A stretch of 64,000 nucleotides of DNA from Proteinivorax tanatarense. Its GTDB lineage: Bacteria > Bacillota > Proteinivoracia > Proteinivoracales > Proteinivoracaceae. The notes under the pieces are model-generated. The model was not told where the DNA came from. It was given only the letters and a program-made list of their open reading frames with translations, and ran no database searches. This document shows positions 1 through 64,000 of the stretch, one piece after another; positions within the stretch are counted from its first letter, which is position 1, and the number at the start of each line of letters is the position of its first letter. The position numbers and the translations under genes were made by a program. The stretch lies in NCBI RefSeq assembly GCF_040267685.1, contig NZ_CP158367.1, positions 1,302,001-1,366,000 on the forward strand, given 5' to 3'.

Positions 1-1
1 A

Positions 2-94
2 GTTTGGAGTAAAGAAAAATGGGATGAATATAGTGAAAAAGCAGAACAATCCTTTGATCAAATTGCTGAAGAGATTGTTAAGTTTGATATTTAG
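2..94 (+). CDS. mraZ: MraZ, C-terminal end only (partial)
   Basis: Only the last 30 codons are in the window. The reading frame is open from the window edge to TAG at 92-94 and reads WSKEKWDEYSEKAE..., which resembles the C-terminal helix of MraZ. MraZ is a DNA-binding regulator that opens the division and cell wall cluster in most bacteria, and its place directly before rsmH fits. The stop codon runs into the AGGAGGAG ribosome site of rsmH. Identification rests on this short tail and on position. Confidence 0.8.
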   Translation, partial: VWSKEKWDEYSEKAEQSFDQIAEEIVKFDI

Positions 95-106
95 GAGGAG
101 TAACTA

Positions 107-1033
107 GTGAGTTTTGAGCATGAAACAGTTTTGCGAGATGAACTTGTAGAAAATTTAAAGATAAAAAAAGATGGAGTGTATGTAGACTGTACTTTAGGTG
201 GTGGAGGTCATACTTACGAAATTCTAAAATGTCTTGATTCTAATGGTGTAGTTATCGGCATTGATCAAGACCAAAAAGCGATAGAATATAATTTAGCACA
301 ATTCAAAGAGTTTAAAAATAAATTTCTTCCAGTAAAAAGTAATTTTGAGTTTGTCAAAGACAAAATACAGGAATTAGGTATAGATAAGGTAGATGGCATA
401 TGTTATGACCTTGGAGTATCTTCACCTCAGCTAGACGATGGGGAAAGAGGGTTTAGTTACAATTATGACGCACCTTTAGACATGCGAATGGACAAAGCGA
501 ATTCTTTCAATGCTTTAGATGTTGTGAATAATTACCCGGAAAAAGAGTTGGCTAGCTTGATAAGAGATTATGGAGAAGAAAAATGGGCAAAGCGAATTGC
601 TAACTTTATTATCAAAGAGAGGCCATTAGAAACAACATTTCAGTTGGTCGAAGTAATTAAAAAAGCTATACCTGCTGCTGCTAGAAGAGAGGGGCCACAT
701 CCTGCAAAAAGGACTTTTCAAGCTATAAGAATTGAAGTAAATGATGAGTTGGGTGTAATAAAAAGAGGAATAGAAAATGGTCTGAAATGTTTAAAGCCAG
801 GTGGAAGAATGGCTGTGATAACGTTTCATTCGTTAGAAGATAGAATTGTAAAAAAAATATTTAAAAAGAAAGCCCAAGGTTGTATTTGTCCTAAAGACTT
901 GCCTATTTGTGCTTGTCAAAACTCACCTAGTATTAGGATAATAAATAAAAAGCCAATCCTACCAAGTAATGTAGAAATACAAAAAAATCATAGGGCAAGA
1001 AGTGCAAAACTTAGGGTAGTGGAACTAATTTAG
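107..1033 (+). CDS. rsmH: 16S rRNA (cytosine(1402)-N(4))-methyltransferase RsmH
   Basis: RsmH (MraW) methylates N4 of C1402 in 16S rRNA using S-adenosylmethionine, in the cytoplasm. The 308-residue product has the family length. The SAM-binding motif [10 protein letters not shown] lies near residues 26-35, followed by [16 protein letters not shown] and the C-terminal HSLEDRIVK motif. A Cys-rich stretch ([12 protein letters not shown]) near residue 265 is common in clostridial versions. It starts at GTG, 6 bases after a GGAGGAG site. It is the usual second gene of the dcw cluster, between mraZ and ftsL. Confidence 0.97.
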
Positions 1034-1068
1034 GTTGTTGTTCTAAAAGTTGAAGGGAGTGAATAAAA

Positions 1069-1443
1069 ATGATGGTAGCTGAAAGAAAAAAGCAAGTACA
1101 TAACTGGGGAAATGAATATCAAAACAATTCGACTTATACCCAAAAAGGTCGGGGGCCGATTCATCCATTTTTTAAGAATGCATTACTAATAATGATAATG
1201 GTTGGAATATCTGTTGGCGTCGTTTATAGGCATGCCAATCTTGTAGCAATGTCTAGAGAGGTTAACAGTTTAGCAGTTCAAAAAAACCAATTAGCTGATG
1301 AAAAAAATAGTTTACAAGTTGAGGTTGCTAAAGCTAGTTCACTATCTAGGGTAGAAACTGTTGCCACAGAGGAGTTGGGTTTGGTTGAGCCTCGTCCAGA
1401 AGAGTATAAAGTTGTTCGTACTTCCCCAGAACAAAGTGACTAA
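1069..1443 (+). CDS. ftsL: Cell division protein FtsL-like
   Basis: This is a short bitopic membrane protein of 124 residues. A basic, hydrophilic N-terminus of about 35 residues is followed by one membrane segment (NALLIMIMVGISVGVVY, about 37-54) and an extracytoplasmic coiled-coil region (about 60-100). FtsL forms a complex with DivIC and FtsQ/DivIB that activates septal FtsW and the transpeptidase. FtsL sequences diverge strongly, so the call rests on topology and on the slot between rsmH and the transpeptidase gene. Two tandem ATGs (1069, 1072) follow an AAGGGAG site. Confidence 0.85.
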   Translation: MMVAERKKQVHNWGNEYQNNSTYTQKGRGPIHPFFKNALLIMIMVGISVGVVYRHANLVAMSREVNSLAVQKNQLADEKNSLQVEVAKASSLSRVETVATEELGLVEPRPEEYKVVRTSPEQSD

Positions 1444-1461
1444 AAGTGAGGATGATGGTAC

Positions 1462-3555
1462 GTGAAAGAACAACTTTCTAATGTGACCATAAGGAAAAGA
1501 GTAATGGTCACATTTGCCGTGTTTTTAACTCTATTTAGTTTTCTAATTGCTAGGTTGTTTTGGGTACAGTTTGTCCGTGGAGATTATTATTTAGAAAAAG
1601 CTGAGAACCAATGGAATCGACAATTGATTATAAGGCCGCAAAGAGGACAGATTTACGATAGAAATGGAGAGTTATTAGCTGGCAGTGCAACAGCTGAAAC
1701 AATAGTAGCGATACCTTCAGAAATAGAAAATCCAAAAGAGGTATCTGAAAAATTAGCAGAAATACTAGACATGGAACAAGAGACTGTATATGAGCGTATT
1801 ACAAAGCATTCGTCTGAGGTTTATGTTCAAAGGCGGGTGAGTGATGAGATTGCACAAGAAGTAAAAAGGTTAAATATGCGTGGTATAAGGACTACAATGG
1901 AAAGTAAAAGGTTTTATCCCAATGGGAAATTGGCTAGCCATGTTCTAGGATTTGCTGGAATTGATGAAGGCCTTGAGGGATTAGAACAGTATTACGAGGA
2001 TGAACTAGGGGGGAAACCCGGCCACATAGTTTATGAATCTGATGTTAGAGGAAGAGAATTACCAGATGGTGTTCAACGTTACATACCACCAGAAGATGGA
2101 TTAGACATGGTTACAACCATTGATAAAAATATTCAACATATAGTAGAGGCAGAGATGGCTAAGGCGATGCTAAAATATGAACCAAAGGGGATTTCTGTTA
2201 TAGCGATAGATCCTAATACTGGAGAGGTATTAGCTTTAGCAAATAAGCCTGATTACAATCCTGAAAATTATGCTGAGTACCCACATGAATCGTGGAGAAA
2301 TGCTTTGCTTTCTAACAGTTTTGAACCTGGGTCAACATTTAAAATAGTTACCTTAGCTGCAGGACTGGAAGAAGATATAATTACTCCTACATCGGGATTT
2401 TCCTGCTCAGGCAGCAAGCTGGTGGGTGGGAGAAGTATAAGGTGCTGGAGATCAAGGGGGCATGGGTCTCAAACTTATACAGAAGTTGCAGAAAACTCAT
2501 GCAATCCAGGTCTTATGAATCTAGGATTAAAATTAGGAGAAGACAGGCTTTTTCATTATATACATGGCTTAGGTTTTGGACAAAAAACAGGAATTGATCT
2601 GCCAGGGGAAGCAACAGGTATTTTGTTTAACCCAGAAACAATGAGTCAGGTGGATCTAGCAGTTAGTTCTTTTGGTCAAGGAAATTCTGTGACTCCTATA
2701 CAGCAAGTCATGGGTGTTGCTGCCGTTGCAAACGGAGGCAAGTTAATGCAGCCTCACATAGCCAAAGAATTTAAAGATGTCAATGGAAATGTTGTTCGCT
2801 CCGTTGAACCTACTGCAGTAAGAACAGCATTCTCTGAAGAAACAGCCCACGAAATGAGAGGTATATTGGCTAGTGTCGTTGAAAACGGTAGTGGTAGGTT
2901 TGCTGCAATAGAAGGATATAACATTGCAGGTAAAACAGGAACAGCTCAAAAAATTGCAGAAGATGGTGGATATAGAGATGATGCTATAATAGGTTCTTTT
3001 GTGGGGTTTGCACCAGTGGAAGACCCGCAAATAGTAATGTATGTAATGGTAGATGAACCAACTCATGGGCCACAATGGGGTTCTCAAATAGCTGCACCAT
3101 TATTTAAAGATATTATGGAAGGTGTATTGGAGTACATGGAAATCCCCCCTAACTTAGAAGAAGGACAACAAGAACCGCCTGAAATGGCTGTAGTTCCTGA
3201 CTTAATAAATCTGACTTTAGAGGAAGCGCGAGGAACTTTGGAGCAAGTAGGATTTAATTTGAAACATCAAGGAGAGGGTGAGTACATTATAGACCAAACT
3301 CCTAAAGCTGGCGTTGAAATTCCAATAGACAGCACTTTAGTAGTACAGACTGGGGATGAGCAATCAAAAAGGGATAGCATCGTTTCTATGCCTAACCTAA
3401 TAGGTAAGTCGTTGTCTGAGGTAGAAGTAATACTAGAAATGCTTAGATTAGATATTGACGCAAAAGGAGATGGAGTGGTAATTGAGCAACGTCCTCTTCC
3501 GGGGGAAGATATAGAAGTAAACTCTACTGTGTCAGTAAACTTAGAATCACCTTAA
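1462..3555 (+). CDS. spoVD: Class B penicillin-binding protein with PASTA domains (SpoVD/PBP2 type)
   Basis: This is a monofunctional D,D-transpeptidase of 697 residues that cross-links septal or spore-cortex peptidoglycan. Order: one N-terminal membrane anchor (about 13-34), dimerisation domain, then the transpeptidase domain with S291-T-F-K (catalytic Ser), S346-C-N and K491-T-G. Two PASTA domains follow at about 575-630 and 640-697 (VPDLINLTLEEA..., MPNLIGKSLSEV...). Bacillus has pbpB and spoVD side by side here, but this cluster has one gene, so it may serve both vegetative division and sporulation (inference). It starts at GTG; the nearby ATGs at 1452 and 1455 are in other frames. A terminator follows. 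Confidence 0.93.
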   Translation: MKEQLSNVTIRKRVMVTFAVFLTLFSFLIARLFWVQFVRGDYYLEKAENQWNRQLIIRPQRGQIYDRNGELLAGSATAETIVAIPSEIENPKEVSEKLAEILDMEQETVYERITKHSSEVYVQRRVSDEIAQEVKRLNMRGIRTTMESKRFYPNGKLASHVLGFAGIDEGLEGLEQYYEDELGGKPGHIVYESDVRGRELPDGVQRYIPPEDGLDMVTTIDKNIQHIVEAEMAKAMLKYEPKGISVIAIDPNTGEVLALANKPDYNPENYAEYPHESWRNALLSNSFEPGSTFKIVTLAAGLEEDIITPTSGFSCSGSKLVGGRSIRCWRSRGHGSQTYTEVAENSCNPGLMNLGLKLGEDRLFHYIHGLGFGQKTGIDLPGEATGILFNPETMSQVDLAVSSFGQGNSVTPIQQVMGVAAVANGGKLMQPHIAKEFKDVNGNVVRSVEPTAVRTAFSEETAHEMRGILASVVENGSGRFAAIEGYNIAGKTGTAQKIAEDGGYRDDAIIGSFVGFAPVEDPQIVMYVMVDEPTHGPQWGSQIAAPLFKDIMEGVLEYMEIPPNLEEGQQEPPEMAVVPDLINLTLEEARGTLEQVGFNLKHQGEGEYIIDQTPKAGVEIPIDSTLVVQTGDEQSKRDSIVSMPNLIGKSLSEVEVILEMLRLDIDAKGDGVVIEQRPLPGEDIEVNSTVSVNLESP

Positions 3556-3566
3556 TATGTGGTATA

Positions 3567-3592
3567 TTAAGACAGGTAAATCCTGTCTTTTT
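3567..3592 (+). terminator. Rho-independent terminator after the transpeptidase gene
   Basis: AAGACAGG (3569-3576) and CCTGTCTT (3582-3589) form a perfect 8-bp stem around a 5-base loop, ending in a short T run. It lies 12 bases after the stop codon and splits the dcw cluster between the transpeptidase gene and murE. Confidence 0.85.
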
Positions 3593-3787
3593 GTTCAACT
3601 TTTTTCAGCTTAACTAAATTCAAGCATTATAAGAGTAATCAATAGTTAGTAAGTCGTAAGTCCCTACTGTTTAGAATGCTTAGTAACTGGCTGTAATAGA
3701 AGCTTCACTTTAACGTTATAAACTGGAATAAAAATGCCACATAAGAGCATATTATATATTTTAAAATGTATAATATGGGGTGATGAG

Positions 3788-5302
3788 ATGAAACTAAAAG
3801 AATTAATTTCTGACTTGCATTGTAAGGTGAAAGGTGAAGTTGAGTTAGATGTTTCTGGTATTACGAAAGATTCTAGAGAAATAAGAAAAGGGTGGATTTA
3901 TGTAGCTATTGAGGGTTATGATGTAGATGGTCATCAATTTATATCTGATGCTATTAAAAGAGGGGCTATAGCGGTAGTTGTTAAATGGAACTATTTAGAT
4001 AAGAGTCTTCCAATAACTACCCTCTATGTTAAGGATGGAAGAAAAGCACTAGCTAAGCTGGCTATGAAATTCTACCGATTTCCTACAGATAATTTGAGGG
4101 TGATTGGAGTTACCGGCACAAATGGTAAAACTACAGTGAGTTATTTAATTAATGAAGTGTTGGCCCAAAAAGGGTATGCCTTAGGATTTTTCGGTACAAA
4201 TGGTTATAAAATTTTAGATGATACTAGACAATGTAATACCACAACCCCTGAATCTTACCAAATTCAGAGGATGGCATCAGAGGTTTTGGAGGGAGGAGGA
4301 AGTCATTTAATAATGGAAGTTTCTTCTCACTCTATAGTTACAAAAAGAATATATGGTACCAATTTTGATATAGCAGTATTTACAAATTTTAGTCAAGATC
4401 ATTTAGACTTTCATAAGAATTTAGAAGAATATAAGCAAGTAAAAGGTAGATTTTTGACTTCGTTAGGAACAGGTTTTACGAAAAACAAAAAATTTAAAGT
4501 GGCAGTAATTAATGGGGATGACCCATACTCAAACTTTTTTCAAAGTGTAACCATATCTGATATAATAACTTATGGAATATATGATCAAAGTTGTGATGTA
4601 GTAGCAAATGACATTATGGCAACTGATAGAGGAAGTATCTTTAGTTTAAAAACATGGAAAGGCAGTACGAAAATTTTCACTCCGTTAATAGGAGAATTTA
4701 ACATTTATAATTGTTTAGCAGCTATATCAGTATCATTACTTGAAGGTATTACCTTAGATGAAATAGCACAGTATTTTGAGCAGATAAAAAGCATAAACGG
4801 AAGGTTTGAACCAGTTTATAATGAACTTGGTTTAACAATTATTGTAGACTATGCTCATACACCTGATGGTTTAGATAACGTACTAAAAACAGCAAATCAG
4901 ATTACAAAAGGGAAAATAACTACTGTTTTTGGCTGTGGGGGGGAAAGGGATAAAGAGAAAAGATCACAGATGGCAAAAGTTGCTGAAAAATATAGTGATT
5001 CTGTAATCTTAACTGATGACAATCCGAGGAAAGAACCTCCTGAAGATATTATCAGAGATATAATTAACGGATTTAGCAGTAAAGATAATGTTGAGATAAT
5101 ATCTGATAGGAAAGAAGCAATTAAAAGTGCAATTTATAATGCTAAGTCTAATGATACTGTGTTGATACTTGGTAAGGGTCATGAAAATTATCAAATTTTA
5201 TCTGATAAAACAGTGGACTTTAATGATAAAAAAGTTGTTGAAGATATTTTAAGGAGTATGAAGAAAAATGAAAATTACAGTAGAAGAATTGTTAAATCTT
5301 AG
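3788..5302 (+). CDS. murE: UDP-N-acetylmuramoyl-L-alanyl-D-glutamate--2,6-diaminopimelate ligase MurE
   Basis: MurE adds the third residue of the peptidoglycan stem peptide. The ATP-binding loop is GVTGTNGKTT (about residue 110). The motif DDNPRKE in the C-terminal domain is the DNPR signature of enzymes that add meso-diaminopimelate rather than lysine (established knowledge), so the wall is predicted to be A1gamma type. The frame is open from 3734, but ATG 3788 is preferred: it has a GGGGTGAT site and gives the usual N-terminus (MKLKELISDL) and a 504-residue protein. Its 3' end overlaps murF by 35 bases. The 178-base gap before it holds a terminator but no clear promoter. Confidence 0.95.
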   Translation: MKLKELISDLHCKVKGEVELDVSGITKDSREIRKGWIYVAIEGYDVDGHQFISDAIKRGAIAVVVKWNYLDKSLPITTLYVKDGRKALAKLAMKFYRFPTDNLRVIGVTGTNGKTTVSYLINEVLAQKGYALGFFGTNGYKILDDTRQCNTTTPESYQIQRMASEVLEGGGSHLIMEVSSHSIVTKRIYGTNFDIAVFTNFSQDHLDFHKNLEEYKQVKGRFLTSLGTGFTKNKKFKVAVINGDDPYSNFFQSVTISDIITYGIYDQSCDVVANDIMATDRGSIFSLKTWKGSTKIFTPLIGEFNIYNCLAAISVSLLEGITLDEIAQYFEQIKSINGRFEPVYNELGLTIIVDYAHTPDGLDNVLKTANQITKGKITTVFGCGGERDKEKRSQMAKVAEKYSDSVILTDDNPRKEPPEDIIRDIINGFSSKDNVEIISDRKEAIKSAIYNAKSNDTVLILGKGHENYQILSDKTVDFNDKKVVEDILRSMKKNENYSRRIVKS

Positions 5303-6644
5303 TGGTGGAGTCTTATTGACAGAAAATTGCAACAGAAAAATAAAGTCAGTAATAATTGACAGCCGAATACCATCCAGTAATAGTTTATTTGTGCCTCTAA
5401 AAGGAGAAAACCATGATGGGCATGATTTTATCGAAAGTGCTGTAAAAAATGGCAGTAAATGTGTTTTTGTCGAAAATGAAAAATATATAGATAAAAATTT
5501 AGATTGTGAATTTATTTTACAAAAAGACAATCTCAAAGCACTACAACAGTTAGCTACCAACTATAGAAAATGCTTAAACATTGAAGTTATAGCTATAACT
5601 GGTAGTAATGGGAAAACGACAACAAAGGATTTAATTTATTCTATATTTGCTAAAAAATACAACACATTTAAAACACAAGGCAACTTTAATAATGAAATAG
5701 GTCTTCCAATTATGCTTACGAGATTGGAGTCAAGTCATGAAGTTGCTGTCTTGGAGTTGGGTATGAGCAATTTTGGGGAAATCGATTTTTTGGCTAATAT
5801 ATCAAAGCCAGATGTTGGGATTATAACTAATATTGGAGAATCTCATATTGAATTTTTAAAAACAAGAGAAGGAATTGCTAAGGCCAAAGGAGAGTTGCTA
5901 TATAATGTAGACGTTGAGGGGAAAGCCATATTAAATGGAGATGACCCCTACTTGCAAAAGATGAAAAATATTCACTCTAACTCTTGGTTATATGGATTTG
6001 GAAAGCATAATCACCTGTATGCATATGATTTAAAACAAACAAATGAAGGAGTAGAATTTACTGTAAATGGATTAGGGAAGAATTTCTCGGTTTGGTTACC
6101 AATGCTTGGTAAACACAATGTATCTAATGCTTTAGCAGCTATTTTATGTGCCCTTTTACATGGTCTTACAGAACATGAAATTAAGTTAGGACTTAACAGA
6201 CTTGATATGACAGGTATGCGCACAGAGATTATTCAAAGTAAAAATAAAAAGGTTAAAATTATCAGTGACTGCTATAATTCTTCTTTAACCTCCACAATAG
6301 CAGCTATAAATGTATTAAATGATTTTAAACACTCAGGACGGAAAATTGCCGTAGTTGGTGATATGCTAGAGTTAGGAGATATCTCAAAGAAAGCTCACAT
6401 TGAAGCGGGGGAAAAGGTTGGGGAAAGTAAAGTAGATATGTTAATAGCTATAGGTCGGTACGCAGAAGATTTAGCCCAAGGATTTAATAATAAAAGGGGA
6501 GAAAAGACTTTAGTCTTTAATGAAACTGATTATCTATTAACTAAAATAAAAAAATATTTAAGAGAAGGTGACTTAATCCTTGTAAAAGGGTCTAGAGGTC
6601 TAAAGCTAGAAAGGGTAGTCAACTTTTTACGAGAGGAGTTTTAG
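5268..6644 (+). CDS. murF: UDP-N-acetylmuramoyl-tripeptide--D-alanyl-D-alanine ligase MurF
   Basis: MurF adds D-Ala-D-Ala to complete the UDP-MurNAc-pentapeptide. The 458-residue product has the Mur-ligase ATP loop ITGSNGKTTTK (about 109-119), the GNFNNEIGLP stretch and the typical C-terminal region (VVGDMLELG, VKGSRGLKLE). ATG 5268 follows AAGGAG at 5251-5256 and lies inside the end of murE, so the two are probably translationally coupled. Four bases separate it from mraY. Confidence 0.96.
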   Translation: MKITVEELLNLSGGVLLTENCNRKIKSVIIDSRIPSSNSLFVPLKGENHDGHDFIESAVKNGSKCVFVENEKYIDKNLDCEFILQKDNLKALQQLATNYRKCLNIEVIAITGSNGKTTTKDLIYSIFAKKYNTFKTQGNFNNEIGLPIMLTRLESSHEVAVLELGMSNFGEIDFLANISKPDVGIITNIGESHIEFLKTREGIAKAKGELLYNVDVEGKAILNGDDPYLQKMKNIHSNSWLYGFGKHNHLYAYDLKQTNEGVEFTVNGLGKNFSVWLPMLGKHNVSNALAAILCALLHGLTEHEIKLGLNRLDMTGMRTEIIQSKNKKVKIISDCYNSSLTSTIAAINVLNDFKHSGRKIAVVGDMLELGDISKKAHIEAGEKVGESKVDMLIAIGRYAEDLAQGFNNKRGEKTLVFNETDYLLTKIKKYLREGDLILVKGSRGLKLERVVNFLREEF

Positions 6645-6648
6645 TAGT

Positions 6649-7611
6649 ATGAGTGAAAATTTTCTAATCTATGTTGCAATAACAAGTTTCTTCTCAGGTA
6701 TTATTATTACACCAGCTATCTTACCACTTCTTAGACGATTAAAAGTTGGTCAAAATATTAGAGAAGAGGGACCGGAATCCCATTTAAAGAAATCAGGAAC
6801 CCCTACCATGGGTGGAGTAGTATTTATTTTAGCTGCATCACTGACAACTATTTTATTTGCACCTAAAGATCCATTAGTTTTGATGGCGATGTTTGCAACG
6901 GTAAGCTATGGTCTTATAGGTTTTGTTGATGATTACATTAAAGTGGTCTTACGACGCTCTCTTGGACTAAAAGCTAGGGAAAAACTGATTTTTCAAACTT
7001 TAGTTGCTCTTATAATGTATGTAACAATTGTTTATTTAGGTTTAAGTACTGAAGTGCTGATACCATTTTTCGGGAATGTAGAGCTTGGATATCTATACTT
7101 TCCCTTTATACTAGTGATATTTTTAGGAGCCAGCAATGCCACTAACATGACCGATGGTTTAGATGGATTGCTAGCTGGAACATTTAGTTTTAGTATATTG
7201 GGGATGATTTATATAACATTTAGTCAAGACGAGATTGGTTTAGGTATATTTGCATTAAGTCTTTTGGGTGGGACATTAGCATTTTTGGTTTATAACGCTC
7301 ACCCTGCAAAATTATTTATGGGAGATACAGGTTCGCTAGCACTTGGGGGTGGACTAGCATCTCTTGCAATTTTAACTAAAACTGAACTGCTTTTAATTCC
7401 ATTAGGAGCTGTTTTTGTAGTAGAGACTTTATCTATAATTATTCAAGTAACTTCGTTTAAATTGACAGGTAAAAGGGTGTTTTTGATGAGCCCAATACAT
7501 CATCACTTTGAATTAAAAGGCTGGTCTGAATGGAAAATTGTGCTTGTCTTTTGGTTTGTACAATTATTATTTACATTACTTGCTATAGTGTTATGGAACT
7601 TGTATTACTAA
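6649..7611 (+). CDS. mraY: Phospho-N-acetylmuramoyl-pentapeptide-transferase MraY
   Basis: MraY transfers phospho-MurNAc-pentapeptide to undecaprenyl phosphate, forming lipid I in the cytoplasmic membrane. The protein has 320 residues and about ten hydrophobic segments. Catalytic motifs are visible: VDDYIKV (Asp pair), NATNMTDGLDGLL, and the HHHFELKGWSEWKIV loop near the C-terminus. It is tightly packed between murF and murD. ATG 6649 is preceded by GAGAGGAG, which lies inside the end of murF. Confidence 0.97.
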   Translation: MSENFLIYVAITSFFSGIIITPAILPLLRRLKVGQNIREEGPESHLKKSGTPTMGGVVFILAASLTTILFAPKDPLVLMAMFATVSYGLIGFVDDYIKVVLRRSLGLKAREKLIFQTLVALIMYVTIVYLGLSTEVLIPFFGNVELGYLYFPFILVIFLGASNATNMTDGLDGLLAGTFSFSILGMIYITFSQDEIGLGIFALSLLGGTLAFLVYNAHPAKLFMGDTGSLALGGGLASLAILTKTELLLIPLGAVFVVETLSIIIQVTSFKLTGKRVFLMSPIHHHFELKGWSEWKIVLVFWFVQLLFTLLAIVLWNLYY

Positions 7612-7624
7612 AGAGGTGAAAGAG

Positions 7625-8977
7625 TTGGAAATTAAAAACAAAAGAATTTTAGTTTTAGGCGCAGGTAGAACAGGAGTGGGTATAGCAAAAGTTTTAAAGC
7701 TTGAAGGTGCAGAGGTTATTGTGAATGATGGGGCAAGCGCCGAATCACTAAAAAATGATCTAGAGAAACTAAGTCAGTTGGATATTGAGGCTGTGGTTGG
7801 TGGTCATCCTAAAAGTCTTTTGGATCCCAAGCCGGATTTTATAGTTAAAAATCCTGGAATTCCAATGGATATTCCCTTTTTGGAAAGTGCAAGCTCAAAA
7901 AATATCCAGGTAGTTTCGGACGTTGAATTAATAGCTAGTTTTACTGATGCTCCAATTATAGCTGTAACCGGTACTAATGGTAAAACAACAGTAACTTCTT
8001 TAATAGGTCATATATTAACGGGAGCGCAAAGACGGGTTTCTATAGGAGGCAATATTGGGTATTCTATTGCGGATGCCGTTTATGAAAGCGATTCTGAGTT
8101 TGTAGTTTGTGAAGTTAGTTCATTTCAACTAGAATCAACTCAAAGGTTTACACCAAAAATTGCAGTTGTTACAAACATTTCGCCTGACCATCTAGATAGA
8201 CATAAAAATATGAACAATTATATAGAATCAAAGCTGAACGTATGCATTAATCAAAATGAAAGTGATTTTGTAGTTTTAAACAAGCAAGACTTATATGCAA
8301 AAAGGTTTGCTGATGCTACTAGAGGTAATGTTTACTGGTTTAGTCGCTTTGATGAAGTTAGAGATGGTGCTTATCTGCAAGATGGGAAAATATATTTTGC
8401 AGAAGGTGGCAAAAGTAAAGTTGTTATGAATCTAGATAGCGTGCAGCTAAAAGGAGAACATAACTTTGATAATGTTTTAGCAGCGCTTGTTGCATCAAGG
8501 TTAGCTGGGGTGAGCTTTCAGCAAATCTCCGAAACAATAGCTAGCTTTAAAGGGGTTGAACATAGGTTAGAGTATGTAACGGAAATTGATGGGGTGCAAT
8601 TTTATAATGACTCTAAAGCTACTAACTCAAATAGCACTATACAGGCTATAAACGCATTTGAGAGGCCGCTAATTTTGCTGCTAGGTGGATACGATAAGGG
8701 TGAGGAATTTGATGAGTTAGCAACTGCTTTGCATGGTGGGGTAAGGGAGATTATTACTTTTGGGCAATGTAAAGATAAAATAAAGGAGACTCTTTCTAAA
8801 AAAAATAAAAATATTACTTCAATTAGTAATATAGAAGAGGCAATTAAAATAGCAATAATAAAGGCACAAGAGGGAGATGTTGTGTTATTTTCTCCAGCAT
8901 GTGCTAGTTGGGACACTTTTGAAAATTTTGAGCAAAGGGGTAAAAAGTTTAAAGAATTAGTTTTATCAGCTCAGTAG
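7625..8977 (+). CDS. murD: UDP-N-acetylmuramoylalanine--D-glutamate ligase MurD
   Basis: MurD adds D-glutamate to UDP-MurNAc-L-Ala. Motifs: N-terminal Rossmann VLGAGRTGVG, ATP loop VTGTNGKTTVTSL, the central SSFQLE stretch and a C-terminal LSPACASWDTFENFEQRG block. The longest frame opens at GTG 7616, but that codon is part of the AGAGGTG ribosome site. TTG 7625 sits 6 bases after the site and is the more likely start (450 residues). It follows mraY with no real gap and precedes ftsW by 11 bases. Confidence 0.95.
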   Translation: MEIKNKRILVLGAGRTGVGIAKVLKLEGAEVIVNDGASAESLKNDLEKLSQLDIEAVVGGHPKSLLDPKPDFIVKNPGIPMDIPFLESASSKNIQVVSDVELIASFTDAPIIAVTGTNGKTTVTSLIGHILTGAQRRVSIGGNIGYSIADAVYESDSEFVVCEVSSFQLESTQRFTPKIAVVTNISPDHLDRHKNMNNYIESKLNVCINQNESDFVVLNKQDLYAKRFADATRGNVYWFSRFDEVRDGAYLQDGKIYFAEGGKSKVVMNLDSVQLKGEHNFDNVLAALVASRLAGVSFQQISETIASFKGVEHRLEYVTEIDGVQFYNDSKATNSNSTIQAINAFERPLILLLGGYDKGEEFDELATALHGGVREIITFGQCKDKIKETLSKKNKNITSISNIEEAIKIAIIKAQEGDVVLFSPACASWDTFENFEQRGKKFKELVLSAQ

Positions 8978-8988
8978 GGGTGTGGTAA

Positions 8989-10083
8989 ATGAAGAGAAAG
9001 CAATCTCCTGATATTTTATTATTGATAGTTACAATGGCTCTCCTTGGCTTCGGCCTTGTTATGGTTTATAGTGCTAGCGCTATAATGGCGATGGCTAGGT
9101 ATGGTGATAGCTTTTATTTTTTGAAACGGCAAACGATATATGCACTGTTAGGTTTAGGTGCAATGTATATTTGCATTAACTTAAATTATTGGAAATGGAA
9201 AAAATTTATCAAACTTTTTTTCGTGCTAAATTTTGTGTTTTTAGTAGCGGTTATAATTCCTGGTGTAGGAGTGACGATCAACGATGCTACCAGATGGATC
9301 AATTTAGGGTTTATGAGGTTTCAACCATCTGATTTTACAAAGTTTGCTTTAATTTTATTTACAGCTAATTATTTAGCAGCACAAAAAGAAAGAATTTTAG
9401 ATTTTTTTTATGGCATAGTGCCGTTGTTGGTAATCCTAGGTATTTCCTTCGGTCTGATTATGTTACAGCCAGACCTTGGTACTGCTATTTCGTTGGCAGG
9501 AACTATAGGCATTATGTTATTCGCTGCTGGGGCAAAGTATAGACATTTATTATATATAGCGGTACCTGGTACTGCCCTAATGACATGGTTTGCTACTTCT
9601 GAGGAATATCGCCTGAGACGATTAACTACCTTTAGAGATCCATGGTCTGATGTAAGTGGGGCGGGTTGGCAAATTATTCAATCCCTTTATGGTATAGCTG
9701 GTGGTGGGTTGGTAGGTGTGGGGTTAGGAGCTAGCCGTCAGAAAAGTGGGTACCTTCCAGAAGCACAGACAGATTTTATTTATGCTATTATAGTTGAAGA
9801 GCTAGGGTTTATTGGAGGTGCTTTAGTAATTATTTTATTTGGTATTTTGGTTTGGAGAGGGTTAAGAACTGCAATTAAAGCTCCTGATAGTTTTGGTTGT
9901 TATTTAGCTATGGGAATGACTGTAATGATAGCCTTGCAAGTTATTATTAATATTGGAGTTGTTACATCAAGCATGCCTACTACAGGAATTACTTTGCCAC
10001 TTATTAGTTTTGGAGGAACGTCTTTAATCGTAACTTTAGCTAGTATTGGCATAGTGTTGAATGTCTCGAGATATTCGTACTGA
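8989..10083 (+). CDS. ftsW: FtsW/SpoVE-type SEDS peptidoglycan polymerase
   Basis: This is a SEDS-family glycosyltransferase that polymerises lipid II at the septum, working with the class B transpeptidase. The 364 residues contain about ten membrane segments. Recognisable motifs are GLVMVYSAS near the start, ATRWINLG, RFQPSDFTKFAL, LQPDLGTA and ITLPLISFGGTS near the end. By position it equals spoVE of B. subtilis; division FtsW and sporulation SpoVE cannot be told apart by sequence alone. murG, the usual next gene, is absent. Confidence 0.93.
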   Translation: MKRKQSPDILLLIVTMALLGFGLVMVYSASAIMAMARYGDSFYFLKRQTIYALLGLGAMYICINLNYWKWKKFIKLFFVLNFVFLVAVIIPGVGVTINDATRWINLGFMRFQPSDFTKFALILFTANYLAAQKERILDFFYGIVPLLVILGISFGLIMLQPDLGTAISLAGTIGIMLFAAGAKYRHLLYIAVPGTALMTWFATSEEYRLRRLTTFRDPWSDVSGAGWQIIQSLYGIAGGGLVGVGLGASRQKSGYLPEAQTDFIYAIIVEELGFIGGALVIILFGILVWRGLRTAIKAPDSFGCYLAMGMTVMIALQVIINIGVVTSSMPTTGITLPLISFGGTSLIVTLASIGIVLNVSRYSY

Positions 10084-10187
10084 CAGATGTTGATTTTTTT
10101 TTCACCTTATTGGGCCTATGACATAGAATATAAATGTAAGGCGGCAATAATTTTGCCATTTGACTTTTCAAAGGGGAGGCTTATAAG

Positions 10188-11450
10188 GTGGAAAAAATTG
10201 TTATAAAAGGTAAAAAACCGTTGATAGGAGAAGTTTCTATACCAGGGGCAAAAAATTCAGCTTTGCCTATTTTAGCTGCATCTATTCTAGCGGAAAAAGA
10301 ATGTATCATTTCAAATGTTCCATATTTAAAAGATGTATCTATGATGATAAAAATATTAGAGAGCTTAGGGATTAACTATAAAAGGGAAGCTGATAATGTA
10401 TACCTAGACTGTACAAAGTTGAACAACTGGGACGTCCCTGGGGAATTGGTAAGGACAATGAGATCTTCAATATTTCTAATGGGGCCCTTATTGGCTAAAT
10501 TTAAAAAAGTGAGAATTGCCTATCCTGGAGGCTGTGCTATAGGAACTAGGGCGATAGATTTACATTTAAAAGGGCTGACTAGTTTGGGCGCAGATATTAA
10601 TGAAAGGTTCGGGTATATTGAAGTAAAAGCCGATAAACTTAATGGGAATGAAATTTATCTTGACTACCCATCAGTAGGAGCTACAGAAAATATAATGATG
10701 GCTTCTACAAGAGCAGAAGGAACTACTATAATTAAAAACCCTGCTCGCGAACCAGAGATTATTGACTTACAAAATTTTCTTAACAAGTTAGGAGCAAATG
10801 TCAAAGGGGCAGGAACAGAAGAAATTAAGATAATTGGGTCTAAAGATGTCTTTACTAATCAGTGTCAACACTTTATAATCCCTGATAGAATCGTTGCAGG
10901 AACAGTAATGGTCGGGGCTGCAATGACGGGAGGAAATGTAAAAATCTACAATGTGATACCTTCCCATTTAGAATCCATAATAATAAAGCTTAAGGAAATG
11001 GGAGCAAAAATTACTAAAGATGTTAATAGTATACATGTGGAAGGTAAATTGCCTCTTAAAGCAGTAGAATTGATACGTACTGCTCCATACCCGGGGTTCC
11101 CAACTGATATGCAACCGCAGATGATGATAGCTCTGGCTATGGCTCAAGGTACGAGTTTGATAAGCGAAAATGTTTTTGATGGAAGATTTAAGCATGTAGG
11201 GGAATACAGACGTATGGGTGCTCAAATCAATACAGACAATAGAACAGCAGTAGTAAAAGGAGTGGATACTTTAAGAGGCGCATTAGTTGAAAGCTCTGAT
11301 TTGAGAGCGGGAGCTGCCCTTGTTTTAGGAGGTTTAGCTGCTGAAAATACTACTATAATAACTAATATTCATCATATCGACAGGGGATATGAACAAATTG
11401 AAGCACTTTTTAGCAGTTTAGGAGGAGAAATTAAAAGAGTTATGAGCTAA
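10188..11450 (+). CDS. murA: UDP-N-acetylglucosamine 1-carboxyvinyltransferase MurA
   Basis: MurA transfers enolpyruvate from PEP to UDP-GlcNAc, the first committed step of peptidoglycan synthesis. The 420-residue protein has the PEP-reactive cysteine C116 in YPGGCAIG (the fosfomycin target), the N-terminal PGAKNSALP motif and RAGAALVLGGL near the C-terminus. GTG 10188 follows a strong AAGGGGAGG site. A 104-base gap separates it from ftsW; it holds an imperfect GGCAAAATTATT-like hairpin but no clear terminator. The gene stands where murG and murC/murB usually lie. Confidence 0.96.
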   Translation: MEKIVIKGKKPLIGEVSIPGAKNSALPILAASILAEKECIISNVPYLKDVSMMIKILESLGINYKREADNVYLDCTKLNNWDVPGELVRTMRSSIFLMGPLLAKFKKVRIAYPGGCAIGTRAIDLHLKGLTSLGADINERFGYIEVKADKLNGNEIYLDYPSVGATENIMMASTRAEGTTIIKNPAREPEIIDLQNFLNKLGANVKGAGTEEIKIIGSKDVFTNQCQHFIIPDRIVAGTVMVGAAMTGGNVKIYNVIPSHLESIIIKLKEMGAKITKDVNSIHVEGKLPLKAVELIRTAPYPGFPTDMQPQMMIALAMAQGTSLISENVFDGRFKHVGEYRRMGAQINTDNRTAVVKGVDTLRGALVESSDLRAGAALVLGGLAAENTTIITNIHHIDRGYEQIEALFSSLGGEIKRVMS

Positions 11451-11466
11451 TCTTAGGGGGGAGAAA

Positions 11467-12246
11467 ATGCTAAACAAGAAAACTAACAAGCGAAATGTTG
11501 TTGAATTAACCCATAAACATAGTTTTAGAAAGTTAGAATTGGAAAAAAAGAAAGCAAGACGTCTAAAAATTTTTAAGAGTTCGGTTTCAATAATAGCAAT
11601 TATATTATTAATTTCATTAAGTATTTATGCATTTTTAAACTCCCCACTGGCCCTTATTACTGACATAGAAGTGCAGGGGAATTTCTTGTTGGATAAACAG
11701 GAAATTCTCGACACACTACCTAAAGTAGGACAAGCCAATTTTTATGCTAAAAGAAATGGATATTATGAAGAAATATTAAATGATGAAGTATTTATAAAAG
11801 AATTTACTGTTGATAGAAATATTTTCCACAGAACGGTTATAATAGATATTACAGAAAGAACCCCTTTATTTAAAACCGTTTATAATGATGAGGTGCACTT
11901 AGTATGTATTGAAGGTGTAATACTGCCAAATATTAAAGAACATCCTGTTCCTTATATAACTGGGATAGAAAACAGCGAACAGATTCCAGGCTTGGTAGAG
12001 GCTTTGTCAGAACTTGATGAAGAATTTGTTGAGACAATTTCAGAAATTAACATAACTAAGCCGAACAAAGTTCAGATGCAAACAGTGGATAATTTTACTA
12101 TAACTGTAGGTACATTAGACAGATTAACTAATAAACGAGCTTTAGAAGCTTCTCAATTAATGGATTTAAAAAAGAATAAAGGTAAGGAAGGGGTTATAGA
12201 TATAAGGGGAAGGGAAGTGACATATTCCCCATCAGGAGGAGAATAA
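11467..12246 (+). CDS. divIB: Cell division protein FtsQ/DivIB
   Basis: This is a bitopic division protein of 259 residues. A very basic cytoplasmic N-terminus (about 1-37) is followed by one membrane segment (about 38-57). Next comes an extracytoplasmic POTRA domain that begins with ITDIEVQGNFLLDKQEIL (about 64-130), then a beta domain with ITERTPLFKT. It belongs to the FtsL-DivIC-DivIB complex. ATG 11467 follows a TTAGGGGGGAG site, and TTG of the next gene follows its stop after one base. Confidence 0.92.
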   Translation: MLNKKTNKRNVVELTHKHSFRKLELEKKKARRLKIFKSSVSIIAIILLISLSIYAFLNSPLALITDIEVQGNFLLDKQEILDTLPKVGQANFYAKRNGYYEEILNDEVFIKEFTVDRNIFHRTVIIDITERTPLFKTVYNDEVHLVCIEGVILPNIKEHPVPYITGIENSEQIPGLVEALSELDEEFVETISEINITKPNKVQMQTVDNFTITVGTLDRLTNKRALEASQLMDLKKNKGKEGVIDIRGREVTYSPSGGE

Positions 12247-12247
12247 C

Positions 12248-12973
12248 TTGAAAATTAAAGGTACATCTACAGTTATGTTGACATCAATTTGTGTGGTGTT
12301 AGGCTTTATGATAGCAGTTAACTTAAGAACTCAAAAAGATGTTAACTTTGCCTATGGTATGCGTGAAATGGAGATGCGTTCTAAGTTTTTTGAGCTTATA
12401 GATAATAAAGAGACTTTAAAAAAAGAGAATAAACTTCTCTCTCAGCAAATTAGATTGTATGAGCAAAAAGCAGCCAAAGGCGAAGACAGTGTTGACATTT
12501 TGGTAGATGAACTAAATAAGGCAAGGGTGTTGGCAGGATTAACTGATGTAAAAGGTCCTGGTGTAAAAGTGGAGATTAACGACAATAAAAAAGGTTATAA
12601 TTATCAAGGGGATCCAAATTCAAATATTGTCCATGACGAGGATTTATTAATGACTGTTAACACTCTGTTGGCGGCAGGTGCTGAAGCAGTAGCTGTTAAT
12701 GGTCAACGAATTACATCCTTTTCAGAAATAAGCTGTGCAGGACCAGTTATCTTAGTTAATCAAACTCGCTTAGCACCACCTTATGTTATAACTGCTATAG
12801 GAGATTCCAGTTCTCTTAAGACTTCTTTGCTTATGCCAGGAGGGATAGCAGATAACCTGGCCTTTTGGGGTATAGATGTCAAAGTAAACACCAAAGAAGA
12901 AGTGAGTGTTCCTGCTTTTAAGGGAAATATTGAAATAGAACATGCTGAGTACTCAACTGAGGAGGAAGAATGA
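12248..12973 (+). CDS. DUF881 family protein (YlxW/YlxX-like)
   Basis: This is a 241-residue DUF881 protein with an N-terminal membrane segment (about 5-25). A coiled-coil region (about 38-75) and the conserved C-terminal domain follow: VKGPGVKVEINDN, EDLLMTVNTLLAAGAEAVAVNGQRI and PPYVITAIGD. The biochemical role is unknown. The family sits in the divIB-ftsA interval in many Firmicutes; B. subtilis has two copies (ylxW, ylxX) and this cluster has one. It starts at TTG 12248 after GGAGGAG and overlaps sbp by 4 bases. Confidence 0.88.
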   Translation: MKIKGTSTVMLTSICVVLGFMIAVNLRTQKDVNFAYGMREMEMRSKFFELIDNKETLKKENKLLSQQIRLYEQKAAKGEDSVDILVDELNKARVLAGLTDVKGPGVKVEINDNKKGYNYQGDPNSNIVHDEDLLMTVNTLLAAGAEAVAVNGQRITSFSEISCAGPVILVNQTRLAPPYVITAIGDSSSLKTSLLMPGGIADNLAFWGIDVKVNTKEEVSVPAFKGNIEIEHAEYSTEEEE

Positions 12974-13323
12974 TGTTTCCAATATTAGGACTTTTCTTTG
13001 GGTTTTTAGTAGGTTGGGTTTCTAGTATAACTATACCTGTAGAATATGCCCATTATCTTTCTATTGCACTTTTAGCGGGACTAGATTCGATATTTGGTGG
13101 AGTTCGCTCACATTTAGTTGGGGATTTTGATATGCAGGTTTTTTTTACGGGTTTTTTTGGGAACATCCTTCTAGCATCAGCTATAACTGTGATGGGGCAA
13201 TGGTTGGGAGTGGAATTATATTTAGCAGTAGTTATTGTATTTATGTTCAGGTTGTTTAAGAATCTAGCTATTATAAGACGAATTACATTAAAAAATTACA
13301 TTAAGTCAAAAAAAAACTATTAA
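12970..13323 (+). CDS. sbp: Small basic protein Sbp (DUF1290)
   Basis: This is a 117-residue membrane protein with three or four hydrophobic segments and a basic C-terminus (RRITLKNYIKSKKNY). It matches the DUF1290 small basic protein family found between the DUF881 gene and ftsA in Bacillus and Clostridia (signature LSIALLAGLDSIFGGVRS). Its function is not known. The ATG overlaps the stop of the DUF881 gene, with GGAGGAAG as the ribosome site, so translation is probably coupled. Confidence 0.88.
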   Translation: MMFPILGLFFGFLVGWVSSITIPVEYAHYLSIALLAGLDSIFGGVRSHLVGDFDMQVFFTGFFGNILLASAITVMGQWLGVELYLAVVIVFMFRLFKNLAIIRRITLKNYIKSKKNY

Positions 13324-13327
13324 ATTA

Positions 13328-13355
13328 AAAGGGAAATATGTATTATGTGTTGAAT
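13328..13355 (+). promoter_or_regulatory. SigH-like promoter upstream of ftsAZ
   Basis: AAAGGGAAA (13328-13336), 12 bases, then GTTGAAT (13349-13355). The SigH consensus is RnAGGAwww, 11-12 bases, RnnGAAT; there is one mismatch in the -35 box and a full match in the -10 box. It lies about 40 bases before the ftsA start. In B. subtilis ftsAZ has a SigH promoter that raises FtsZ at the onset of sporulation (established knowledge). Confidence 0.55.
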
Positions 13356-13393
13356 TAATTATGTGTGAGAAATAACCTGGGGAGGTGAAGTAA

Positions 13394-14614
13394 TTGTCTA
13401 GAAAAACTAAGTCGATAGTTGCCAGTTTAGATATTGGCACTTCAAATACACGAATCATTGTAGGAGAAATAAGTGAAGATAGAAATGTAAACATCATAGG
13501 TATTGGACGTAGTGAGTCCCTAGGTTTGCGAAAAGGAACTATAGTTGACTTAGATAATACGGTTCGTTCAATTAAAGAAGCTGTTGATCAAGCTGAAAGA
13601 ATGGTAGGGATCAATATAGATTCTGTCTATGTAGGCGTTTCTAGTGCACATGTCCAAGTAATGAAAAACCGTGGTGTTGTAGCTGTTTCAAACGATGATA
13701 AAGAAATTACTAGACAAGATTATGATAGGGCTTTAGATGGTGCAGGGGTAGTAGCTATTCCCCCTGAAATGGAAATAATAGAAATAGTTCCAACAAACTT
13801 TATAGTTGATGGGTATGATGGAATAAAAGACCCTATTGGTATGATAGGAGTAAGGTTGGAAGTAGATGCATTGATAATGTTAGCAAAATCTACAGTAATG
13901 AAAAATTTAACTAAATGTGTACAAAGGGCTGAGCTAGGGATAAGTGGATATGTAGTAAGCAATTTAGCTTCTTCTGATGTAGCATTAAATGATGATGAGA
14001 AAGAACTAGGTGCTGTACTTATTGACATTGGTGGAGGTACAACAGAAATATCTGTTTTTCAAAACGGGTCTTTAGCCAAAAAGAGTGTTATCCCTATAGG
14101 GGGAGGACATATATCTAGTGATATTTCTCAAGGGTTAAAAGTGCCATTAGCAGAAGGCGAAAAAATAAAGTTAAAGTATGGCACAACTATATATCCAGGA
14201 GAAGGACAAAATCCTTCTTTTGAAGTAACCACTGTGGGAAAGAAAACTGAAGAAATTAGCGTGGAAACTCTAGTGGGAGTTATCGAACCAAGAGTTCAAG
14301 AAATATTTTACATGGTTAATAAAGAGCTTTCTGAAATGGGATATAATGATGAACTGCCTGGTGGTGTCGTATTAACTGGAGGGGTTGCTTCTTTAGAAGG
14401 GATAGATAGTATAGCTCAAGTTCAACTTGGTAACTCAGTGCGAATTTATCAGCCTGAGTTTATTGGTGTTGCTGATCCAACCTATACTACTGGAGTAGGT
14501 ATTATTAAACAAGCAGTTGGTAATGTAGATGAATCCGTTCCAGTGATAAAAGAAAAGAAGTCAGTTAGTATTATAGACAAAATAAAAGACCTATTTAATG
14601 ATTTTTTCGGCTAA
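13394..14614 (+). CDS. ftsA: Cell division protein FtsA
   Basis: FtsA is an actin-fold ATPase that tethers FtsZ filaments to the membrane. The 406-residue protein has VASLDIGTSNTRIIVGE (phosphate 1), the SHS2/1C region (VGVSSAHVQ), LIDIGGGTTEISVF (phosphate 2) and VVLTGGVASLEG (adenosine motif). It ends in a short amphipathic tail (IIDKIKDLFNDFFG) that fits a membrane-targeting helix. TTG 13394 is 6 bases after GGAGGTG. It is followed by ftsZ after 18 bases. Confidence 0.97.
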   Translation: MSRKTKSIVASLDIGTSNTRIIVGEISEDRNVNIIGIGRSESLGLRKGTIVDLDNTVRSIKEAVDQAERMVGINIDSVYVGVSSAHVQVMKNRGVVAVSNDDKEITRQDYDRALDGAGVVAIPPEMEIIEIVPTNFIVDGYDGIKDPIGMIGVRLEVDALIMLAKSTVMKNLTKCVQRAELGISGYVVSNLASSDVALNDDEKELGAVLIDIGGGTTEISVFQNGSLAKKSVIPIGGGHISSDISQGLKVPLAEGEKIKLKYGTTIYPGEGQNPSFEVTTVGKKTEEISVETLVGVIEPRVQEIFYMVNKELSEMGYNDELPGGVVLTGGVASLEGIDSIAQVQLGNSVRIYQPEFIGVADPTYTTGVGIIKQAVGNVDESVPVIKEKKSVSIIDKIKDLFNDFFG

Positions 14615-14632
14615 TAGGGAGGAGGACTTGCT

Positions 14633-15688
14633 ATGTTAGAGTTTGATATGGACATGGAACAATTTGCTCAAATTAAAGTTATAGGAGTAGGCGGTGGAGG
14701 TAGCAACGCTGTTAATAGAATGATTAGCTCTGGGTTAAAAGGTGTTGACTTCGTAGTTGTTAATACAGATGCACAAGCCTTACATAATTCTCAAGCAGAT
14801 GAAAAACTTCAGATTGGTGAGAAGGTTACAAAAGGGCTTGGAGCTGGTGCCAATCCAGATATTGGAAGGCAATCTGCTGAAGAAAACAGAGAAGAAATTG
14901 CTAATGCACTAAAAGGTGCTGATATGGTTTTTGTGACCGCTGGTATGGGTGGCGGTACTGGTACTGGTGCAGCTCCAATAGTTGCAGAGGTTGCAAAAGA
15001 GATGGGAGCTTTAACAGTAGGTGTGGCGACAAAACCTTTTCTTTTTGAAGGAAGAAAAAGACAAAAATTTGCCCAAAAAGGGATAGAAAACCTTAAAGAA
15101 AAGGTGGATACTTTAATTGTTATCCCTAATGATAGGCTATTACAAGTGATTGAAAAGAAAACACCAATTACTGAGGCCTTTAAAATAGCAGATGATGTTT
15201 TATTACAAGGTGTTCAAGGTATTTCTGATTTGATAGCTGTACCAGGTTTGATAAACTTAGACTTTGCTGATGTTAAAACAATTATGCAAAATACAGGTTC
15301 TGCTTTGATGGGGATTGGAATGGCCAGTGGCGAAAAGAGAGCAGAAGATGCTGCTAATCAAGCTGTTTCATCACCTCTTCTTGAAACTTCTATAGATGGG
15401 GCAAAGGGAGTATTATTGAACATAACTGGTGGAGATAATCTTGGCTTACATGAGGTACAAGAAGCTGCCAGTGCTGTTGAGCAATATGTAGATGATGATG
15501 CTAATATCATTTTTGGTGCTGTTATTGATGAATCTTTAAAGGATGAAATAAAGGTAACTGTTATTGCCACAGGTTTTGATGAAGAAAAAAGGAGTCAACC
15601 AGATAAACCTAAGGATTGGGATGTAAAAACATTCCAAGAAGATGACTTTGATGTGCCGGCATATCTAAGGAAAAAAGCTACAAAATAA
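14633..15688 (+). CDS. ftsZ: Cell division protein FtsZ
   Basis: FtsZ is a tubulin-like GTPase forming the division ring. The 351-residue protein has [17 protein letters not shown], the GTP-binding [10 protein letters not shown] signature, the T7-loop region [11 protein letters not shown], and a short linker. It ends in a conserved C-terminal peptide (DVPAYLRKK) that binds FtsA and other partners. ATG 14633 follows GGGAGGAGG. It closes the dcw cluster and is followed by a strong terminator. Confidence 0.98.
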
Positions 15689-15702
15689 TTGACATGAAAG
15701 TT

Positions 15703-15746
15703 AAAAGAGCTTAGCCATATTATATTTGGCTAAGCTCTTTTTTTGA
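15703..15746 (+). terminator. Rho-independent terminator after ftsZ
   Basis: A 15-bp stem (15703-15717 with 15727-15741, core AGAGCTTAGCCA / TGGCTAAGCTCT) is followed by a T run to 15744. It ends the dcw transcript before the sporulation genes. Confidence 0.9.
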
Positions 15747-15757
15747 GCACAAGTAGT

Positions 15758-15764
15758 TGTCGAA
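15758..15764 (+). promoter_or_regulatory. Spo0A box (0A box) upstream of spoIIGA
   Basis: TGTCGAA matches the Spo0A-binding consensus TGTCGAA exactly. It lies 117 bases before the spoIIGA start. In B. subtilis the spoIIG operon is activated by phosphorylated Spo0A through such boxes. Confidence 0.55.
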
Positions 15765-15820
15765 TATTAGTTATTATTAGTCAACTTTCTATGTTATTTT
15801 TACCCCTCAAAAAACATGTA

Positions 15821-15848
15821 ATGACAATTTTCTTAGTAAAGATATGTT
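15821..15848 (+). promoter_or_regulatory. Candidate SigA promoter of the spoIIGA-sigE operon
   Basis: ATGACA (15821-15826), 16 bases, then TATGTT (15843-15848), about 60 bases downstream of the 0A box and 30 bases before the start codon. The boxes are imperfect, as expected for an activator-dependent promoter. Confidence 0.4.
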
Positions 15849-15880
15849 AGCATATGCTTATACCAAAGGGGGGAAGTATA

Positions 15881-16759
15881 ATGACCCTTTACCTAGATTT
15901 AACACTAATTTTAAATGGCATAGTTTGTTGGATTGCCTTTAGCATAACAGAATTTGTTTTAAATTTTCCAGCTAATAAAGGTAGAAAATTGCTAGCATGT
16001 GTATTAGGAAGCTTCTATGTAATTTTATACCTTGCGTGGTATAGTTTAGCAGACATCCTTTTATTGAAGCTTAGTTTTGTTATGCTAACGGTACTTGTTT
16101 GTTTTGGATACTATTCATTTAAAAGGTTGTTAGAACAAACAGCTTGCGTTATAGTTTTTACAGCATCTTTTTCGGGTCTCTTGTTTATGGTAATGACTAG
16201 TTTAAGCAACGGCAAAATGGCGATGCCCAATCCATATATTGATTTAAAAAACTTTTTATATTTAACGATTTTTTTAGCCTCTTTTGTAATAATTCCTCCC
16301 TTTTTTAGAGTATTTATATTAAATATAAAGAGATTAACTACTAGTGAAAAAATGACATATGAATTGGAGGTGTGGTTAAATAACAAAACAATTAAAATAA
16401 ATGGGTTCGTTGATACAGGAAATAGTTTAGTCGATCCGATAAGTAATTTACCGGTAATAATAGTTGATAGACAAGTTTTAAAAGGGAAATTGTCATCAAA
16501 ATGGGACAATTGGCTAGAAAGTGGGAAAAGTTGGAATGTGCCAGATTGTGATCTAAAGATTAGGTATGTTCCCGTAAATACTATAGCTGGCACATCTCTC
16601 ATGATAATATTTAAACCACAAAAGGTGTTTCTAGTGGTAGGGGATAAAAAAAGAAAAGTTAAAGCTTTGGTGGGAGTAAATCCTCAAAATGACAAAATGG
16701 TGCCAGGTTTTGAAGCATTGATACATCCAAGCATTTTATGCAATATAGATAACTTATAG
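15881..16759 (+). CDS. spoIIGA: Sigma-E processing peptidase SpoIIGA
   Basis: SpoIIGA is a membrane aspartic protease that cleaves the pro-sequence of SigE in the mother cell after signalling from the forespore. The N-terminal half has about five membrane segments. The C-terminal half holds the retropepsin-like motif GFVDTGN with D178 as the predicted catalytic Asp, and later AGTSLMIIFKP and KALVGVNP. The frame is open from 15854, but ATG 15881 has the AAGGGGGGAAG site, giving 292 residues starting MTLYLDLTLILNG. It is directly followed by its substrate gene sigE. Confidence 0.94.
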   Translation: MTLYLDLTLILNGIVCWIAFSITEFVLNFPANKGRKLLACVLGSFYVILYLAWYSLADILLLKLSFVMLTVLVCFGYYSFKRLLEQTACVIVFTASFSGLLFMVMTSLSNGKMAMPNPYIDLKNFLYLTIFLASFVIIPPFFRVFILNIKRLTTSEKMTYELEVWLNNKTIKINGFVDTGNSLVDPISNLPVIIVDRQVLKGKLSSKWDNWLESGKSWNVPDCDLKIRYVPVNTIAGTSLMIIFKPQKVFLVVGDKKRKVKALVGVNPQNDKMVPGFEALIHPSILCNIDNL

Positions 16760-16788
16760 GCGCTTTAAAATTATAGAGGAGGGTTATA

Positions 16789-17520
16789 ATGTCAAAGATT
16801 TATAGAATTTTTAAGTTGAGATGGAGGCTATTTCTTACTGGTATATATGCCAAGCTTGGGCTATTAAAGAATTATGTCCACTTTGTAGGAAGTACAGAAG
16901 CTTTACCTCCACCTCTTTCAAAAGATGAAGAAAGTTATTTAATGGAGAAGTTGAAAAAAGGTGATGAAGCTGTTAAACAACTATTAATTGAACATAATCT
17001 AAGATTAGTTGTATACATAGGGAGAAAATTTGAAAACACAGGCATAAATATAGAAGATTTAGTATCTATTGGAACCATTGGACTAATAAAAGCGGTAAAC
17101 ACTTTTGATCCTGAAAAGAAAATTAAGTTAGCTACTTATGCATCAAAGTGTATCGAAAATGAAATTTTAATGTATTTAAGAAGGAACAATAAAATAAAGT
17201 CTGAAGTTTCTTTTGATGAACCATTAAATATAGATTGGGATGGGAATGAATTGCTATTGTCCGATGTTCTAGGAACAGAAGCAGATTTAGTTCATAAAGA
17301 TTTAGAGCAAGAAGTAAACCGTGAACTGCTCTCCAAAGCACTAGTCAAGTTAAACAAAAGAGAACAAAAAATAATGATTTTAAGGTTTGGTTTAGCTGAC
17401 GGGCTAATTAGAACACAGAAAGATGTAGCCCAGATTTTAGGGATATCTCAATCTTATATTTCTAGGCTAGAAAAAAAGATTATATCAAGATTACAAAAAG
17501 AAATAAAAAAAATGGAATGA
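16789..17520 (+). CDS. sigE: RNA polymerase sporulation sigma factor SigE (pro-SigE)
   Basis: SigE is the first mother-cell sigma factor of sporulation. The 243-residue protein has an N-terminal pro-sequence (about 1-30, rich in Arg/Lys and aromatic residues) before the conserved [15 protein letters not shown], matching the membrane-bound pro-SigE layout. Region 2 is seen as [22 protein letters not shown] and [15 protein letters not shown]; region 4 has an HTH near [21 protein letters not shown]. It is probably co-transcribed with spoIIGA. Confidence 0.97.
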
Positions 17521-17550
17521 GGCGAATTATGTTCGTCTCTTTTTTTTTTT
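17519..17550 (+). terminator. Terminator after sigE
   Basis: GAGGCGAA (17519-17526) pairs with TTCGTCTC (17532-17539, one G-U pair), followed by about 11 T residues. It overlaps the sigE stop codon. Confidence 0.85.
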
Positions 17551-17639
17551 AGCAAAAAAAGGAATGGAAACCTAGGTTTAGAATTTGGAAAACGAGGAAA
17601 CATAAAAACATATTAAATTTATTACCAAAAATGTAAATT

Positions 17640-17668
17640 GCATATTTGAAAGAGGTAGGGTAATAAAT
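17640..17668 (+). promoter_or_regulatory. Candidate SigF/SigG-type promoter upstream of sigG
   Basis: GCATA (17640-17644) fits the forespore sigma -35 box. After 14 bases GGTAATAAAT (17659-17668) resembles the SigF -10 box with one mismatch and spacing one or two bases short. sigG is known to be transcribed by SigF and by SigG itself. Confidence 0.4.
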
Positions 17669-17700
17669 AAATATATCAACTAACTTAGGAGGACTTGACC

Positions 17701-18480
17701 GTGATAAATAAAGTAGAGATTTGTGGAGTAAATACAGCTAAATTGCCAGTGCTAAAAAGTGCAGAAATGAAAGAGTTATTTATCCGGTTAAAGGGAGGGG
17801 AAAAAGAAGCCCGTGAGCAGTTAGTAAACTGCAACTTACGGCTTGTGTTAAGTGTTATACAGCGCTTCAACAATAGAGGGGAAAGTGTGGATGATCTATT
17901 TCAAGTCGGATGTATTGGGCTAATGAAAGCTATCGATAATTTTGATTTAAGTCAAAATGTGAAGTTTTCTACTTATGCTGTTCCTATGATTATTGGGGAG
18001 ATAAGAAGGTATCTTAGAGATAATAATCCTATTAGAGTAAGCCGTTCCCTTAGGGACATTGCGTATAAAGCTTTACAAGTAAGAGATAAGTTAACTAATG
18101 AAAACGATAGAGAGCCTACAGTTAGTGAAATAGCTCTAGAGTTAGACATTAAAAGAGAGGAAGTTGTTTTTGCGTTAGATGCTATTCAAGAACCAGTTTC
18201 ACTTTTTGAGCCAATTTATCATGATGGTGGTGAGCCAATCTTTGTTATGGATCAAATAAAAGATGATGGGGAGAAAGATAGCAGTTGGTTGCAAGGAATT
18301 GCAGTGAGCGAAGCTTTAACTCGGCTTAATGAAAGAGAAAAAACAATTTTGACTTTAAGGTTTTTTGAAGGCAAAACTCAAATGGAGGTTGCTGATGAGA
18401 TTGGAATCTCACAGGCTCAAGTATCACGGCTGGAAAAGGTTGCATTAGGTCATCTTGAAAAATATGTTAAGGAGGATTAA
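17701..18480 (+). CDS. sigG: RNA polymerase sporulation sigma factor SigG
   Basis: SigG is the late forespore sigma factor. The N-terminus INKVEICGVNTAKLPVLK is diagnostic for the SigG family, whose usual start is xNKVEICGVDTSKLPVLK. Region 2 (NLRLVLSVIQRF, DDLFQVGCIGLMKAIDNFD), region 3 (REPTVSEIALEL) and a region 4 HTH (TQMEVADEIGISQAQVSRLEK) are present. The frame includes TTG 17695, but that is only 2 bases after AGGAGG; GTG 17701, 8 bases after, is the better start and gives 259 residues. A mini-gene follows at once. Confidence 0.97.
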   Translation: MINKVEICGVNTAKLPVLKSAEMKELFIRLKGGEKEAREQLVNCNLRLVLSVIQRFNNRGESVDDLFQVGCIGLMKAIDNFDLSQNVKFSTYAVPMIIGEIRRYLRDNNPIRVSRSLRDIAYKALQVRDKLTNENDREPTVSEIALELDIKREEVVFALDAIQEPVSLFEPIYHDGGEPIFVMDQIKDDGEKDSSWLQGIAVSEALTRLNEREKTILTLRFFEGKTQMEVADEIGISQAQVSRLEKVALGHLEKYVKED

Positions 18481-18482
18481 AA

Positions 18483-18620
18483 TTGAAGCACAAGTTGAGT
18501 TATTATGCAATTATTTTAGCAAGTATTCCCACTTTGATAAATAACATAGATGTAGTTTATGCATACAATTGTGATAACTTCTTTACTGAAATTACTCAAG
18601 TTGTAATCAAAGGTTTTTAA
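18483..18620 (+). CDS. Uncharacterised 45-residue peptide, possibly secreted
   Basis: This short frame starts at TTG 18483, 7 bases after a strong AAGGAGG site that overlaps the end of sigG, and runs 45 codons to TAA 18618-18620. A terminator follows directly, so the layout is that of a real last gene of the sigG transcript. The peptide starts with a Lys/His-containing N-terminus and a hydrophobic stretch (LSYYAIILASIPTLI, about 5-19), then VVYAYNCDNFFTEITQ. This resembles a signal peptide or a small membrane peptide. I do not recognise the family. If transcribed with sigG it would be made in the forespore (inference). The alternative is a chance frame, but the ribosome site and terminator argue against that. 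Confidence 0.6.
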   Translation: MKHKLSYYAIILASIPTLINNIDVVYAYNCDNFFTEITQVVIKGF

Positions 18621-18650
18621 CCTCAAAGTTCATGCTTTGAGGTATTTTTT
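18620..18650 (+). terminator. Terminator after the sigG transcript
   Basis: ACCTCAAAG (18620-18628) pairs perfectly with CTTTGAGGT (18635-18643), with a T run at 18645-18650. It begins at the stop codon of the 45-residue mini-gene. Confidence 0.88.
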
Positions 18651-18670
18651 GTTTTAATAATCATTTTGAG

Positions 18671-18697
18671 GAATATAATTTATAATAAGTATATAGT
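18671..18697 (+). promoter_or_regulatory. Weak candidate SigE promoter upstream of ylmC
   Basis: GAATATA (18671-18677) and TATATAGT (18690-18697) each match the SigE boxes (KMATATT, CATAYANT) except at one base. The 12-base spacer is shorter than usual. B. subtilis ymxH-type genes are SigE-dependent, but AT-rich DNA gives chance matches. Confidence 0.3.
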
Positions 18698-18718
18698 AGA
18701 AAAAAGGGGGAGGAGTAA

Positions 18719-18955
18719 TTGCGTATATCAGATTTAAGAGATAGAGAAATAGTAAATTTAGGCGATGGCAAGGTATTAGGGCATTTTGATGATTTAGAAA
18801 TTAATCCTGATACAGGGAAAATCAAAGCGTTAATTGTAACAGGTCAAAATGGTTTTTTAGGCCTAATGGCTACAGGAAATGATTATATTATTCCATGGGA
18901 AAGAATTAAAAAAATTGGCCATGATGTTATAATAATAGATACTAGGACAGAGTAG
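18719..18955 (+). CDS. ylmC: YlmC/YmxH family sporulation protein (PRC-barrel)
   Basis: This is a 78-residue protein that is almost entirely a PRC-barrel domain (MRISDLRDREIVNLGDG..., LEINPDTGKIKALIV, YIIPWERIKKIGHDVII). It belongs to the YlmC/YmxH family of endospore formers, whose exact role is unknown. TTG 18719 follows GGGGGAGGAG. It lies between sigG and nrdR, as in other Clostridia, and is probably monocistronic. Confidence 0.88.
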   Translation: MRISDLRDREIVNLGDGKVLGHFDDLEINPDTGKIKALIVTGQNGFLGLMATGNDYIIPWERIKKIGHDVIIIDTRTE

Positions 18956-18957
18956 GG

Positions 18958-18986
18958 TTAAATAAGGAGGCGAATAATGGTATAAT
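18958..18986 (+). promoter_or_regulatory. Extended -10 promoter upstream of nrdR
   Basis: TGGTATAAT (18978-18986) is a perfect extended -10 element (TGnTATAAT). A weak -35 (TTAAAT, 18958-18963) is 17 bases upstream of TATAAT. The nrdR start is 32 bases downstream. Confidence 0.6.
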
Positions 18987-19018
18987 TTAATATGATCTAA
19001 AATTAGGAGGTAATTAAA

Positions 19019-19468
19019 ATGAAATGCCCTTATTGTGCTTCCATAGAAAGCAAAGTTTTGGACTCTCGTCCCACAGAGGATAGAAGTGCAACCAGAAGAA
19101 GAAGAGAATGTAATCACTGTTTAAAGAGGTTTACAACCTATGAAAAGGCAGAAGAACCTCCTGTATTAGTTATTAAACGTGATGGTACAAAAGAGTTATT
19201 CCAGCGTCAAAAAGTTTTAAGAGGTCTAACAAGAGCATTTGAGAAAAGAGCTGTTGATATTAAAGAATTACAAAATATAGTTTTAGATATAGAAAAAGAA
19301 ATGGCTAATAAACTAATAACTGAAATCAACAGTAAAGACTTAGGTGATTTGGTTATGGAAAAAATCAAACACATAGATGAGGTTGCTTATGTTAGATTTG
19401 CATCAGTTTATAAAGATTTTAAAGATATCAAAACTTTTAAGCAAGAACTTGATAAACTTATAAAGTAA
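19019..19468 (+). CDS. nrdR: Transcriptional repressor NrdR
   Basis: NrdR represses ribonucleotide reductase genes by sensing ATP and dATP. The 149-residue protein has an N-terminal zinc ribbon (C3-x2-C6 and C31-x2-C34: MKCPYC, CNHC) with the typical DSRPTEDRSATRRRREC linker. An ATP-cone domain follows at about 49-139 (LVIKRDGTKELFQRQKV, VAYVRFASVYKDF). ATG 19019 follows TTAGGAGG. It lies next to ylmC/sigG, a frequent clostridial arrangement. Confidence 0.96.
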   Translation: MKCPYCASIESKVLDSRPTEDRSATRRRRECNHCLKRFTTYEKAEEPPVLVIKRDGTKELFQRQKVLRGLTRAFEKRAVDIKELQNIVLDIEKEMANKLITEINSKDLGDLVMEKIKHIDEVAYVRFASVYKDFKDIKTFKQELDKLIK

Positions 19469-19484
19469 ATAAAGAGGTGAGTCA

Positions 19485-20453
19485 ATGAAGAAAAAAGAAT
19501 GGAATAACAAAAGGTTTTCTGTTGTTTCTGGTGGCAAAGACAGGATAAAACCTGCTTCATTTTCACTATTAAAGGTGACTATCCTAGTTATAGCTGCAGC
19601 ATTTTTTTTGTTTTTGTTAAGCCATAGTTTTTTATGGATACGAGACTTTGCAGTAAGCAGAATGATAATTACTGAATACATAGAAGTTACATCTATGCAA
19701 CAGGGCGTCTATGGTGATGGGCTGTTTATATGGGATGAAGAGGTTGTTTATAGCCCTAGAAATGGTAGTTTTCAAACTGACTTTGAACAATTCCAAAGGG
19801 CTAGAAAAGACCAAACTATTGGAAGTATAGGAGATTTAGAGATTACATCACCTAAAGCAGGGCTAATTGTTTTTCATAAAGATGGTTTTGAGTATTTAGA
19901 GGCAGGGTTAGATAATCCTGAAATAATAAAAGCATTTGAACAACAAGACTATTACACTAAAGAAACTACTGCTAGTAGCGGGTCTGGGAAGCCTTTATTT
20001 AAAGTGGTAGATAACTTTAATAGCCAACTGATTGTGAAAATGGGCAAAGAAAAATTTGAAAGTATGCAGGAATTATCAAAGGTAAGGGTGAATTTAAGAA
20101 GTGGAAGTGTTAACCAGATGGTTGTAGCTGATATAGTTGACTATACTATTTCTGGTGAAAATGCTTTGGTTCATGTAAAACCTCACAATGTAAACGAGAA
20201 CTTTTTTAACGAAAGATTTGCTAAAGTATTTTTTATCCTTGATACTGTAGAAGGAATTAAACTTCCCTCCCATGCATTAATTGACCATAAAGGGCAGGAA
20301 GGAGTATATGTAATTAACAGAAATAAGGTTGAGTTTCGAGACGTTGTAATCGTTGATAAAGATGCTGAGTATGTTTGGGTTTATGGCTTAGATAAAAATT
20401 CAGAGGTTATATTTAATCCCAAACTGGTTAAAGATGGGCAAAAGATTAGGTAG
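19485..20453 (+). CDS. HlyD-like membrane fusion protein of unknown role
   Basis: This 322-residue protein has a basic N-terminus, one membrane segment (about 29-51) and an extracytoplasmic part. A short biotinyl-lipoyl-like half (SPRNGSF... ITSPKAGLIVFHKDG) and a C-terminal barrel (KLPSHALIDHKGQEGVYVINRNKVEFRDVVI) resemble HlyD/membrane-fusion adaptors. No transporter or outer-membrane partner is nearby, and a single-membrane cell has no need of a classic adaptor. Similar genes lie between nrdR and yggS in other Clostridia (from memory). ATG 19485 follows AAAGAGGTGAG. Function is unknown; position in the ylm block suggests an envelope role. Confidence 0.65.
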   Translation: MKKKEWNNKRFSVVSGGKDRIKPASFSLLKVTILVIAAAFFLFLLSHSFLWIRDFAVSRMIITEYIEVTSMQQGVYGDGLFIWDEEVVYSPRNGSFQTDFEQFQRARKDQTIGSIGDLEITSPKAGLIVFHKDGFEYLEAGLDNPEIIKAFEQQDYYTKETTASSGSGKPLFKVVDNFNSQLIVKMGKEKFESMQELSKVRVNLRSGSVNQMVVADIVDYTISGENALVHVKPHNVNENFFNERFAKVFFILDTVEGIKLPSHALIDHKGQEGVYVINRNKVEFRDVVIVDKDAEYVWVYGLDKNSEVIFNPKLVKDGQKIR

Positions 20454-20467
20454 AGGTGATAAAATAT

Positions 20468-21118
20468 ATGTCTATATTAAATAATTACCAAAAGATTTTA
20501 CAAGAAACTGCTAAACTTACCAGTAGAAAAGTTAAGATTGTTCCAGTTACCAAATATGCCGATGTTGAACAAATGAATGAATTATATACAAAAGGGATAG
20601 CAACTTTTGGTGAAAGTAGGACAGAGAGTTTGAAAATAAAAGAAAACACTTTTCCCAACGCAAGGTGGCACTTTATTGGACATTTACAGTCAAGAAAAGT
20701 AAAAGATTGTATAGGAAAAGTGCAGCTTATTCATTCGATTGATCGTTGGAAAATAGCTAAAGAAATTGATAAAAGGTCTTATAGACAAGGGATTATAACA
20801 GAAGGGTTGGTTCAAGTTAACGTAGCTAAAGAAGAAAGTAAACACGGTTTATATGTTGAGGAAGTAAGGGAGTTTATTGAAAGTTGTAGTGAACTTTCTA
20901 ATTTAAAGCTAACTGGGCTTATGACAATGGCTCCAATTTGTGATAATCCAGAAGATGTTAGATATGTTTTTAGAAATTTGCATGATCTTAAACAGCAATT
21001 GAACAAATATGGTTTTACAAACATAGTAGATCTTTCGATGGGAATGACTAAGGATTATCAAGTCGCTTTAGAAGAGGGAGCTACTATTATAAGAATAGGA
21101 AGTAAAATATTTAATTAG
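20468..21118 (+). CDS. yggS: YggS family pyridoxal phosphate homeostasis protein
   Basis: This is a PLP-binding protein of the alanine racemase-like fold without known catalysis, involved in vitamin B6 homeostasis (YlmE/PROSC family). The PLP lysine lies in VPVTKYADVEQM near the N-terminus. FGESRTESLKIK, WHFIGHLQSRKVK, HSIDRWKIAKEI and LSMGMTKDYQVALEEGATIIRIGSKIF are family hallmarks. The open frame includes GTG 20456, but this is part of the AGAGGTGAT site, so ATG 20468 is the likely start (216 residues). Confidence 0.95.
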   Translation: MSILNNYQKILQETAKLTSRKVKIVPVTKYADVEQMNELYTKGIATFGESRTESLKIKENTFPNARWHFIGHLQSRKVKDCIGKVQLIHSIDRWKIAKEIDKRSYRQGIITEGLVQVNVAKEESKHGLYVEEVREFIESCSELSNLKLTGLMTMAPICDNPEDVRYVFRNLHDLKQQLNKYGFTNIVDLSMGMTKDYQVALEEGATIIRIGSKIFN

Positions 21119-21130
21119 GAGGTTTTAAAA

Positions 21131-21412
21131 ATGCCGCAACAACTAATATTAGCATTAGATGCTATACTGCATTTGTTTTGGATTTTATTATTAGTTAGGG
21201 TAATAACAAGCTGGTTTCCCATTCCGATGCATAATAAAACTGTTAGGGATATAATGGAAGTTATTTGGTCTATTACAAATGTAGTTATAAAGCCAATACG
21301 GAAAATAGTTCCCCCACTACAAACTGGTGGTGGTTATTTAGATTTATCGCCAATCTTAGCTTTTATATTGGTTAGAGTTTTAAGAAATGTTTTAATGATG
21401 ATGCTATTTTAA
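21131..21412 (+). CDS. ylmG: YggT family membrane protein (YlmG)
   Basis: This is a 93-residue protein with two hydrophobic segments (about 5-25 and 68-90) and the YggT signature RVITSWFPIP...PIRKIVPP. YlmG-type proteins sit next to sepF and divIVA in Gram-positives and are linked to division and membrane organisation, with no clear biochemical role. Here the gene directly follows yggS; sepF, usually between them, is absent. The ribosome site is TTAGGAGG. Confidence 0.9.
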   Translation: MPQQLILALDAILHLFWILLLVRVITSWFPIPMHNKTVRDIMEVIWSITNVVIKPIRKIVPPLQTGGGYLDLSPILAFILVRVLRNVLMMMLF

Positions 21413-21428
21413 ATGGAGGTAAAGTATA

Positions 21429-22214
21429 TTGATAGATCGTGAAAAAGTTTTTAAATTACTTGATAAAGATATAGATAAAGTGACAATTGGCAAGGCATTA
21501 GATGCTGCAGAGTTAGCTCAACAAAAAAATTTGATTAAAGATACGGATTTTTTAGATCCCTATTATAGAGATACATTGATAAAAGTAACAAAAGGTTTGT
21601 TTGGTATTAAGTATCATATAAACGGCGGCTACCCTGGAGCTGAAAGAGCAAAAGTAACGTTTTATCCTGATTTTTTGCATAAAGATGATATTGAAGATGC
21701 CATTAGTTGTATCCAAGTTACCGGCACCTTTCCTCAAAAATACAGCCATAGAGATTTTCTAGGAAGTATTTTAGGGTTAGGAATAAGTAGAGAAAAAGTA
21801 GGAGATATAATCACTTTTGAAAGTGGTTGCCAGGTGGTACTAGACAATAGGTTAGTTGATTTTATCAAGTTGAATTTAACTAAAGTGGGAAATATTAATG
21901 TTAAAGCTAAAGAGATTTATCCTCATCAATTAGAAGTGCGAGATATTAAAGTAAAAAAAATTAAAGGGACTGTAGCATCTTTAAGATTAGATGCTGTAGG
22001 TGGATTAGGATTTAGTCTTTCTAGAACTAAGTTAGCTAGTCTTATAAAAGGTGAGAGAGTAAAAGTTAATTGGAAAACCATAAAGAACCCTGCTTATATG
22101 GTTGAAGAAGGGGATGTTATTTCACTTAAAGGGAAAGGTAGGATTTCAGTTGCAAATGAAGGTAAAGAGACAAGAAAAGGAAGAAAACACTTGGAAATAA
22201 ACAGATTTGTATAA
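21429..22214 (+). CDS. ylmH: YlmH/RqcP family S4 RNA-binding protein
   Basis: This 261-residue protein has a conserved N-terminal domain (LDPYYRDTLIK, KVTFYPDF, ISREKVGDI) and a C-terminal S4 RNA-binding domain (about 180-240: RLDAVGGLGFSLSRTKLASLIKGERVKVNWK). YlmH (RqcP) binds stalled 50S subunits and helps RqcH add poly-alanine tails in ribosome-associated quality control (established in B. subtilis). rqcH is also in this window, about 9 kb away. TTG 21429 follows a GGAGGT site. Confidence 0.93.
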   Translation: MIDREKVFKLLDKDIDKVTIGKALDAAELAQQKNLIKDTDFLDPYYRDTLIKVTKGLFGIKYHINGGYPGAERAKVTFYPDFLHKDDIEDAISCIQVTGTFPQKYSHRDFLGSILGLGISREKVGDIITFESGCQVVLDNRLVDFIKLNLTKVGNINVKAKEIYPHQLEVRDIKVKKIKGTVASLRLDAVGGLGFSLSRTKLASLIKGERVKVNWKTIKNPAYMVEEGDVISLKGKGRISVANEGKETRKGRKHLEINRFV

Positions 22215-22293
22215 AAATAAAAAGGATTTGGAAGTAAAATGTAGAATTATATTTTTATAGAAGGCAATCACTCAAAATCGGAGGTGCTAAACA

Positions 22294-22773
22294 ATGCCAT
22301 TAACCCCTTTAGATATCCATAATAAAGAGTTTAGTAAGTCTTTTAGAGGATTTAACGAAGATGAAGTTAATGAGTTCTTAGATCAAATAGTTGATGACTA
22401 TGAACGAGCAATAAAAGAGAAACAGGATTTAGAAAAGGAAACAAAAGATCTTTCAGAAAAATTAGAGCATTATTCTAAAATTGAAGATACGCTACATAAT
22501 GCTATAGTTGTTGCCCAGGAAACTGCAGAAGAAGTTAAACAAAATGCTAGCAGAGAAGGCGAGCTAATACGTAGGGAAGCTGAAAGAGAAGCAAAGAAAA
22601 TAGTAGAAGAAGCTATAACTAAGGCAAGGAAAATTCACTCAGATGTGGAAGAAATGGCCAAACAGTCACATGTGTTTAGAACTAGGTTTAGAACTCTTTT
22701 AGAAGCTCAACTAGAAATGATTAATTCTGACGACTGGAATGAACTGGAGAACGAGTTAAGTGAAACTACTTAA
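22294..22773 (+). CDS. divIVA: Cell division/polarity protein DivIVA
   Basis: This is a 159-residue coiled-coil protein that recognises negatively curved membrane at poles and septa. The N-terminal lipid-binding domain (MPLTPLDIHNKEFSKSFRGF...EVNEFLDQIVDDYE) is diagnostic. Two coiled-coil stretches follow (about 37-70 and 75-145). In spore formers it helps anchor the chromosome and place the division site. ATG 22294 follows CGGAGGTG. The last 14 bases overlap the next gene. ileS, the usual neighbour in Bacillus, is not here. Confidence 0.95.
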   Translation: MPLTPLDIHNKEFSKSFRGFNEDEVNEFLDQIVDDYERAIKEKQDLEKETKDLSEKLEHYSKIEDTLHNAIVVAQETAEEVKQNASREGELIRREAEREAKKIVEEAITKARKIHSDVEEMAKQSHVFRTRFRTLLEAQLEMINSDDWNELENELSETT

Positions 22774-23179
22774 GATAGTTAAAAATGGCTCCAAAAATGG
22801 GCTATTTGTAGTTTGGGAGTTAGCCAAGGTAATGATCCCTATTATTACCTTGGTTAATTTTTTGGAGTATTTGGGCTTTTTGGAAAACCTAGCTAATTTG
22901 TTAATGCCTGTTATGTCAGTTTTTTCGCTTCCTGGCGAAGGAGCAATAGTGCTTATTGTAGGTAATTTAACTAGCGTTTATGGAGCGGTGGCTGCCATGC
23001 TTAGTTTAGATTTTAATGCTGTTGAACTAACTATTTTATCAACTATGGTGGCAATTAGCCACAGTGCCCTTACTGAGACAGTGATTGCACAAAAAACAGG
23101 AGCAAACGCTTTGTTAGTAGTAGGTACTAGGTTTGCTATGTCAATAATAGCAGGATTTATTTTAGGTCAAATTTTATAG
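22760..23179 (+). CDS. Nucleoside-recognition (Gate) domain membrane protein 1
   Basis: This is a 139-residue membrane protein with a Gate/nucleoside-recognition domain (VMSVFSLPGEGAIVLIVGNLTSVYGAVAAM... ISHSALTETVIAQKTG). It has about four hydrophobic segments. It starts at GTG within the 3' end of divIVA, suggesting coupling. Together with the next gene it resembles the two-gene SpmA/SpmB or YjiG/YjiH pairs, in which each partner has one Gate domain. The substrate is unknown. In B. subtilis spmAB affect spore core dehydration, so a sporulation or transport role is possible (inference). Confidence 0.75.
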   Translation: MKLLKIVKNGSKNGLFVVWELAKVMIPIITLVNFLEYLGFLENLANLLMPVMSVFSLPGEGAIVLIVGNLTSVYGAVAAMLSLDFNAVELTILSTMVAISHSALTETVIAQKTGANALLVVGTRFAMSIIAGFILGQIL

Positions 23180-23194
23180 AGGGTGTATATATAA

Positions 23195-23665
23195 ATGGCT
23201 ATATTTTTGTTGGAAAGTTTAAAAGCAGCAATACTAGACATTATCAATTTAGCAGTAATCATTATTCCTCTACTTATTTTTATAGAGTTTTTAAAAGAGT
23301 ATAGAGCTTTAGAGAAAATTGGGAATATTTTTTGTCCCGTAACAAAAGTATTGGGTCTACCAAGGCAATCGGCTGTTCCTCTCAGTATAGGGCTTTTTGT
23401 AGGCTTAACATATGGAGCGGGAGTTATTATGACCCTTGCGAAAGAACAAAATTTTTCTAAAAAAGAATTAACAGGCCTGCTAATCTTTGTGGGAATTTGT
23501 CATGCAATATTAGAGGAAACAATAATATTTGCACGAATAGGTGCTTCGTGGCATTGGATTTTATTTTTTAGGATTTTATCAGCAGTTTTGGCCACATTAT
23601 TATATAAAAAGTGGGCAAAGGAGGATGTATATGAGGTTTCTGACAGCAGGAGAGTCTCACAATAA
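23195..23665 (+). CDS. Nucleoside-recognition (Gate) domain membrane protein 2
   Basis: This is a 156-residue membrane protein, a partner of the preceding gene. Its Gate domain is LGLPRQSAVPLSIGLFVGLTYGAGVIMTLAKE... FVGICHAILEETIIFARIGA, again with the conserved (I/V)xHxxLxET motif. It has four or five hydrophobic segments. ATG 23195 follows AGAGGGTG. Its 3' end overlaps aroC by 35 bases, because the aroC ribosome site and start lie inside it. Confidence 0.75.
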   Translation: MAIFLLESLKAAILDIINLAVIIIPLLIFIEFLKEYRALEKIGNIFCPVTKVLGLPRQSAVPLSIGLFVGLTYGAGVIMTLAKEQNFSKKELTGLLIFVGICHAILEETIIFARIGASWHWILFFRILSAVLATLLYKKWAKEDVYEVSDSRRVSQ

Positions 23666-24773
23666 AGGGCTTATGGCGATTATTGAAGGTTTGCCAGCTG
23701 GTGTAAAAATAGACGTCGAAAAGATTAACACCAGCCTAAGATTGAGGCAAGGTGGATATGGTCGAGGGAAAAGAATGCAAATAGAAAAAGACAAAGCAAA
23801 TATTTACTCAGGTGTCCGCAATGGACATTCAACGGGGGGGCCTATCGGCCTAATAATCGAAAATAAGGATTGGGCAAACTATAAAGAGAATTACAATGAT
23901 GATAAAAAAATGAAGTATTGTACTCCAAGACCTGGTCACGCTGATTTGGCTGGTATGTATAAGTATGATTTTGACAACTGTAGAGATGTATTAGAAAGAG
24001 CCAGTGCTAGAGAAACAGCGATTCGAGTAGCTGTAGGTTCAGTGGCAGAACAGTTTCTCGAAAAATTTGGAATATTAGTGTTATCATACGTCTATAGTAT
24101 AGGAACTATAAAGTCAAATATAAAAAAAAGTATTTCTAAAGCTGAAATATATAAATCACCTGTTTATTGCCCCTTCCCACAACAAAGAGAGATGATTGAA
24201 GAAATTGAAAAAGCTAAAAAAGAAAAAGAAACTTTAGGAGGGAAAGTTTATACTGAAGTTTTAAACCTACCACCAGGAATTGGAAGCTATACTCAATGGG
24301 ATCGTAGGCTAGATAGTAGATTGGCTGGGCATATTATGTCTATCCCTTCGGTAAAAGGAGTAGAATTTGGTCTTGGTTTTAAAGGCACTGAATATAGAGG
24401 TGGCCAGTTTCATGATGAAATATTCTTAGACAAAAGCGGAAAGCTTTATAGAGAAACTAATCATGCTGGCGGTATTGAAGGTGGAATGTCTAACGGGCAA
24501 CCAATTTATTTTTTCACTGCAATAAAACCTATACCAACTGTTTTAAAAGGACTTAAAACCTATCATACAGAAACTAAAAAACAGATAAAAACAGAATATC
24601 AAAGGAGTGATACAGCAATTCTTCCTGCAGCATCGGTTGTAATTAGCTCAATTACTGCCGTTGAAATAGCAAAAACTTTTTTGGAGAAGTTTGGTGGAGA
24701 TACTTTAAGTGAAGTTAAAAACAACTATGATTATTATACTCAAAAGATTGGAAGGATAGGAGCAAATGAATAA
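23631..24773 (+). CDS. aroC: Chorismate synthase AroC
   Basis: AroC converts EPSP to chorismate with reduced FMN, the last shared step of aromatic biosynthesis. Motifs: MRFLTAGESHNKGLMAIIEG at the start, RQGGYGRGKRM, SGVRNGHSTGGPIG, RPGHADLAG, RASARETAIRVAVG. The longest frame opens at 23541, but ATG 23631 has AAAGGAGG upstream and gives the conserved N-terminus and 380 residues. It overlaps aroB by 8 bases, so aroC-aroB-aroA read as a coupled operon. Confidence 0.96.
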   Translation: MRFLTAGESHNKGLMAIIEGLPAGVKIDVEKINTSLRLRQGGYGRGKRMQIEKDKANIYSGVRNGHSTGGPIGLIIENKDWANYKENYNDDKKMKYCTPRPGHADLAGMYKYDFDNCRDVLERASARETAIRVAVGSVAEQFLEKFGILVLSYVYSIGTIKSNIKKSISKAEIYKSPVYCPFPQQREMIEEIEKAKKEKETLGGKVYTEVLNLPPGIGSYTQWDRRLDSRLAGHIMSIPSVKGVEFGLGFKGTEYRGGQFHDEIFLDKSGKLYRETNHAGGIEGGMSNGQPIYFFTAIKPIPTVLKGLKTYHTETKKQIKTEYQRSDTAILPAASVVISSITAVEIAKTFLEKFGGDTLSEVKNNYDYYTQKIGRIGANE

Positions 24774-25821
24774 AAGCAAATGTTTTTTTGGAGTTAATAG
24801 CTGGAGAGATTGCGGCTTTCAATTGCAGGGTACAAAGGGGCTTATTGTTATCGATAAAAAAGTAAGAGATTTACACAAGCATAGGGTAGATAAGCTCCTT
24901 GGGGTTTTTAGCTCTGTAAAAGAAGTTATTGTAGATGAGGTAGAAAAACATAAAACTTTAAAATATGCTGAACTCATAACACAAAAAGCATTGGACTTTA
25001 ATTTAAACAGGAATGACTGGGTAATTGGAGTTGGAGGAGGTGCAACACTAGACTTAGCGGGTTTTTTTGCATCTATATATAAAAGGGGGGCTAACCTATG
25101 TTATCTACCCACTACAATTATTGCTCAAGTTGATAGTTCTTATGGTGGAAAAACTGCTGTGAATTTTCAAGGCTATAAAAACCAACTGGGAAGTTTTTAT
25201 CCAGCTAACATTATTGGAATAGATACCTCTCTTTTATCTACATTAAATAATAGGGAAGTATATAATGGTTTGGGCGAGATAATAAAATACATAATGTTGG
25301 AACCTAAAACATTTAAAGATGCTGATATTGATATCACTCCGCTGGTTAATGATGAAAGTTTAGATTTTGAAAAGATTATACCTTTTTGCTATCAAATCAA
25401 GATTAAATATGTAAATGATGACTATTATGATAAAGAAGGTAAAAGAATAGCACTAAACTTAGGTCATACTATCGGCCATGCTATAGAAAAACAAAGTGAA
25501 TATCCCCTTGGACATGGGCAGGCCGTTGCTATAGGCTTGCATTTTTCTGTTTATGTTGCTTATAGTAAAGGGAAACTAGAGCTTGATAAGGTGAAGTATT
25601 ACTATAAGCTTCTAAAAAGGATAATTCCTAATGTACCATATAAAAATTTAACAGAATACGTAACTATAAATTTAAAACAAGATAAAAAAGTTGAAAGAGA
25701 AAAAGTGTTATTTATTTATCCTGTAGAGTTAGGTTGGGAAAAAGAATGGATTAAAAATGAATCTTTAGTCCATTATTGGACTAAGTTTGCGGAGGTTAAT
25801 GGAAATGTTGACTATTTCTAA
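24766..25821 (+). CDS. aroB: 3-dehydroquinate synthase AroB
   Basis: AroB cyclises DAHP to 3-dehydroquinate using NAD and a divalent metal. The 351-residue protein has the NAD motif GVGGGATLDLAGFFAS, the TTIIAQVDSSYGGKTAVN block, GLGEIIKY, and metal-binding histidines in LGHTIGHAIEK and LGHGQAVAIG. Start ATG 24766 lies inside aroC with GGAG upstream. Its 3' end contains the ribosome site of aroA. Confidence 0.94.
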   Translation: MNKSKCFFGVNSWRDCGFQLQGTKGLIVIDKKVRDLHKHRVDKLLGVFSSVKEVIVDEVEKHKTLKYAELITQKALDFNLNRNDWVIGVGGGATLDLAGFFASIYKRGANLCYLPTTIIAQVDSSYGGKTAVNFQGYKNQLGSFYPANIIGIDTSLLSTLNNREVYNGLGEIIKYIMLEPKTFKDADIDITPLVNDESLDFEKIIPFCYQIKIKYVNDDYYDKEGKRIALNLGHTIGHAIEKQSEYPLGHGQAVAIGLHFSVYVAYSKGKLELDKVKYYYKLLKRIIPNVPYKNLTEYVTINLKQDKKVEREKVLFIYPVELGWEKEWIKNESLVHYWTKFAEVNGNVDYF

Positions 25822-27097
25822 AGGTTATGATGTTAAAAACGCAGAGTATATACCAGCTGGAGATAAATCTATAAGTCATAGAATTGCTATGTTGGCAGCT
25901 ATGAGTAAAGGTTCAGTTATGATCAGGAATTTTTCTCAAGCTAAAGATTGTGAAAGCACATTGAAATGTATTGAAGCATTGGGGTGTAGGATAGAACAGA
26001 AAAATGGATTAGTGGAGATATCTCAGGGTAAAACACCTGAAGGAAAAGTACTTTTAGATTGCGGCAATTCAGGAACTACTGCGAGGTTAATAGGGGTTGT
26101 TGCTTCTTTTTTAGGTATTGAATCAACTATTGTTGGAGATAATTCTTTGTCACAACGGCCAATGAATAGGGTTGTGGATCCATTACAAAAATTTGGTATT
26201 AACATTAAATCTAGGAAAGGTAAGCTTCCTATAGAGGTAATACCTTGTAATAACTTATCAGCAAACTTTAATTTTGATATGGAAATAGCCAGTGCTCAAG
26301 TTAAGTCTGCTATGCTCTTGGCAGGACTTTTTAATAAAGGGCGTCTAACTATAACCCAGCCCGCTCAATCAAGAGATCATACAGAAGTTATGCTAAAGAA
26401 CTATGGAGTGGATTTAGACGTTCAGAATTCATATATTATTATGGAAGGGGTCCAAATTCCAGAAGTTAGTGGCGAATATGAAGTTTGTGGTGATTTTTCT
26501 TCAGCAGCTTTTATGATTGCTGCCGCATTAGTTAGAGGGTTTGAGTTAACCATTAAAAGAGTAGGCCTAAATCCAACTAGAGTGGGTTTTTTAGATATTT
26601 TAACAAAGATGGGCGCAAAAATTGAGCGGTATAATGTAAAAAAGGTTGATGGTGAATTAACTGGAAATATTAAAGTTTTTCCTTCAAAATTAGTGGGAGT
26701 TACAGTTTCTAAAGAACTAGTAGCTAACGCTATAGATGAGCTTCCACTGGTTGCAGTATTAGGAGCATTTGCTGAAGGTACTACAAAAGTCATTGATGCA
26801 AAAGAGTTGAGGTATAAAGAAAGTGATAGGATTAAAAGCACTGTAACTAACCTATCTAAGCTAGGTGCAGATATTGAGGAGATAGGTGATGGATTTACTG
26901 TAAAGGGCATAACACAGTTAAAGGGAACTACACTGAACTGCCATAAAGACCATAGAATTATCATGTCAATGGCTGTGGCGGCGCTGGGAAGTCTGGGGGA
27001 AACTAAAATAGAAGATTCTAAATGGGTAAATATATCAAACTCACAGTTTTTTGAGGAGCTTAAAAAGATGGTGCCAGGTTCTGTAACAAAAGCTTAA
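25805..27097 (+). CDS. aroA: 3-phosphoshikimate 1-carboxyvinyltransferase AroA (EPSP synthase)
   Basis: AroA joins PEP and shikimate-3-phosphate, the step before chorismate synthase. Motifs: PAGDKSISHRIAMLAAM, LDCGNSGTTARL, SLSQRPMNRVVDPL, KESDRIKSTV and CHKDHRIIMSMAVAALG. The frame opens at 25787 and has ATGs at 25799 and 25805. GGAGGT at 25791-25796 is only 2 bases before the first ATG, so ATG 25805 (430 residues, MLTISKGYDV) is preferred. It ends the aro operon; the other shikimate genes (aroF, aroD, aroE, aroK) are not in the window. Confidence 0.94.
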   Translation: MLTISKGYDVKNAEYIPAGDKSISHRIAMLAAMSKGSVMIRNFSQAKDCESTLKCIEALGCRIEQKNGLVEISQGKTPEGKVLLDCGNSGTTARLIGVVASFLGIESTIVGDNSLSQRPMNRVVDPLQKFGINIKSRKGKLPIEVIPCNNLSANFNFDMEIASAQVKSAMLLAGLFNKGRLTITQPAQSRDHTEVMLKNYGVDLDVQNSYIIMEGVQIPEVSGEYEVCGDFSSAAFMIAAALVRGFELTIKRVGLNPTRVGFLDILTKMGAKIERYNVKKVDGELTGNIKVFPSKLVGVTVSKELVANAIDELPLVAVLGAFAEGTTKVIDAKELRYKESDRIKSTVTNLSKLGADIEEIGDGFTVKGITQLKGTTLNCHKDHRIIMSMAVAALGSLGETKIEDSKWVNISNSQFFEELKKMVPGSVTKA

Positions 27098-27176
27098 ACA
27101 CCTTAATTTATTTTTTGGTAGTCTGTATATTAAACAGCTTATCATTAAATAATAAAACTAAGGTGGTGCTCTTTAC

Positions 27177-27464
27177 ATGAAAAAGTTACAACTACAAAAG
27201 AAGCTTTTACAAAAGGGTGAAGAAATTTCCCACCAAATGGAGAAATATAATATTGCGGAGTATATAAGTATTTTAAACAATCCCAAAAGATATTTAATGA
27301 TAAATTTTTTAGCTGGACTAGCCAGAGGCTTTGGGATAGCAGTGGGCTTCACGATATTAGGAGCAGTGGTTGTTTACTTTTTACAAAGAGTTATGTTGCT
27401 AAATTTGCCAGTAATTGGTGATTTTATAGCAGAAATCGTAAAACTAGTCCAGCAAAACATGTAG
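27177..27464 (+). CDS. DUF5665 family small membrane protein
   Basis: This is a 95-residue protein with a basic N-terminal half and one or two hydrophobic segments (about 40-65). The stretch YISILNNPKRYLMINFLAGLARGFG is characteristic of DUF5665 proteins of Clostridia, whose function is unknown. ATG 27177 follows AAGGTGGTG. It sits 10 bases before the DksA-like gene and may be co-transcribed with it. Confidence 0.75.
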   Translation: MKKLQLQKKLLQKGEEISHQMEKYNIAEYISILNNPKRYLMINFLAGLARGFGIAVGFTILGAVVVYFLQRVMLLNLPVIGDFIAEIVKLVQQNM

Positions 27465-27473
27465 GAGGAAAAT

Positions 27474-27851
27474 ATGAAAGATCAAAGGGATAGTCATTTG
27501 AAAAAAAAGTTGTTAAAGTTAAAGCGGGATTTAGAGACAAGCTATATACAACAAAATAGTTCTTTGCGTGAGCAAACCCAAGATCTATCAACATATGATA
27601 ATCATCCTGGTGAGTTAGCTTCTGAGCTATATGAAAAAGAAAAGGACTTAGGTCTAAAGGATAATAGCGACGCAGAAATAAAAAAAATAGATGATGCTTT
27701 GGAAAAAATTGACCTAGGTAAGTATGGGGTATGTGATATATGTGGTAGTACTATAGAGAACCAAAGATTAGACGCCATACCATATACTACTGTTTGTGCT
27801 CATTGTAGTAAAGCAAAGTCAAAAAAGCATTTAGATTCTTCGCGATACTAG
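27474..27851 (+). CDS. TraR/DksA-type C4 zinc finger protein (YlyA/YteA-like)
   Basis: This 125-residue protein has an N-terminal helical part containing TYDNHPGELASELYEKEKDLGL (about 42-64), typical of the Gram-positive YteA/YlyA branch. It ends with a C4 zinc finger (CDICG...VCAHCSK). DksA-like proteins bind the RNA polymerase secondary channel; the Gram-positive members are poorly studied. The gene precedes lspA, as ylyA does in B. subtilis. It starts at ATG 27474 after GTAGGAGG and ends in a strong terminator. Confidence 0.85.
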   Translation: MKDQRDSHLKKKLLKLKRDLETSYIQQNSSLREQTQDLSTYDNHPGELASELYEKEKDLGLKDNSDAEIKKIDDALEKIDLGKYGVCDICGSTIENQRLDAIPYTTVCAHCSKAKSKKHLDSSRY

Positions 27852-27876
27852 TCACCTGTGTGAGGTGACTTTTTGT
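27850..27876 (+). terminator. Terminator after the DksA-like gene
   Basis: AGTCACCT (27850-27857) pairs perfectly with AGGTGACT (27863-27870) over a 5-base loop, followed by five T residues. Confidence 0.9.
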
Positions 27877-27880
27877 TTTA

Positions 27881-27909
27881 TAGACAAACCCCCTTCATTT
27901 TGGTAAAAT
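27881..27909 (+). promoter_or_regulatory. SigA promoter of lspA-rluD
   Basis: TAGACA (27881-27886), 17 bases, then TAAAAT (27904-27909) preceded by TGG (extended -10). It lies between the upstream terminator and lspA. Confidence 0.6.
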
Positions 27910-27943
27910 GTCTTTGTTACATAATTTTAAATTAGGGGGAAAT

Positions 27944-28408
27944 ATGATGCTTTATCCAGCAATTATTTTAATAATCATAGCCATTGACCAAATAACTAAG
28001 TTGTTAGCTTATAATTTAATGGATATGAGACAGAGTATCCCTATAATAGAAAATTTTTTGCATTTGACTTTGTGGACTAACCCAGGAGCAGCTTTTGGGA
28101 TCCTAGCACATCAAAGGTTATTTTTTATAGTGGTTACTATTCTCGTTACAGTTGTGTTGGGTTACTATATATACAAGCTTCCTCAAGAGAAATGGTTCCT
28201 AAAACTGGCCTTCTCTTTGCAAATTGGTGGGGCGATAGGTAACTTAATAGATAGAATTTATTTAGGCGAGGTTATAGACTTTATAGACTTTAAAATATGG
28301 TCTCCAATTTTTAATGTGGCAGATATAGCGATAGTAGTTGGGGTTGCACTGTTTGCATTAGATGTTATAGTTTTTGATACTATTAACGATAAGAAAGAAG
28401 AGGACTGA
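27944..28408 (+). CDS. lspA: Lipoprotein signal peptidase LspA
   Basis: LspA is the membrane aspartic protease that removes signal peptides from prolipoproteins (signal peptidase II). Four hydrophobic segments are visible, with the catalytic regions GNLIDRIYLGEVIDFIDF and FNVADIAIVVG (Asp pair) and the NPGAAFGIL motif. The frame opens at 27908, but AGGGGG at 27934-27939 points to ATG 27944 or the adjacent ATG 27947 (about 154 residues). It is followed by rluD, as in B. subtilis lspA-ylyB. Confidence 0.95.
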   Translation: MMLYPAIILIIIAIDQITKLLAYNLMDMRQSIPIIENFLHLTLWTNPGAAFGILAHQRLFFIVVTILVTVVLGYYIYKLPQEKWFLKLAFSLQIGGAIGNLIDRIYLGEVIDFIDFKIWSPIFNVADIAIVVGVALFALDVIVFDTINDKKEED

Positions 28409-28412
28409 TTTT

Positions 28413-29330
28413 TTGCAAAAGGAAAAACATTTTACTTGTCAACAATGTGGAATTAGAGTGGATGTTTTTTTGGTTGAAAAAACAGGCTTGTCTCGATCTC
28501 AAATAAAAAAACTAATCCAAGATGGAAACTTAATAGTGGATGGAAAAAAAGTGATGAAATCTAGTTTAAAGTTAAAAGAAGAACAAAAAATTACTCTTCT
28601 AATACCAGAGCCTAAACAAACTAGCATAGAACCAGAAAACATTCCTTTAAACATAATTTATGAAGATACAGATATTTGTGTTGTTAATAAACCACAAGAT
28701 ATGGTAGTGCACCCGGCCCCAGGACATTATTCTGGGACCTTAGTAAATGGATTACTGTATCACTTAGGTGACTTATCATCAATTGGTGGTGTAAAAAGAC
28801 CAGGAGTGGTACATAGGTTAGATAAAGACACTTCCGGCTTGCTCGTGGTGGCAAAAAATGATAATGCCCATGAAGATTTATCAAACCAGATGGCAGAAAG
28901 ACTAACAAAAAAAATATATTGGGCAATTGTAGAGGGGGTTGTAAAAAGAGAGGAAGGAGTGATTAGCGCACCAGTAGGTCGCAATCCTAAAGACCGAAAG
29001 CAAATGGTTGTGATTCGGAACTCAACTAGTAGAGAAGCAACTACATATTATAAAGTTGTAAAAAGATTTAAAGAGCACACTCTTTTAGAATTTGATTTAA
29101 TAACTGGAAGAACACATCAAATTAGAGTCCATTCAAAATTTATCGGTCATCCTATAGTGGGTGATTTAACTTATGGTTTTAAAAGACAAAAATTTAATAC
29201 TTCAGGACAGATTCTCCATGCGAAAAAATTGGGCTTTTATCATCCTGTCACCAAAAAGTGGATGAACTTTACAAGCCCTATACCTGCACAATTCACAAAT
29301 GTGTTAAAGAAACTTATTGTCATGAATTAA
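28413..29330 (+). CDS. rluD: RluA/RluD family rRNA pseudouridine synthase
   Basis: The protein has an N-terminal S4 domain (RVDVFLVEKTGLSRSQIKKLIQDG) and a pseudouridine synthase domain with the catalytic Asp in GVVHRLDKDTSGLLVVAKN, plus the C-terminal LITGRTHQIRVH motif. It is the YlyB/RluD type, acting on 23S rRNA. No ATG lies at the right place. The frame opens at 28374 inside lspA; TTG 28413, after AAGAGGA, gives a 305-residue protein of family size and is chosen. The exact target uridine cannot be told from sequence. Confidence 0.92.
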   Translation: MQKEKHFTCQQCGIRVDVFLVEKTGLSRSQIKKLIQDGNLIVDGKKVMKSSLKLKEEQKITLLIPEPKQTSIEPENIPLNIIYEDTDICVVNKPQDMVVHPAPGHYSGTLVNGLLYHLGDLSSIGGVKRPGVVHRLDKDTSGLLVVAKNDNAHEDLSNQMAERLTKKIYWAIVEGVVKREEGVISAPVGRNPKDRKQMVVIRNSTSREATTYYKVVKRFKEHTLLEFDLITGRTHQIRVHSKFIGHPIVGDLTYGFKRQKFNTSGQILHAKKLGFYHPVTKKWMNFTSPIPAQFTNVLKKLIVMN

Positions 29331-29350
29331 AACTTGTGTTATTATCTATT

Positions 29351-29456
29351 AGAAGCCTTTAAACTAATCCGAGAGATTAGTAAGGAGTAACCTCAAAATA
29401 ACGGTAAAACTTCTTGCTAATTTTGCGTGCGCAAAATGGACAAGAAGTTTTTTTAT
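29351..29456 (+). promoter_or_regulatory. PyrR-dependent attenuator upstream of uraA
   Basis: The hairpin ACTAAT-CCGAGAG-ATTAGT (29363-29381) carries the CnGnGAG loop that PyrR binds with UMP, extended by CCTT/AAGG after a 5' bulge as in known PyrR sites. It is followed by a terminator: AACTTCTTG (29409-29417) pairs with CAAGAAGTT (29441-29449) with a run of seven T residues. AGAAG at 29351 can pair with CTTCT of the terminator's 5' arm, giving an antiterminator. Low UMP should allow readthrough into the uracil permease gene (known mechanism). Confidence 0.85.
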
Positions 29457-29485
29457 ACCATTGAAGTTTCAATTTATAAGGTTAC

Positions 29486-29530
29486 TTCTTTAAACTGAGA
29501 CGGAGAGCTCAGAAAAGGAGGGTATCCTCC
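29486..29530 (+). promoter_or_regulatory. Second PyrR-type hairpin and GGAGG hairpin before uraA
   Basis: CTGAG-ACGGAGAG-CTCAG (29495-29512) again carries a CnGnGAG loop, flanked by CTTTAAACT and AAGGAG just as the first site is. It is followed by GGAGG-GTAT-CCTCC (29517-29530) without a T run. It may act on translation, or be a leftover of a second attenuator. The uraA ribosome site GAGGAGG lies 28 bases further on. Confidence 0.55.
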
Positions 29531-29571
29531 ACACCTACTTAAGGGCTAAAACAAATTTGAGGAGGACAACA

Positions 29572-30798
29572 ATGAAAAATCATAATTTATCGGCTTGGCA
29601 GATGCTGCCACTATCAATTCAGCATATTTTTGCTATGTTTGGTGCAACGATTTTAGTTCCAGCTTTGACTGGGCTTGATATGGGAGTCGCTCTTTTTACT
29701 TCAGCTTTGGGAACTTTACTATTTCATTTTATTACCAAGGGGCAGGTGCCCGCATATTTAGGGTCTTCTTTTGCATTTATTTATCCTATACAGCAACTAT
29801 CTTCTGCATATTCTCCGGCAGTTGCTTTAGGAGGAACGGCGGTAGCGGGTGTTATGTATTTAGCTGTTTCCACTTTAATAAAAATTATAGGTACAGATTT
29901 TTTAAAAAAAATTTTACCACCTGTTGTTGTAGGACCTGTTATAATGACGATAGGGCTATCGTTGGCACCAGTTGCAAAAGATATGGCGACATCACATACA
30001 CCTACCGCAGTTTTTACATTGCTTATAGCCATAATGTTAACATCTTTTGGCAAAGGGTTCTTGAAGGTTATTCCATTATTGTTAGCAATAATAGGGGGGT
30101 ATCTTTTTGCCATAGGATATCAGTGGCTGGCACCTATTGAACTGTTTGGGGTAACATTATTATCATCAACTAACATAATAGATTTTTCAGCCGTAGCTTC
30201 TAGTAGCTGGGTTCCTACCTTACCTAACTTTACCACCCCAAAATTTGAATTTAGTGCAATGATTTATATGATTCCTTTTGTACTCGTTACTTTGGTAGAA
30301 CACCTAGGGGATATATTGGCTATAGGTAAAACAATAGATAAGGACTTAGTTAAAGAGCCTGGTTTACCTAGAACTTTAGCCGGTGATGGAGTAGCAACCT
30401 TGTTTGCATCCTTTTTGGGAGGACCACCAAATACCACATATGGGGAAAATATTGGCGTTTTAGCTATAACAAAGGTTAAAGACCCAAAAGTAATTCAAGT
30501 CGCCGCCATGATAGTTATTTTTTTAAGTGTAAACCCTAAGTTTGTAGCTCTATTGGGTACAATTCCAGAAGCGGTAATGGGCGGGATTGTAATACTACTT
30601 TTTGGAATGATAGCGTCGGTTGGAATTAGAACTCTAGTAGAAAACAAAGTAGATTTAGCAAATACAAGGAATCTTGTGATAGTTTCAACTATTTTAATAC
30701 TAGGAATTAGTGGTATAAGTGTCTGGAATTTTGAAGGAATGGGACTAGCTGCATTAGTTGGTATTGCTTTAAACGTATTGTTGCCAGATTTTAATTAA
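29572..30798 (+). CDS. uraA: Uracil permease (NCS2 family; UraA/PyrP)
   Basis: This is an NCS2 nucleobase:cation symporter of 408 residues with about 12-14 membrane segments. Recognisable regions are QHIFAMFGATILVPALTG near the N-terminus, the VEHLGDILAIGKTI block, and GGPPNTTYGENIGVLAITKV, the family signature. The PyrR-type leader points to uracil rather than xanthine as substrate. TTG 29557 opens the frame, but ATG 29572 is 7 bases after GAGGAGG. In B. subtilis the equivalent spot holds the whole pyrR-pyrP-pyrB... operon; only the permease is here. Confidence 0.94.
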   Translation: MKNHNLSAWQMLPLSIQHIFAMFGATILVPALTGLDMGVALFTSALGTLLFHFITKGQVPAYLGSSFAFIYPIQQLSSAYSPAVALGGTAVAGVMYLAVSTLIKIIGTDFLKKILPPVVVGPVIMTIGLSLAPVAKDMATSHTPTAVFTLLIAIMLTSFGKGFLKVIPLLLAIIGGYLFAIGYQWLAPIELFGVTLLSSTNIIDFSAVASSSWVPTLPNFTTPKFEFSAMIYMIPFVLVTLVEHLGDILAIGKTIDKDLVKEPGLPRTLAGDGVATLFASFLGGPPNTTYGENIGVLAITKVKDPKVIQVAAMIVIFLSVNPKFVALLGTIPEAVMGGIVILLFGMIASVGIRTLVENKVDLANTRNLVIVSTILILGISGISVWNFEGMGLAALVGIALNVLLPDFN

Positions 30799-30800
30799 AA

Positions 30801-30840
30801 AATGGGATGTCTCAAATTTATCATTTGGGACATCCCATTT
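30801..30840. terminator. Bidirectional terminator between uraA and rqcH
   Basis: A 17-bp near-perfect stem (30801-30817 with 30823-30839, core ATGGGATGTCTCAAA). The T run is good on the minus strand, serving rqcH, and weaker on the plus strand, serving uraA. Confidence 0.85.
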
Positions 30841-30858
30841 ATGTTTATGATTGCCATG

Positions 30859-32595
30859 TTACTTTGGTTGTAGATTTTTAATTGTGTTTGCCTCAGGAGT
30901 TACAAATACAGTTGTATAATTATCATATATAACCATACCAGGCTTTGCTTTTTTGGGTTTTCTTACATTTTTGATTTCTGTATAATCTACCTCTACATTC
31001 CCTGAGTGCTTTGCTTTGCTGTAGTAAGCAGCTAGCATTGCAGCTTCTTCAATAGTTTTTTGAGGTATTATTTTTTCATTTCGCACAACCACATGGCTTC
31101 CAGCAATATTTTTTGTGTGAAACCATAAGTCGTTAGGGTTAGCCATTTTTAAGGTGAGGGTATCATTTTGTTTATTGTTTTTACCTACATAAATGCTGAT
31201 ATTGTCCGACGACACAAATTTCATTGGTTTACTGCTTTCAGTTTCTTTTTTAGCGCTTTTTCCCTTATCTTTACTTGATAGATACCCCATTTTATTTAGC
31301 TCTTGTTTAATCTCCATCAATTCACTTAGTCCAGAAATATCTATACTATATTTTACGGAATTCAAGTAGTTTAAATCATTTTCACACTCTTGAATATTTG
31401 ATTTTATTATTTCAATTCCCCGCTTTGCTTTGGCATATTTTTTAAAGTATCTTTGACTATTTTCGTTAGGTGTTAGGCTTGCCTTTAGAGGGATTTTTAT
31501 ATAAGTATTGTCATAATAGTTGTATAGGGTTACTGTTTTTAACCCCTTTTTCAATGTGTGCATATTAGCAGTTATTAGTTCGCCGTAAAGTTTGTATTTT
31601 TCCCCTTTTTCATTCTTAACTAAGTCTTTTTTTAAACTCTTTAACTTTTTATTTAACTTTTTAATTTGAGAACTTATGCTTTTTGATAGTGTAAAGTGAA
31701 GTTTTTGCACTTCTTCTTGTTTACTTTTATGTGTATAAAAAGTATCTATAGCTTCATTAAGGGTAGGTTTGGTTTTAGTTTTGAGGTTAAGGTGTTCTAA
31801 ATTAAAAAGATAAAAATCAACTAAATTATCTTCATCGTAAAAAATTGATGGATTACACTGTGGAGTGTAGATTAAAGAATACAGTAAGTTATATATTTTT
31901 TCCCAAGTATGGTCGCTAACTTCCCCTACTTTAGCGTTAACATCTTTAAAAACTTTGTATACTACTTCTTTTGCTAGTTTCGGACTAACCATGTTAACAT
32001 TTTGAAAGAGAAACTTATCCAGAAAATGATTTGAACTACTTACGGCTATTAGTTTCAAATCAGAAATATTATCACCTTGGAGGGTGATTTTATTTTGTCT
32101 TGGTGGAGGGGTGTATGGGATATTAGGTGCTATTTCTCTTTGGCTATTTGAACTAGAGTTTAAAATTTTTAGCGCTCCCAAAATGATATTTGTATCTTTA
32201 TCGTAAAACAATAGATTGCTATGCTTTCCCATTATTTCCAACGACAATACCCAGTTGCTTAGATGTCCATTGGGATGCCTACCCTGAATATTAAAGTTGA
32301 TGATTCGTTCATTTTCTATTGCTTCAACAGATACTATCCTAGCTGAAGCTAAATACTTTCTTAATAGCATGCAGAACTTTGGAGGTGTTATGGGGTTTAT
32401 AAAACTTTGGTTAGAAATTCTTGTATGGCAAGAATCAGGCGAAGCATCCAGCAAAATACTATGGTTTTTTCCTGGTTTACGTACTGTCACGATAACAGTG
32501 TGTTTTTTAGGTTGGGTAATTTTATCAATCCGAGCATTATAAAGTGTTTTATTATACTCCCATGCTAAAGCATGGGTACATAGTGAGTCAAACAT
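30859..32595 (-). CDS. rqcH: Ribosome quality control protein RqcH (NEMF/Rqc2/FbpA family)
   Basis: RqcH binds tRNA-Ala on stalled 50S subunits and adds C-terminal alanine tails that mark nascent chains for degradation. The 578-residue protein has the NFACT-N domain at the start (MFDSLCTHALAWEYN...LLRKYLASARI), helical HhH and coiled-coil parts (about 290-430), and the NFACT-R domain near the C-terminus (DLWFHTKNIAGSHVVVRNE, AAYYSKAKHSGNVEVDYTEI). It is often named fibronectin-binding protein. ATG at 32595 has AAAGGAGG upstream on the minus strand. It is divergent from the ATPase gene, as yloA/yloB are neighbours in B. subtilis. Confidence 0.95.
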   Translation of the reverse strand: MFDSLCTHALAWEYNKTLYNARIDKITQPKKHTVIVTVRKPGKNHSILLDASPDSCHTRISNQSFINPITPPKFCMLLRKYLASARIVSVEAIENERIINFNIQGRHPNGHLSNWVLSLEIMGKHSNLLFYDKDTNIILGALKILNSSSNSQREIAPNIPYTPPPRQNKITLQGDNISDLKLIAVSSSNHFLDKFLFQNVNMVSPKLAKEVVYKVFKDVNAKVGEVSDHTWEKIYNLLYSLIYTPQCNPSIFYDEDNLVDFYLFNLEHLNLKTKTKPTLNEAIDTFYTHKSKQEEVQKLHFTLSKSISSQIKKLNKKLKSLKKDLVKNEKGEKYKLYGELITANMHTLKKGLKTVTLYNYYDNTYIKIPLKASLTPNENSQRYFKKYAKAKRGIEIIKSNIQECENDLNYLNSVKYSIDISGLSELMEIKQELNKMGYLSSKDKGKSAKKETESSKPMKFVSSDNISIYVGKNNKQNDTLTLKMANPNDLWFHTKNIAGSHVVVRNEKIIPQKTIEEAAMLAAYYSKAKHSGNVEVDYTEIKNVRKPKKAKPGMVIYDNYTTVFVTPEANTIKNLQPK

Positions 32596-32617
32596 AATTC
32601 TAGCCTCCTTTAACCTT

Positions 32618-32646
32618 AGTTTAGCTTATACTATATTTGTAGTCAA
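32618..32646 (-). promoter_or_regulatory. Candidate promoter of rqcH
   Basis: On the minus strand TTGACT (32646-32641), 17 bases, then TAAACT (32623-32618), about 25 bases before the rqcH start. Confidence 0.4.
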
Positions 32647-32727
32647 AACCTAACAGTCATTTTTTATAAATTAAAACATAAAATTCTATAGTAGATAATT
32701 GATTACATTATTGAAGGAGGTGTGGGT

Positions 32728-35436
32728 TTGAATAACGTCACAAATCTTGACTTGAAAAAATTAAAACAGCGTCTAGCTTCAGATTTTGACAACGGGCTCT
32801 CACAAGTAACGGCAAAAAATAGGTTGCGAAAAGATGGGTATAACGTCATTAAACAACAAAAGAGCATCAGCCCTATTGGATTGTTTATAGATCAATTCAA
32901 AGATGCTATGGTAATAGTGTTAATCTTTGCTACTTTGATTTCAGGGTTATTAGGGGAGTACTATGATGGTATAACTATTATTATAATTATTATTCTTAAT
33001 GCAATTTTAGGTTTTGTTCAAGAATTTAAAGCTGAAAAGTCGTTGCAAGCTTTAGCAAAAATGACTTCCCCTAAAGCTACTGTTGTGCGAGAAGGAAAAG
33101 AGATAAAAATTGATAGTAGCGAGCTTATTGTTGGTGATTTAGTAGTGCTATTAAGTGGTGACAAGGTCCCTGCTGACATACGCTTAGTGGAGTCACAAAA
33201 CTTAGAAATTGATGAATCTGCTTTGACTGGAGAATCTGTGCCAGTTATAAAAAATGCAAATAAGCTAGTGGAAAGTTCGGTAGTTTCTGATGCAGTAAAC
33301 TGTTGTTTTATGGGAACATCGGTTACTAAAGGAAAAGCTAAAGGGGTAGTTTTTGCCACAGGAATGAAAAGTGCTATGGGTCAAGTAGCTCATATGATTG
33401 ATAGTGAAGGAAATGACGCTACACCTTTACAGAATAGGTTAAATCAGTTAGGTAAAGTTTTAGTTTCTTTATGTTTATTGGTTAGTTTTTTAGTAGTTCT
33501 ACTAGGAATCTATCGCGGAGAAGATATATATAAGATGTTTTTAGCTGGTGTGAGTTTAGCGGTAGCCGCAATACCAGAGGGACTGCCAGCCATTGTTACT
33601 ATCTGTCTTGCCTTAGGTGTACAAAGAATGTTAAAGCGAAGAGCAATAGTTAGAAAGCTCCCTGCTGTGGAAACATTAGGATGTGCTACCGTTATATGCT
33701 CAGATAAGACCGGAACTTTGACACAAAATAAGATGACTGTAGAAAAAATATATGTGGATGGAAAGTACATAGATGTGACCGGGGAAGGATATATTCCCAG
33801 TGGACAGTTTCTATATAAAAATTCGCTAATAAAAAACTTTAGCAAAATAAGTAGCTTAAAAACTCTTTTAGAAATAGGGGCTATTTGTAATAACAGTAAA
33901 TTATTAAAAAGAGGGATGGGTTCGTTAAAGTATGATTTGAGCGGAGATCCCACAGATGGAGCTTTGAACGTTTGTAGCCAAAAAGCTAAAATTACAAAAG
34001 AAAAAATTCTAGAAGAACATAACATATATACTGAACTACCTTTTGACTCTGATAGAAAAATGATGTCAGTTATACTTCAAAAAAATAATAACTTAAGAAG
34101 TTACACCAAAGGAGCTCCTGATATTATTTTGTCTAGATGTAGTAAAATTTTATCATCTGGTTCACAAATAATGTTGACCGATGAAAAAAAAGAGGAAATA
34201 GAGAAAGCTATTTCTCGCTTAGCTTCTCAAGGCTACAGGACTCTAGCCTTAAGTTATAAAAGTAGTGTTGTAAGTAGTCAACAAAAACATGTAGAATCTA
34301 ACATGGTTTTTGTTGGATTGGCAGCTATTTTTGACCCGCCACGACCAGAAGTTTTTTCGGCGGTAGCAAAGTGTAAAAGTGCTGGCATAAAAACTGTTAT
34401 GATTACTGGAGATCATAAAGCAACAGCTGTAAGTATAGCAAAACAATTAAAAATTTTACCGCCTTATGGCAAGGTTTTAACTGGTTCAGAGCTAAATCAA
34501 TATTCTTTTTCTCAGTTAATGGATGTTATAGATGATGTTTATGTCTTTGCTAGAGTATCACCAGAACATAAACTTAAAATAGTGAAGGCTCTAAAGCAAA
34601 AAGGGCACACAGTTGCTATGACAGGTGATGGAGTGAATGATGGGCCAGCTATTAAGGCAGCGGATATAGGGATAGCTATGGGGATAACTGGTACAGAGGT
34701 GACTAAAGAAGCTGCTTCTTTAATTTTAAGTGATGATAACTTTGCTACTATAGTAGAAGCAGTAGAAGAAGGTAGGAGTATATATGACAATATACGCAAG
34801 TTTATTAGGTTTTTGTTGTCTTGCAATGTAGGGGAGATAATGACGATGTTTTTAGCTATGCTGATGGGCCTACCCCTGCCATTGAAACCTATACAAATTT
34901 TATGGATTAATCTAGTGACTGATGGATTTCCTGCACTTGCACTGGGAGTTGAAAAACCTGAAGGAGAAATAATGAAAAGAAAACCTAGGCGGAAGAACCA
35001 AAGTGTATTTAGTGATGGACTAGATTTTAAAATTTTTAGTAGAGGTATAATGATTAGTATTATTACTTTAAGTTTATTTATAATTGGTTACAGGACTTCA
35101 GAGGGGAATTTGGAAGTTGCACGAACTATGGCCTTTGTAAGCTTAATAGTAACACAATTGGTGCATGTATTTGATTGTAGGTCAGAACGAAAATCAATTT
35201 TCGAAATGAATATATTTAGCAATATTTACTTAGTGATAGCTGTGTTATTTTCAACTATGTTGATGTTAGCGGTTATATATGTTGGTCCACTTCAAGCTGT
35301 TTTTAGTACTGTTCCTTTAAGTTTAGAACAATGGCTTATGATAACAGGTGTTGTAGCTTTTCCATACTTAATACAGTTTGTTGTTGTTATTTATAGGATT
35401 GTGACTAAAAAAGCTCAACTTAGTTATACTGAATAA
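32728..35436 (+). CDS. yloB: Calcium-translocating P-type ATPase (YloB type)
   Basis: This is a P2A-type cation pump of 902 residues. Motifs: N-terminal cation ATPase domain, TGES (ALTGESVPV), AAIPEGLPAIVT in M4 (PEGL is typical of calcium pumps), phosphorylation site CSDKTGTLTQN, KGAPD, and TGDGVNDGPAIKAADIGIAMG. About ten membrane segments follow the SERCA plan. GTG 32722 is only 1 base after AAGGAGG; TTG 32728, 7 bases after, is the preferred start. The neighbour order matches B. subtilis yloB, a calcium pump expressed during sporulation. Confidence 0.93.
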   Translation: MNNVTNLDLKKLKQRLASDFDNGLSQVTAKNRLRKDGYNVIKQQKSISPIGLFIDQFKDAMVIVLIFATLISGLLGEYYDGITIIIIIILNAILGFVQEFKAEKSLQALAKMTSPKATVVREGKEIKIDSSELIVGDLVVLLSGDKVPADIRLVESQNLEIDESALTGESVPVIKNANKLVESSVVSDAVNCCFMGTSVTKGKAKGVVFATGMKSAMGQVAHMIDSEGNDATPLQNRLNQLGKVLVSLCLLVSFLVVLLGIYRGEDIYKMFLAGVSLAVAAIPEGLPAIVTICLALGVQRMLKRRAIVRKLPAVETLGCATVICSDKTGTLTQNKMTVEKIYVDGKYIDVTGEGYIPSGQFLYKNSLIKNFSKISSLKTLLEIGAICNNSKLLKRGMGSLKYDLSGDPTDGALNVCSQKAKITKEKILEEHNIYTELPFDSDRKMMSVILQKNNNLRSYTKGAPDIILSRCSKILSSGSQIMLTDEKKEEIEKAISRLASQGYRTLALSYKSSVVSSQQKHVESNMVFVGLAAIFDPPRPEVFSAVAKCKSAGIKTVMITGDHKATAVSIAKQLKILPPYGKVLTGSELNQYSFSQLMDVIDDVYVFARVSPEHKLKIVKALKQKGHTVAMTGDGVNDGPAIKAADIGIAMGITGTEVTKEAASLILSDDNFATIVEAVEEGRSIYDNIRKFIRFLLSCNVGEIMTMFLAMLMGLPLPLKPIQILWINLVTDGFPALALGVEKPEGEIMKRKPRRKNQSVFSDGLDFKIFSRGIMISIITLSLFIIGYRTSEGNLEVARTMAFVSLIVTQLVHVFDCRSERKSIFEMNIFSNIYLVIAVLFSTMLMLAVIYVGPLQAVFSTVPLSLEQWLMITGVVAFPYLIQFVVVIYRIVTKKAQLSYTE

Positions 35437-35438
35437 TG

Positions 35439-35472
35439 AATAAAGGGCCTGTGTAGGCTCTTTATTTTTTTA
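35439..35472 (+). terminator. Terminator after the calcium ATPase gene
   Basis: AATAAAGGGCCT (35439-35450) pairs with AGGCTCTTTATT (35455-35466, one G-U), followed by T residues to 35470. Confidence 0.85.
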
Positions 35473-35543
35473 AAAGCTAGCACAAGAATTTGCACAAAAA
35501 AAGGAGCTTTTTTGGGAGAAAAAGACGTATTTTTAAGCTAAGC

Positions 35544-35572
35544 TTGAAATTTTACAATTTATTGGTTAAAAT
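35544..35572 (+). promoter_or_regulatory. SigA promoter of the yicC-remA-gmk-rpoZ-coaBC operon
   Basis: TTGAAA (35544-35549), 17 bases, then TAAAAT (35567-35572). It lies 21 bases before the yicC start, in the gap after the ATPase terminator. Confidence 0.6.
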
Positions 35573-35593
35573 AGTTTAAGAGGTGGTTCAACA

Positions 35594-36472
35594 ATGACAA
35601 AAAGTATGACTAGTTATGCTAGAGAGTCAGTCAATTTAGAAACCCTTAATTTAGTTATAGAAATGAGAGGGTTAAATAATAAATACTTAGATGTTATATG
35701 CAAAGTTCCTGAAAGTTTTGCTTTTTTAGAAGAAGACATAATTAAGTTGATTAGCACTAAGGTGGGAAGGGGTAGGATAGAGTGTAGGCTAAGTTACAAG
35801 CATTCTTCTACAGAAAAAAACTATAAGATTGACCAAGACACTTTACATAGTTTAATTGTTCAAGCGAAGCAGTTAGCAAAAAAATTTGATATAGCTACGC
35901 CGGATAACCTGCAATATTTTTTACAGCTTCCAGGTGTGATAGTGGAAGAAAGAGTGGAGAGAGAGGAAGATGTAATAAAAGAAGTTATTATTCCTAAAAT
36001 AGACAACGTTTTAGAGCAATTTGTGAAAATGAGGCAAGGGGAAGGAATGAGACTACAAGAAGATATAATAAAGAGGTTGAACCTAGTAGAGGAATATATA
36101 GATGATATTGAAGCTTTGTCAGAGGTTGTAATAGTTGAGTATAGAGATAAACTTAGAAAACGGATAGAAAAGCTTGGATTAGAAGGAGATCTAGAAGAAA
36201 ATAGACTAATGATGGAAGTTGCGATTTTTGCAGAGAAATCTAGCATAACTGAAGAGCTTGTTAGACTTAATAGTCATTTAAAGGAATTTCAAAAGACTTT
36301 GAATTCATCAGAGGGGACGATAGGTAGAAAGCTTGATTTCATTGTTCAAGAAATAAATCGTGAGACTAACACAATAGGCTCAAAATCACATAATTATGAT
36401 ATAAATAAATTAGTGGTAAATATAAAAAGTGAAATTGAAAAGATTAGAGAGCAAATTCAAAATATAGAATAA
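35594..36472 (+). CDS. yicC: YicC family endoribonuclease-like protein (YloC)
   Basis: This is a 292-residue YicC/YloC protein. The N-terminal domain starts TKSMTSYARES and has EMRGLNNKYLDVICKVPE; the C-terminal DUF1732 domain has MMEVAIFAEKSSITEELVRLNSHL and IGRKLDFIVQEINRETNTIGSK. YicC proteins act as endoribonucleases (E. coli, B. subtilis work). It is followed by remA and gmk, a conserved order. The ribosome site AAGAGGTGG precedes ATG 35594. Confidence 0.93.
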   Translation: MTKSMTSYARESVNLETLNLVIEMRGLNNKYLDVICKVPESFAFLEEDIIKLISTKVGRGRIECRLSYKHSSTEKNYKIDQDTLHSLIVQAKQLAKKFDIATPDNLQYFLQLPGVIVEERVEREEDVIKEVIIPKIDNVLEQFVKMRQGEGMRLQEDIIKRLNLVEEYIDDIEALSEVVIVEYRDKLRKRIEKLGLEGDLEENRLMMEVAIFAEKSSITEELVRLNSHLKEFQKTLNSSEGTIGRKLDFIVQEINRETNTIGSKSHNYDINKLVVNIKSEIEKIREQIQNIE

Positions 36473-36499
36473 AGTTATCTACTAGAAAGGAGAATATTA

Positions 36500-36763
36500 A
36501 TGGAAATAAAACTAATCAACATAGGTTTTGGGAATATAGTTTCAGCTAATAGGATAATTGCTATTGTAAGTCCTGAATCAGCACCAATTAAAAGGATTGT
36601 TCAAGAAGCTAGAGATAATGGCACTCTAATTGATGCTACATATGGTAGGAGAACAAGAGCAGTTGTAGTAACTGATAGTGAGCATATTATTTTATCAGCT
36701 GTGCAGCCAGAAACTGTGGCGCAAAGATTGAATGGAAAATCTCAAACAATAGAAGAGGAGTAG
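36500..36763 (+). CDS. remA: Extracellular matrix regulator RemA (DUF370)
   Basis: This is an 87-residue DNA-binding protein of the RemA/DUF370 family ([27 protein letters not shown]... [17 protein letters not shown]). In B. subtilis it activates biofilm matrix and osmoprotection genes; in Clostridia its targets are unknown. ATG 36500 follows AAAGGAGA. It sits between yicC and gmk as in B. subtilis. Confidence 0.92.
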
Positions 36764-36772
36764 GAGAGCTAT

Positions 36773-37393
36773 ATGTCAACACAAGGGTTGTTAATCGTGT
36801 TATCTGGACCTTCTGGGGCAGGGAAAGGTACAGTTTGTAAAGCACTACTTAAAGAATGTCCTCAAATTCAGTATTCTATATCTGCTACAACTAGGGAGCC
36901 AAGAACGGGAGAAAAAGAAGGAAAAAGTTACTTTTTTACGGAAAAAAAACAATTCGAAAGTAAGATCGAAAGTAACCAGTTCTTGGAATGGGCAAAAGTA
37001 TACGACAATTATTATGGAACGCCAAAAGATTTTGTAATAAAGAATTTAAAAAAAGGGAAAGATGTAATTTTAGAAATTGACGTAAATGGAGCTAAGCAAG
37101 TATTGAAAAATTTTCCTGATGGAACTTTCATTTTTCTATTACCCCCCTCTTTAGAGGAGTTGTCTAATAGGATAAATAAGAGAGGTACTGATTCTCAAGA
37201 AGTTATAAAAAAAAGGTTGGCTTCTGCTGAAGGTGAAATTTCAGAAATGAAAAACTATAACTATGCTGTGCTAAATGATCAGGTAGAAAATGCTGTAGAA
37301 AAAATAAAGGCTATTATTATTGCAGAGAAGTGTAAGATTGATAAAATAGATGTTATTAAGGAGGATTTCAAAAATGATTTACCCATCGATTGA
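36773..37393 (+). CDS. gmk: Guanylate kinase Gmk
   Basis: Gmk phosphorylates GMP to GDP. The 206-residue enzyme has the P-loop LSGPSGAGKGTV (about 11-22), the GMP-binding region SATTREPRTGEKEGKSYFF, DVILEIDVNGAKQV and the lid region RGTDSQEVIKKRL. It is the target of (p)ppGpp in Gram-positives. ATG 36773 follows GGAGAG, and the 3' end overlaps rpoZ by 20 bases. Confidence 0.97.
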   Translation: MSTQGLLIVLSGPSGAGKGTVCKALLKECPQIQYSISATTREPRTGEKEGKSYFFTEKKQFESKIESNQFLEWAKVYDNYYGTPKDFVIKNLKKGKDVILEIDVNGAKQVLKNFPDGTFIFLLPPSLEELSNRINKRGTDSQEVIKKRLASAEGEISEMKNYNYAVLNDQVENAVEKIKAIIIAEKCKIDKIDVIKEDFKNDLPID

Positions 37394-37559
37394 TGATCTT
37401 TTAAAAAAAGTAGATAATAAGTATGCATTAGTAGTAGGGGCAGCTAAACGCTCTAGAGATTTACTTATGGATGAACAAGAAGAAGTAGAGGAGAATAACA
37501 AAAAGACTGTAACTATCGCATTGGAAGAAGTACTTGATGATAGAATAATCATTGATTAA
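37374..37559 (+). CDS. rpoZ: DNA-directed RNA polymerase subunit omega RpoZ
   Basis: This is a 61-residue omega subunit, helping RNA polymerase assembly. The signature is YPSIDDLLKKVDNKYALVVGAAKRSRDL, with an acidic C-terminus including VTIALEEVLDD. The frame is open from 37350, but AAGGAGG at 37358-37364 points to ATG 37374, inside the end of gmk; translation is probably coupled. Confidence 0.95.
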   Translation: MIYPSIDDLLKKVDNKYALVVGAAKRSRDLLMDEQEEVEENNKKTVTIALEEVLDDRIIID

Positions 37560-37577
37560 GAATTAAGGGGAGTTTCT

Positions 37578-38768
37578 ATGTCAAAGACTATAGTGTTAGG
37601 TGTAACAGGAGGAATAGCTGCTTATAAATCAGTAGATATAGTTAGTAGGTTAAAGAAACAAGGTTATGACGTTTTTGTTATATTAACTCAACATGGGCAA
37701 AAATTTATTACCGAGACAACATTTCAGTCTATATCGCAAAATCAAGTATATACAGATATGTTTGAAATATCTCAACATGATACTGAGCATATTTCGCTAG
37801 CTAAAAGAGCAGATTTATTTGTAGTAGCTCCAGCTACAGCAAATATTTTGGGGAAAGTGGCAGGTGGTATAGCAGACGATTTGCTATCTACAACTTTAAT
37901 GGCAGCTAAATCTCCTGTCCTTTTTGCACCTGCTATGAATACAGCTATGTATGAAAATGAAATTGTGCAGCAAAACATCACTAAGCTTGAAAAGTTAGGC
38001 TATCTTTTTGAGGAACCACAACAAGGAAGACTAGCTTGTGGAGATATTGGGAAAGGTAAAATGGCAGAGCCTGAGTGTATAGTCAAGAGAATTAACAAAG
38101 AGCTATGCAAAAAACAGCAGTTGAAAGGTAAAAAAGTTCTAGTAACTGCAGGTCCGACTATTGAACCTATTGATCCATTTAGATATATAACAAACCATTC
38201 CAGTGGGAAAATGGGATATGCTATCGCTGAAGTGGCTGCTTCGCTAGGTGCAAATGTTACTTTAATCAGTGGACCAACAAACTTGAAAAAACCGGATAGC
38301 GTTGAATTTGTACAAACTTTAACTGCAGTTGAAATGTTTGATGCTATTAAAGAACACGTTGACTCAAGTGACGCTATAGTTATGTCTGCAGCAGTGTCAG
38401 ATTATGCACCAAAAACTTATAAAACTAATAAGATAAAAAAGAAAGATGATAATATAACTTTAGAACTTAAGAAAAACCCTGACATTTTAAAAAGCCTTGA
38501 TAAAATAAACCCTCGGCTTGTAAAGGTTGGTTTTGCAGCTGAAACTAACCATACAAATCAATATGCTAAGGAAAAACTAGAAAACAAAAAACTTGACTTA
38601 ATCGTAGCTAATGATATATCAAACTCAAATTCTGGTTTTAAAAGTGATAACAATAAAATAACAATAATTAACCATCAAAAAACCATATCATATGATATAA
38701 TGAGTAAGGTAGAATGTGCTGAAATAATAATGGAGCATGTAATTCCTTTATTGAGTAAAACAAACTAG
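37578..38768 (+). CDS. coaBC: Bifunctional phosphopantothenoylcysteine decarboxylase/ligase CoaBC
   Basis: CoaBC makes 4'-phosphopantetheine from 4'-phosphopantothenate and cysteine in two coenzyme A steps. The N-terminal FMN-dependent CoaC part (about 1-180) has GVTGGIAAYK, the APAMNTAMYEN motif and the catalytic Cys region ACGDIGKGKMAEP. The C-terminal CoaB part has VTAGPTIEPIDPFRYITNHSSGKMG and SAAVSDYAPK. The ribosome site is AAGGGGAG. A terminator follows. Confidence 0.95.
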   Translation: MSKTIVLGVTGGIAAYKSVDIVSRLKKQGYDVFVILTQHGQKFITETTFQSISQNQVYTDMFEISQHDTEHISLAKRADLFVVAPATANILGKVAGGIADDLLSTTLMAAKSPVLFAPAMNTAMYENEIVQQNITKLEKLGYLFEEPQQGRLACGDIGKGKMAEPECIVKRINKELCKKQQLKGKKVLVTAGPTIEPIDPFRYITNHSSGKMGYAIAEVAASLGANVTLISGPTNLKKPDSVEFVQTLTAVEMFDAIKEHVDSSDAIVMSAAVSDYAPKTYKTNKIKKKDDNITLELKKNPDILKSLDKINPRLVKVGFAAETNHTNQYAKEKLENKKLDLIVANDISNSNSGFKSDNNKITIINHQKTISYDIMSKVECAEIIMEHVIPLLSKTN

Positions 38769-38792
38769 CCCTATGGGGTTAGTTTGTTTTAT
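38757..38792 (+). terminator. Terminator after coaBC
   Basis: AAAACAAACTAGCCC (38757-38771) pairs with GGGGTTAGTTTGTTTT (38775-38790, one G-U), with T residues at the end. It overlaps the stop codon. Confidence 0.85.
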
Positions 38793-38806
38793 ATACACCG
38801 TAAATA

Positions 38807-38815
38807 TGATATAAT
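38807..38815 (+). promoter_or_regulatory. Extended -10 promoter upstream of priA
   Basis: TGATATAAT is a perfect extended -10 (TGnTATAAT), 34 bases before the priA start and just after the coaBC terminator. No good -35 box is seen. Confidence 0.5.
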
Positions 38816-38849
38816 TATTATATTATTGAACTTTAGGGGGACATGGTAT

Positions 38850-41222
38850 ATGATTGCTGAAGTAGCTGTAGATTGCCCTATGAAAAAACTAAATAAAGTA
38901 TTTCACTATTTAATCCCCCCTCACTTAAAGCAATTTATTTCCCCGGGGTCAAGAGTTATTGTACCCTTTGGCAGACAAAGAGTGTTAGGGTATGTATTAG
39001 ATATTAAAGAACATAGTGATATAACACAGTTAAAATATATTCATGACATTTTAGATGGGCAGCCACTTTTGGATGAGAATATGATAAAGCTTGGGAAATG
39101 GATGGCTCATCGGTATATCACTAGCTTAGCATGTTGTTTTAATGCAATGCTTCCTTCTGCTCTTAAAACAAATGCTGTAGAAAAATATACAGTAGGGGAT
39201 AATTGTTATGACGAGAAATTAAAAACGTTTCTGTCGACACCCAAAGCTTTGGGTGAACTTATAAAAGCATTTGGTTTGTCCTCCCAAGATATTAGTTTAT
39301 ACATTAAAAGAGGAGTACTTGTTAAACAAAAACATTATGAACATAAAAGTTCTCAAAAATATATAGATATATTGCAACTAACCAAAGGGGTAACTAAGGA
39401 GGATATTAGCAAGAGAGCCTACAGGCAGCATCAGCTTTTTGAGGTGCTTAAAAATCAAAAGGAAGTAGTTTTTCAAAAACTGCCTGTGGAGCTTAAAAGA
39501 GCTGCTAATAGTTTGGTTGAAAAAGGTGTAGTGCTAAAAAAACAAAAACAAGTATTTAGAGAGCCTAACAATATTAATATTCAAGAGAAATGTGTTATTT
39601 CTTTAACCTCTTATCAAAAACAGGTTTTTGAAACCGTAAGCGAATCATTGAGCAATTTAAAAAGAGATAGTTTTCTTTTATGGGGAGTAACTGGTAGTGG
39701 GAAAACAGAAATTTACCTTCGGCTTGCGGAAAAAGCTATATCTCAAAATAACGATGTAATTGTTCTAGTTCCAGAGATAGCTCTTACTCCTCTGATGGTA
39801 AATCGATTTAAAAATAAGTTCAACGATAATGTAGCAGTACTGCACTCGGGATTATCCCAGGGAGAAAAGTTAGATCAATGGCAAAAAATAAAGGAAGGCA
39901 AAGTAAAAATAGTAGTAGGAGCTAGAAGTGCCGTTTTTGCACCATTTAAAAATGTTGGCCTAATAATAATAGATGAGGAGCACGAGAATACTTATAAACA
40001 AGAAGAAAACCCAAAATATCATACTATAGAAATTGCACAGAAAAGATTAGAGTTATCACAAGGGGTTTTATTACTGGGGTCTGCTACCCCATCTATTGAA
40101 AGCTTGTATAGAACAGAACATGGTGAATACAAGCTTTTAAACCTGCCCAAACGAGCTACCGCAAATGAAATGCCTTTAATTGATGTTGTCGACATGAAAA
40201 GTGAGTTGGAAAATGGAAACCGTAGCATTTTTAGTAAAAAGTTATTTAAAAGTATAAAAAAGTCCCTAGATAACAACGAGCAAGTAGTTTTATTTCTTAA
40301 TCGAAGGGGGTTTTCAACTACTACACTGTGCAGGAAATGTGGCTTTACATTTAAATGCCCTAGTTGTGATTTGACGTTAACAAGTCATGATAACGGCAAT
40401 TTCTTGATATGTCACTACTGTCACTATCAGTTAAGCAAACCTAATTCGTGTCCATCATGCAAAAGTATTCATTTATCATTCAATGGGATTGGCACGGAAA
40501 AATTACAAAAAGAAGTTCAAAAGGTTTTTCCAAAAAGTAAAATATTGCGAATGGATGTAGACACTATGTCATCAAAAGATAGTTATAATAAAGTTTATCA
40601 ACAATTTGCTGATAAACAGGGAGATATTCTTATTGGAACTCAAATGATAGCTAAGGGTTTTGATTTCCCAGATGTGACAACTGTAGGGATTATTATTGCG
40701 GATATGGGTTTAAATATCCCTGACTTTAGAAGTGCAGAAAAGACTTTTCAGTTAGTTACCCAAGTAGCAGGAAGAGCAGGTAGGGGGGATAAAGCAGGGG
40801 TAGTTATTTTACAGACATATTCACCTGAACATTATAGTATTGAGCATAGTTCTAAGTACCAGTATAAGCAATTTTACTTAAAAGAAATTAAAATTAGAGA
40901 AGCGTTAAACTACCCTCCTTTCGTAAAAATTATAAAGTTTGATATAGTAGCAAACCAAGAAGAAAGAGTAAAAAAAGAAGCTATTGAAGTAGCTGAAATG
41001 CTAAAAGAACTACAAAAAAAGCATCAAATACAAAAAAGTGAGATATTAGGACCGGTAATGAGTGCTAGATACAAGTTAAGAAATAACTATAGATGGCAGG
41101 TTATGCTTAAGACCAATAATATGAAACAATGGTTAGACATTCTAAATAAATATAATTTCCCTCATAAATTTTCTAAAGGTATTAGAGTCTCTATAGATGT
41201 AGAACCAACAACAACCACATAA
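38850..41222 (+). CDS. priA: Primosomal replication restart helicase PriA
   Basis: PriA reloads the replisome at stalled forks. The protein has an N-terminal DNA-binding domain (MIAEVAVDCPMKKLNKVFHY), DEAH-type helicase motifs GVTGSGKTEIYLRL (Walker A), IIDEEHENTYKQ (Walker B) and GSATPSIES. A zinc region with eight cysteines (CRKCGFTFKCPSC...CHYC...CPSC) and helicase motif QVAGRAGRG follow. The frame is open from 38784, but ATG 38850 after AGGGGG gives the conserved N-terminus and 790 residues. def follows. Confidence 0.96.
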   Translation: MIAEVAVDCPMKKLNKVFHYLIPPHLKQFISPGSRVIVPFGRQRVLGYVLDIKEHSDITQLKYIHDILDGQPLLDENMIKLGKWMAHRYITSLACCFNAMLPSALKTNAVEKYTVGDNCYDEKLKTFLSTPKALGELIKAFGLSSQDISLYIKRGVLVKQKHYEHKSSQKYIDILQLTKGVTKEDISKRAYRQHQLFEVLKNQKEVVFQKLPVELKRAANSLVEKGVVLKKQKQVFREPNNINIQEKCVISLTSYQKQVFETVSESLSNLKRDSFLLWGVTGSGKTEIYLRLAEKAISQNNDVIVLVPEIALTPLMVNRFKNKFNDNVAVLHSGLSQGEKLDQWQKIKEGKVKIVVGARSAVFAPFKNVGLIIIDEEHENTYKQEENPKYHTIEIAQKRLELSQGVLLLGSATPSIESLYRTEHGEYKLLNLPKRATANEMPLIDVVDMKSELENGNRSIFSKKLFKSIKKSLDNNEQVVLFLNRRGFSTTTLCRKCGFTFKCPSCDLTLTSHDNGNFLICHYCHYQLSKPNSCPSCKSIHLSFNGIGTEKLQKEVQKVFPKSKILRMDVDTMSSKDSYNKVYQQFADKQGDILIGTQMIAKGFDFPDVTTVGIIIADMGLNIPDFRSAEKTFQLVTQVAGRAGRGDKAGVVILQTYSPEHYSIEHSSKYQYKQFYLKEIKIREALNYPPFVKIIKFDIVANQEERVKKEAIEVAEMLKELQKKHQIQKSEILGPVMSARYKLRNNYRWQVMLKTNNMKQWLDILNKYNFPHKFSKGIRVSIDVEPTTTT

Positions 41223-41235
41223 GGAGGATATTTTG

Positions 41236-41694
41236 ATGGCAATTAGACAAGTTTTACAGGATGAGAATCCAATTTTAAGAAAAAAATCAATTCCCGTAAA
41301 AGAGATTAACCAAGAAACAATAAGATTATTAGATGATATGCATGATACTATGGTTGATTATGAGGGGATAGGTTTAGCTGCGCCACAAGTTGGGGTGTTA
41401 AAAAGGGTTATAGTAGTGCAATTGGGGGAGGAACTACCTAAGATCGAGTTAGTTAATCCGAAAATAGAAAAGACTATAGGAGAAAAATCAGATTTGGAAG
41501 GGTGCTTAAGTGTACCAGGAGTTTTTGGTGAAGTTAAACGGGCTGAAGAAATTGTTGTATCTGGGCTGAATCGTACAGGTAAAAAAATAAAATTTAATGC
41601 GCAAGGAATGCTTTCTAGGGCTTTGCAGCATGAAATAGATCATTTAGATGGTATTATATTTACAGATAAAGTAGACAAACTGGTGGAAGGTTAG
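41236..41694 (+). CDS. def: Peptide deformylase Def
   Basis: Def removes the formyl group from new proteins. The 152-residue metalloenzyme has all three motifs: GIGLAAPQVG, EGCLSVPG and the metal site HEIDHLDG. TTG 41233 opens the frame, but ATG 41236 is better placed after AAGGAGGA. fmt, which provides the formyl group on initiator tRNA, follows directly. This pairing is near universal. Confidence 0.97.
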   Translation: MAIRQVLQDENPILRKKSIPVKEINQETIRLLDDMHDTMVDYEGIGLAAPQVGVLKRVIVVQLGEELPKIELVNPKIEKTIGEKSDLEGCLSVPGVFGEVKRAEEIVVSGLNRTGKKIKFNAQGMLSRALQHEIDHLDGIIFTDKVDKLVEG

Positions 41695-41703
41695 GTGATA
41701 AAT

Positions 41704-42645
41704 ATGAGAGTTGTATTTATGGGAACACCTGATTTTGCAGTTCCTACCTTAAGAGTTCTTAATGAAAACTATGATCTTGTCTCCGTAGTGACTCAACCAG
41801 ATAGAAAAAAAGGGAGAGGGCAAAAAAAACTTTTTTCACCAGTTAAAACATTTGCAAATGAACATGAATTACCAATACTACAGCCAAATACAGTAAAAAG
41901 CAAGGATTTTATAGCAAAAGTAGAAAGCTTATCTCCAGATGTCATTGTTGTAGTAGCTTATGGGCAAATTATACCAAAACAGATTTTAGAATTGCCTCCT
42001 TTAGGCTGTATAAATGTTCATGGCTCATTGCTGCCTGCGTATAGAGGGGCGGCTCCTATTCACTGGGCATTACTTAAAGGTGAAAAAACTACAGGTGTAA
42101 CAACTATGTTGATGGATGAAGGTATGGATACAGGTGACATATTAATAAAAAGGACAGTAACGATAAGTGACCAAGACAATGTAGCAACTTTACACGAAAG
42201 ATTATCAAAAGTTGGTGCTACTACCTTAATAGAAACCTTGGATAAACTTAAATCTCAAGAGATAGTACCTCAACCACAGAACTCTAAATTAGCTACTTAT
42301 GCACCAAAGCTAACAAAAGATTTATGTAAGATAAATTGGTCTGAAGATAATATCAAGGTTTTTAATAGAATTAGAGGTCTTAACCCGTGGCCTGGTGCCT
42401 ATACCTACTTTAGGGGGGCGAGAGTTAAAGTGTTTGAAAGTGAAATTTCAAATAAAGACTATAAAAAAACATGTGGTGAAGTTATTTCGGTTGATCATAA
42501 AGGGTTGTTAGTTCAATCGAAAAATAGTTCAATTTACTTAAAAGTCTTGCAACCTGAAAACAAGAAGAAAATGGATGCTATCTCTTTTGTAAATGGATAC
42601 AATATTAAAGAAGGAGAGAACTTTGAGGAAAAGAGAAGGGGATAA
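41704..42645 (+). CDS. fmt: Methionyl-tRNA formyltransferase Fmt
   Basis: Fmt formylates Met-tRNA(fMet) with 10-formyl-THF. The 313-residue protein starts MRVVFMGTPDFAVPTLR. It has the catalytic region CINVHGSLLPAYRGAAPIHWAL and TGVTTMLMDEGMDTGDIL, with a C-terminal OB-like domain. GTG 41695 opens the frame, but AGGTGA at 41693-41698 is the ribosome site for ATG 41704. Confidence 0.97.
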   Translation: MRVVFMGTPDFAVPTLRVLNENYDLVSVVTQPDRKKGRGQKKLFSPVKTFANEHELPILQPNTVKSKDFIAKVESLSPDVIVVVAYGQIIPKQILELPPLGCINVHGSLLPAYRGAAPIHWALLKGEKTTGVTTMLMDEGMDTGDILIKRTVTISDQDNVATLHERLSKVGATTLIETLDKLKSQEIVPQPQNSKLATYAPKLTKDLCKINWSEDNIKVFNRIRGLNPWPGAYTYFRGARVKVFESEISNKDYKKTCGEVISVDHKGLLVQSKNSSIYLKVLQPENKKKMDAISFVNGYNIKEGENFEEKRRG

Positions 42646-42647
42646 AA

Positions 42648-43415
42648 ATGACACATAAAGTAGAGGGGTATCAAAAACGGCTTTTTTTATCATTATTAAT
42701 AGTGGCACTTCTGTTATTAGGTGGCTTCACTTTATTGTTGTTTAGCGGTATTATAGGAGATTCTATAATTGTAAAAATTTTAATAAATATTCTCTTAATA
42801 ACTTTTATTGTGTTTTTAATTGTTATAAGCTTAGGAATCTTGGTTTTACTTGAAAGTATTGCATTTAAAAAAGTACCAAAATCTCTTCAAAAACTAGGTT
42901 GGTTAAGCATAAAAGTATTATATCCTGTTGTGTTTTTTTTAGCCAAACTATTTAAACTAGATAAAGAAAAAATTAAAGGTTCATTTATAGCAATTAACAA
43001 TGAAATGATGAGAGAGGTTTACGGAAAAATCAAAGGTGATGACTTGCTGGTACTGTTGCCACATTGTATACAAAAGGCAAGCTGTAAAGTAAAGGTAACC
43101 CACGATATTAATAACTGTAAGCGATGTAACAAATGTGATCTTTCTGCTATCCTAGATTTAAAGGACCAGTATAATTTTAATCTTTATGTTGCAACTGGAG
43201 GTACAGCTGCTAGAGAAGTTGTTAAAAAATGCAAACCTAAAGGAATACTAGCGGTGGCATGTGAAAGAGACCTTTTCAGCGGAATAATTGATTGCAAACC
43301 TCTTCCGGTTGTAGGGTTATTGAACCAACGACCAAATGGCCCTTGTTATAATACTATTATCGATCAGCAGGAGTTGAATGATAAATTGAAAAATATGTTA
43401 AGGGAGGAATGTTAA
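42648..43415 (+). CDS. DUF116 domain membrane protein
   Basis: This 255-residue protein has two or three N-terminal membrane segments (about 11-70) and a cytoplasmic DUF116 domain. Cysteines cluster in LLPHCIQKASCKVKV, NNCKRCNKCDLS, VACERD and IDCKPLP, suggesting a bound metal or Fe-S cluster (inference). The function is unknown. DUF116 genes lie beside fmt and def in several Clostridia. ATG 42648 follows AGAAGGGG; the protease gene follows after one base. Confidence 0.85.
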   Translation: MTHKVEGYQKRLFLSLLIVALLLLGGFTLLLFSGIIGDSIIVKILINILLITFIVFLIVISLGILVLLESIAFKKVPKSLQKLGWLSIKVLYPVVFFLAKLFKLDKEKIKGSFIAINNEMMREVYGKIKGDDLLVLLPHCIQKASCKVKVTHDINNCKRCNKCDLSAILDLKDQYNFNLYVATGGTAAREVVKKCKPKGILAVACERDLFSGIIDCKPLPVVGLLNQRPNGPCYNTIIDQQELNDKLKNMLREEC

Positions 43416-43416
43416 A

Positions 43417-44136
43417 ATGTTTTTTGGTACAGGGATTTTTTTCTTTGATTCAGGTTTGATATTTTTTGTCTTGCCGGCAGGACTTTTTGCTATGTATGCT
43501 CAAGGAAAGGTAAAGTCAGCATATGCAAGGTATTCAAAGGTTATGTCTAACAAAAATATGACAGGTGCTCAAGTTGCACGTACTCTATTAGATAAAAAAG
43601 GTTTGCATGACGTTGATGTAGAGTTAACAGGAGGTCATCTTTCTGATCATTATGATCCAAAGGCCAGAAAAGTAAGGTTATCTAGGGAAGTTCATAATGG
43701 TAGCTCTTTAGCTTCTTTGGCAATTGCAGCCCACGAAACTGGTCATGCTAATCAACATGATGAAGGGTATTTTTTTCTAACCTTTAGAAACAATTTCGTG
43801 CCTATAGCTCAATTTGGAAGTTCTTTAGCTATGCCATTGTTTTTGATTGGTTTTATATTTACTACCGGTCAAGGGGATGGACCTACTTATTTAATGGATT
43901 TAGGTATTGCTTTTTTCTCATTGGCTTTGATTTTTCAATTAGTAACGTTACCTGTCGAGTTTAACGCATCAAGTAGAGCGATGAGTTCTTTAACAAATAT
44001 GGGGATTATAGATGAGCAGGAGAGGAAAGGGACAAAAGAGGTTCTTAATGCAGCAGCTTTAACTTATGTTGCAGCTACAGCAGTTGCCTTAGCACAACTA
44101 TTGAGGCTGATTTTGTTGAGGAATAGTCGGAAATAA
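43417..44136 (+). CDS. yugP: YugP-type neutral zinc metallopeptidase
   Basis: This is a 239-residue membrane protease of the YugP/DUF2268-like zinc family. The zinc motif HETGHANQHDEGY (HExxH) follows an N-terminal membrane segment (about 8-28), and further hydrophobic segments lie at about 125-185. LPVEFNASSRA is another family landmark. Substrates are unknown. ATG 43417 follows AAGGGAGG. Its TAA overlaps the ATG of rsmB by one base. Confidence 0.88.
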   Translation: MFFGTGIFFFDSGLIFFVLPAGLFAMYAQGKVKSAYARYSKVMSNKNMTGAQVARTLLDKKGLHDVDVELTGGHLSDHYDPKARKVRLSREVHNGSSLASLAIAAHETGHANQHDEGYFFLTFRNNFVPIAQFGSSLAMPLFLIGFIFTTGQGDGPTYLMDLGIAFFSLALIFQLVTLPVEFNASSRAMSSLTNMGIIDEQERKGTKEVLNAAALTYVAATAVALAQLLRLILLRNSRK

Positions 44137-45431
44137 TGGGAGATAAATCAAATGCAAGAGCTCAAAGCATTAGGGCTTTAATGCAAATTGAGCGAAACAA
44201 TAGTTATTCTAATTTAGTTGTCAATGAGTTTTTAAAAAAACATGATTTTAGCAAAGAGGACAAGGGGTTATTTACTAAAATAGTGTATGGTGTAATAGCC
44301 AATAAAAGCTTTTTACTTTGGGTTCTTAAAAAATATGTAAAAAGGCCACATAAGCAGCAAGCTTGGTTAAAGTATACTTTAATGACATCCCTTTATCAGA
44401 TTGCCTTTTTAGATAATGTACCAGATTATGCTGTGGTTAATGAAGGTGTTAATTTTGTAAAACGCTATAACTATAAAAAGGTATCATTTGTAAATGCCGT
44501 TCTTAGAAATATAGTTAGAGAAAAAGATGAGTTTTTTAAAGTTCCAACAGATGATTTTCTCCAGTATCTTTCAATAAGGTATTCTTATCCTATTTGGATT
44601 GTTGAAGAATTTTCGAAAGTTGTTAGTACAAATGAACAGTTAGAAAGTCTTTTAGTGGCGATGAATTCTTCACATAAGACAACTATTCGAGTTAATACAT
44701 TAAAAAATAGTAAGCAGGACTTACTAACTAATTTGCGTGAAAAAGGAATAGATGTAGCTACTGTTGATAAATGCGAGGATGCTTTGGTGTTTAACACAAG
44801 TACTCCTTTGCAGCGTATTGAAGAGTTAAAAAGTGGTAAGTGTTTTGTGCAAAGCTTAGGTTCTATTTTGGTTGGAGAGATAGCAAATCCTAAACCAAAA
44901 GACGTAGTCTTAGATATGTGTGCAGCTCCAGGCACTAAAACAACCCACTTAGCTCAGCTAATGAATAATGTGGGAAAGATTTACGCTTGTGATGTTCATA
45001 AACACAGGGTTAATTTAATTAAAGAGTCCTGTATACAAGCTGATGCACAGATAGTGGAGGCAATTCATTTAGACAGTACGAAAGCTAACAGTTATTTTAC
45101 TAAAAAATTTGATCTGGTTCTTTTAGATGCTCCTTGTAGTGGGTTAGGAGTTATTGCAAATAAACCAGATATAAAGTGGAATAAAAAAAAGGATGATCTT
45201 AAGAGTATTACAAAACTTCAAACGGACCTTATTAGCAATGGTATCAAATTATTAAAATCAAAAGGAACTTTGATTTATTCTACATGTACGTTAACTAAAT
45301 CAGAGAATGAAGATATTGTAAATGCGGCAATAAAAAAGGACAATTCGATTTCGTTGAAATCTGAAAGGCGTATTTTGCCGGACAAGGAAAATACTGATGG
45401 TTTTTATATAGCAGAAATTCAAAAAAAGTAA
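44136..45431 (+). CDS. rsmB: 16S rRNA (cytosine(967)-C(5))-methyltransferase RsmB
   Basis: RsmB methylates C5 of C967 in 16S rRNA. The 431-residue protein has an N-terminal NusB-like domain (ARAQSIRALMQIE...), then the methyltransferase domain: CFVQSLGSILVG, VLDMCAAPGTKTTHLA (SAM site), LLDAPCSGLGVIANKPDIKW (Pro-Cys motif) and STCTLTKSENEDIV with the catalytic Cys. It equals yloM of B. subtilis and is followed by rlmN. Confidence 0.95.
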   Translation: MGDKSNARAQSIRALMQIERNNSYSNLVVNEFLKKHDFSKEDKGLFTKIVYGVIANKSFLLWVLKKYVKRPHKQQAWLKYTLMTSLYQIAFLDNVPDYAVVNEGVNFVKRYNYKKVSFVNAVLRNIVREKDEFFKVPTDDFLQYLSIRYSYPIWIVEEFSKVVSTNEQLESLLVAMNSSHKTTIRVNTLKNSKQDLLTNLREKGIDVATVDKCEDALVFNTSTPLQRIEELKSGKCFVQSLGSILVGEIANPKPKDVVLDMCAAPGTKTTHLAQLMNNVGKIYACDVHKHRVNLIKESCIQADAQIVEAIHLDSTKANSYFTKKFDLVLLDAPCSGLGVIANKPDIKWNKKKDDLKSITKLQTDLISNGIKLLKSKGTLIYSTCTLTKSENEDIVNAAIKKDNSISLKSERRILPDKENTDGFYIAEIQKK

Positions 45432-45449
45432 AAAGGGTGAAGTTTAGTT

Positions 45450-46472
45450 GTGGTAAATTTAGTAGGATTAGACATTAAAACTATGGAAGAAAAATTAGCT
45501 TCATATGTAAAACAAAAATTTAGGGTTAAGCAAATACATGAGTGGATTTATCATAAGCAGGTATCTTCTTTTATGGAGATGTCCAATTTGCCTTTAAAAC
45601 TTAGGCAAGAGCTGACAGATAATTTTGTTATTGGCGATATTCGTGTTAAGGATAAGCAAATTTCAGCAGATGGAACAAAGAAGTTTTTGCTTAAATTTCC
45701 TGATGGAGCGTTAACTGAAGCAGTTTTAATGAAATATGAGCATGGTGTAAGTATTTGCTTGTCTACTCAAGTTGGGTGTAAAATGGGTTGTGTATTTTGT
45801 TCCTCGGGGGAAGATGGCTTTGTTAGAAATCTTTCTAAAGCAGAAATAATTGAGCAATTTTGGGCAATCCAGAGAATTACTAAGGAGCGTATAAAAAACG
45901 TCGTAATTATGGGTATGGGGGAACCTTTAGACAATTATGATAATGTTTTGGATTTTATACGGTTTGTGAATGATGAACAGACGTATAATATCGGGATTAG
46001 AAATATTACCCTTTCCACTTCCGGCTTAGCGCCCCAAATATATAAACTGGCAGAGGAAGAGCTAGGCATTACCTTGGCTTTATCTTTGCATGCTTCGAAC
46101 CAAGGGAAAAGACAAAAAATTATGCCTATTTCAAAAAGCTATCCAATCAAAGAAGTGATTGATGCATGCCGCTACTATTGTGATAAAACAAAAAGAAGGA
46201 TTACTATTGAGTATGCGTTAATTAACAATTTTAATGATAGTGATAAAGATGCTTTTGAATTGGCTAATCTTTTATCAGGGTTATTATGTCATATTAACTT
46301 AATACCTTTGAATGATTCTTTAAGTGAGCATGGTTTTGTAAAAAGTTCAGATGAAAGGGTTAAGAGTTTTCAAAAGGTATTACAGAAAATTGGGTTTAAG
46401 ACGACAATTAGGCGAGAGTTAGGAAGCGATATTGATGCGGCGTGTGGTCAATTAAAGAAAAGAAATATTTAG
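45450..46472 (+). CDS. rlmN: 23S rRNA (adenine(2503)-C(2))-methyltransferase RlmN
   Basis: RlmN is a radical SAM enzyme that methylates A2503 in 23S rRNA and A37 in some tRNAs. The 340-residue protein has the CxxxCxxC cluster motif in VGCKMGCVFCSS and the MGMGEPLDNYDNV block. IALINNFN-like YALINNFNDSD and the C-terminal Cys in DIDAACGQL, which forms the transient methyl adduct, follow. GTG 45450 (or TTG 45448 in another frame) follows AAAGGGTGA. It equals yloN. Confidence 0.96.
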   Translation: MVNLVGLDIKTMEEKLASYVKQKFRVKQIHEWIYHKQVSSFMEMSNLPLKLRQELTDNFVIGDIRVKDKQISADGTKKFLLKFPDGALTEAVLMKYEHGVSICLSTQVGCKMGCVFCSSGEDGFVRNLSKAEIIEQFWAIQRITKERIKNVVIMGMGEPLDNYDNVLDFIRFVNDEQTYNIGIRNITLSTSGLAPQIYKLAEEELGITLALSLHASNQGKRQKIMPISKSYPIKEVIDACRYYCDKTKRRITIEYALINNFNDSDKDAFELANLLSGLLCHINLIPLNDSLSEHGFVKSSDERVKSFQKVLQKIGFKTTIRRELGSDIDAACGQLKKRNI

Positions 46473-46489
46473 AATGAAGGTGAGGCCAA

Positions 46490-47212
46490 GTGAAAATTGG
46501 TGGCAAAACTCATTGTGGTTACCAAAGAGAAGTGAATCAGGATTACTTTACTTATGGAGAAAATAGTAATTTTTCTTATATGATTGTGGCAGATGGTATG
46601 GGGGGACACCTAGCTGGAGAAATTGCCAGTAAAAAGGCGGTTGATTTTTTAAAGAATAAGCTAGATAGCACTGATGATGTAGTTCAGTTAAAAACGTTGA
46701 TCGAGCAGGTAAATCAAGACGTATATAAAATATCTAAAGAAAATAAGGATTTAAATGGGATGGGTACTACTTTAACGGTAGTAATTATATCAGGTAGTTA
46801 TCTTAATGTAGGTCATGTCGGTGATAGTCGTGTATATCTTTTTAGGGATGATAAACTATCCCAACTAACTACAGATCATTCTTTAGTTGCGGACTTAGTT
46901 AGGCATGGGCAACTATCAGAAAAAGAAGCAGAAAAACACCCACAACGTAATATTTTGACTCAAGCGGTTGGAACTGATCGCGTTGTAAAAGTCCAATCTA
47001 CTAGCCATAGATTAAAGTCTTATGATAAGGTATTGTTATGTACTGATGGTTTAACAAAGTTTTTAAAACATAAAGAAATTTCAGATATAATGTCGCAAAA
47101 AGAAGTAAATGAAATTTGTGACAGGTTAATAAAAGCGGCTTTAAAAAAAGGTGGAGCTGACAATGTTACTGTAGCTGTGGCAGATGTCGGAGAGGTTAAG
47201 GAGGTGAATTAG
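46490..47212 (+). CDS. prpC: PP2C-type serine/threonine protein phosphatase PrpC
   Basis: This is a metal-dependent PP2C phosphatase of 240 residues that reverses PrkC phosphorylation. Motifs: QREVNQDYF, VADGMGGHLAGE (metal site), GMGTTLTVVII, NVGHVGDSRVYL, LLCTDGLTKF and GGADNVTVAV. GTG 46490 follows GAAGGTGAGG. It is one base from prkC, the usual phosphatase-kinase pair. Confidence 0.96.
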   Translation: MKIGGKTHCGYQREVNQDYFTYGENSNFSYMIVADGMGGHLAGEIASKKAVDFLKNKLDSTDDVVQLKTLIEQVNQDVYKISKENKDLNGMGTTLTVVIISGSYLNVGHVGDSRVYLFRDDKLSQLTTDHSLVADLVRHGQLSEKEAEKHPQRNILTQAVGTDRVVKVQSTSHRLKSYDKVLLCTDGLTKFLKHKEISDIMSQKEVNEICDRLIKAALKKGGADNVTVAVADVGEVKEVN

Positions 47213-47213
47213 G

Positions 47214-49049
47214 ATGGTAGGGCAAAAATTAGCAAATAGATATCATATAATTGAAAAAATAGGCAGTGGAGGGATGGCTGTTGTTTATAAAGCACGGTGC
47301 ACTTTACTTAATAGAATCGTTGCAGTTAAAGTGTTAAAAAATCAGTTTATTCATGACCAAGAGCTTGTACGTAGGTTTCGGCGAGAAGCTCAGGCTTCAG
47401 CAGGCCTTTCTCATCCTAATATAGTAGGTATTTATGATGTAGGTCAAGATAAGGATAATTACTTTATAGTTATGGAATATGTTGCAGGGCAAACTTTAAA
47501 AGATTATATTAAAGACAGTAAATTAAACCCAAATGAAGCCTTAAACTTTGCTAAAAATATATGCAAGGCTTTAAAGCATGCCCATGACAATTCAATTATT
47601 CATAGAGATATTAAACCACAAAATATTTTGTTGACAAAAGAAAAGCATGTTAAAGTTACAGATTTTGGCATAGCTAAGGCTGTTAATAATGATCAAACAT
47701 TAACTATGCAAAACACTAATACTGTTCTTGGTTCTGTCCACTATTTTAGTCCAGAACAAGCTAAGGGCAATTATGCAGGCGTCCAGTCTGACATTTATTC
47801 TCTTGGTATAGTGATGTATGAGATGCTTACAGGAAACTTACCATTTGAAGGAGATAGCCCCATATCTATAGCTATAAAGCATATACAAGAACCGATAAAA
47901 CCAATTATTGAACTAGATAATGATATGCCTATGGGAGTTTCCAACATAGTTAAAAAGGCCGTAACTAAAAACAAAGATTTGCGATACAAGTCAGCTGAGG
48001 AGCTTTTAAATGACATAAGAAGTTGGTTAAATTATGGGGAAGTTGATATAGAAACTACTGAAGAGGTAGATCAAACTCAACGCTTTTCTATGGGGGAGAT
48101 AGATAATAAATCTTTGGATGAGAAAAATGAAGAACCAAAACAAAAAAAGAAAAAATCGCTTACAAAAGGAAAAAAAATACTTATCTCTTTACTGGTTCTT
48201 GTGGTATTTATAGGAGGAGGATATGCACTCACTAGAAGGGCATTATATGTTCCAGAAGTAACAGTTCCTAATGTTGAGGGATTATCATTATCAGAGGCTA
48301 TATATGAATTAGAAGAGTTAGGATTAGAGTATATTATAGAAGGTGAAGAACATAATAATATGCCAACAAATCATGTTTTATATCAAAGCCCGTCAGCTGG
48401 TGCAGCTCGCCGAGAAGGTAGAGAGGTATCTTTAGTTTTAAGTCTTGGACCACAGTATATTGATGTTCCAGATGTTGTAGGAGAGTCAGAAAGAGGAGCT
48501 ATAAATACTTTATCTGAATCTGGCTTTGAAGTTGAAGTGAATCGCGAGTATGATAATACGGTTGAAAGTGGTAAAGTTATAAGTCAGTCTCCACGAGGAG
48601 GCAGTTTGCAAAGAGAGGAAACGGTATCCATCCTTATAAGTGAAGGGCCTAAACCCGTAGATATGCCTAGCTTAACTAGCAAAGATTTAAATGAAGCTAC
48701 TGACTTGCTAGAACAGCTTGGCTTAGAGTACACTACAAGATGGATTCAGCCTCAAGGCGATAGCCCTGGAGGTATTGTTATTGAGCAATATCCTTCTTCA
48801 GATGGTGAAATTTTGCCTGGACAGACAATTGTAGAGCTTGATGTAAGACCTTATGAACGGGTAGAAGAAGTTGTTCAAGTTGATGCTGATTTTTTTGGTA
48901 CTCATGTGAGGATTGTGGTTGAAGATATAGAAGGGGTTAATACTGTAGTTGATGAAAGGGTTTTTGTTGGTGGTAGAAATGAAGAATTTGTTATTACTTA
49001 TTGGGAAGGTGGAGAAGTAAGAGTGTTTGTTGATGGTGAACTACAGTAA
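47214..49049 (+). CDS. prkC: PASTA-domain serine/threonine protein kinase PrkC
   Basis: This is a membrane Hanks-type kinase of 611 residues. The kinase domain (about 10-270) has IGSGGMAVVYKA, VAVKVLK, the catalytic IIHRDIKPQNIL and DFGIAKA. A membrane segment (about 320-341) is followed by three PASTA domains (about 345-412, 413-480, 481-545: VPNVEGLSLSEA, VPDVVGESERGA, MPSLTSKDLNEA). A further beta-rich tail of about 65 residues ends the protein. PASTA domains sense muropeptides; in B. subtilis PrkC triggers spore germination (established). Confidence 0.96.
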   Translation: MVGQKLANRYHIIEKIGSGGMAVVYKARCTLLNRIVAVKVLKNQFIHDQELVRRFRREAQASAGLSHPNIVGIYDVGQDKDNYFIVMEYVAGQTLKDYIKDSKLNPNEALNFAKNICKALKHAHDNSIIHRDIKPQNILLTKEKHVKVTDFGIAKAVNNDQTLTMQNTNTVLGSVHYFSPEQAKGNYAGVQSDIYSLGIVMYEMLTGNLPFEGDSPISIAIKHIQEPIKPIIELDNDMPMGVSNIVKKAVTKNKDLRYKSAEELLNDIRSWLNYGEVDIETTEEVDQTQRFSMGEIDNKSLDEKNEEPKQKKKKSLTKGKKILISLLVLVVFIGGGYALTRRALYVPEVTVPNVEGLSLSEAIYELEELGLEYIIEGEEHNNMPTNHVLYQSPSAGAARREGREVSLVLSLGPQYIDVPDVVGESERGAINTLSESGFEVEVNREYDNTVESGKVISQSPRGGSLQREETVSILISEGPKPVDMPSLTSKDLNEATDLLEQLGLEYTTRWIQPQGDSPGGIVIEQYPSSDGEILPGQTIVELDVRPYERVEEVVQVDADFFGTHVRIVVEDIEGVNTVVDERVFVGGRNEEFVITYWEGGEVRVFVDGELQ

Positions 49050-49082
49050 ACATAGACTGCCTAGAAAGGTTGTGAGAGAAGA

Positions 49083-49949
49083 ATTAAGGGAATAATATAT
49101 AAGGCTTTGAGCGGATTCTATTATGTAAAAGCTGAGAATAATAGTTGCTTTCAATGCAAGGCGCGAGGTAAGCTGAAAAAGGAAAAGATTAAGCCATTTG
49201 TAGGAGACAAAGTTGAAATTTCTACTATAAGTACTACAGAGGGAGTAATAGAAGAAGTTTTGCCTAGAAAAAATTTGTTTCATAGACCAACTGTTTCTAA
49301 TATAGACCAACTTGTTATAATGATAGCGAGTGAACAACCGAAGCCTGATTTTTTATTGGTGGATACTTTGCTTGCTCTAGCAGAATCTCATCAAGTAGAA
49401 AGTTTGATTTGTGTAACAAAGGTTGATTTAAACAATGATATTGTAGACTTTGTAAAAAGTCGTTTTTCCAACTCTAAATACCCAGTGTTAGGGATATCAA
49501 ACAAAAGTTTAGTTGGAATCGAAAATCTAAGGAAATATTTAAGTGGAAAAATTTCTTGTTTAAGTGGTCAAAGTGGAGTTGGTAAATCATCACTAATTAA
49601 CACTATAAATAAAGATGTAAATTTTAAGGTTGGAGATATTTCAAGAAAAATAAAGAGGGGTAAACATACTACAACTCATAGTTCGCTGGTAGAGATTTTT
49701 GATAATAGTTTTATAGTAGATACTCCAGGGTTTTCTAATATTTCGCTGGAACAAATTGATATTCAAGACTTACCTAGACTTTTTAATGAGTTTGAATTGT
49801 ATAGCTGTAAGTTTAGCACATGTTCCCATACAGAGGAAAACAACTGTGGTGTTATAGAAGCAGTTAAAACAGGAGATATACACCTACAAAGGTATAATAA
49901 TTACCTTATGTTGAGAAAAAAAATAAAGCAGATAAAGGAGAGATATTAA
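49083..49949 (+). CDS. rsgA: Ribosome small-subunit biogenesis GTPase RsgA (YloQ/CpgA)
   Basis: RsgA is a circularly permuted GTPase for 30S maturation. It has an N-terminal OB fold, G4 CVTKVDL, G1 GQSGVGKSSL, G3 VDTPGF, and a zinc domain (CKFSTCSHTEENNCGVI). The first standard start codon in frame is TTG 49107. That would begin in the middle of the conserved opening KALSGFYYV and has no suitably placed ribosome site. The frame stays open upstream to 49065 and encodes GIIYKALSGFYYV, which aligns with the family start. A non-standard start such as ATT 49083 is therefore proposed. Product identity is certain; the start is not. Confidence 0.9.
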   Translation: MKGIIYKALSGFYYVKAENNSCFQCKARGKLKKEKIKPFVGDKVEISTISTTEGVIEEVLPRKNLFHRPTVSNIDQLVIMIASEQPKPDFLLVDTLLALAESHQVESLICVTKVDLNNDIVDFVKSRFSNSKYPVLGISNKSLVGIENLRKYLSGKISCLSGQSGVGKSSLINTINKDVNFKVGDISRKIKRGKHTTTHSSLVEIFDNSFIVDTPGFSNISLEQIDIQDLPRLFNEFELYSCKFSTCSHTEENNCGVIEAVKTGDIHLQRYNNYLMLRKKIKQIKERY

Positions 49950-49950
49950 G

Positions 49951-50592
49951 GTGGTTAAAATTGCACCATCCCTATTAGCGGCGGATTTGTTAAATTTACA
50001 AAAAGACATTGAAGATGTTGAAGAAAGTGGAGCTCACTGGCTACATATAGATGTTATGGATGGTCACTTTGTTCCTAATATTACTTTTGGTGCTGATTAC
50101 GTTAAAGCTATTAAAAACTTTACGAGTTTAACCTGTGATGTTCACCTTATGATAAAGCAACCTGAAAAATATATACCTAGTTTTGCGCAAAGTGGTGCTG
50201 ATATAATAACGGTTCACTATGAAGCGGTTACCCATCTACATAGAGTTGTACAAATGATTAAAGATCACGGGGCAAAAGCGGGTGTAGCTATAAACCCAGC
50301 AACTAATGTAGAGAGTTTAAGGTATATATTAGAAGAAGTAGATTTAGTGCTAGTAATGTCTGTAAATCCAGGGTTTGGTGGGCAAAAATTCATCACAAAT
50401 TCTATTGAAAAAATTAGACATCTTAAAAGTATTATGCCAGATAAAAGAGGTGTGGAAATTCAGGTTGATGGAGGAGTTAATGGTGATATTGCTAAGAAGC
50501 TTATTCATGCGGGAGCTACATCGTTGGTAGCGGGTTCCCACATTTTTAATAACAAGGATAGAAAGAAAGCTATTAAGAGCTTGCAAAATTAA
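49951..50592 (+). CDS. rpe: Ribulose-phosphate 3-epimerase Rpe
   Basis: Rpe interconverts ribulose-5-phosphate and xylulose-5-phosphate in the pentose phosphate pathway. The 213-residue TIM barrel has KIAPSLLAADL, HIDVMDGHFVPNITFG (catalytic Asp and metal His), VHLMI, VMSVNPGFGGQKF and QVDGGVN. GTG 49951 is one base after rsgA, with GGAGAG upstream. The rsgA-rpe order is conserved. A TPP riboswitch follows. Confidence 0.97.
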   Translation: MVKIAPSLLAADLLNLQKDIEDVEESGAHWLHIDVMDGHFVPNITFGADYVKAIKNFTSLTCDVHLMIKQPEKYIPSFAQSGADIITVHYEAVTHLHRVVQMIKDHGAKAGVAINPATNVESLRYILEEVDLVLVMSVNPGFGGQKFITNSIEKIRHLKSIMPDKRGVEIQVDGGVNGDIAKKLIHAGATSLVAGSHIFNNKDRKKAIKSLQN

Positions 50593-50598
50593 ATAGAT

Positions 50599-50690
50599 AT
50601 GACTAGGGGTGTTACATTAGTAACTGAGAGAGCAATTTGTTCGACCCTTTGAACCTGAACTGGTTAAAGCCAGCGGAGGGAAGTCGGTGG
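50599..50690 (+). promoter_or_regulatory. TPP riboswitch (THI element)
   Basis: The conserved THI-box parts are visible in order: AGGGGTG (50605-50611), CTGAGAG (50624-50630), ACCCTTTGAACCTGA (50644-50658), TGGTTAA, GCCAGCGGAGGGAAGT (50669-50684), closed by GACTA/AAGTC pairing. The ligand is thiamine pyrophosphate. It controls thiT, which follows an attenuating terminator. Confidence 0.95.
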
Positions 50691-50696
50691 CCATAT

Positions 50697-50743
50697 AAAA
50701 AGGTTAAGCCGTTCCCTTAGGAACCGCTTAACCTTTTATTTAT
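50697..50743 (+). terminator. Expression-platform terminator of the TPP riboswitch
   Basis: AAAAGGTTAAGC plus GTTCC (50697-50715) pairs with GGAAC plus GCTTAACCTTTT (50720-50737), ending in a T-rich tail. It lies 20 bases after the aptamer and ends just before the thiT ribosome site, so TPP should switch thiT off. Confidence 0.85.
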
Positions 50744-50763
50744 TTTATAAAGGAGGATGCTGT

Positions 50764-51552
50764 ATGAGAAATGAAAAAACAAAAATTTTAGTTGAAGCAG
50801 GAGTTATGTTAGCCCTGGCTATTATTTTAAGCTATTTAAGACTTGGCAGAATGCCCCAAGGTGGTTCTGTTTCTTTACAAATGCTTCCTATTTTTATAAT
50901 AGCGTTGCGCTGGGGTGTCGTTCCAGGTGTTTTGACTGGGGCAGCATTTGGTTTAATGCAGATTTTATTAGGAGAAGCATGGATAGCTACGCCGTTACAG
51001 GCATTTATTGATTATCCATTAGCTTTTGGAGTTGTTGGTATTGCAGGATTTTTTAGAAACAAAAAAGTTGTTGGTATTGCATTAGGGGGAATGCTGAGGT
51101 TTTTGTGTCACTTTTTTGCTGGTGTTGTATTTTTCGCTGAATATGCGGGAGAACAGAATGTGTATATTTATTCGGGGGTATACAATATTACTTATATTCT
51201 CCCAGAAATCATAATAGCGGCTTTGATCACTCCAATGTTACTTTCTAAAATTAAAGGAGTGTCAAATAATCAGCAACAGGAGCAGGAGTACCACACCTTT
51301 AAGCTACTTATATCAGTAGCCTTACCTCTTCTTTTGACAGTATTTTTAATGGATGAATTTAAGCTAGAATTTATAAATGAATTTTTATTTAAGGGGGTAA
51401 TAGGTTTAGCTTGGCTAATAACCTTAGTCGCAAACATTAGAGATTACTTAAAAAACAACTTTAAAACTCCTTTAATAGTTTTTATATATACTCAATTGGT
51501 GACATTAGCGGCATATATTGCGATAGCAGTTTTTACTTTATTTTCTAGTTAA
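50764..51552 (+). CDS. thiT: Thiamine ECF transporter S component ThiT, with C-terminal extension
   Basis: ThiT is the thiamine-binding membrane subunit of an ECF transporter. Residues about 1-168 match the family: six hydrophobic segments, LRLGRMPQGGSVSLQMLPIFIIALRWG, and the C-terminal NITYILPEII region. The protein is 262 residues, whereas the family is usually about 180-200. After a Gln/Glu-rich linker (about 170-182) three further hydrophobic segments occur (about 183-200, 212-232, 240-260). The extension is unidentified. The TPP riboswitch supports thiamine as substrate. The ECF energising genes are not in this window. ATG 50764 follows AAAGGAGG. Confidence 0.9.
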   Translation: MRNEKTKILVEAGVMLALAIILSYLRLGRMPQGGSVSLQMLPIFIIALRWGVVPGVLTGAAFGLMQILLGEAWIATPLQAFIDYPLAFGVVGIAGFFRNKKVVGIALGGMLRFLCHFFAGVVFFAEYAGEQNVYIYSGVYNITYILPEIIIAALITPMLLSKIKGVSNNQQQEQEYHTFKLLISVALPLLLTVFLMDEFKLEFINEFLFKGVIGLAWLITLVANIRDYLKNNFKTPLIVFIYTQLVTLAAYIAIAVFTLFSS

Positions 51553-51587
51553 TAGGTGGTAAAATATTATTTGAGGGTGGTTTAGCA

Positions 51588-52184
51588 GTGATTTATTTAT
51601 TCTTAAATGGTGATGTCCCAGCAAAAAGTGATTATTATAAAGCTCAACCTCATAAGGTAATAGCAGTTGATGGTGGGTTCAATAAAATTCCCAAAACATT
51701 ACAAGCAGACATTTTAATTGGTGATATGGATTCAGTTAAAAAAGTACCAATAGTAAAAACAATTAAACACCCAGTTGAAAAAAACCAAAGTGATTTAGAG
51801 TTGGCCTTGGAGTATATTTTTAATAATCACTCTATAAAAGAAAAGATTGTTGTTTTTGGTTTAACTGGAGGAAGAGTTGACCATCAACTTTTTAATTTAT
51901 TTGTTTTAAGAGAGTATGCTAAAAAGATAGATTTTATCTGTGAGACAGAAAAAGAAAAAATACTTGTTACCAAAGGAGATAGCTTGATTAAAAACTTTAA
52001 GGGAAAAACTTTTTCAATTTTTCCTTTAGAGGATTATCAAAAAATTACCATAAGAGGCGCAAAGTACCCATTGAAAGAAAAAAAAATAAATATGGGGGAT
52101 TCATTAACTTTGAGTAATGTTTGCATTGACGAAGAACTCTTTGTTTACTCTAAAGGAGTAGTGGCAATAATTATAAATAAGTAG
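51588..52184 (+). CDS. thiN: Thiamine pyrophosphokinase ThiN
   Basis: ThiN transfers pyrophosphate from ATP to thiamine, making TPP. The 198-residue protein has the motifs VDGGFNKI, IGDMDSV, NQSDLELALEY and GGRVDHQLFNL. GTG 51588 follows GAGGGTGG. An extended -10 (TGGTAAAAT, 51557-51565) in the short gap after thiT may give it a promoter independent of the riboswitch. Uptake (thiT) and activation (thiN) of thiamine are thus adjacent; in B. subtilis thiN also follows rpe. Confidence 0.95.
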   Translation: MIYLFLNGDVPAKSDYYKAQPHKVIAVDGGFNKIPKTLQADILIGDMDSVKKVPIVKTIKHPVEKNQSDLELALEYIFNNHSIKEKIVVFGLTGGRVDHQLFNLFVLREYAKKIDFICETEKEKILVTKGDSLIKNFKGKTFSIFPLEDYQKITIRGAKYPLKEKKINMGDSLTLSNVCIDEELFVYSKGVVAIIINK

Positions 52185-52212
52185 TATTATCACGATTGTA
52201 GGAGGTGCACCT

Positions 52213-52761
52213 ATGAAAGTAGGAATAATAAGTGATACCCATGGTGTAGTGGATAGCTGGGAAAAAGTGTATTCAAAATATCTAACTTTTTCTGATCTTA
52301 TTATTCACTGTGGAGATGTTCTATATCATGGACCTAGAAACCCAATTGTTACAGGATATAACCCAAAGGCTTTAGCTGAAAAATTAAATGATGTTAAAGT
52401 ACCGATTGTTTTTGCAAAAGGCAATTGTGATGCAGAGGTAGACCAAATGGTGTTAAATCACCCTTTACAAAGCCCTTATACAATCATGATAATTTCAGGG
52501 AGAAAAATTTTAGCGACTCATGGTCACGATATTGATTATTGTGAGAGGCTAAAGTTAGCACAAAAATTTAATTTAGATGTTATGATTACTGGGCACACAC
52601 ATATACCTGAAATTTATAAGGAAAAAGGGACCGTGTTTTTAAACCCAGGATCCATAGCTTTACCTAAGAACGAATTTCCTTCTTTTTCTTTGCTTTATAA
52701 AGAAAAAATTGAAATTATAAATTTACAAACTCACAAAATTATAGAGACATTTAATTTATAG
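52213..52761 (+). CDS. yfcE: YfcE/MJ0936-type metallophosphoesterase
   Basis: This is a 182-residue calcineurin-like phosphodiesterase. The metal-binding motifs are IISDTHG, IHCGDV, FAKGNCD, ATHGHD and TGHTHIPE, with NPGS near the end. Family members hydrolyse phosphodiesters such as bis-pNPP; the natural substrate is unknown. ATG 52213 follows TAGGAGGTG. A bidirectional terminator follows. Confidence 0.92.
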   Translation: MKVGIISDTHGVVDSWEKVYSKYLTFSDLIIHCGDVLYHGPRNPIVTGYNPKALAEKLNDVKVPIVFAKGNCDAEVDQMVLNHPLQSPYTIMIISGRKILATHGHDIDYCERLKLAQKFNLDVMITGHTHIPEIYKEKGTVFLNPGSIALPKNEFPSFSLLYKEKIEIINLQTHKIIETFNL

Positions 52762-52767
52762 CAAATT

Positions 52768-52816
52768 AAAAACACACCTTATAGAAACTTGACTTAACTA
52801 TAAGGTGTGTTTTTTT
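52768..52816. terminator. Bidirectional terminator between yfcE and luxS
   Basis: AAAAACACACCTTATAG (52768-52784) pairs perfectly with CTATAAGGTGTGTTTTT (52798-52814). T runs on both strands serve the converging genes. Confidence 0.92.
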
Positions 52817-52824
52817 ATTACAGT

Positions 52825-53280
52825 TTACTTAGAATATTTGTTTTCAAGAGTTTCTATTAGATCTTTAGCGTATTCCTTTGCTCCAAAAAGAGATAAATCT
52901 TTATAGTTTCCACATTGAATAGGGTTAGATGCGGGAATCTCTTTAGCGGTAACTACTTTTTTTAATGAGTTAACTAATGCAAGTAGAATAGCTTTTTCAT
53001 CTTTTTTATCCATCAAAATTAAATAAAAACCGGTACGGCACCCCATAGGTGAAATGTCAATAACATTATCTAATTCTTCCCTAAAAAAGCCTGCAAGAAG
53101 GTGTTCAAGGCCATGAAGAGCAGCAGTGGGAATGGCCGTTTCGTTTGGCTGTACAAATCTTAGATCAAATTTTGTGATTTGGTCACCCTTAGGGGTATAA
53201 ATTTCCCCACACTTTCTGACAAAAGGTGCCTTAACTTTTGTGTGATCCATTGTGAAGCTTTCTACCACAGTTTTTGTCAT
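52825..53280 (-). CDS. luxS: S-ribosylhomocysteine lyase LuxS
   Basis: LuxS splits S-ribosylhomocysteine to homocysteine and DPD, the precursor of autoinducer-2, in the activated methyl cycle. The 151-residue protein has the metal site H56-GLE-H60 and the third ligand C123 (IQCGNY), plus the catalytic Cys in MGCRTGFYL (C81). ATG at 53280 has AAGGGAGAG upstream. It is inserted, on the minus strand, between yfcE and spoVM; no mtnN/pfs gene is nearby. Confidence 0.96.
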   Translation of the reverse strand: MTKTVVESFTMDHTKVKAPFVRKCGEIYTPKGDQITKFDLRFVQPNETAIPTAALHGLEHLLAGFFREELDNVIDISPMGCRTGFYLILMDKKDEKAILLALVNSLKKVVTAKEIPASNPIQCGNYKDLSLFGAKEYAKDLIETLENKYSK

Positions 53281-53330
53281 TTTTATCTCTCCCTTTAATT
53301 TATTTAAAACTTTCTCTGTTAATTTATGAT

Positions 53331-53339
53331 ATCATAGCA
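53331..53339 (-). promoter_or_regulatory. Candidate extended -10 promoter of luxS
   Basis: On the minus strand TGCTATGAT (53339-53331) is an extended -10 element 50 bases before the luxS start. No good -35 box is seen. The rest of the 279-base luxS-spoVM gap is AT-rich without other clear signals. Confidence 0.4.
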
Positions 53340-53559
53340 TTGTTACTTATAAAACATTAGTGAAGTATTAAAAGTTAAAGTGTAGCATAATCTATGTAAT
53401 TAGAATTTTTGATTAATCTATTCATAGGATAGTAGTATGAGGTTTGCTTTAAATAAAAGTTTTATAGAGAATATATATTTTGAGAATTTAGCACAAATTT
53501 ATATTTACTTGAATATATATTAGTAAAGGATAAAAAACATAGTTAGGGAGGTGTTTGTT

Positions 53560-53640
53560 ATGAAAATAGTTGCCATAAAACTTCCCAAGTTCTTAAGTAA
53601 AATATTGAAATCATTTATGAAAGAAAAAGAGAAAAAATAA
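53560..53640 (+). CDS. spoVM: Stage V sporulation protein M (SpoVM), 26 residues
   Basis: SpoVM is an amphipathic peptide that recognises the convex forespore membrane and anchors the spore coat through SpoIVA; it also inhibits FtsH. The frame reads MKIVAIKLPKFLSKILKSFM plus a Lys/Glu-rich end. IKLPKFL is identical to the conserved core of B. subtilis SpoVM, and the length of 26 residues is the same. ATG 53560 is 8 bases after AGGGAGGT. The locus between thiN and rpmB is also where B. subtilis keeps it. A weak SigE-like promoter (ACAAATT 53493-53499, TATATATT 53514-53521) lies upstream. A terminator overlaps the stop codon. Confidence 0.92.
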   Translation: MKIVAIKLPKFLSKILKSFMKEKEKK

Positions 53641-53668
53641 AAAGCGACCTACAGGGCGCTTTTTATTG
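53637..53668. terminator. Bidirectional terminator between spoVM and rpmB
   Basis: ATAAAAAGCG (53637-53646) pairs perfectly with CGCTTTTTAT (53657-53666). It serves spoVM on the plus strand and rpmB on the minus strand. Confidence 0.88.
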
Positions 53669-53683
53669 CTTAAGTATTTTTTA

Positions 53684-53875
53684 TTATAAGGCTCTTTTAA
53701 CTTTACCTGCTTTTAAGCAACGGGTACAAACGTTTACTCTTTGAATAGAGCCGTTAATATCCGCTTTGATTTTTTGTAGATTTGGAGACCATCTGCGTTT
53801 GGTTTTAACGTTAGAGTGGCTTACTCTATGACCAGTACTGGACGCTTTTTCACAAACTATACATTTTTTAGCCAT
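53684..53875 (-). CDS. rpmB: 50S ribosomal protein L28
   Basis: L28 is a 63-residue protein of the large subunit. It starts MAKKCIVCEKASSTGHRVSHSN and contains TKRRWSPNLQKIK. Two CxxC pairs (C5/C8 and C50/C53) mark the zinc-binding (C+) form, which is released under zinc starvation in species with a C- copy. ATG at 53875 follows AAAAGGAGGTG on the minus strand. The spoVM-rpmB-asp23 arrangement is conserved with B. subtilis. Confidence 0.97.
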   Translation of the reverse strand: MAKKCIVCEKASSTGHRVSHSNVKTKRRWSPNLQKIKADINGSIQRVNVCTRCLKAGKVKRAL

Positions 53876-53903
53876 ATGCCCACCTCCTTTTACAACAAAA
53901 TAT

Positions 53904-53932
53904 ATTTTACCATAACTTTAAAATATTATCAA
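53904..53932 (-). promoter_or_regulatory. SigA promoter of rpmB
   Basis: On the minus strand TTGATA (53932-53927), 17 bases, then TAAAAT (53909-53904) preceded by TGG. It lies 28 bases before the rpmB start. Confidence 0.65.
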
Positions 53933-54020
53933 GGGAATTTGCTATACTAACAGGCAGAATTATTTATTATTATGTATCTTTATTAAGTTAACACTTTGTT
54001 ATTTTATTTAATTCCATGTT

Positions 54021-54048
54021 TTGATTTTTTAAGCAAATGTAGTAAAAT
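54021..54048 (+). promoter_or_regulatory. SigA promoter of the asp23-fakA operon
   Basis: TTGATT (54021-54026), 16 bases, then TAAAAT (54043-54048), about 65 bases before the asp23 start. Confidence 0.5.
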
Positions 54049-54112
54049 AGTAGATAGCACTATAAAAATACCTTTATAAGTTAAATATAAAATATTTGAG
54101 GGAGGAAAGAAC

Positions 54113-54469
54113 ATGAATTTAAAAACTGAACTAGGTAATGTAAGTGTGTCAAATGAGGTTATTGCTACTATTGCGGGGGCAAGCGCTACAGAGTGCTTTG
54201 GGCTTGTTGGAATGCAATCTAGAAAACAAGTCAGGGATGGAATATCAGACTTGTTAGGTAGAGAAAACCTAGGAAAAGGTGTTGAAATAACAGAAGAAGA
54301 CGGACAGTTATACATTGAGTTGTTTATTGTTGTTAGTTTTGGTACTAAAATTCATCAAGTTGCGCAAAATGTAATTGATACAGTAAAATACTCCGTTCAA
54401 AAACTAACTGGTTTAGAGGTTCGTCATGTTAAAGTAAATGTTCAAGGAGTAAAAGTCGATAACAGCTAG
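54113..54469 (+). CDS. yloU: Asp23/Gls24 family envelope stress protein (YloU)
   Basis: This is a 118-residue Asp23-domain protein (GNVSVSNEVIATIAGASATECFGLVGM... VTVNVQGV-like VKVNVQGVKVD). Family members attach to the membrane and respond to envelope stress in staphylococci; the clostridial role is unknown. ATG 54113 follows GAGGGAGG. It directly precedes the DAK2-domain gene, as yloU-yloV in B. subtilis. Confidence 0.93.
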   Translation: MNLKTELGNVSVSNEVIATIAGASATECFGLVGMQSRKQVRDGISDLLGRENLGKGVEITEEDGQLYIELFIVVSFGTKIHQVAQNVIDTVKYSVQKLTGLEVRHVKVNVQGVKVDNS

Positions 54470-54488
54470 TAAGAGGAGGAAATACTAA

Positions 54489-56117
54489 ATGTACCTTAAG
54501 CAATTAGATGGAAATATTTTAAGTGAAATGCTTGTTTTGGGCGCAGAATCTTTGTCAGCTAATAAAGAAAAGATAGACAGTTTAAATGTTTTTCCTGTCC
54601 CTGATGGAGATACTGGTACCAATATGAATTTAACAATGGCTTCTGCCATTAGAGAAATAGAAAAGCAAAAAGGTGAAAGCGTAAAAGATGTTGCTAAAGC
54701 TTTATCCAACGGGTCTTTAATGGGGGCTAGAGGCAACTCAGGGGTTATTCTATCTCAGCTTTTTAGAGGGTTTTCTAAAGCTATAGAAGATAAGAAAGTA
54801 GTTACTCCAGTTGATTTTGCTTTAGGTTTAAACGAAGGTGTTAAAACTGCTTATAAAGCAGTCCTAAAACCTGTTGAAGGAACAATCCTTACTGTATCAA
54901 AATTTGCAGCGAAAGGTGCTCTTCTTAAGGCAAGAGATGGTGGTGATTTTTTAGAAGTTATGGAAGCTTGCCTATCAGAAGGACAGAAAACCTTAGACAA
55001 AACCCCTGAGATGCTAGATGTTTTAAAACAAGCTAATGTTGTGGATGCTGGAGGTAAGGGATTACTTGTAATTTATGAAGGTTGGCTAAAAGCATTAAAA
55101 GGCGAAAAGCTGGAAGTTGTAGCATCACCTACAGATATAGTGGAAAAAGTTGATCATAAAGATGAACATCCACAGGATGTAGATGAAATTGAGTTTGGAT
55201 ATTGCACAGAGTTTTTAGTGCAAGGAAACAATATTGATATTGAAAAAATGAGAAAAGATTTAGAATATCTAGGAGACTCACTTCTTGTTGTAGGAGATGA
55301 GGATGTTGTAAAAGTACATTTACATACTAATAATCCAGGAAAGGCCTTGGAAACGGCTATTGTAAATGGCGAGCTACAAGGTATAAAGATTGATAACATG
55401 AGAGCACAAGCTAGAGATATAATGGTAGCCAAAGAAAAAGATCGCAATAAGCCGTCTAAAGATATAGGTGTTATAACTGTAGCTAGCGGAGAAGGACTGT
55501 CAGATATATTTACAAGTATGGGCGTAGACTACGTAATTGAAGGCGGCCAAACCATGAATCCCTCTACAGAGGATTTTGTAAATGCTATTGAAAAAATAAA
55601 TGCTAAATCTGTTATATTACTACCAAACAACAGTAACATTATTTTGGCAGCACAGCAGGCTGAAAAAATTTCACCAATCCCTACTAGGGTAATACCAACT
55701 AAGACAGTTCCACAAGGGGTTTCTGCTCTTCTAAATTATCAATCTGAGGGAGCTGAATTAGACGAAGTTTTTGAGCAAATGAAAGATGCAATAGTTGATG
55801 TTAAGTCAGGTCAAATAACTTATGCAGTTAGGAGCTCTAACTACAATGGTATGGAAATAAATGAGGGTGATATTCTTGGCATTGCAGAGGGTGAGATTAA
55901 GGTACTAGGCAAAGGTATAAATAAGATAACTTTGGATTTGCTAGAGAGTTTGGTTGATGATGAAACTGAAATTATTACACTGTTTTATGGTAAGGATATG
56001 ACAGAAGAAGAAAGCAATGAAGTAGTTGAAGCTATAGAAGAGAAGTTTGACGATCTGGAAATTGAACTTCATTATGGAGGACAGCCTTTGTACTACTTTT
56101 TGATTTCGGTGGAATAA
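54489..56117 (+). CDS. fakA: Fatty acid kinase catalytic subunit FakA (YloV, DAK2 domain)
   Basis: FakA phosphorylates fatty acids bound to FakB (DegV-type) proteins so that exogenous fatty acids enter phospholipid synthesis. The 542-residue protein has an N-terminal DhaL/DAK2 kinase domain with the metal/ATP motif NVFPVPDGDTGTNM and MGARGNSGVILSQ. A middle domain (FGYCTEFLVQG, VVKVHLHTNNPG) and a C-terminal DegV-like half follow. ATG 54489 follows AAGAGGAGG. A degV gene, its likely partner, follows. Confidence 0.93.
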   Translation: MYLKQLDGNILSEMLVLGAESLSANKEKIDSLNVFPVPDGDTGTNMNLTMASAIREIEKQKGESVKDVAKALSNGSLMGARGNSGVILSQLFRGFSKAIEDKKVVTPVDFALGLNEGVKTAYKAVLKPVEGTILTVSKFAAKGALLKARDGGDFLEVMEACLSEGQKTLDKTPEMLDVLKQANVVDAGGKGLLVIYEGWLKALKGEKLEVVASPTDIVEKVDHKDEHPQDVDEIEFGYCTEFLVQGNNIDIEKMRKDLEYLGDSLLVVGDEDVVKVHLHTNNPGKALETAIVNGELQGIKIDNMRAQARDIMVAKEKDRNKPSKDIGVITVASGEGLSDIFTSMGVDYVIEGGQTMNPSTEDFVNAIEKINAKSVILLPNNSNIILAAQQAEKISPIPTRVIPTKTVPQGVSALLNYQSEGAELDEVFEQMKDAIVDVKSGQITYAVRSSNYNGMEINEGDILGIAEGEIKVLGKGINKITLDLLESLVDDETEIITLFYGKDMTEEESNEVVEAIEEKFDDLEIELHYGGQPLYYFLISVE

Positions 56118-56135
56118 CCTAAAGGTGGTGATGAT

Positions 56136-56978
56136 ATGACCTCCACGGTGGTTGTAACAGATAGTAGCGCTGATTTACCAGACGGTGTTTTAAAGGAATT
56201 AGATATAATTGTTATACCCTTAAAAATAAAGATAAATAGTAATGTATATAAAGATAATATAGGTATCTCTGCAGATGAAATATTTAAGAATGTAAAAGAA
56301 GATACCCCTAAAATTACTGTAAACGAACCTGATGTAAATGAAATTCAGGACATATATATAAATTTGTTGTCCAAATATCAAAATATTATTTCGATACACA
56401 GCGATACTGTCTTTTGTGGTGTGGCAAATAAGGTTAAGGGTGCAAAAGAATCTTTCGCTAATAACAAGGTTAGTGTAGTTGAAACTAATCTTTTCTCCAT
56501 GGCTCTAGGCTGTTTAGCTATGGAAGTAGGTAAAGTGGCAAAAAGTTGTAACAAAAAGACAAAACTCGTTAGCTTGGCTAACAACTTAAAAAATAATATG
56601 TTGACATATTTTTTAGTAGAAGGGTCTGATACTTTAAATAGTAAGTTATACAAAGAACTTGAAGAACATAATGAAGACGTAGTAAATACCAATTATATTA
56701 TTATAATAAAAAATGGAAAAATTGAGGTGGTTGATTGCTATAAAAACAGGCCTAAGGCATTGGCAGGCCTTGCGAAGTTAGCACAAGAAAGATTTTTAGG
56801 CAGCACAAAGTATAAAGTAGCTATTTCATATGGTGAGTGTTTAGGAGATGCCCTCCAATTGCGGGAGAGCTTAGAAAAGGAAAAGGAATATAACGAGCTA
56901 ATACTTTCTCAAATGGGGGCTACCAATGGTGCACATCTAGGTCCTAAAGCTGTGGTATTGACTACTTATCCCGTATAA
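56136..56978 (+). CDS. DegV family fatty acid-binding protein (FakB-like)
   Basis: This is a 280-residue DegV protein (VVTDSSADLPDGVL, ITVNEPDVNEI, VETNLFSMALGCL, LGPKAVVLTTYPV). DegV proteins bind a fatty acid and present it to FakA. The usual TSQPS motif is replaced by TVNEPD here. Its place 18 bases after fakA makes a FakB role likely. ATG 56136 follows AAAGGTGGTG. Confidence 0.88.
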   Translation: MTSTVVVTDSSADLPDGVLKELDIIVIPLKIKINSNVYKDNIGISADEIFKNVKEDTPKITVNEPDVNEIQDIYINLLSKYQNIISIHSDTVFCGVANKVKGAKESFANNKVSVVETNLFSMALGCLAMEVGKVAKSCNKKTKLVSLANNLKNNMLTYFLVEGSDTLNSKLYKELEEHNEDVVNTNYIIIIKNGKIEVVDCYKNRPKALAGLAKLAQERFLGSTKYKVAISYGECLGDALQLRESLEKEKEYNELILSQMGATNGAHLGPKAVVLTTYPV

Positions 56979-56992
56979 AGGAGGCCCTAATA

Positions 56993-57649
56993 ATGAGTGT
57001 TTTTGATATTATAGGCCCGATTATGATCGGGCCTTCAAGTTCTCATACAGCTGGCGCAGCAAGGCTTGGAAGAATGGCAAAAATTATTGCTGGCGAGTCT
57101 ATAAAGTCAGTAACTATAAACCTTTACGGTTCATTTGCAAAAACTTATAAAGGACACGGAACGGATATTGCTATAGTAGCAGGACTACTAGGGTTAACAG
57201 AAGAAAATAACGATTTGAAAGACTCCTTTGAAATTGCTAAAGAAGCTGGTTTAAACTTTAAAATTTGTGAAATGGCTAAAGGGGCTAGTCATCCTAATAC
57301 TGCATCTTTTGATATTATTACTGAATCTAAAAATATATTTATTGAAGGGTGTTCTATAGGTGGAGGGAACATCGTTATAACTAGAATTGATGACTTTGCA
57401 TTGAATTTAACTGGAAAGTTTAATACTTTAATTATTCCTCATAGAGATATGTATGGAACTATAACAAAAGTTACACAAAGATTAGCAGAAGACAAAGTAA
57501 ATATAGCAAATATGAGTGTGGTAAGAAAGGAAAAGGGAGTAAGCGCTTTAATGGTAGTGGAAACTGATCAAAAAGTTTCTAATACTTGTATAAAGAAAAT
57601 AGAAACTATTAATGAAGTAAACTCTGTTTCCTTTATTCCGCCACTATAG
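56993..57649 (+). CDS. sdaAB: L-serine dehydratase, iron-sulfur-dependent, beta subunit SdaAB
   Basis: This is the regulatory/beta subunit of the two-part L-serine deaminase that converts serine to pyruvate and ammonia. The 218-residue protein has FDIIGPIMIGPSSSHTAGAARLG, YGSFAKTYKGHGTD and a C-terminal ACT domain (about 145-215). ATG 56993 follows AAAGGAGG. sdaAA follows after 12 bases. Confidence 0.95.
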   Translation: MSVFDIIGPIMIGPSSSHTAGAARLGRMAKIIAGESIKSVTINLYGSFAKTYKGHGTDIAIVAGLLGLTEENNDLKDSFEIAKEAGLNFKICEMAKGASHPNTASFDIITESKNIFIEGCSIGGGNIVITRIDDFALNLTGKFNTLIIPHRDMYGTITKVTQRLAEDKVNIANMSVVRKEKGVSALMVVETDQKVSNTCIKKIETINEVNSVSFIPPL

Positions 57650-57661
57650 GAGGTTAGTGAT

Positions 57662-58534
57662 ATGGGCTTTCCTAAAAGCTTTTCTCAGTTTAGAGAATAT
57701 GTGGGTAAAAGTAATAATAAACAACTTTGGGAACAGATAGTAAACTGGGAAATGGAAGAATCCGAACTGTCCAAAGAAGTAGTCATAGATAAAATGGATA
57801 AATACTGGGAAGTAATGCAAAAAGGAATAAAGGAAGGATTGAATCCGGAGATTAAGTCTGTTTCAGGTTTGACAGGAGGAGATGGGTACAAGCTATTAAA
57901 CAGTGAACAAGTTCTTTCAGGACAATTATCTAAAAAATCTATGGCTTATGCTATGGCAATGGCTGAGCTTAACGCATCTATGGGGAAGATTGTTGCTACT
58001 CCAACGGCGGGTTCATGCGGAATACTGCCAGGGGTATTATTGGCTGTTCAAGAGGAGTATAGTATCAAGCAAAGAGAAATTGTAGAGAGTATTTTTGTAG
58101 CATCGGTGGTAGGGAAAATTATCGCCCATAAAGGAACGGTTGCGGGAGCAGAAGGAGGTTGTCAAGCAGAGTGTGGTAGTGCATCAGCTATGGCAGCTGC
58201 AGCTGTTACTTATCTATTAGGCGGAAACATAGAGCATATTGAAAACTCAGTTGCTATTTCTATAAAAAATGTGATGGGTTTGGTATGTGACCCAGTTGCT
58301 GGTCTAGTAGAAGTGCCTTGTATAAAAAGGAATGGTTATTATGCCTCAACTTCTTTAATAGCTGCCCAAATGGCTTTAGCCGATGTTTCAAGCGTGATTA
58401 ACGTCGATGAAGTTATAGATGCTATGGCTGAGGTTGGGAAGATGCTACCAGAAGAGTTAAAGGAAACATCCATGGGAGGGCTGGCTAATACTCCGACTGC
58501 TAAAAGGATTGAAAAGGAGCTAGGGGGGCAATAA
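57662..58534 (+). CDS. sdaAA: L-serine dehydratase, iron-sulfur-dependent, alpha subunit SdaAA
   Basis: This is the catalytic subunit carrying an oxygen-sensitive [4Fe-4S] cluster. The 290 residues contain the cysteines expected as ligands in PTAGSCGILPG, GGCQAECGSASAMA and VCDPVAGLVEVPC. Bacteria with this enzyme often use serine as a carbon source. ATG 57662 follows TAGGAGG. recG starts 3 bases later. Confidence 0.95.
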   Translation: MGFPKSFSQFREYVGKSNNKQLWEQIVNWEMEESELSKEVVIDKMDKYWEVMQKGIKEGLNPEIKSVSGLTGGDGYKLLNSEQVLSGQLSKKSMAYAMAMAELNASMGKIVATPTAGSCGILPGVLLAVQEEYSIKQREIVESIFVASVVGKIIAHKGTVAGAEGGCQAECGSASAMAAAAVTYLLGGNIEHIENSVAISIKNVMGLVCDPVAGLVEVPCIKRNGYYASTSLIAAQMALADVSSVINVDEVIDAMAEVGKMLPEELKETSMGGLANTPTAKRIEKELGGQ

Positions 58535-58537
58535 ATC

Positions 58538-60571
58538 ATGGAAAGGGATATACAGTATTTAAAAGGGGTTGGGCCTAAAAGGGCCCGGCTTTTTAGAACC
58601 TTGGGAGTAAATACTATTAAAGATTTAATTTTTTATATGCCAAGGGAATTAGAAACTGTACAAGATGTTTCGGCCATGAGAAACGAGGTTGAAGATAAAG
58701 CAAAAGTATCCCTCAATGGTGTAATAGTTACATCACCTTTTTTAAGAAAAACTAGAGGTAATTTAAGTATATTGTCTGCAGAGGTAGCTGGAAACTTAGG
58801 TAGATTTAAGTTAGTTTGGTTTAATCAGCCCTTTTTAAAAAACAAAATTATTGTAGGAAAGTCTATTAGTGTCAAGGGTGTGTATAATAAACAATATAGA
58901 CAGATAACAGTAAATGAATATAAATTTAACAACGCTCTAGTTAAAAATGACACAAAAAAACAAACTCAATATTTCAGACCTATTTATCCAGTCACTGATG
59001 GCTTAACTCAAAGCCAAATTCAACAATGCATTTCTATTGCTATAAAAAAGTATGAACATCAATTAGTTGAATATCTCCCTAAAGAAATTATGGAAATGTT
59101 TAATCTATGTGAAATAAAAAAATGTATTATATCTGTTCATAACCCAAAATCTAAGGATGAATGGATAGAAGCAAAAAAACGTTTTATTTTTGAAGAAATA
59201 TTGACTTTTAAATCGGCACTACTTCTTGGAAAAGAAAATATAAGCAGACAATCTGGCATTAAACACCGTTTAGGTCAATCTTTAATAGACCAGTTTTCAA
59301 AAAAGCTAAAGTTTAAATTAACAGAGGATCAACAAAAGGTTATTACAGAAATTATCGCTGATATGACCTCTTTAAAACCAATGAATAGATTACTCCAAGG
59401 AGATGTTGGCAGCGGAAAAACTGTAGTAGCTGCCTACTCGCTTTTTCTAACCGTATGCAATGGTTATCAAGGAGCGATGATGGTTCCTACAGAAATTTTA
59501 GCAGAGCAACATTATTACAATCTTAAAGATTTTTTTGCATTTTTTGATATAAACATAGAGTTATTAACATCAAGTACTAAAGGTAAAAGTGAATCATATA
59601 AAAGAATAAAAAATGGGGAAGTTGACATTATTGTTGGTACTCACGCCATATTACAGGAAAAAGTAGAATTTAAAAAACTAGCTTTAATAGTTACAGATGA
59701 GCAACATCGATTTGGAGTTGAACAGCGTTCTTCATTAAGAAATAAAGGTGAGCATCCTCATGTTTTGGTCATGTCTGCTACACCGATACCAAGGACAATG
59801 TCACAAATTATTTATGGTGATTTAGACATATCTTATATTAAACAATTGCCAAAAGGAAGGAAACCTATAAAAACCTATTCTACTACGCCTAATAACAGAA
59901 ATAGGGTATTTGACTTTATAAAAAAAGAAATATCTAAAGGACAACAGTGTTATATTGTATGTCCATTAGTTGAAGAATCAGATAAAGTTTCAGGTCTTGC
60001 AGTGACGCAATATTACGATATGGTAAAGAATTACTTTGATAATGTAAAGGTAGGTCTTTTACATGGCAAAATGAACTCCCGCCAAAAGGAAGAAGTAATG
60101 AATGGATTTAAAAAAGGAGAAACTTCCATTTTAGTGTCAACGACTGTTATTGAAGTTGGTGTCGATGTAAGCAATGCAAATATTATCGTTATCGAAAATT
60201 CTGAAAAGTTTGGATTATCACAATTACATCAATTAAGAGGCAGGGTAGGTAGAGGTTCCATTCAAAGTTACTGTATATTAGTTTGTCATACAAACAGTTC
60301 TACTGCTAAACAAAGAATGAAGATAATGACTAAAACTGTAGATGGTTTTGATATATCAGAAGAGGACCTTAAGCTCCGAGGGCCGGGGGAATTCTTTGGA
60401 ACAAGGCAGCATGGCATTCCAGAGTTTAAACATTTTGACATGTTAAAACACCAAGATTATATACAACCTGCTACCGAAGCGGCAGAAGTTATATTAAAAA
60501 ACAAAGAAACAGAATCTTATAGACTTTTTTTTGATAAAATAAAAGAATTTGCAAAAAATTATCTAGATTAA
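58538..60571 (+). CDS. recG: ATP-dependent DNA helicase RecG
   Basis: RecG remodels stalled forks and Holliday junctions. The 677-residue protein has an N-terminal HhH-like start (IQYLKGVGPKRARLFRTLGV), the wedge/OB domain, and helicase motifs LLQGDVGSGKTVVAAY (Walker A), TDEQHRFGVEQR (DExH), MSATPIPRT and LHQLRGRVGRG. RGPGEFFGTRQHG is the RecG/TRG motif. ATG 58538 follows AGCTAGGGGGG. It ends the sdaAB-sdaAA-recG unit. Confidence 0.96.
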   Translation: MERDIQYLKGVGPKRARLFRTLGVNTIKDLIFYMPRELETVQDVSAMRNEVEDKAKVSLNGVIVTSPFLRKTRGNLSILSAEVAGNLGRFKLVWFNQPFLKNKIIVGKSISVKGVYNKQYRQITVNEYKFNNALVKNDTKKQTQYFRPIYPVTDGLTQSQIQQCISIAIKKYEHQLVEYLPKEIMEMFNLCEIKKCIISVHNPKSKDEWIEAKKRFIFEEILTFKSALLLGKENISRQSGIKHRLGQSLIDQFSKKLKFKLTEDQQKVITEIIADMTSLKPMNRLLQGDVGSGKTVVAAYSLFLTVCNGYQGAMMVPTEILAEQHYYNLKDFFAFFDINIELLTSSTKGKSESYKRIKNGEVDIIVGTHAILQEKVEFKKLALIVTDEQHRFGVEQRSSLRNKGEHPHVLVMSATPIPRTMSQIIYGDLDISYIKQLPKGRKPIKTYSTTPNNRNRVFDFIKKEISKGQQCYIVCPLVEESDKVSGLAVTQYYDMVKNYFDNVKVGLLHGKMNSRQKEEVMNGFKKGETSILVSTTVIEVGVDVSNANIIVIENSEKFGLSQLHQLRGRVGRGSIQSYCILVCHTNSSTAKQRMKIMTKTVDGFDISEEDLKLRGPGEFFGTRQHGIPEFKHFDMLKHQDYIQPATEAAEVILKNKETESYRLFFDKIKEFAKNYLD

Positions 60572-60600
60572 AAAAGCGCCCTTTATAAGGCGCTTTTTTA
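60569..60600 (+). terminator. Terminator after recG
   Basis: AAAAAGCGCC (60571-60580) pairs perfectly with GGCGCTTTTT (60589-60598) and ends in T residues. Confidence 0.92.
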
Positions 60601-60667
60601 TGCATATAAATAATATGTAAATATTATAAACGGTTGAAATTCTTTTCACCTTAGGAAAACACTTCTA

Positions 60668-60696
60668 GCATACTAAAAACAAAACCGTGCAAACTA
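60668..60696 (+). promoter_or_regulatory. SigG-type promoter of the SASP genes
   Basis: GCATA (60668-60672), 17 bases, then CAAACTA (60690-60696), matching the SigG boxes (GYATA, CATAMTA-like) with one mismatch. It is 31 bases before the first SASP gene. SASP genes are classic SigG targets. Confidence 0.65.
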
Positions 60697-60727
60697 GAAA
60701 TGAACACAAAAAAAGGAGGTGAAATAA

Positions 60728-60958
60728 ATGGCTCGTAACTCTAGACGTAGAAGACGCTCAGTAGTTCCAGGTGCGGAACAAATGTTAGATCAATATAAAT
60801 ATGAAGTAGCCTCTGAACTAGGATTAAATCAAAAGATACAAAGTGGTGGATGGAACAGTATGACAACTAGAGAGGTTGGACAGATTGGTGGTCAAATGGT
60901 TAAAAGAATGATTCAAGAAGCAGAACAACAACTAAACGGTGGTAATGGAAACCGATAA
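60728..60958 (+). CDS. Small acid-soluble spore protein, alpha/beta type (1)
   Basis: This is a 76-residue DNA-binding protein that saturates spore DNA and protects it. The conserved parts are VPGAEQMLDQYKYEVASELGL, which contains the GPR protease site (EVA-SELG), and VGQIGGQMVKRMIQEAEQ. The N-terminus is strongly basic (SRRRRRS), which is not typical of Bacillus Ssp proteins. ATG 60728 follows AAAGGAGGTG. It has a SigG-type promoter and lies upstream of a second SASP gene. Confidence 0.94.
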   Translation: MARNSRRRRRSVVPGAEQMLDQYKYEVASELGLNQKIQSGGWNSMTTREVGQIGGQMVKRMIQEAEQQLNGGNGNR

Positions 60959-60987
60959 AATAAATATAATTTAGGAGGTGTATCTTA

Positions 60988-61365
60988 ATGAAAACAGAAA
61001 GACAACAAGGTTTTGAAAGCCAAAAAGTTCTTGTTCCACAAGCAGAGCAAGCTTTGGATAATCTCAAGAACGAAGTTGCGACGGAGCTAGGATTAAATCA
61101 AAAAATTCAACAACAAGGTTATGCAAATATGTCACCATATGAGGTTGGTCAAATAGGTGGACAAATGGTTAAAAGACTAATAGAAATGGCTGAAAATAAC
61201 ATGTCTAATAGTAGTTCAACACCAAAACCAGCTACTATGCAAGAATCGCCATCAACACAGCAAATAACAGCTCAAAACCAACAATCAGGGCAAACTCAGC
61301 AAATGGGACAAACTCAGCAAATGGGGCAAACCCAGCAAACAGGACAACAAAATCAAATGAGTTAG
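60988..61365 (+). CDS. Small acid-soluble spore protein, alpha/beta type (2), with Gln/Thr-rich tail
   Basis: Residues 1-72 are a standard alpha/beta SASP (VPQAEQALDNLKNEVATELGLN with the GPR site EVA-TELG; VGQIGGQMVKRLIEMAEN). The remaining ~53 residues are a low-complexity tail rich in Gln, Thr, Ser and Gly, ending in repeats of GQTQQM. The total of 125 residues is nearly double the usual 60-75. The tail recalls the Gln-rich composition of gamma-type SASP, used as an amino acid store, but without clear homology. ATG 60988 follows TTAGGAGGTG. It is probably co-transcribed with the first SASP gene. Confidence 0.92.
   Translation: MKTERQQGFESQKVLVPQAEQALDNLKNEVATELGLNQKIQQQGYANMSPYEVGQIGGQMVKRLIEMAENNMSNSSSTPKPATMQESPSTQQITAQNQQSGQTQQMGQTQQMGQTQQTGQQNQMS
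61288..61347 (+). repeat. 18-base tandem repeat in the second SASP gene
   Basis: Three consecutive 18-base units (61288-61305, 61306-61323, 61324-61341), of the form GGRCAAACYCAGCAAATG with small changes in the third, encode GQTQQM, GQTQQM, GQTQQT. A partial fourth unit follows. Confidence 0.9.
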
Positions 61366-61372
61366 TTATAAC

Positions 61373-61405
61373 AAAGGGATGCTCCATAAAGGAGCATCCC
61401 TTTTA
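61373..61405 (+). terminator. Terminator after the SASP genes
   Basis: AAAGGGATGCTCC (61373-61385) pairs perfectly with GGAGCATCCCTTT (61391-61403), followed by T residues. Confidence 0.92.
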
Positions 61406-61409
61406 AATA

Positions 61410-61524
61410 CCGGCGGTGGGGGCCGCCGGCCTGGGAGAGGAGAAACCGGAGGAAGAGTTATGGGGAAATGGTTATGATGCTGCAAAGATTTTGGGGAAAA
61501 TATCTTTGCGGCAACTCTCCGGTT
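61410..61524 (+). ncRNA. Candidate structured RNA upstream of rsmD (CsfG / ylbH-leader position)
   Basis: A GC-rich patch in AT-rich surroundings folds as three elements. Hairpin CCGGCGG/CCGCCGG lies at 61410-61416 with 61423-61429. An outer stem AACCGG + AGAGTT (61444-61449, 61454-61459) pairs with AACTCT + CCGGTT (61513-61524). An inner 11-bp stem pairs GCTGCAAAGAT (61479-61489) with ATCTTTGCGGC (61502-61512), abutting the outer stem. A purine-rich single-stranded stretch GGGGAAATGG lies inside. No convincing gene covers it. Endospore formers carry the sporulation RNA CsfG (Rfam ylbH leader) before ylbH/rsmD; I cannot confirm that this is the same family. rsmD seems to have its own promoter downstream, so an independent RNA is likelier than a riboswitch. 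Confidence 0.55.
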
Positions 61525-61593
61525 CAATATATATACTTTCCCTACAATACATGTTTTATACAAAAAAAATAAATTTTGGTAAAAGGATAGAAT

Positions 61594-61622
61594 TTGAAGG
61601 TAGGAAGCAACTGTGGTAAAAT
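61594..61622 (+). promoter_or_regulatory. SigA promoter of rsmD-coaD
   Basis: TTGAAG (61594-61599), 17 bases, then TAAAAT (61617-61622) preceded by TGG (extended -10). It is 20 bases before the chosen rsmD start, which makes the longer frame from 61613 unlikely to be translated in full. Confidence 0.6.
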
Positions 61623-61642
61623 CAAAAAGCGAGGTGATTAAA

Positions 61643-62191
61643 ATGCGAGTGATAGCAGGTGAAAAAAAAGGATTTCCTATAAAAAATATTAAAGGCCATA
61701 AAACACGACCAACCTCAGATAAAGTAAAAGGTTCAATATTTAATATGATTGCTCCATACATAGATGAAAATTCTATGGCCCTGGATTGTTTTGCAGGAAG
61801 TGGTAGTTTAGGTATAGAATTTCTTAGTAGGGGTGGAACATATTGTCGGTTTATAGAAAAAAATTTTCAATCTTATAGATGCATTAAAGAAAATTTAACT
61901 CGATTAGGTTTTGACAAAAATAAATTTGATGTTGTTAAAGGTGATGTTTTTAAAGTTACTTTAAAAATTGAAAAGTTCAATTGTATCTTTATTGATCCTC
62001 CATATAATCAAGGTTTAGCACAAAAAATGTTAGAAACTGTGTTCCAAAAGCAATTACTATGTACTGGAGGAATAGCAATAGTGGAGCACAGTAAAGAAGA
62101 ACCTGTTTTACATAACCAACTAATGCTTATTAAACAAAAAGGGTATGGAGATACATCTATATCAATTTATACTACTGAATCTTATGAATAA
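61643..62191 (+). CDS. rsmD: 16S rRNA (guanine(966)-N(2))-methyltransferase RsmD
   Basis: RsmD methylates N2 of G966 in 16S rRNA. The 182-residue protein has MRVIAGEKKGFPIK, TRPTSDKVKGSIFNMI, the SAM motif LDCFAGSGSLGIEFLSRG and the catalytic FIDPPYNQGLA. The frame opens at GTG 61613, which lies inside the predicted promoter; ATG 61643 after GAGGTGAT is chosen. It equals ylbH and is followed by coaD, the conserved ylbH-ylbI order. Confidence 0.95.
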   Translation: MRVIAGEKKGFPIKNIKGHKTRPTSDKVKGSIFNMIAPYIDENSMALDCFAGSGSLGIEFLSRGGTYCRFIEKNFQSYRCIKENLTRLGFDKNKFDVVKGDVFKVTLKIEKFNCIFIDPPYNQGLAQKMLETVFQKQLLCTGGIAIVEHSKEEPVLHNQLMLIKQKGYGDTSISIYTTESYE

Positions 62192-62209
62192 AAAGGGAGT
62201 GTTCCAGTG

Positions 62210-62692
62210 ATGACTAAAGCAGTTTACCCAGGGAGTTTTGATCCTGTGACTAACGGGCATTTAGATATTATAAAAAGAGGGACTAAAACATTTGATAGTG
62301 TTATAGTAGCAGTAGCGCACAACTCAAATAAAACTCCGTTGTTTAGTAATGAAGAGCGGGTAAATATGCTAATTAAGGCAACAAAGGATTTTGATAATGT
62401 TATTGTTGATACTTTTGATGGCCTTTTAGTAAATTATTGTGCAAAATATAAGGCAGGAGTTATTATAAAAGGGTTAAGAGCAGTTTCAGACTTTGAATAT
62501 GAGTTACAGATGGCTTCAATCAATAAAAAATTAGAAAAAAATGTTGAAACACTTTTCATGATGACTAATAATAAATATTCTTTTTTGAGTTCAAGTTTAG
62601 TAAAGGAAATAGCTAAATGGGATGGGTGCATTGAAGGGTTAGTGCCTAAGGATGTCGAAATAAAATTAAAAGAGAAATTTGGGTATAAATAA
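62210..62692 (+). CDS. coaD: Phosphopantetheine adenylyltransferase CoaD
   Basis: CoaD adenylylates 4'-phosphopantetheine to dephospho-CoA. The ~160-residue enzyme has the nucleotidyltransferase motif [16 protein letters not shown] (HxGH-like) and the second motif [36 protein letters not shown] lies between. GTG 62207 and ATG 62210 are adjacent candidate starts after AAAGGGAG; ATG gives the usual N-terminus. Its stop is 2 bases from the converging ylbJ, with no terminator between. Confidence 0.96.
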
Positions 62693-62694
62693 TA

Positions 62695-63912
62695 TTATTT
62701 TACCTTAAATGAAATAAATTTTGTAGTCCTGTAGAGCAAAATTAATATAACAAGCAGCCCTATAAGCAGTATTGGAATACTAAAGAAGATAAATCTATAT
62801 AATAAAAAGTTAATCGAAAAACTAGGAGCTTGGGACATAAAGGCGGGAACTGCTGTAGGGAAAAGTTTGAATGCTCCAAACTTTACTAAGAGAAAAGTAT
62901 AAAATCCAGCTAAAGTACCGTGTATAATCCTTGAAACAATAAAAGGTTTTATGCTAATATCTGTATCTCCCAGCATACTTGCTACCTGTGCAATTACAGA
63001 GATACCACTAAATGCTATTAAGAAGCTCAAAGTAATCACTTGGGCCATGGGAGAAACCATTGCTTCTGCTGCTTTTTGACACCCTAAAGTAACTTCAAAA
63101 ATGCCACTTATGTAGGCAACAATAAGGTCAAAATTCACACCTAATGGTTCTAAGGGAATTAAAAGAATATTGGCTAAAAAATGTATGACACCAACATTAA
63201 GGAGGATTTCGATCATAACAGAAAATACTACAATAAATCCACCTATAACTAGAAGTGTGTTTATTGATTTTTTTACAGAGTCTCCTAACAATTTACCAAA
63301 AGATCTGTTATCTTCTTCTCTTCCTTTTTTTAACTCTATCAAAGCCCGGAGTAAAATGTTTTGCTTAGATGACAAATTAGATGGAGTTATAGGAGCATTT
63401 TTTTTATAGAAACGCATCAATATTCCTACAGATATTGAAGAAAGGTAATGGGCAACGGCTATCAGCACACCAATTTCAACTTTACCCAGCATGCCTACCG
63501 CTACTGCACCAAACATGAAAAGGGGATCAGCTGTATTTGTAAATGAGACCAACCTCTCTCCCTCTGTTTTGTTAACTAAATTCTTTTTTCTTACATCTGC
63601 TGTCAAAATAGAGCCTAATGGAAAACCAGATGCGAGCCCGACTGCCATTACAAAACCACCGGAACCTGGCACATTAAATACTGGCCTCATAAAAGGCTCT
63701 AATAAAACACCCATAAAATGTACAGCTCCAAGCCCTATCAATAATTGGGCAACTATGAAAAACGGTAATAAGGCAGGAAACACTACATTCCACCATAAGT
63801 TTAAACCTTCAGAGGCGCTTTCAAAAGTGCTTTCAGGAAATAAGATCATAGAAATTGCCATAAATGTTGCAAATAATGCAGCACCATATACTTTTATTTT
63901 TTTTACATACAT
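62695..63912 (-). CDS. ylbJ: Sporulation integral membrane protein YlbJ
   Basis: This is a 405-residue membrane protein with about ten hydrophobic segments and two Gate (nucleoside-recognition) domains (PGSGGFVMAVGLASGFPLGSILTADVRKKN; GIFEVTLGCQKAAEA). In B. subtilis ylbJ is SigE-controlled and needed for spore resistance. ATG at 63912 has AAAGGA upstream on the minus strand. Its place next to coaD matches ylbI-ylbJ of B. subtilis. The remaining 88 bases to the window edge are AT-rich, with no clear promoter. Confidence 0.93.
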   Translation of the reverse strand: MYVKKIKVYGAALFATFMAISMILFPESTFESASEGLNLWWNVVFPALLPFFIVAQLLIGLGAVHFMGVLLEPFMRPVFNVPGSGGFVMAVGLASGFPLGSILTADVRKKNLVNKTEGERLVSFTNTADPLFMFGAVAVGMLGKVEIGVLIAVAHYLSSISVGILMRFYKKNAPITPSNLSSKQNILLRALIELKKGREEDNRSFGKLLGDSVKKSINTLLVIGGFIVVFSVMIEILLNVGVIHFLANILLIPLEPLGVNFDLIVAYISGIFEVTLGCQKAAEAMVSPMAQVITLSFLIAFSGISVIAQVASMLGDTDISIKPFIVSRIIHGTLAGFYTFLLVKFGAFKLFPTAVPAFMSQAPSFSINFLLYRFIFFSIPILLIGLLVILILLYRTTKFISFKVK

Positions 63913-64000
63913 AATCAGCAGTCCTTTCTTTACATACTTTAAAACATTTTATTCAAGAAAAGGGCTTGGTATGATTTTTATGTTATATTATATATTTTAA

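Follow-up and report, generated by a model that had tools for sequence, protein, structure and literature searches.

Positions 18483-18620 of the window (the whole 64,000-nucleotide stretch of Proteinivorax tanatarense DNA that was analysed) hold a genuine conserved gene directly behind sigG, not a chance reading frame. It is highly probable that the gene encodes a peptide and that it derives from SpoIIR, the forespore signal that starts gene expression in the mother cell. The reading of its role that we prefer, with moderate confidence, is that of a small exported-looking peptide, descended from the N-terminal part of a spoIIR linked to sigG, which would play a late part in the forespore by a route other than activation of SpoIIGA. 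A search of openly accessible papers yielded no description of a short gene behind sigG or of a shortened spoIIR.

The open reading frame lies on the forward strand, as do all features of the window given below, and comprises 45 codons from a TTG start to a TAA stop (18618-18620); its 45-aa product is (M)KHKLSYYAIILASIPTLINNIDVVYAYNCDNFFTEITQVVIKGF. A Shine-Dalgarno sequence, AAGGAGG (18469-18475), is located within the last codons of sigG, 7 nt 5′ of the TTG, and the same sequence is kept ahead of the TTG in a genome of the same genus. sigG itself (17695-18480, the stop ending at 18480) was identified with the NCBIfam model TIGR02850 at 494 bits against a cut-off of 457, and an alignment of the upstream region points to the GTG at 17701 as its probable true start. 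On the other side of the peptide gene, a Rho-independent terminator (18620-18653) with a 10-bp stem free of mismatches, a 4-nt loop and a T-run ends the sigG-peptide unit. Its stem begins at 18620, the last base of the peptide stop codon, which is thus common to both, and the same-genus genome has a nearly identical terminator sequence. The layout is the one described in an earlier note on this DNA, in which a TTG frame starts 7 nt past an AAGGAGG overlapping the end of sigG and its stop abuts a perfect hairpin.

The neighbours at the locus are spoIIGA, sigE, sigG, ylmC and nrdR, where sigE was assigned by sequence and gene order and nrdR by sequence. spoIIGA (15854-16759), which encodes the pro-SigE protease and thus the receptor-protease of SpoIIR signalling, matches TIGR02854 at 140 bits, under the cut-off of 209.6. 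The next gene downstream, ylmC/ymxH (18719-18955; TIGR02888), lies outside the unit. A terminator was predicted from the sequence between sigE and sigG (17519-17539), and a candidate SigF-like promoter (GCATA, 14 nt, GGTAATAAA; 17640-17668), assigned by its match to the consensus, stands ahead of sigG in all five genomes of the window family. Since these two elements precede sigG, sigG and the peptide gene probably form a transcription unit of their own, of forespore type. The sigF gene of the window genome, in the spoIIA operon (G000:C1:1178202-1178915; L072 2676-3425), encodes a diverged SigF that scores 240 bits with TIGR02885 against a cut-off of 321.

In dinucleotide shuffles of the gap between sigG and ylmC, an ORF of at least 40 aa starting no more than 15 nt from the sigG stop arose in 1.5% of cases. 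The doubt that this leaves about a chance ORF is removed by conservation of the frame in relatives. The same-genus genome contains a 44%-identical frame at the same position (E 2e-8), and a frame of 45-50 codons was found between sigG and the hairpin in all five window-family genomes, which represent three genera. The earlier note had made its proposal depend on such a conserved frame, and every family member examined has kept it. Outside close pairs the similarity is low; the residues A-Y-N-x-x-N and a final F are invariant in the five family peptides.

Judged by the residue pattern in relatives, residues 1-27 of the product (18483-18563) make up a hydrophobic leader ending in V-Y-A, a predicted signal peptidase I site. 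The motif YNCDNF (18564-18581), an instance of the general form [YF][NT]xxN[LF], would be the start of an 18-residue mature peptide; together with the preceding alanine the residues are A27 Y28 N29 C30 D31 N32 F33. The remainder is a family-specific tail, FTEITQVVIKGF (18582-18617), which carries the C-terminal F that is invariant in the five members.

The window peptide gave no Pfam or NCBIfam match at E≤1, and the earlier note had recognised no family for it. A family nevertheless exists, namely the N-terminal segment of SpoIIR, whose full gene occupies the same slot in many Bacillota. In many other families a full spoIIR fills the slot behind sigG; its product starts with a leader, continues with A[YF][NT]xxNL and then enters the core at IRLHVIANSD. 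In Moorella, for example, the element of the full sigG-linked SpoIIR reads AYNSHNLIR. An HMM built from full SpoIIR proteins only picked out 24 of the short peptides (E<0.01) and, besides true SpoIIRs, no other ORF. Held-out peptides of the window family had HMM scores of E 0.0025-0.49 (0.011 for the window peptide), while no antisense ORF scored below 0.1. The most direct case is family f18, where the short gene of one genome (G026) and the N-terminus of the sigG-linked full SpoIIR of another (G266) share 23 of 44 residues (52%, 44/45 aa; E 2e-16); the latter genome carries a second, unlinked spoIIR. Because the slot is shared with full spoIIR and the short and long forms can be aligned in f18, we regard the short genes as SpoIIR N-termini that outlived the core. 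For the window family, the link to SpoIIR is suggested by position, architecture and the held-out HMM scores.

The motif was present in 45 of 78 sigG-linked SpoIIRs and in 1 of 51 others (Fisher p 3.5e-12). An independent-contrast test of motif against sigG-linkage did not reach significance, as it could draw on a single supported contrast (13 when all branches are counted), and with so few supported contrasts shared ancestry could be the cause of the association.

Compared with the sigG-linked form of SpoIIR (PF09551, TIGR02837), the window peptide has the slot, the leader and the A[YF][NT]xxNL element in common, whereas it lacks the core blocks LIRLHV, DQ.LK..VRD and NWWCVLFPPLCF. As a group the peptides end before the core, at or just after its first strand, and the alignment places the invariants R52, D64, Q65, K68, NWWC and PPxC beyond their reach. 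With the defining core absent, the peptide was not filed as SpoIIR, and with the whole core missing it is not expected to switch on SpoIIGA in the manner of SpoIIR. It is better described as a member of a SpoIIR-derived peptide group, for which a new function is plausible but unproven. An AlphaFold2 model of a full SpoIIR (L154; 45 sequences) had a pLDDT of 83 and a pTM of 0.64 with a confident core, and in this model the motif is a coil just ahead of strand 1, before the most confident part of the core. A fold search of the PDB with the model returned nothing better than E 0.13; it therefore gives no mechanistic hint, and the modelled SpoIIR fold appears to be without a solved relative in the PDB.

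We surveyed what follows sigG at 222 distinct loci, which were chosen partly by similarity and partly by following families with matches, so that the locus counts are not a measure of prevalence. A short gene was taken to be an ORF of at most 95 aa that immediately follows sigG and encodes a hydrophobic leader and [YF][NT]xxN[LF]; those counted have 45-95 aa. After reclassification with the HMM and the addition of one locus by hand (L094), 54 loci contained a short gene, 83 a full-length spoIIR and 85 neither. On control sequence the detector gave 5 matches among 2200 shuffled regions and 1 among 222 antisense ones; since the motif positions were used for detection, they are no proof by themselves. 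Short genes are spread over 11 coded families and the Desulfallaceae, hence at least 12 families, and are also present in unclassified bins. Named carriers include Desulfallas sp. Bu1-1 (L094) and a Desulfoscipio geothermicus MAG (L099). The state of the slot was uniform in every coded family sampled except f18, in which 11 species have short genes of 45-53 aa and one species has a full SpoIIR. One contig labelled as a Deltaproteobacteria MAG (L157) has spoIIR behind its sigG and clusters with Bacillota; it is probably mis-binned or mislabelled.

A profile of the short peptides matched 122 of 398 whole genomes. The strong matches (E≤2e-7), which comprise short genes and full SpoIIR N-termini alike, adjoined sigG in all 46 cases with a known sigG position, as determined by comparing coordinates by hand. 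The window peptide shares the features of the group: it has 45 aa, starts just past the sigG stop, carries a leader (weaker than the rest) followed by A[YF][NT]xxN[LF], and its genome has a full-length spoIIR elsewhere, close to the origin.

The residue before the motif, a position not used in detection, is A in 52 of the 54 short genes, and 37 of the 54 have V or I three residues before the predicted cleavage site (-3). This pattern is consistent with a signal peptidase site and agrees with the signal-peptide-like N-terminus described in the earlier note, though no other leaders in the set are as weakly hydrophobic as those of the window genus (mean hydropathy of 1.69 and 1.26 across 14 residues). 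Targeting of the peptide to the membrane is likely. In B. subtilis, cleavage of the SpoIIR leader was never observed and other membrane domains can substitute for it (PMC13174948); ‘exported’ may for this reason mean anchored.

A full spoIIR was found at another locus in 41 of the 42 short-peptide genomes searched; none was found in the remaining one, a fragmented bin that is 90% complete (G175). In the window genome it is located at 2963355-2963726 in the order prfA-prmC-sigG2-spoIIR (prfA, prmC and the order by sequence), 4.2% of the chromosome from dnaA, while sigG lies at 42.7%. Distances from dnaA were measured in 48 Bacillota genomes that are finished or close to it, some with rounded genome lengths. 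Unlinked spoIIR lay within 17% of the chromosome from dnaA in 29 of 30 cases (median 4.8%), and sigG-linked spoIIR was origin-proximal in none of 21 (median 37.8%). Thus spoIIR has two addresses, one near the origin and one immediately after sigG, and three of the 48 genomes hold both. In all ten finished short-peptide genomes the full spoIIR is origin-proximal (0.017-0.134 from dnaA) and sigG is far away.

The sigG2 gene of the window genome (G000:C1:2963832-2964590; L071 3327-4154, minus strand) encodes a second SigG-like sigma factor, located directly upstream of the full spoIIR and behind prfA and prmC. It is 58% identical to sigG and scores over the NF006071 SigG cut-off and under that of TIGR02850. 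Comparable pairs of a SigG-like gene and spoIIR occur in families f2, f3, f9, f13, f55, f69, f70, f88 and f124. In family f31 (G151 and G359), two sigG loci and three spoIIR copies occur in one bin, possibly as a result of mixed strains rather than true paralogues.

A peptide that derives from SpoIIR might compete with SpoIIR or assist it at SpoIIGA, for example by ending or sustaining the activation of SigE. Such a partnership would have precedents, as two-protein forespore signalling is frequent (SpoIIR with SpoIIT, SpoIVB with CtpB; PMC4703394). However, the active SpoIIR of short-peptide genomes is almost always without the motif, so that the peptide and the protein it would modulate share no N-terminal element, and the B. 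subtilis SpoIIR core can activate SigE without its N-terminal domain (PMC13174948). Moreover, sigG is origin-distal, and for this reason the peptide should follow the first SigE trigger. We consider modulation of SpoIIR at SpoIIGA unlikely.

The short gene could also be a decaying remnant, left over from a spoIIR copy that was disabled and now functionless in itself, with a Shine-Dalgarno sequence, terminator and frame that merely linger. Family f18 shows clearly that a short gene can arise by truncation, the tails differ freely from one family to another, and about 40% of the sampled sigG loci are empty, which means that the short gene can be lost altogether. The substitution pattern argues against decay. 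A close pair in the window family gave dN 0.09 and dS 0.46, hence dN/dS 0.20, a sign of purifying selection, though a value from one pair only, the other pairs of the family, some of which are weakly alike, being too distant for the calculation. In the close pairs of other families dN/dS was 0.09-0.34 in all but one computable pair, the exception (0.66) having few changes. Nor would decay account for the uniform retention in every coded family apart from one member of f18, for the alanine at -1 in 52 of 54, a residue that played no part in choosing the loci, or for intact frames with a Shine-Dalgarno sequence in deeply separate families. We therefore regard a remnant as quite improbable and retention for a function of the protein itself as very likely. 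The earlier note had proposed a real protein gene, the last of the sigG unit, and the conserved frame, the dN/dS values and the position in relatives all agree with that proposal.

Very improbable is an effect at the level of mRNA, in which translation of the short frame would tune the stability or termination of sigG mRNA and the peptide would be irrelevant: the close spacing to sigG and the terminator and the tuning of B. subtilis sigG expression at several levels (PMC5942855) are in its favor, but selection acts on the amino acids and on a motif common to the full-length protein, the start of the short genes varies from -29 to +135 nt relative to sigG, and a terminator-like hairpin is close by at some but not all loci.

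For the exported-looking peptide with a late forespore role, the following course of events can be proposed. The ancestor would have had sigG followed by a full spoIIR with leader, A[YF][NT]xxNL and core domain. An origin-proximal SpoIIR would then have taken over the early trigger of SigE, that is, the switching on of SpoIIGA, after which the sigG-linked copy would have shed its core. We propose that leader and motif were kept because the N-terminal element serves something else. The peptide would be produced in the forespore together with SigG, and mainly late, since it is encoded with sigG, whose locus is late to enter the forespore and which in B. subtilis owes most of its transcription to SigG itself (PMC5942855). 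Its leader may take it through the forespore membrane or anchor it there, on the side of the intermembrane space, where the YNxxNL end could act late, as a ligand or an adaptor, on some partner that is not SpoIIGA. That the peptide acts late and not via SpoIIGA is a tentative proposal, to which we give slightly less than an even chance. More doubtful is the broader idea that fission of SpoIIR has given rise to a so far unrecognised class of peptides which signal or serve as adaptors late in the forespore; in this view the core is the early, origin-proximal SigE trigger and the YNxxNL element acts separately and later. The mode of SpoIIR signalling is itself still disputed, recent work arguing that SpoIIR acts from inside the mother cell (PMC13174948).

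Two known systems invite comparison. SpoIIT (YwmB) and CtpB each serve as the second factor from the forespore when SigE and SigK are signalled to the mother cell (PMC4703394), and their likeness to the peptide is an analogy of role alone. SpoIIT was dropped as a homologue, as this protein is YwmB and is not described as a short peptide. Exported peptides of the Phr type in Gram-positive bacteria are likewise encoded by a short ORF behind a regulator gene and consist of a leader and a short mature peptide. In contrast to these, the partner gene here encodes a sigma factor rather than a Rap/RRNPP receptor, and the sequence originates from SpoIIR. No gene for a Rap/RRNPP-type receptor is present among the locus neighbours listed above. 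One relative matches PhrA_Strep weakly and below threshold (E 0.0087, 16 bits against a cut-off of 40).

A new conserved short gene thus adjoins one of the best studied regulators of sporulation. With its two addresses, spoIIR offers a way to test, in organisms other than Bacillus, how the position of a gene relates to timing during sporulation. If our reading is right, evolution has repeatedly split the N-terminal element of SpoIIR from its core and kept both, which would mean that the N-terminal element has a job of its own.

Follow-up and report, generated by a model that had tools for sequence, protein, structure and literature searches.

The leader of uraA in Proteinivorax tanatarense raises the question of what two PyrR-type hairpins do in front of one gene when a terminator follows only the first of them. 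PyrR is a textbook protein-controlled attenuator. In the window, that is, the whole 64,000-nucleotide stretch of DNA analyzed here, the leader spans positions 29317–29574 of the plus strand and consists of a promoter, a first hairpin (BL1), an antiterminator, a terminator, and then a second hairpin (BL2) before the Shine-Dalgarno (SD) sequence of uraA. We judge, with a probability of roughly 0.6, that uraA, a uracil permease gene with a transcript of its own, is governed by a tandem PyrR switch at two levels, in which BL1 would control transcription and BL2 translation. A sequence-only reading had described both hairpins, with CNGNGAG loops and shared flanks, and a T-run terminator after the first one alone; these features can be read directly in the sequence, the common flanks being CTTTAAACT and AAGGAG. 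The pattern CTTTAAAN{5,9}CNGNGAG occurs four times in the 3.09-Mb genome, two of these in the uraA leader, and its backwards control does not occur at all.

The candidate promoter, TTGTCA-17-TATTAT (29317–29345, plus strand), lies within the 3' end of rluD and matches the consensus at 10 of 12 positions, where shuffles of the region contain a mean of 1.3 promoter-like sites. The sister species, as judged by eye, carries TTGCCA-17-TATTAT at the matching place. From a promoter at this position, transcription would begin near 29350, where the foot of BL1 lies. At the other end of the leader, the SD sequence GAGGAGG (29559–29565), as read in the sequence, lies 6 nucleotides 5' of the ATG at 29572. 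The gene (29572–30798, plus strand) encodes a uracil/NCS2 permease of 408 amino acids that scores 330 bits against NCBIfam TIGR00801 (cut-off 291.8) and 355 bits against the uracil permease model NF007995, which is below the cut-off of 477.

BL1 (29356–29385, plus strand) is built of CCTT (29356–29359), TAAA, CTAAT (29364–29368), the loop CCGAGAG (29369–29375), ATTAG (29376–29380), T, and AAGG (29382–29385). Its loop is one nucleotide short of the consensus UCC-N-GNGAG, so that in place of a CNGNGA hexaloop closed by C-G there is a five-nucleotide loop, CGAGA, with a C-G closing pair. Loops of five bases are also found in plain pyr leaders, namely those of pyrC in three relatives (G002–G004) and of pyrB in G036, which belongs to an unrelated genus of another family. 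Only 2 of 200 shuffles were as stable as the BL1 fold. A search for Rfam PyrR elements, as proposed in the sequence-only reading, had a divided outcome: at the gathering cut-off, RF00515 matched nothing in the 64-kb window, whereas with the cut-off removed BL1 together with its terminator reached 32 bits (gathering cut-off 54) and BL2 gave no match. We also used a hairpin-only model (R1) based on 33 uraA-leader hairpins, all of them from outside the family of P. tanatarense. BL1 scored 29.9 bits against R1 (E = 8e-4 in 129 kb; whole-genome E = 0.019), a significant match.

Downstream of BL1, an intrinsic terminator (29406–29454, plus strand; T run 29448–29454) has a predicted stability of -19.1 kcal/mol (z = -5.3) that was equaled by none of 200 shuffles, and it forms part of the RF00515 match. 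The 3' side of BL1, ATTAGTAAGGAGT (29376–29388, plus strand), is predicted to act as the 5' strand of an antiterminator by pairing with ACTTCTTGCTAAT (29409–29421) in folds of the unfinished transcript, and the 5' arm of the terminator doubles as the 3' strand of the antiterminator. In folds of the transcript before the 3' arm of the terminator has been made, the antiterminator probability of P. tanatarense (G000) fell from 0.99 with BL1 free to 0.06 with BL1 held. Corresponding values were 0.93 and 0.01 in the sister species (G001), 0.85 and 0.00 in G002, and 0.99 and 0.41 in both G003 and G004. BL1 and the antiterminator are thus mutually exclusive in the predicted folds, and an intrinsic terminator follows them, in all five genomes of the family, which is the arrangement of an attenuator. 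At full terminator length, by contrast, the terminator dominates the equilibrium folds whether BL1 is held or free, so this first stage depends on the order of folding; such dominance is what a kinetic decision would lead one to expect.

BL1 is very probably a PyrR transcription attenuator even though it misses the Rfam cut-off. It shares with attenuators of the Bacillus subtilis type (RF00515) the CCUU/AAGG lower stem, the UAAA internal loop, the CNGNGAG loop, a 3' strand that is shared with the antiterminator, and then a terminator and a downstream pyrimidine gene. It differs from them in lacking one loop base, in its score below the Rfam cut-off, and in the second, terminator-less hairpin that follows. 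By analogy with B. subtilis, BL1 would work by standard PyrR attenuation, as summarized in PMC4347634 and PMC6296669.

BL2 (29485–29520, plus strand; -12.3 kcal/mol) is composed of CTTCTT (29485–29490), TAAA, CTGAG (29495–29499), A, the loop CGGAGAG (29501–29507), CTCAG (29508–29512), AA, and AAGGAG (29515–29520). It has the CNGNGA loop, the UAAA internal loop and the AAGG strand, and an A-G mismatch, in place of the C-G pair of the consensus, closes its CGGAGA hexaloop. None of 200 shuffles was as stable. Against R1, BL2 scored 11.8 bits (E = 9.5), which is not significant, and it therefore cannot be called by score; the second uraA hairpins of the relatives scored 13.4 bits (G001) and 20.7 bits (G002, E = 0.095).

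Comparison with relatives speaks more clearly for BL2. Among 61 genomes examined, 42 have a uraA-like gene, and the family is represented by five genomes: P. tanatarense, a second species of the same genus (G001, UraA 85% identical), and G002, G003 and G004 (UraA 62–65% identical). BL1 and its terminator are present in all five, with a loop that is one base short in each case (CCGAGAG in three, CCGGGAG in two). BL2 is kept in P. tanatarense and G001, is present in a changed form in G002, and is absent from G003 and G004. Between the two Proteinivorax species, BL2 with its flanks is identical at 40 of 42 bases, compared to 61 of 170 fourfold-degenerate sites of uraA, and the two differences (CGGAGAG to CAGCGAG) both fall on the free N positions of CNGNGAG. 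Failure of the second hairpin to be conserved in related genomes had been named beforehand as grounds for rejecting it. In fact the sister species retains the hairpin, with weaker conservation in a second genus, and that objection fails. BL2 is a conserved, degenerate hairpin that resembles PyrR-binding elements in sequence.

In a motif survey of 110 uraA leaders (30 loci from the relatives search and 80 others), 70 lacked a hairpin match, 37 had a single one, and the three with two were G000, G001 and G002. The motif missed the second hairpin of locus L027 (G017) and an SD-overlapping hairpin at L026. The uraA leader at L027 has two PyrR hairpins 74 nucleotides apart with a single terminator after both, which is reminiscent of glycine riboswitches. 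L034 was dropped as a further tandem; a second CTGAGAG is present there without the flanks.

Gene order in outgroups suggests where a second hairpin could have come from. The order rluD-hairpin-pyrR-hairpin-uraA occurs at L025 and L030 (rluD assigned by eye), and hairpin-pyrR-hairpin-uraA at L016, L022 and L026; at L026 the hairpin of uraA covers the SD sequence, and a terminator accompanies that of pyrR. Deletion of pyrR from an L026-like order would yield exactly hairpin-terminator-hairpin-SD-uraA. The sequence-only reading had suggested a fusion of two attenuators left after the loss of pyrR. The outgroup order makes the fusion plausible, but the loss of pyrR is ruled out: each of the six genomes searched (G000–G004 and G036) has one copy, and the PyrR of P. 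tanatarense passes NCBIfam NF003549 with 254 bits against a cut-off of 138. In all five family genomes pyrR is far from uraA. Because it is still encoded elsewhere, pyrR moved or was replaced. The pyrR gene of P. tanatarense (L043, 6396–6944) is monocistronic and lies beside comEC-like and holA-like genes, as judged by eye. No PyrR hairpin was seen upstream of it, so that this pyrR may lack autoregulation.

The same history allows a different view of BL2, in which BL1 works and BL2 is a non-binding remnant of the PyrR element between pyrR and uraA, stranded when pyrR was deleted from between rluD and uraA. Among nine outgroup uraA loci, pyrR is directly upstream in seven, rluD precedes pyrR in four, and hairpins flank pyrR in five; the Proteinivorax family has rluD followed by uraA, with pyrR elsewhere, and the weak R1 score of BL2 would also fit. 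A dead element should not, however, keep 40 of 42 bases where fourfold sites agree at 61 of 170, nor would changes confined to free loop positions be expected of it, and a related hairpin is retained in G002. We consider this view unlikely.

The position of BL2 just before the uraA SD sequence, together with the lack of a terminator, supports the earlier suggestion that the second hairpin may control translation. An anti-SD strand, TCCTCC (29525–29530, plus strand), pairs with GGAGGA (29561–29566) in the predicted fold when BL2 is held. When BL2 is open, GGAGG of BL2 pairs instead with CCTCC; this GGAGG-GTAT-CCTCC hairpin (29517–29530, plus strand), which joins the 3' strand of BL2 to the anti-SD strand and is the proposed ON state, is present in the free leader fold and gone with BL2 held. 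Complementarity between anti-SD and SD persists despite sequence change: TCCTCC:GGAGGA in G000 and G001, TTTCCTT:GAGGAAA in G002.

We calculated the probability that the SD sequence is unpaired with both hairpins free, BL1 held, BL2 held, or both held, using soft constraints. The values were 0.39, 0.39, 0.10 and 0.10 for P. tanatarense; 0.92, 0.30, 0.11 and 0.06 for G001; and 0.23, 0.24, 0.17 and 0.16 for G002. In a hard-constraint version of the calculation with shuffled spacers, a drop in SD exposure at least as large as the real one was seen in 35 of 200 shuffles for G000, 0 of 200 for G001 and 24 of 200 for G002. Thermodynamic support for the SD switch is thus strong for G001 but weak for G000 and G002; the first terminator is clear. 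In a local fold of the P. tanatarense leader that starts at BL2, the SD sequence is paired either way, with unpaired probabilities of 0.01 and 0.00 without and with BL2 held. SD control by BL1 alone was considered for G003 and G004, which have BL1 only, and rejected: complementary strands can be seen by eye, yet SD exposure in the folds is unaffected by BL1 (0.18–0.20).

BL1 and BL2 can also interact with each other. As had been pointed out from the sequence, AAGGAGTAACCT (29382–29393, plus strand), a strand able to leave BL1, is complementary to AGGTTACTTCTT (29479–29490, plus strand), which includes the 5' arm of the BL2 lower stem, and pairing would thus engage the foot of BL2. We confirmed 12 pairs, including one G-T, and the minimum-energy structure predicted for the whole P. 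tanatarense leader, with neither hairpin held, contains the helix. GGTTACTTCTT is unchanged in G001 although the preceding spacer has indels. The helix comprises 12 pairs in G000 (4 of 2000 shuffles), 11 in G001 (34 of 2000) and 4 in G002 (1957 of 2000). A helix conserved throughout the family was therefore rejected, and the BL1–BL2 helix, found only in G000 and G001, is a trait of the genus.

This helix is one point in favor of taking BL2 as a plain RNA element that masks the SD sequence, stabilizes the mRNA or serves as partner of the BL1 strand, without PyrR, so that BL1 alone would sense and its released strand would open the SD sequence. Helices of 12 and 11 pairs in the two Proteinivorax species, a decrease in SD exposure in G001 from 0.92 to 0.30 with BL1 alone held, and the poor model score of BL2 are all consistent with it. 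On the other hand, holding BL1 alone leaves SD exposure in P. tanatarense at 0.39, exactly its free value; preservation of CNGNGAG with changes at N only is the trace that contact with PyrR, and not pairing, would be expected to leave; and second-position hairpins are clearly recognizable elsewhere, at pyrB of G036 and pyrC of G002. An element independent of PyrR thus appears quite improbable, and PyrR-dependent translational control is probably the role of BL2, the likeliest among those weighed here.

From the anatomy, the conservation, the presence of pyrR and the predicted folds, we infer PyrR binding at BL1 and BL2, termination, translational repression and the following order of events for the two-level switch. 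When UMP is plentiful, PyrR would hold BL1, leaving ATTAGTAAGGAGT unable to form the antiterminator; the terminator would fold, and transcription would end upstream of uraA. On messages that are read through, PyrR could hold BL2 and tie up its AAGGAG strand, whereupon TCCTCC would pair with the uraA SD sequence and block translation. When UMP is low, neither hairpin would be held and the antiterminator would form. Later, AAGGAGTAACCT of BL1 could pair with AGGTTACTTCTT and open the foot of BL2; GGAGG would then pair with CCTCC, releasing the SD sequence.

A more far-reaching version would make BL1 and BL2 a physically coupled relay with two stages and one signal, and would have bi-mechanism PyrR leaders arise repeatedly, at uraA, at pyrC of G002 and at pyrB of G036. 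Past the terminator, the freed BL1 strand would invade the foot of BL2 through the 12 pairs, so that the transcriptional decision would be remembered and relayed to translation. A message would end at the terminator or, once read through, already be unlocked; PyrR on BL2 could still lock it again later. We regard this version as tentative and on balance doubtful.

The remaining alternative is that the leader consists of two serial transcription attenuators of the kind seen at carA and pyrB in other genomes, the second one using a cryptic terminator downstream of BL2; leaders with two successive hairpin-terminator pairs occur at L149, L151–L153 and L155–L157. Behind BL2, by contrast, a simple terminator scan of the plus strand listed no terminator-like site (the scan also left the BL1 terminator unlisted), and the GGAGG-CCTCC hairpin that follows BL2 has no T run. 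Serial attenuation at uraA is thus very improbable.

To place the two-level arrangement in a wider context, we searched 398 genomes of the phylum with the spacing pattern GNGAGN6AAGGN{72,102}CTTTAAN{4,11}GNGAG. It matched 18 places in 16 genomes, compared with 9 places in 8 genomes for the backwards control. We read 12 loci in addition to 4 from the earlier comparison, leaving out two overlapping places in G151. Genuine PyrR tandems are present in 11 of the 398 genomes at this one spacing pattern. Within the family they occur at uraA of G000 and G001 and at both uraA and pyrC of G002. The pyrC leader of G002 follows the same two-level plan, with a hairpin, a terminator and a hairpin over the SD sequence (32.4 and 22.9 bits against R1), and so does the pyrB leader of G036 (33.3 and 40.0 bits); the architecture thus also arises at other genes. 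Serial hairpin-terminator pairs were found at carA of G358 and G091 and at pyrB of G096, G058 and G161 (one genus), G103 and G308. In each of the eight tandem loci outside the family, R1 scored both hairpins, at 23.4–44.9 bits, and the downstream gene was confirmed by NCBIfam models in five (L149, L153, L155, L157 and L163) and assigned by likeness in three (L151, L152 and L156). Pattern matches in G375, G050, G193 and G056 were discarded, as reading them revealed no terminator or pyr gene. Hairpins over an SD sequence were found at 15 places in 14 of the 398 genomes, against one in the control; one of these places, L168 (G350), resembles coding sequence. Because a single spacing pattern was searched, the counts of tandems and of SD hairpins are lower bounds. 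The expectation that double PyrR control of a permease would be unusual thus needs qualification: tandems exist in 11 genomes of the phylum, but at uraA, with a terminator between the hairpins, they were found only in the Proteinivorax family.

Translational repression by PyrR has been described for Mycobacterium smegmatis, where the ribosome-binding site carries a PyrR hairpin. In all five family genomes the pyrB leader resembles this type, its PyrR hairpin being situated right on the SD sequence. BL2 of uraA differs in that it lies 38 nucleotides before the SD sequence and would act via the anti-SD strand. The serial carA and pyrB attenuators of other Bacillota resemble the uraA leader in having hairpins about 110–120 nucleotides apart with a terminator between them, and differ in having a terminator after each of the two hairpins. 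A closer parallel is provided by the SAM-II/SAM-V and mixed SAM-II doublets, bi-mechanism tandem riboswitches with a terminator first and control of the ribosome-binding site second, as described in PMC9481103, which contains no mention of PyrR. Like them, the uraA leader would have two sensors for the same signal, the upstream one followed by a terminator and the downstream one predicted to control the ribosome-binding site; unlike them, its sensor would be a protein-binding hairpin. By this analogy, the uraA leader would be a PyrR version of a known bi-mechanism tandem riboswitch. The accessible part of a 2013 regulon survey covers 211 pyrR motifs and discusses tandems for glycine only (PMC3766115). 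Streptococcus pneumoniae has PyrR elements in front of a uracil transporter as well as two pyr operons, according to PMC6296669 and PMC10942264. No description of PyrR leaders with tandem elements or two levels of control was found in the open-access literature searched, which omits most classic PyrR papers.

If BL2 is real, one regulator would act at two levels on a single message, the shut-off of uracil uptake would be steep, fast and reversible, and attenuators and SD-occluding PyrR sites would be interchangeable modules. Rfam-based surveys would then also be expected to overlook elements in second position and loops of five bases. In the rest of the P. tanatarense genome, RF00515 scored 59.6 bits at the carB leader, which is over the cut-off, and 42 bits at the pyrC leader, which is under it.

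The pyrC leaders of P. tanatarense (L042, about 6190–6365; G000:C1:1274190-1274365) and of G001 (L130) contain a PyrR hairpin that covers the SD sequence of a short open reading frame. This frame of 26–31 codons extends through an intrinsic terminator as far as the pyrC start, which it overlaps, and in P. tanatarense a further CCGAGAG hairpin lies upstream of the SD-covering one. This arrangement looks like PyrR-controlled, ribosome-coupled attenuation, which has reportedly been proposed for Thermus ZO5. The plan of hairpin, SD sequence, short open reading frame and terminator recurs at carA, pyrR and other leaders of several unrelated families (L129, L132, L166, L169, L170, L171, L172, L174, L177 and L178; downstream genes named by eye), and such leaders may constitute a widespread, little-noticed class. 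At pyrC of G002 (L147), G004 (L138) and G003 (L139), the PyrR loop GGGAGAC is complementary to the 5' arm of the terminator, GTCTCCC. An antiterminator there would use the binding loop directly, and such use, suggested by this complementarity, may explain the five-base loops. Elsewhere in the window, a TPP riboswitch (RF00059, 50595–50698, 80.7 bits) lies upstream of an open reading frame (50764–51552) that by eye resembles a ThiT-type thiamin transporter, and the next open reading frame resembles thiamin pyrophosphokinase.
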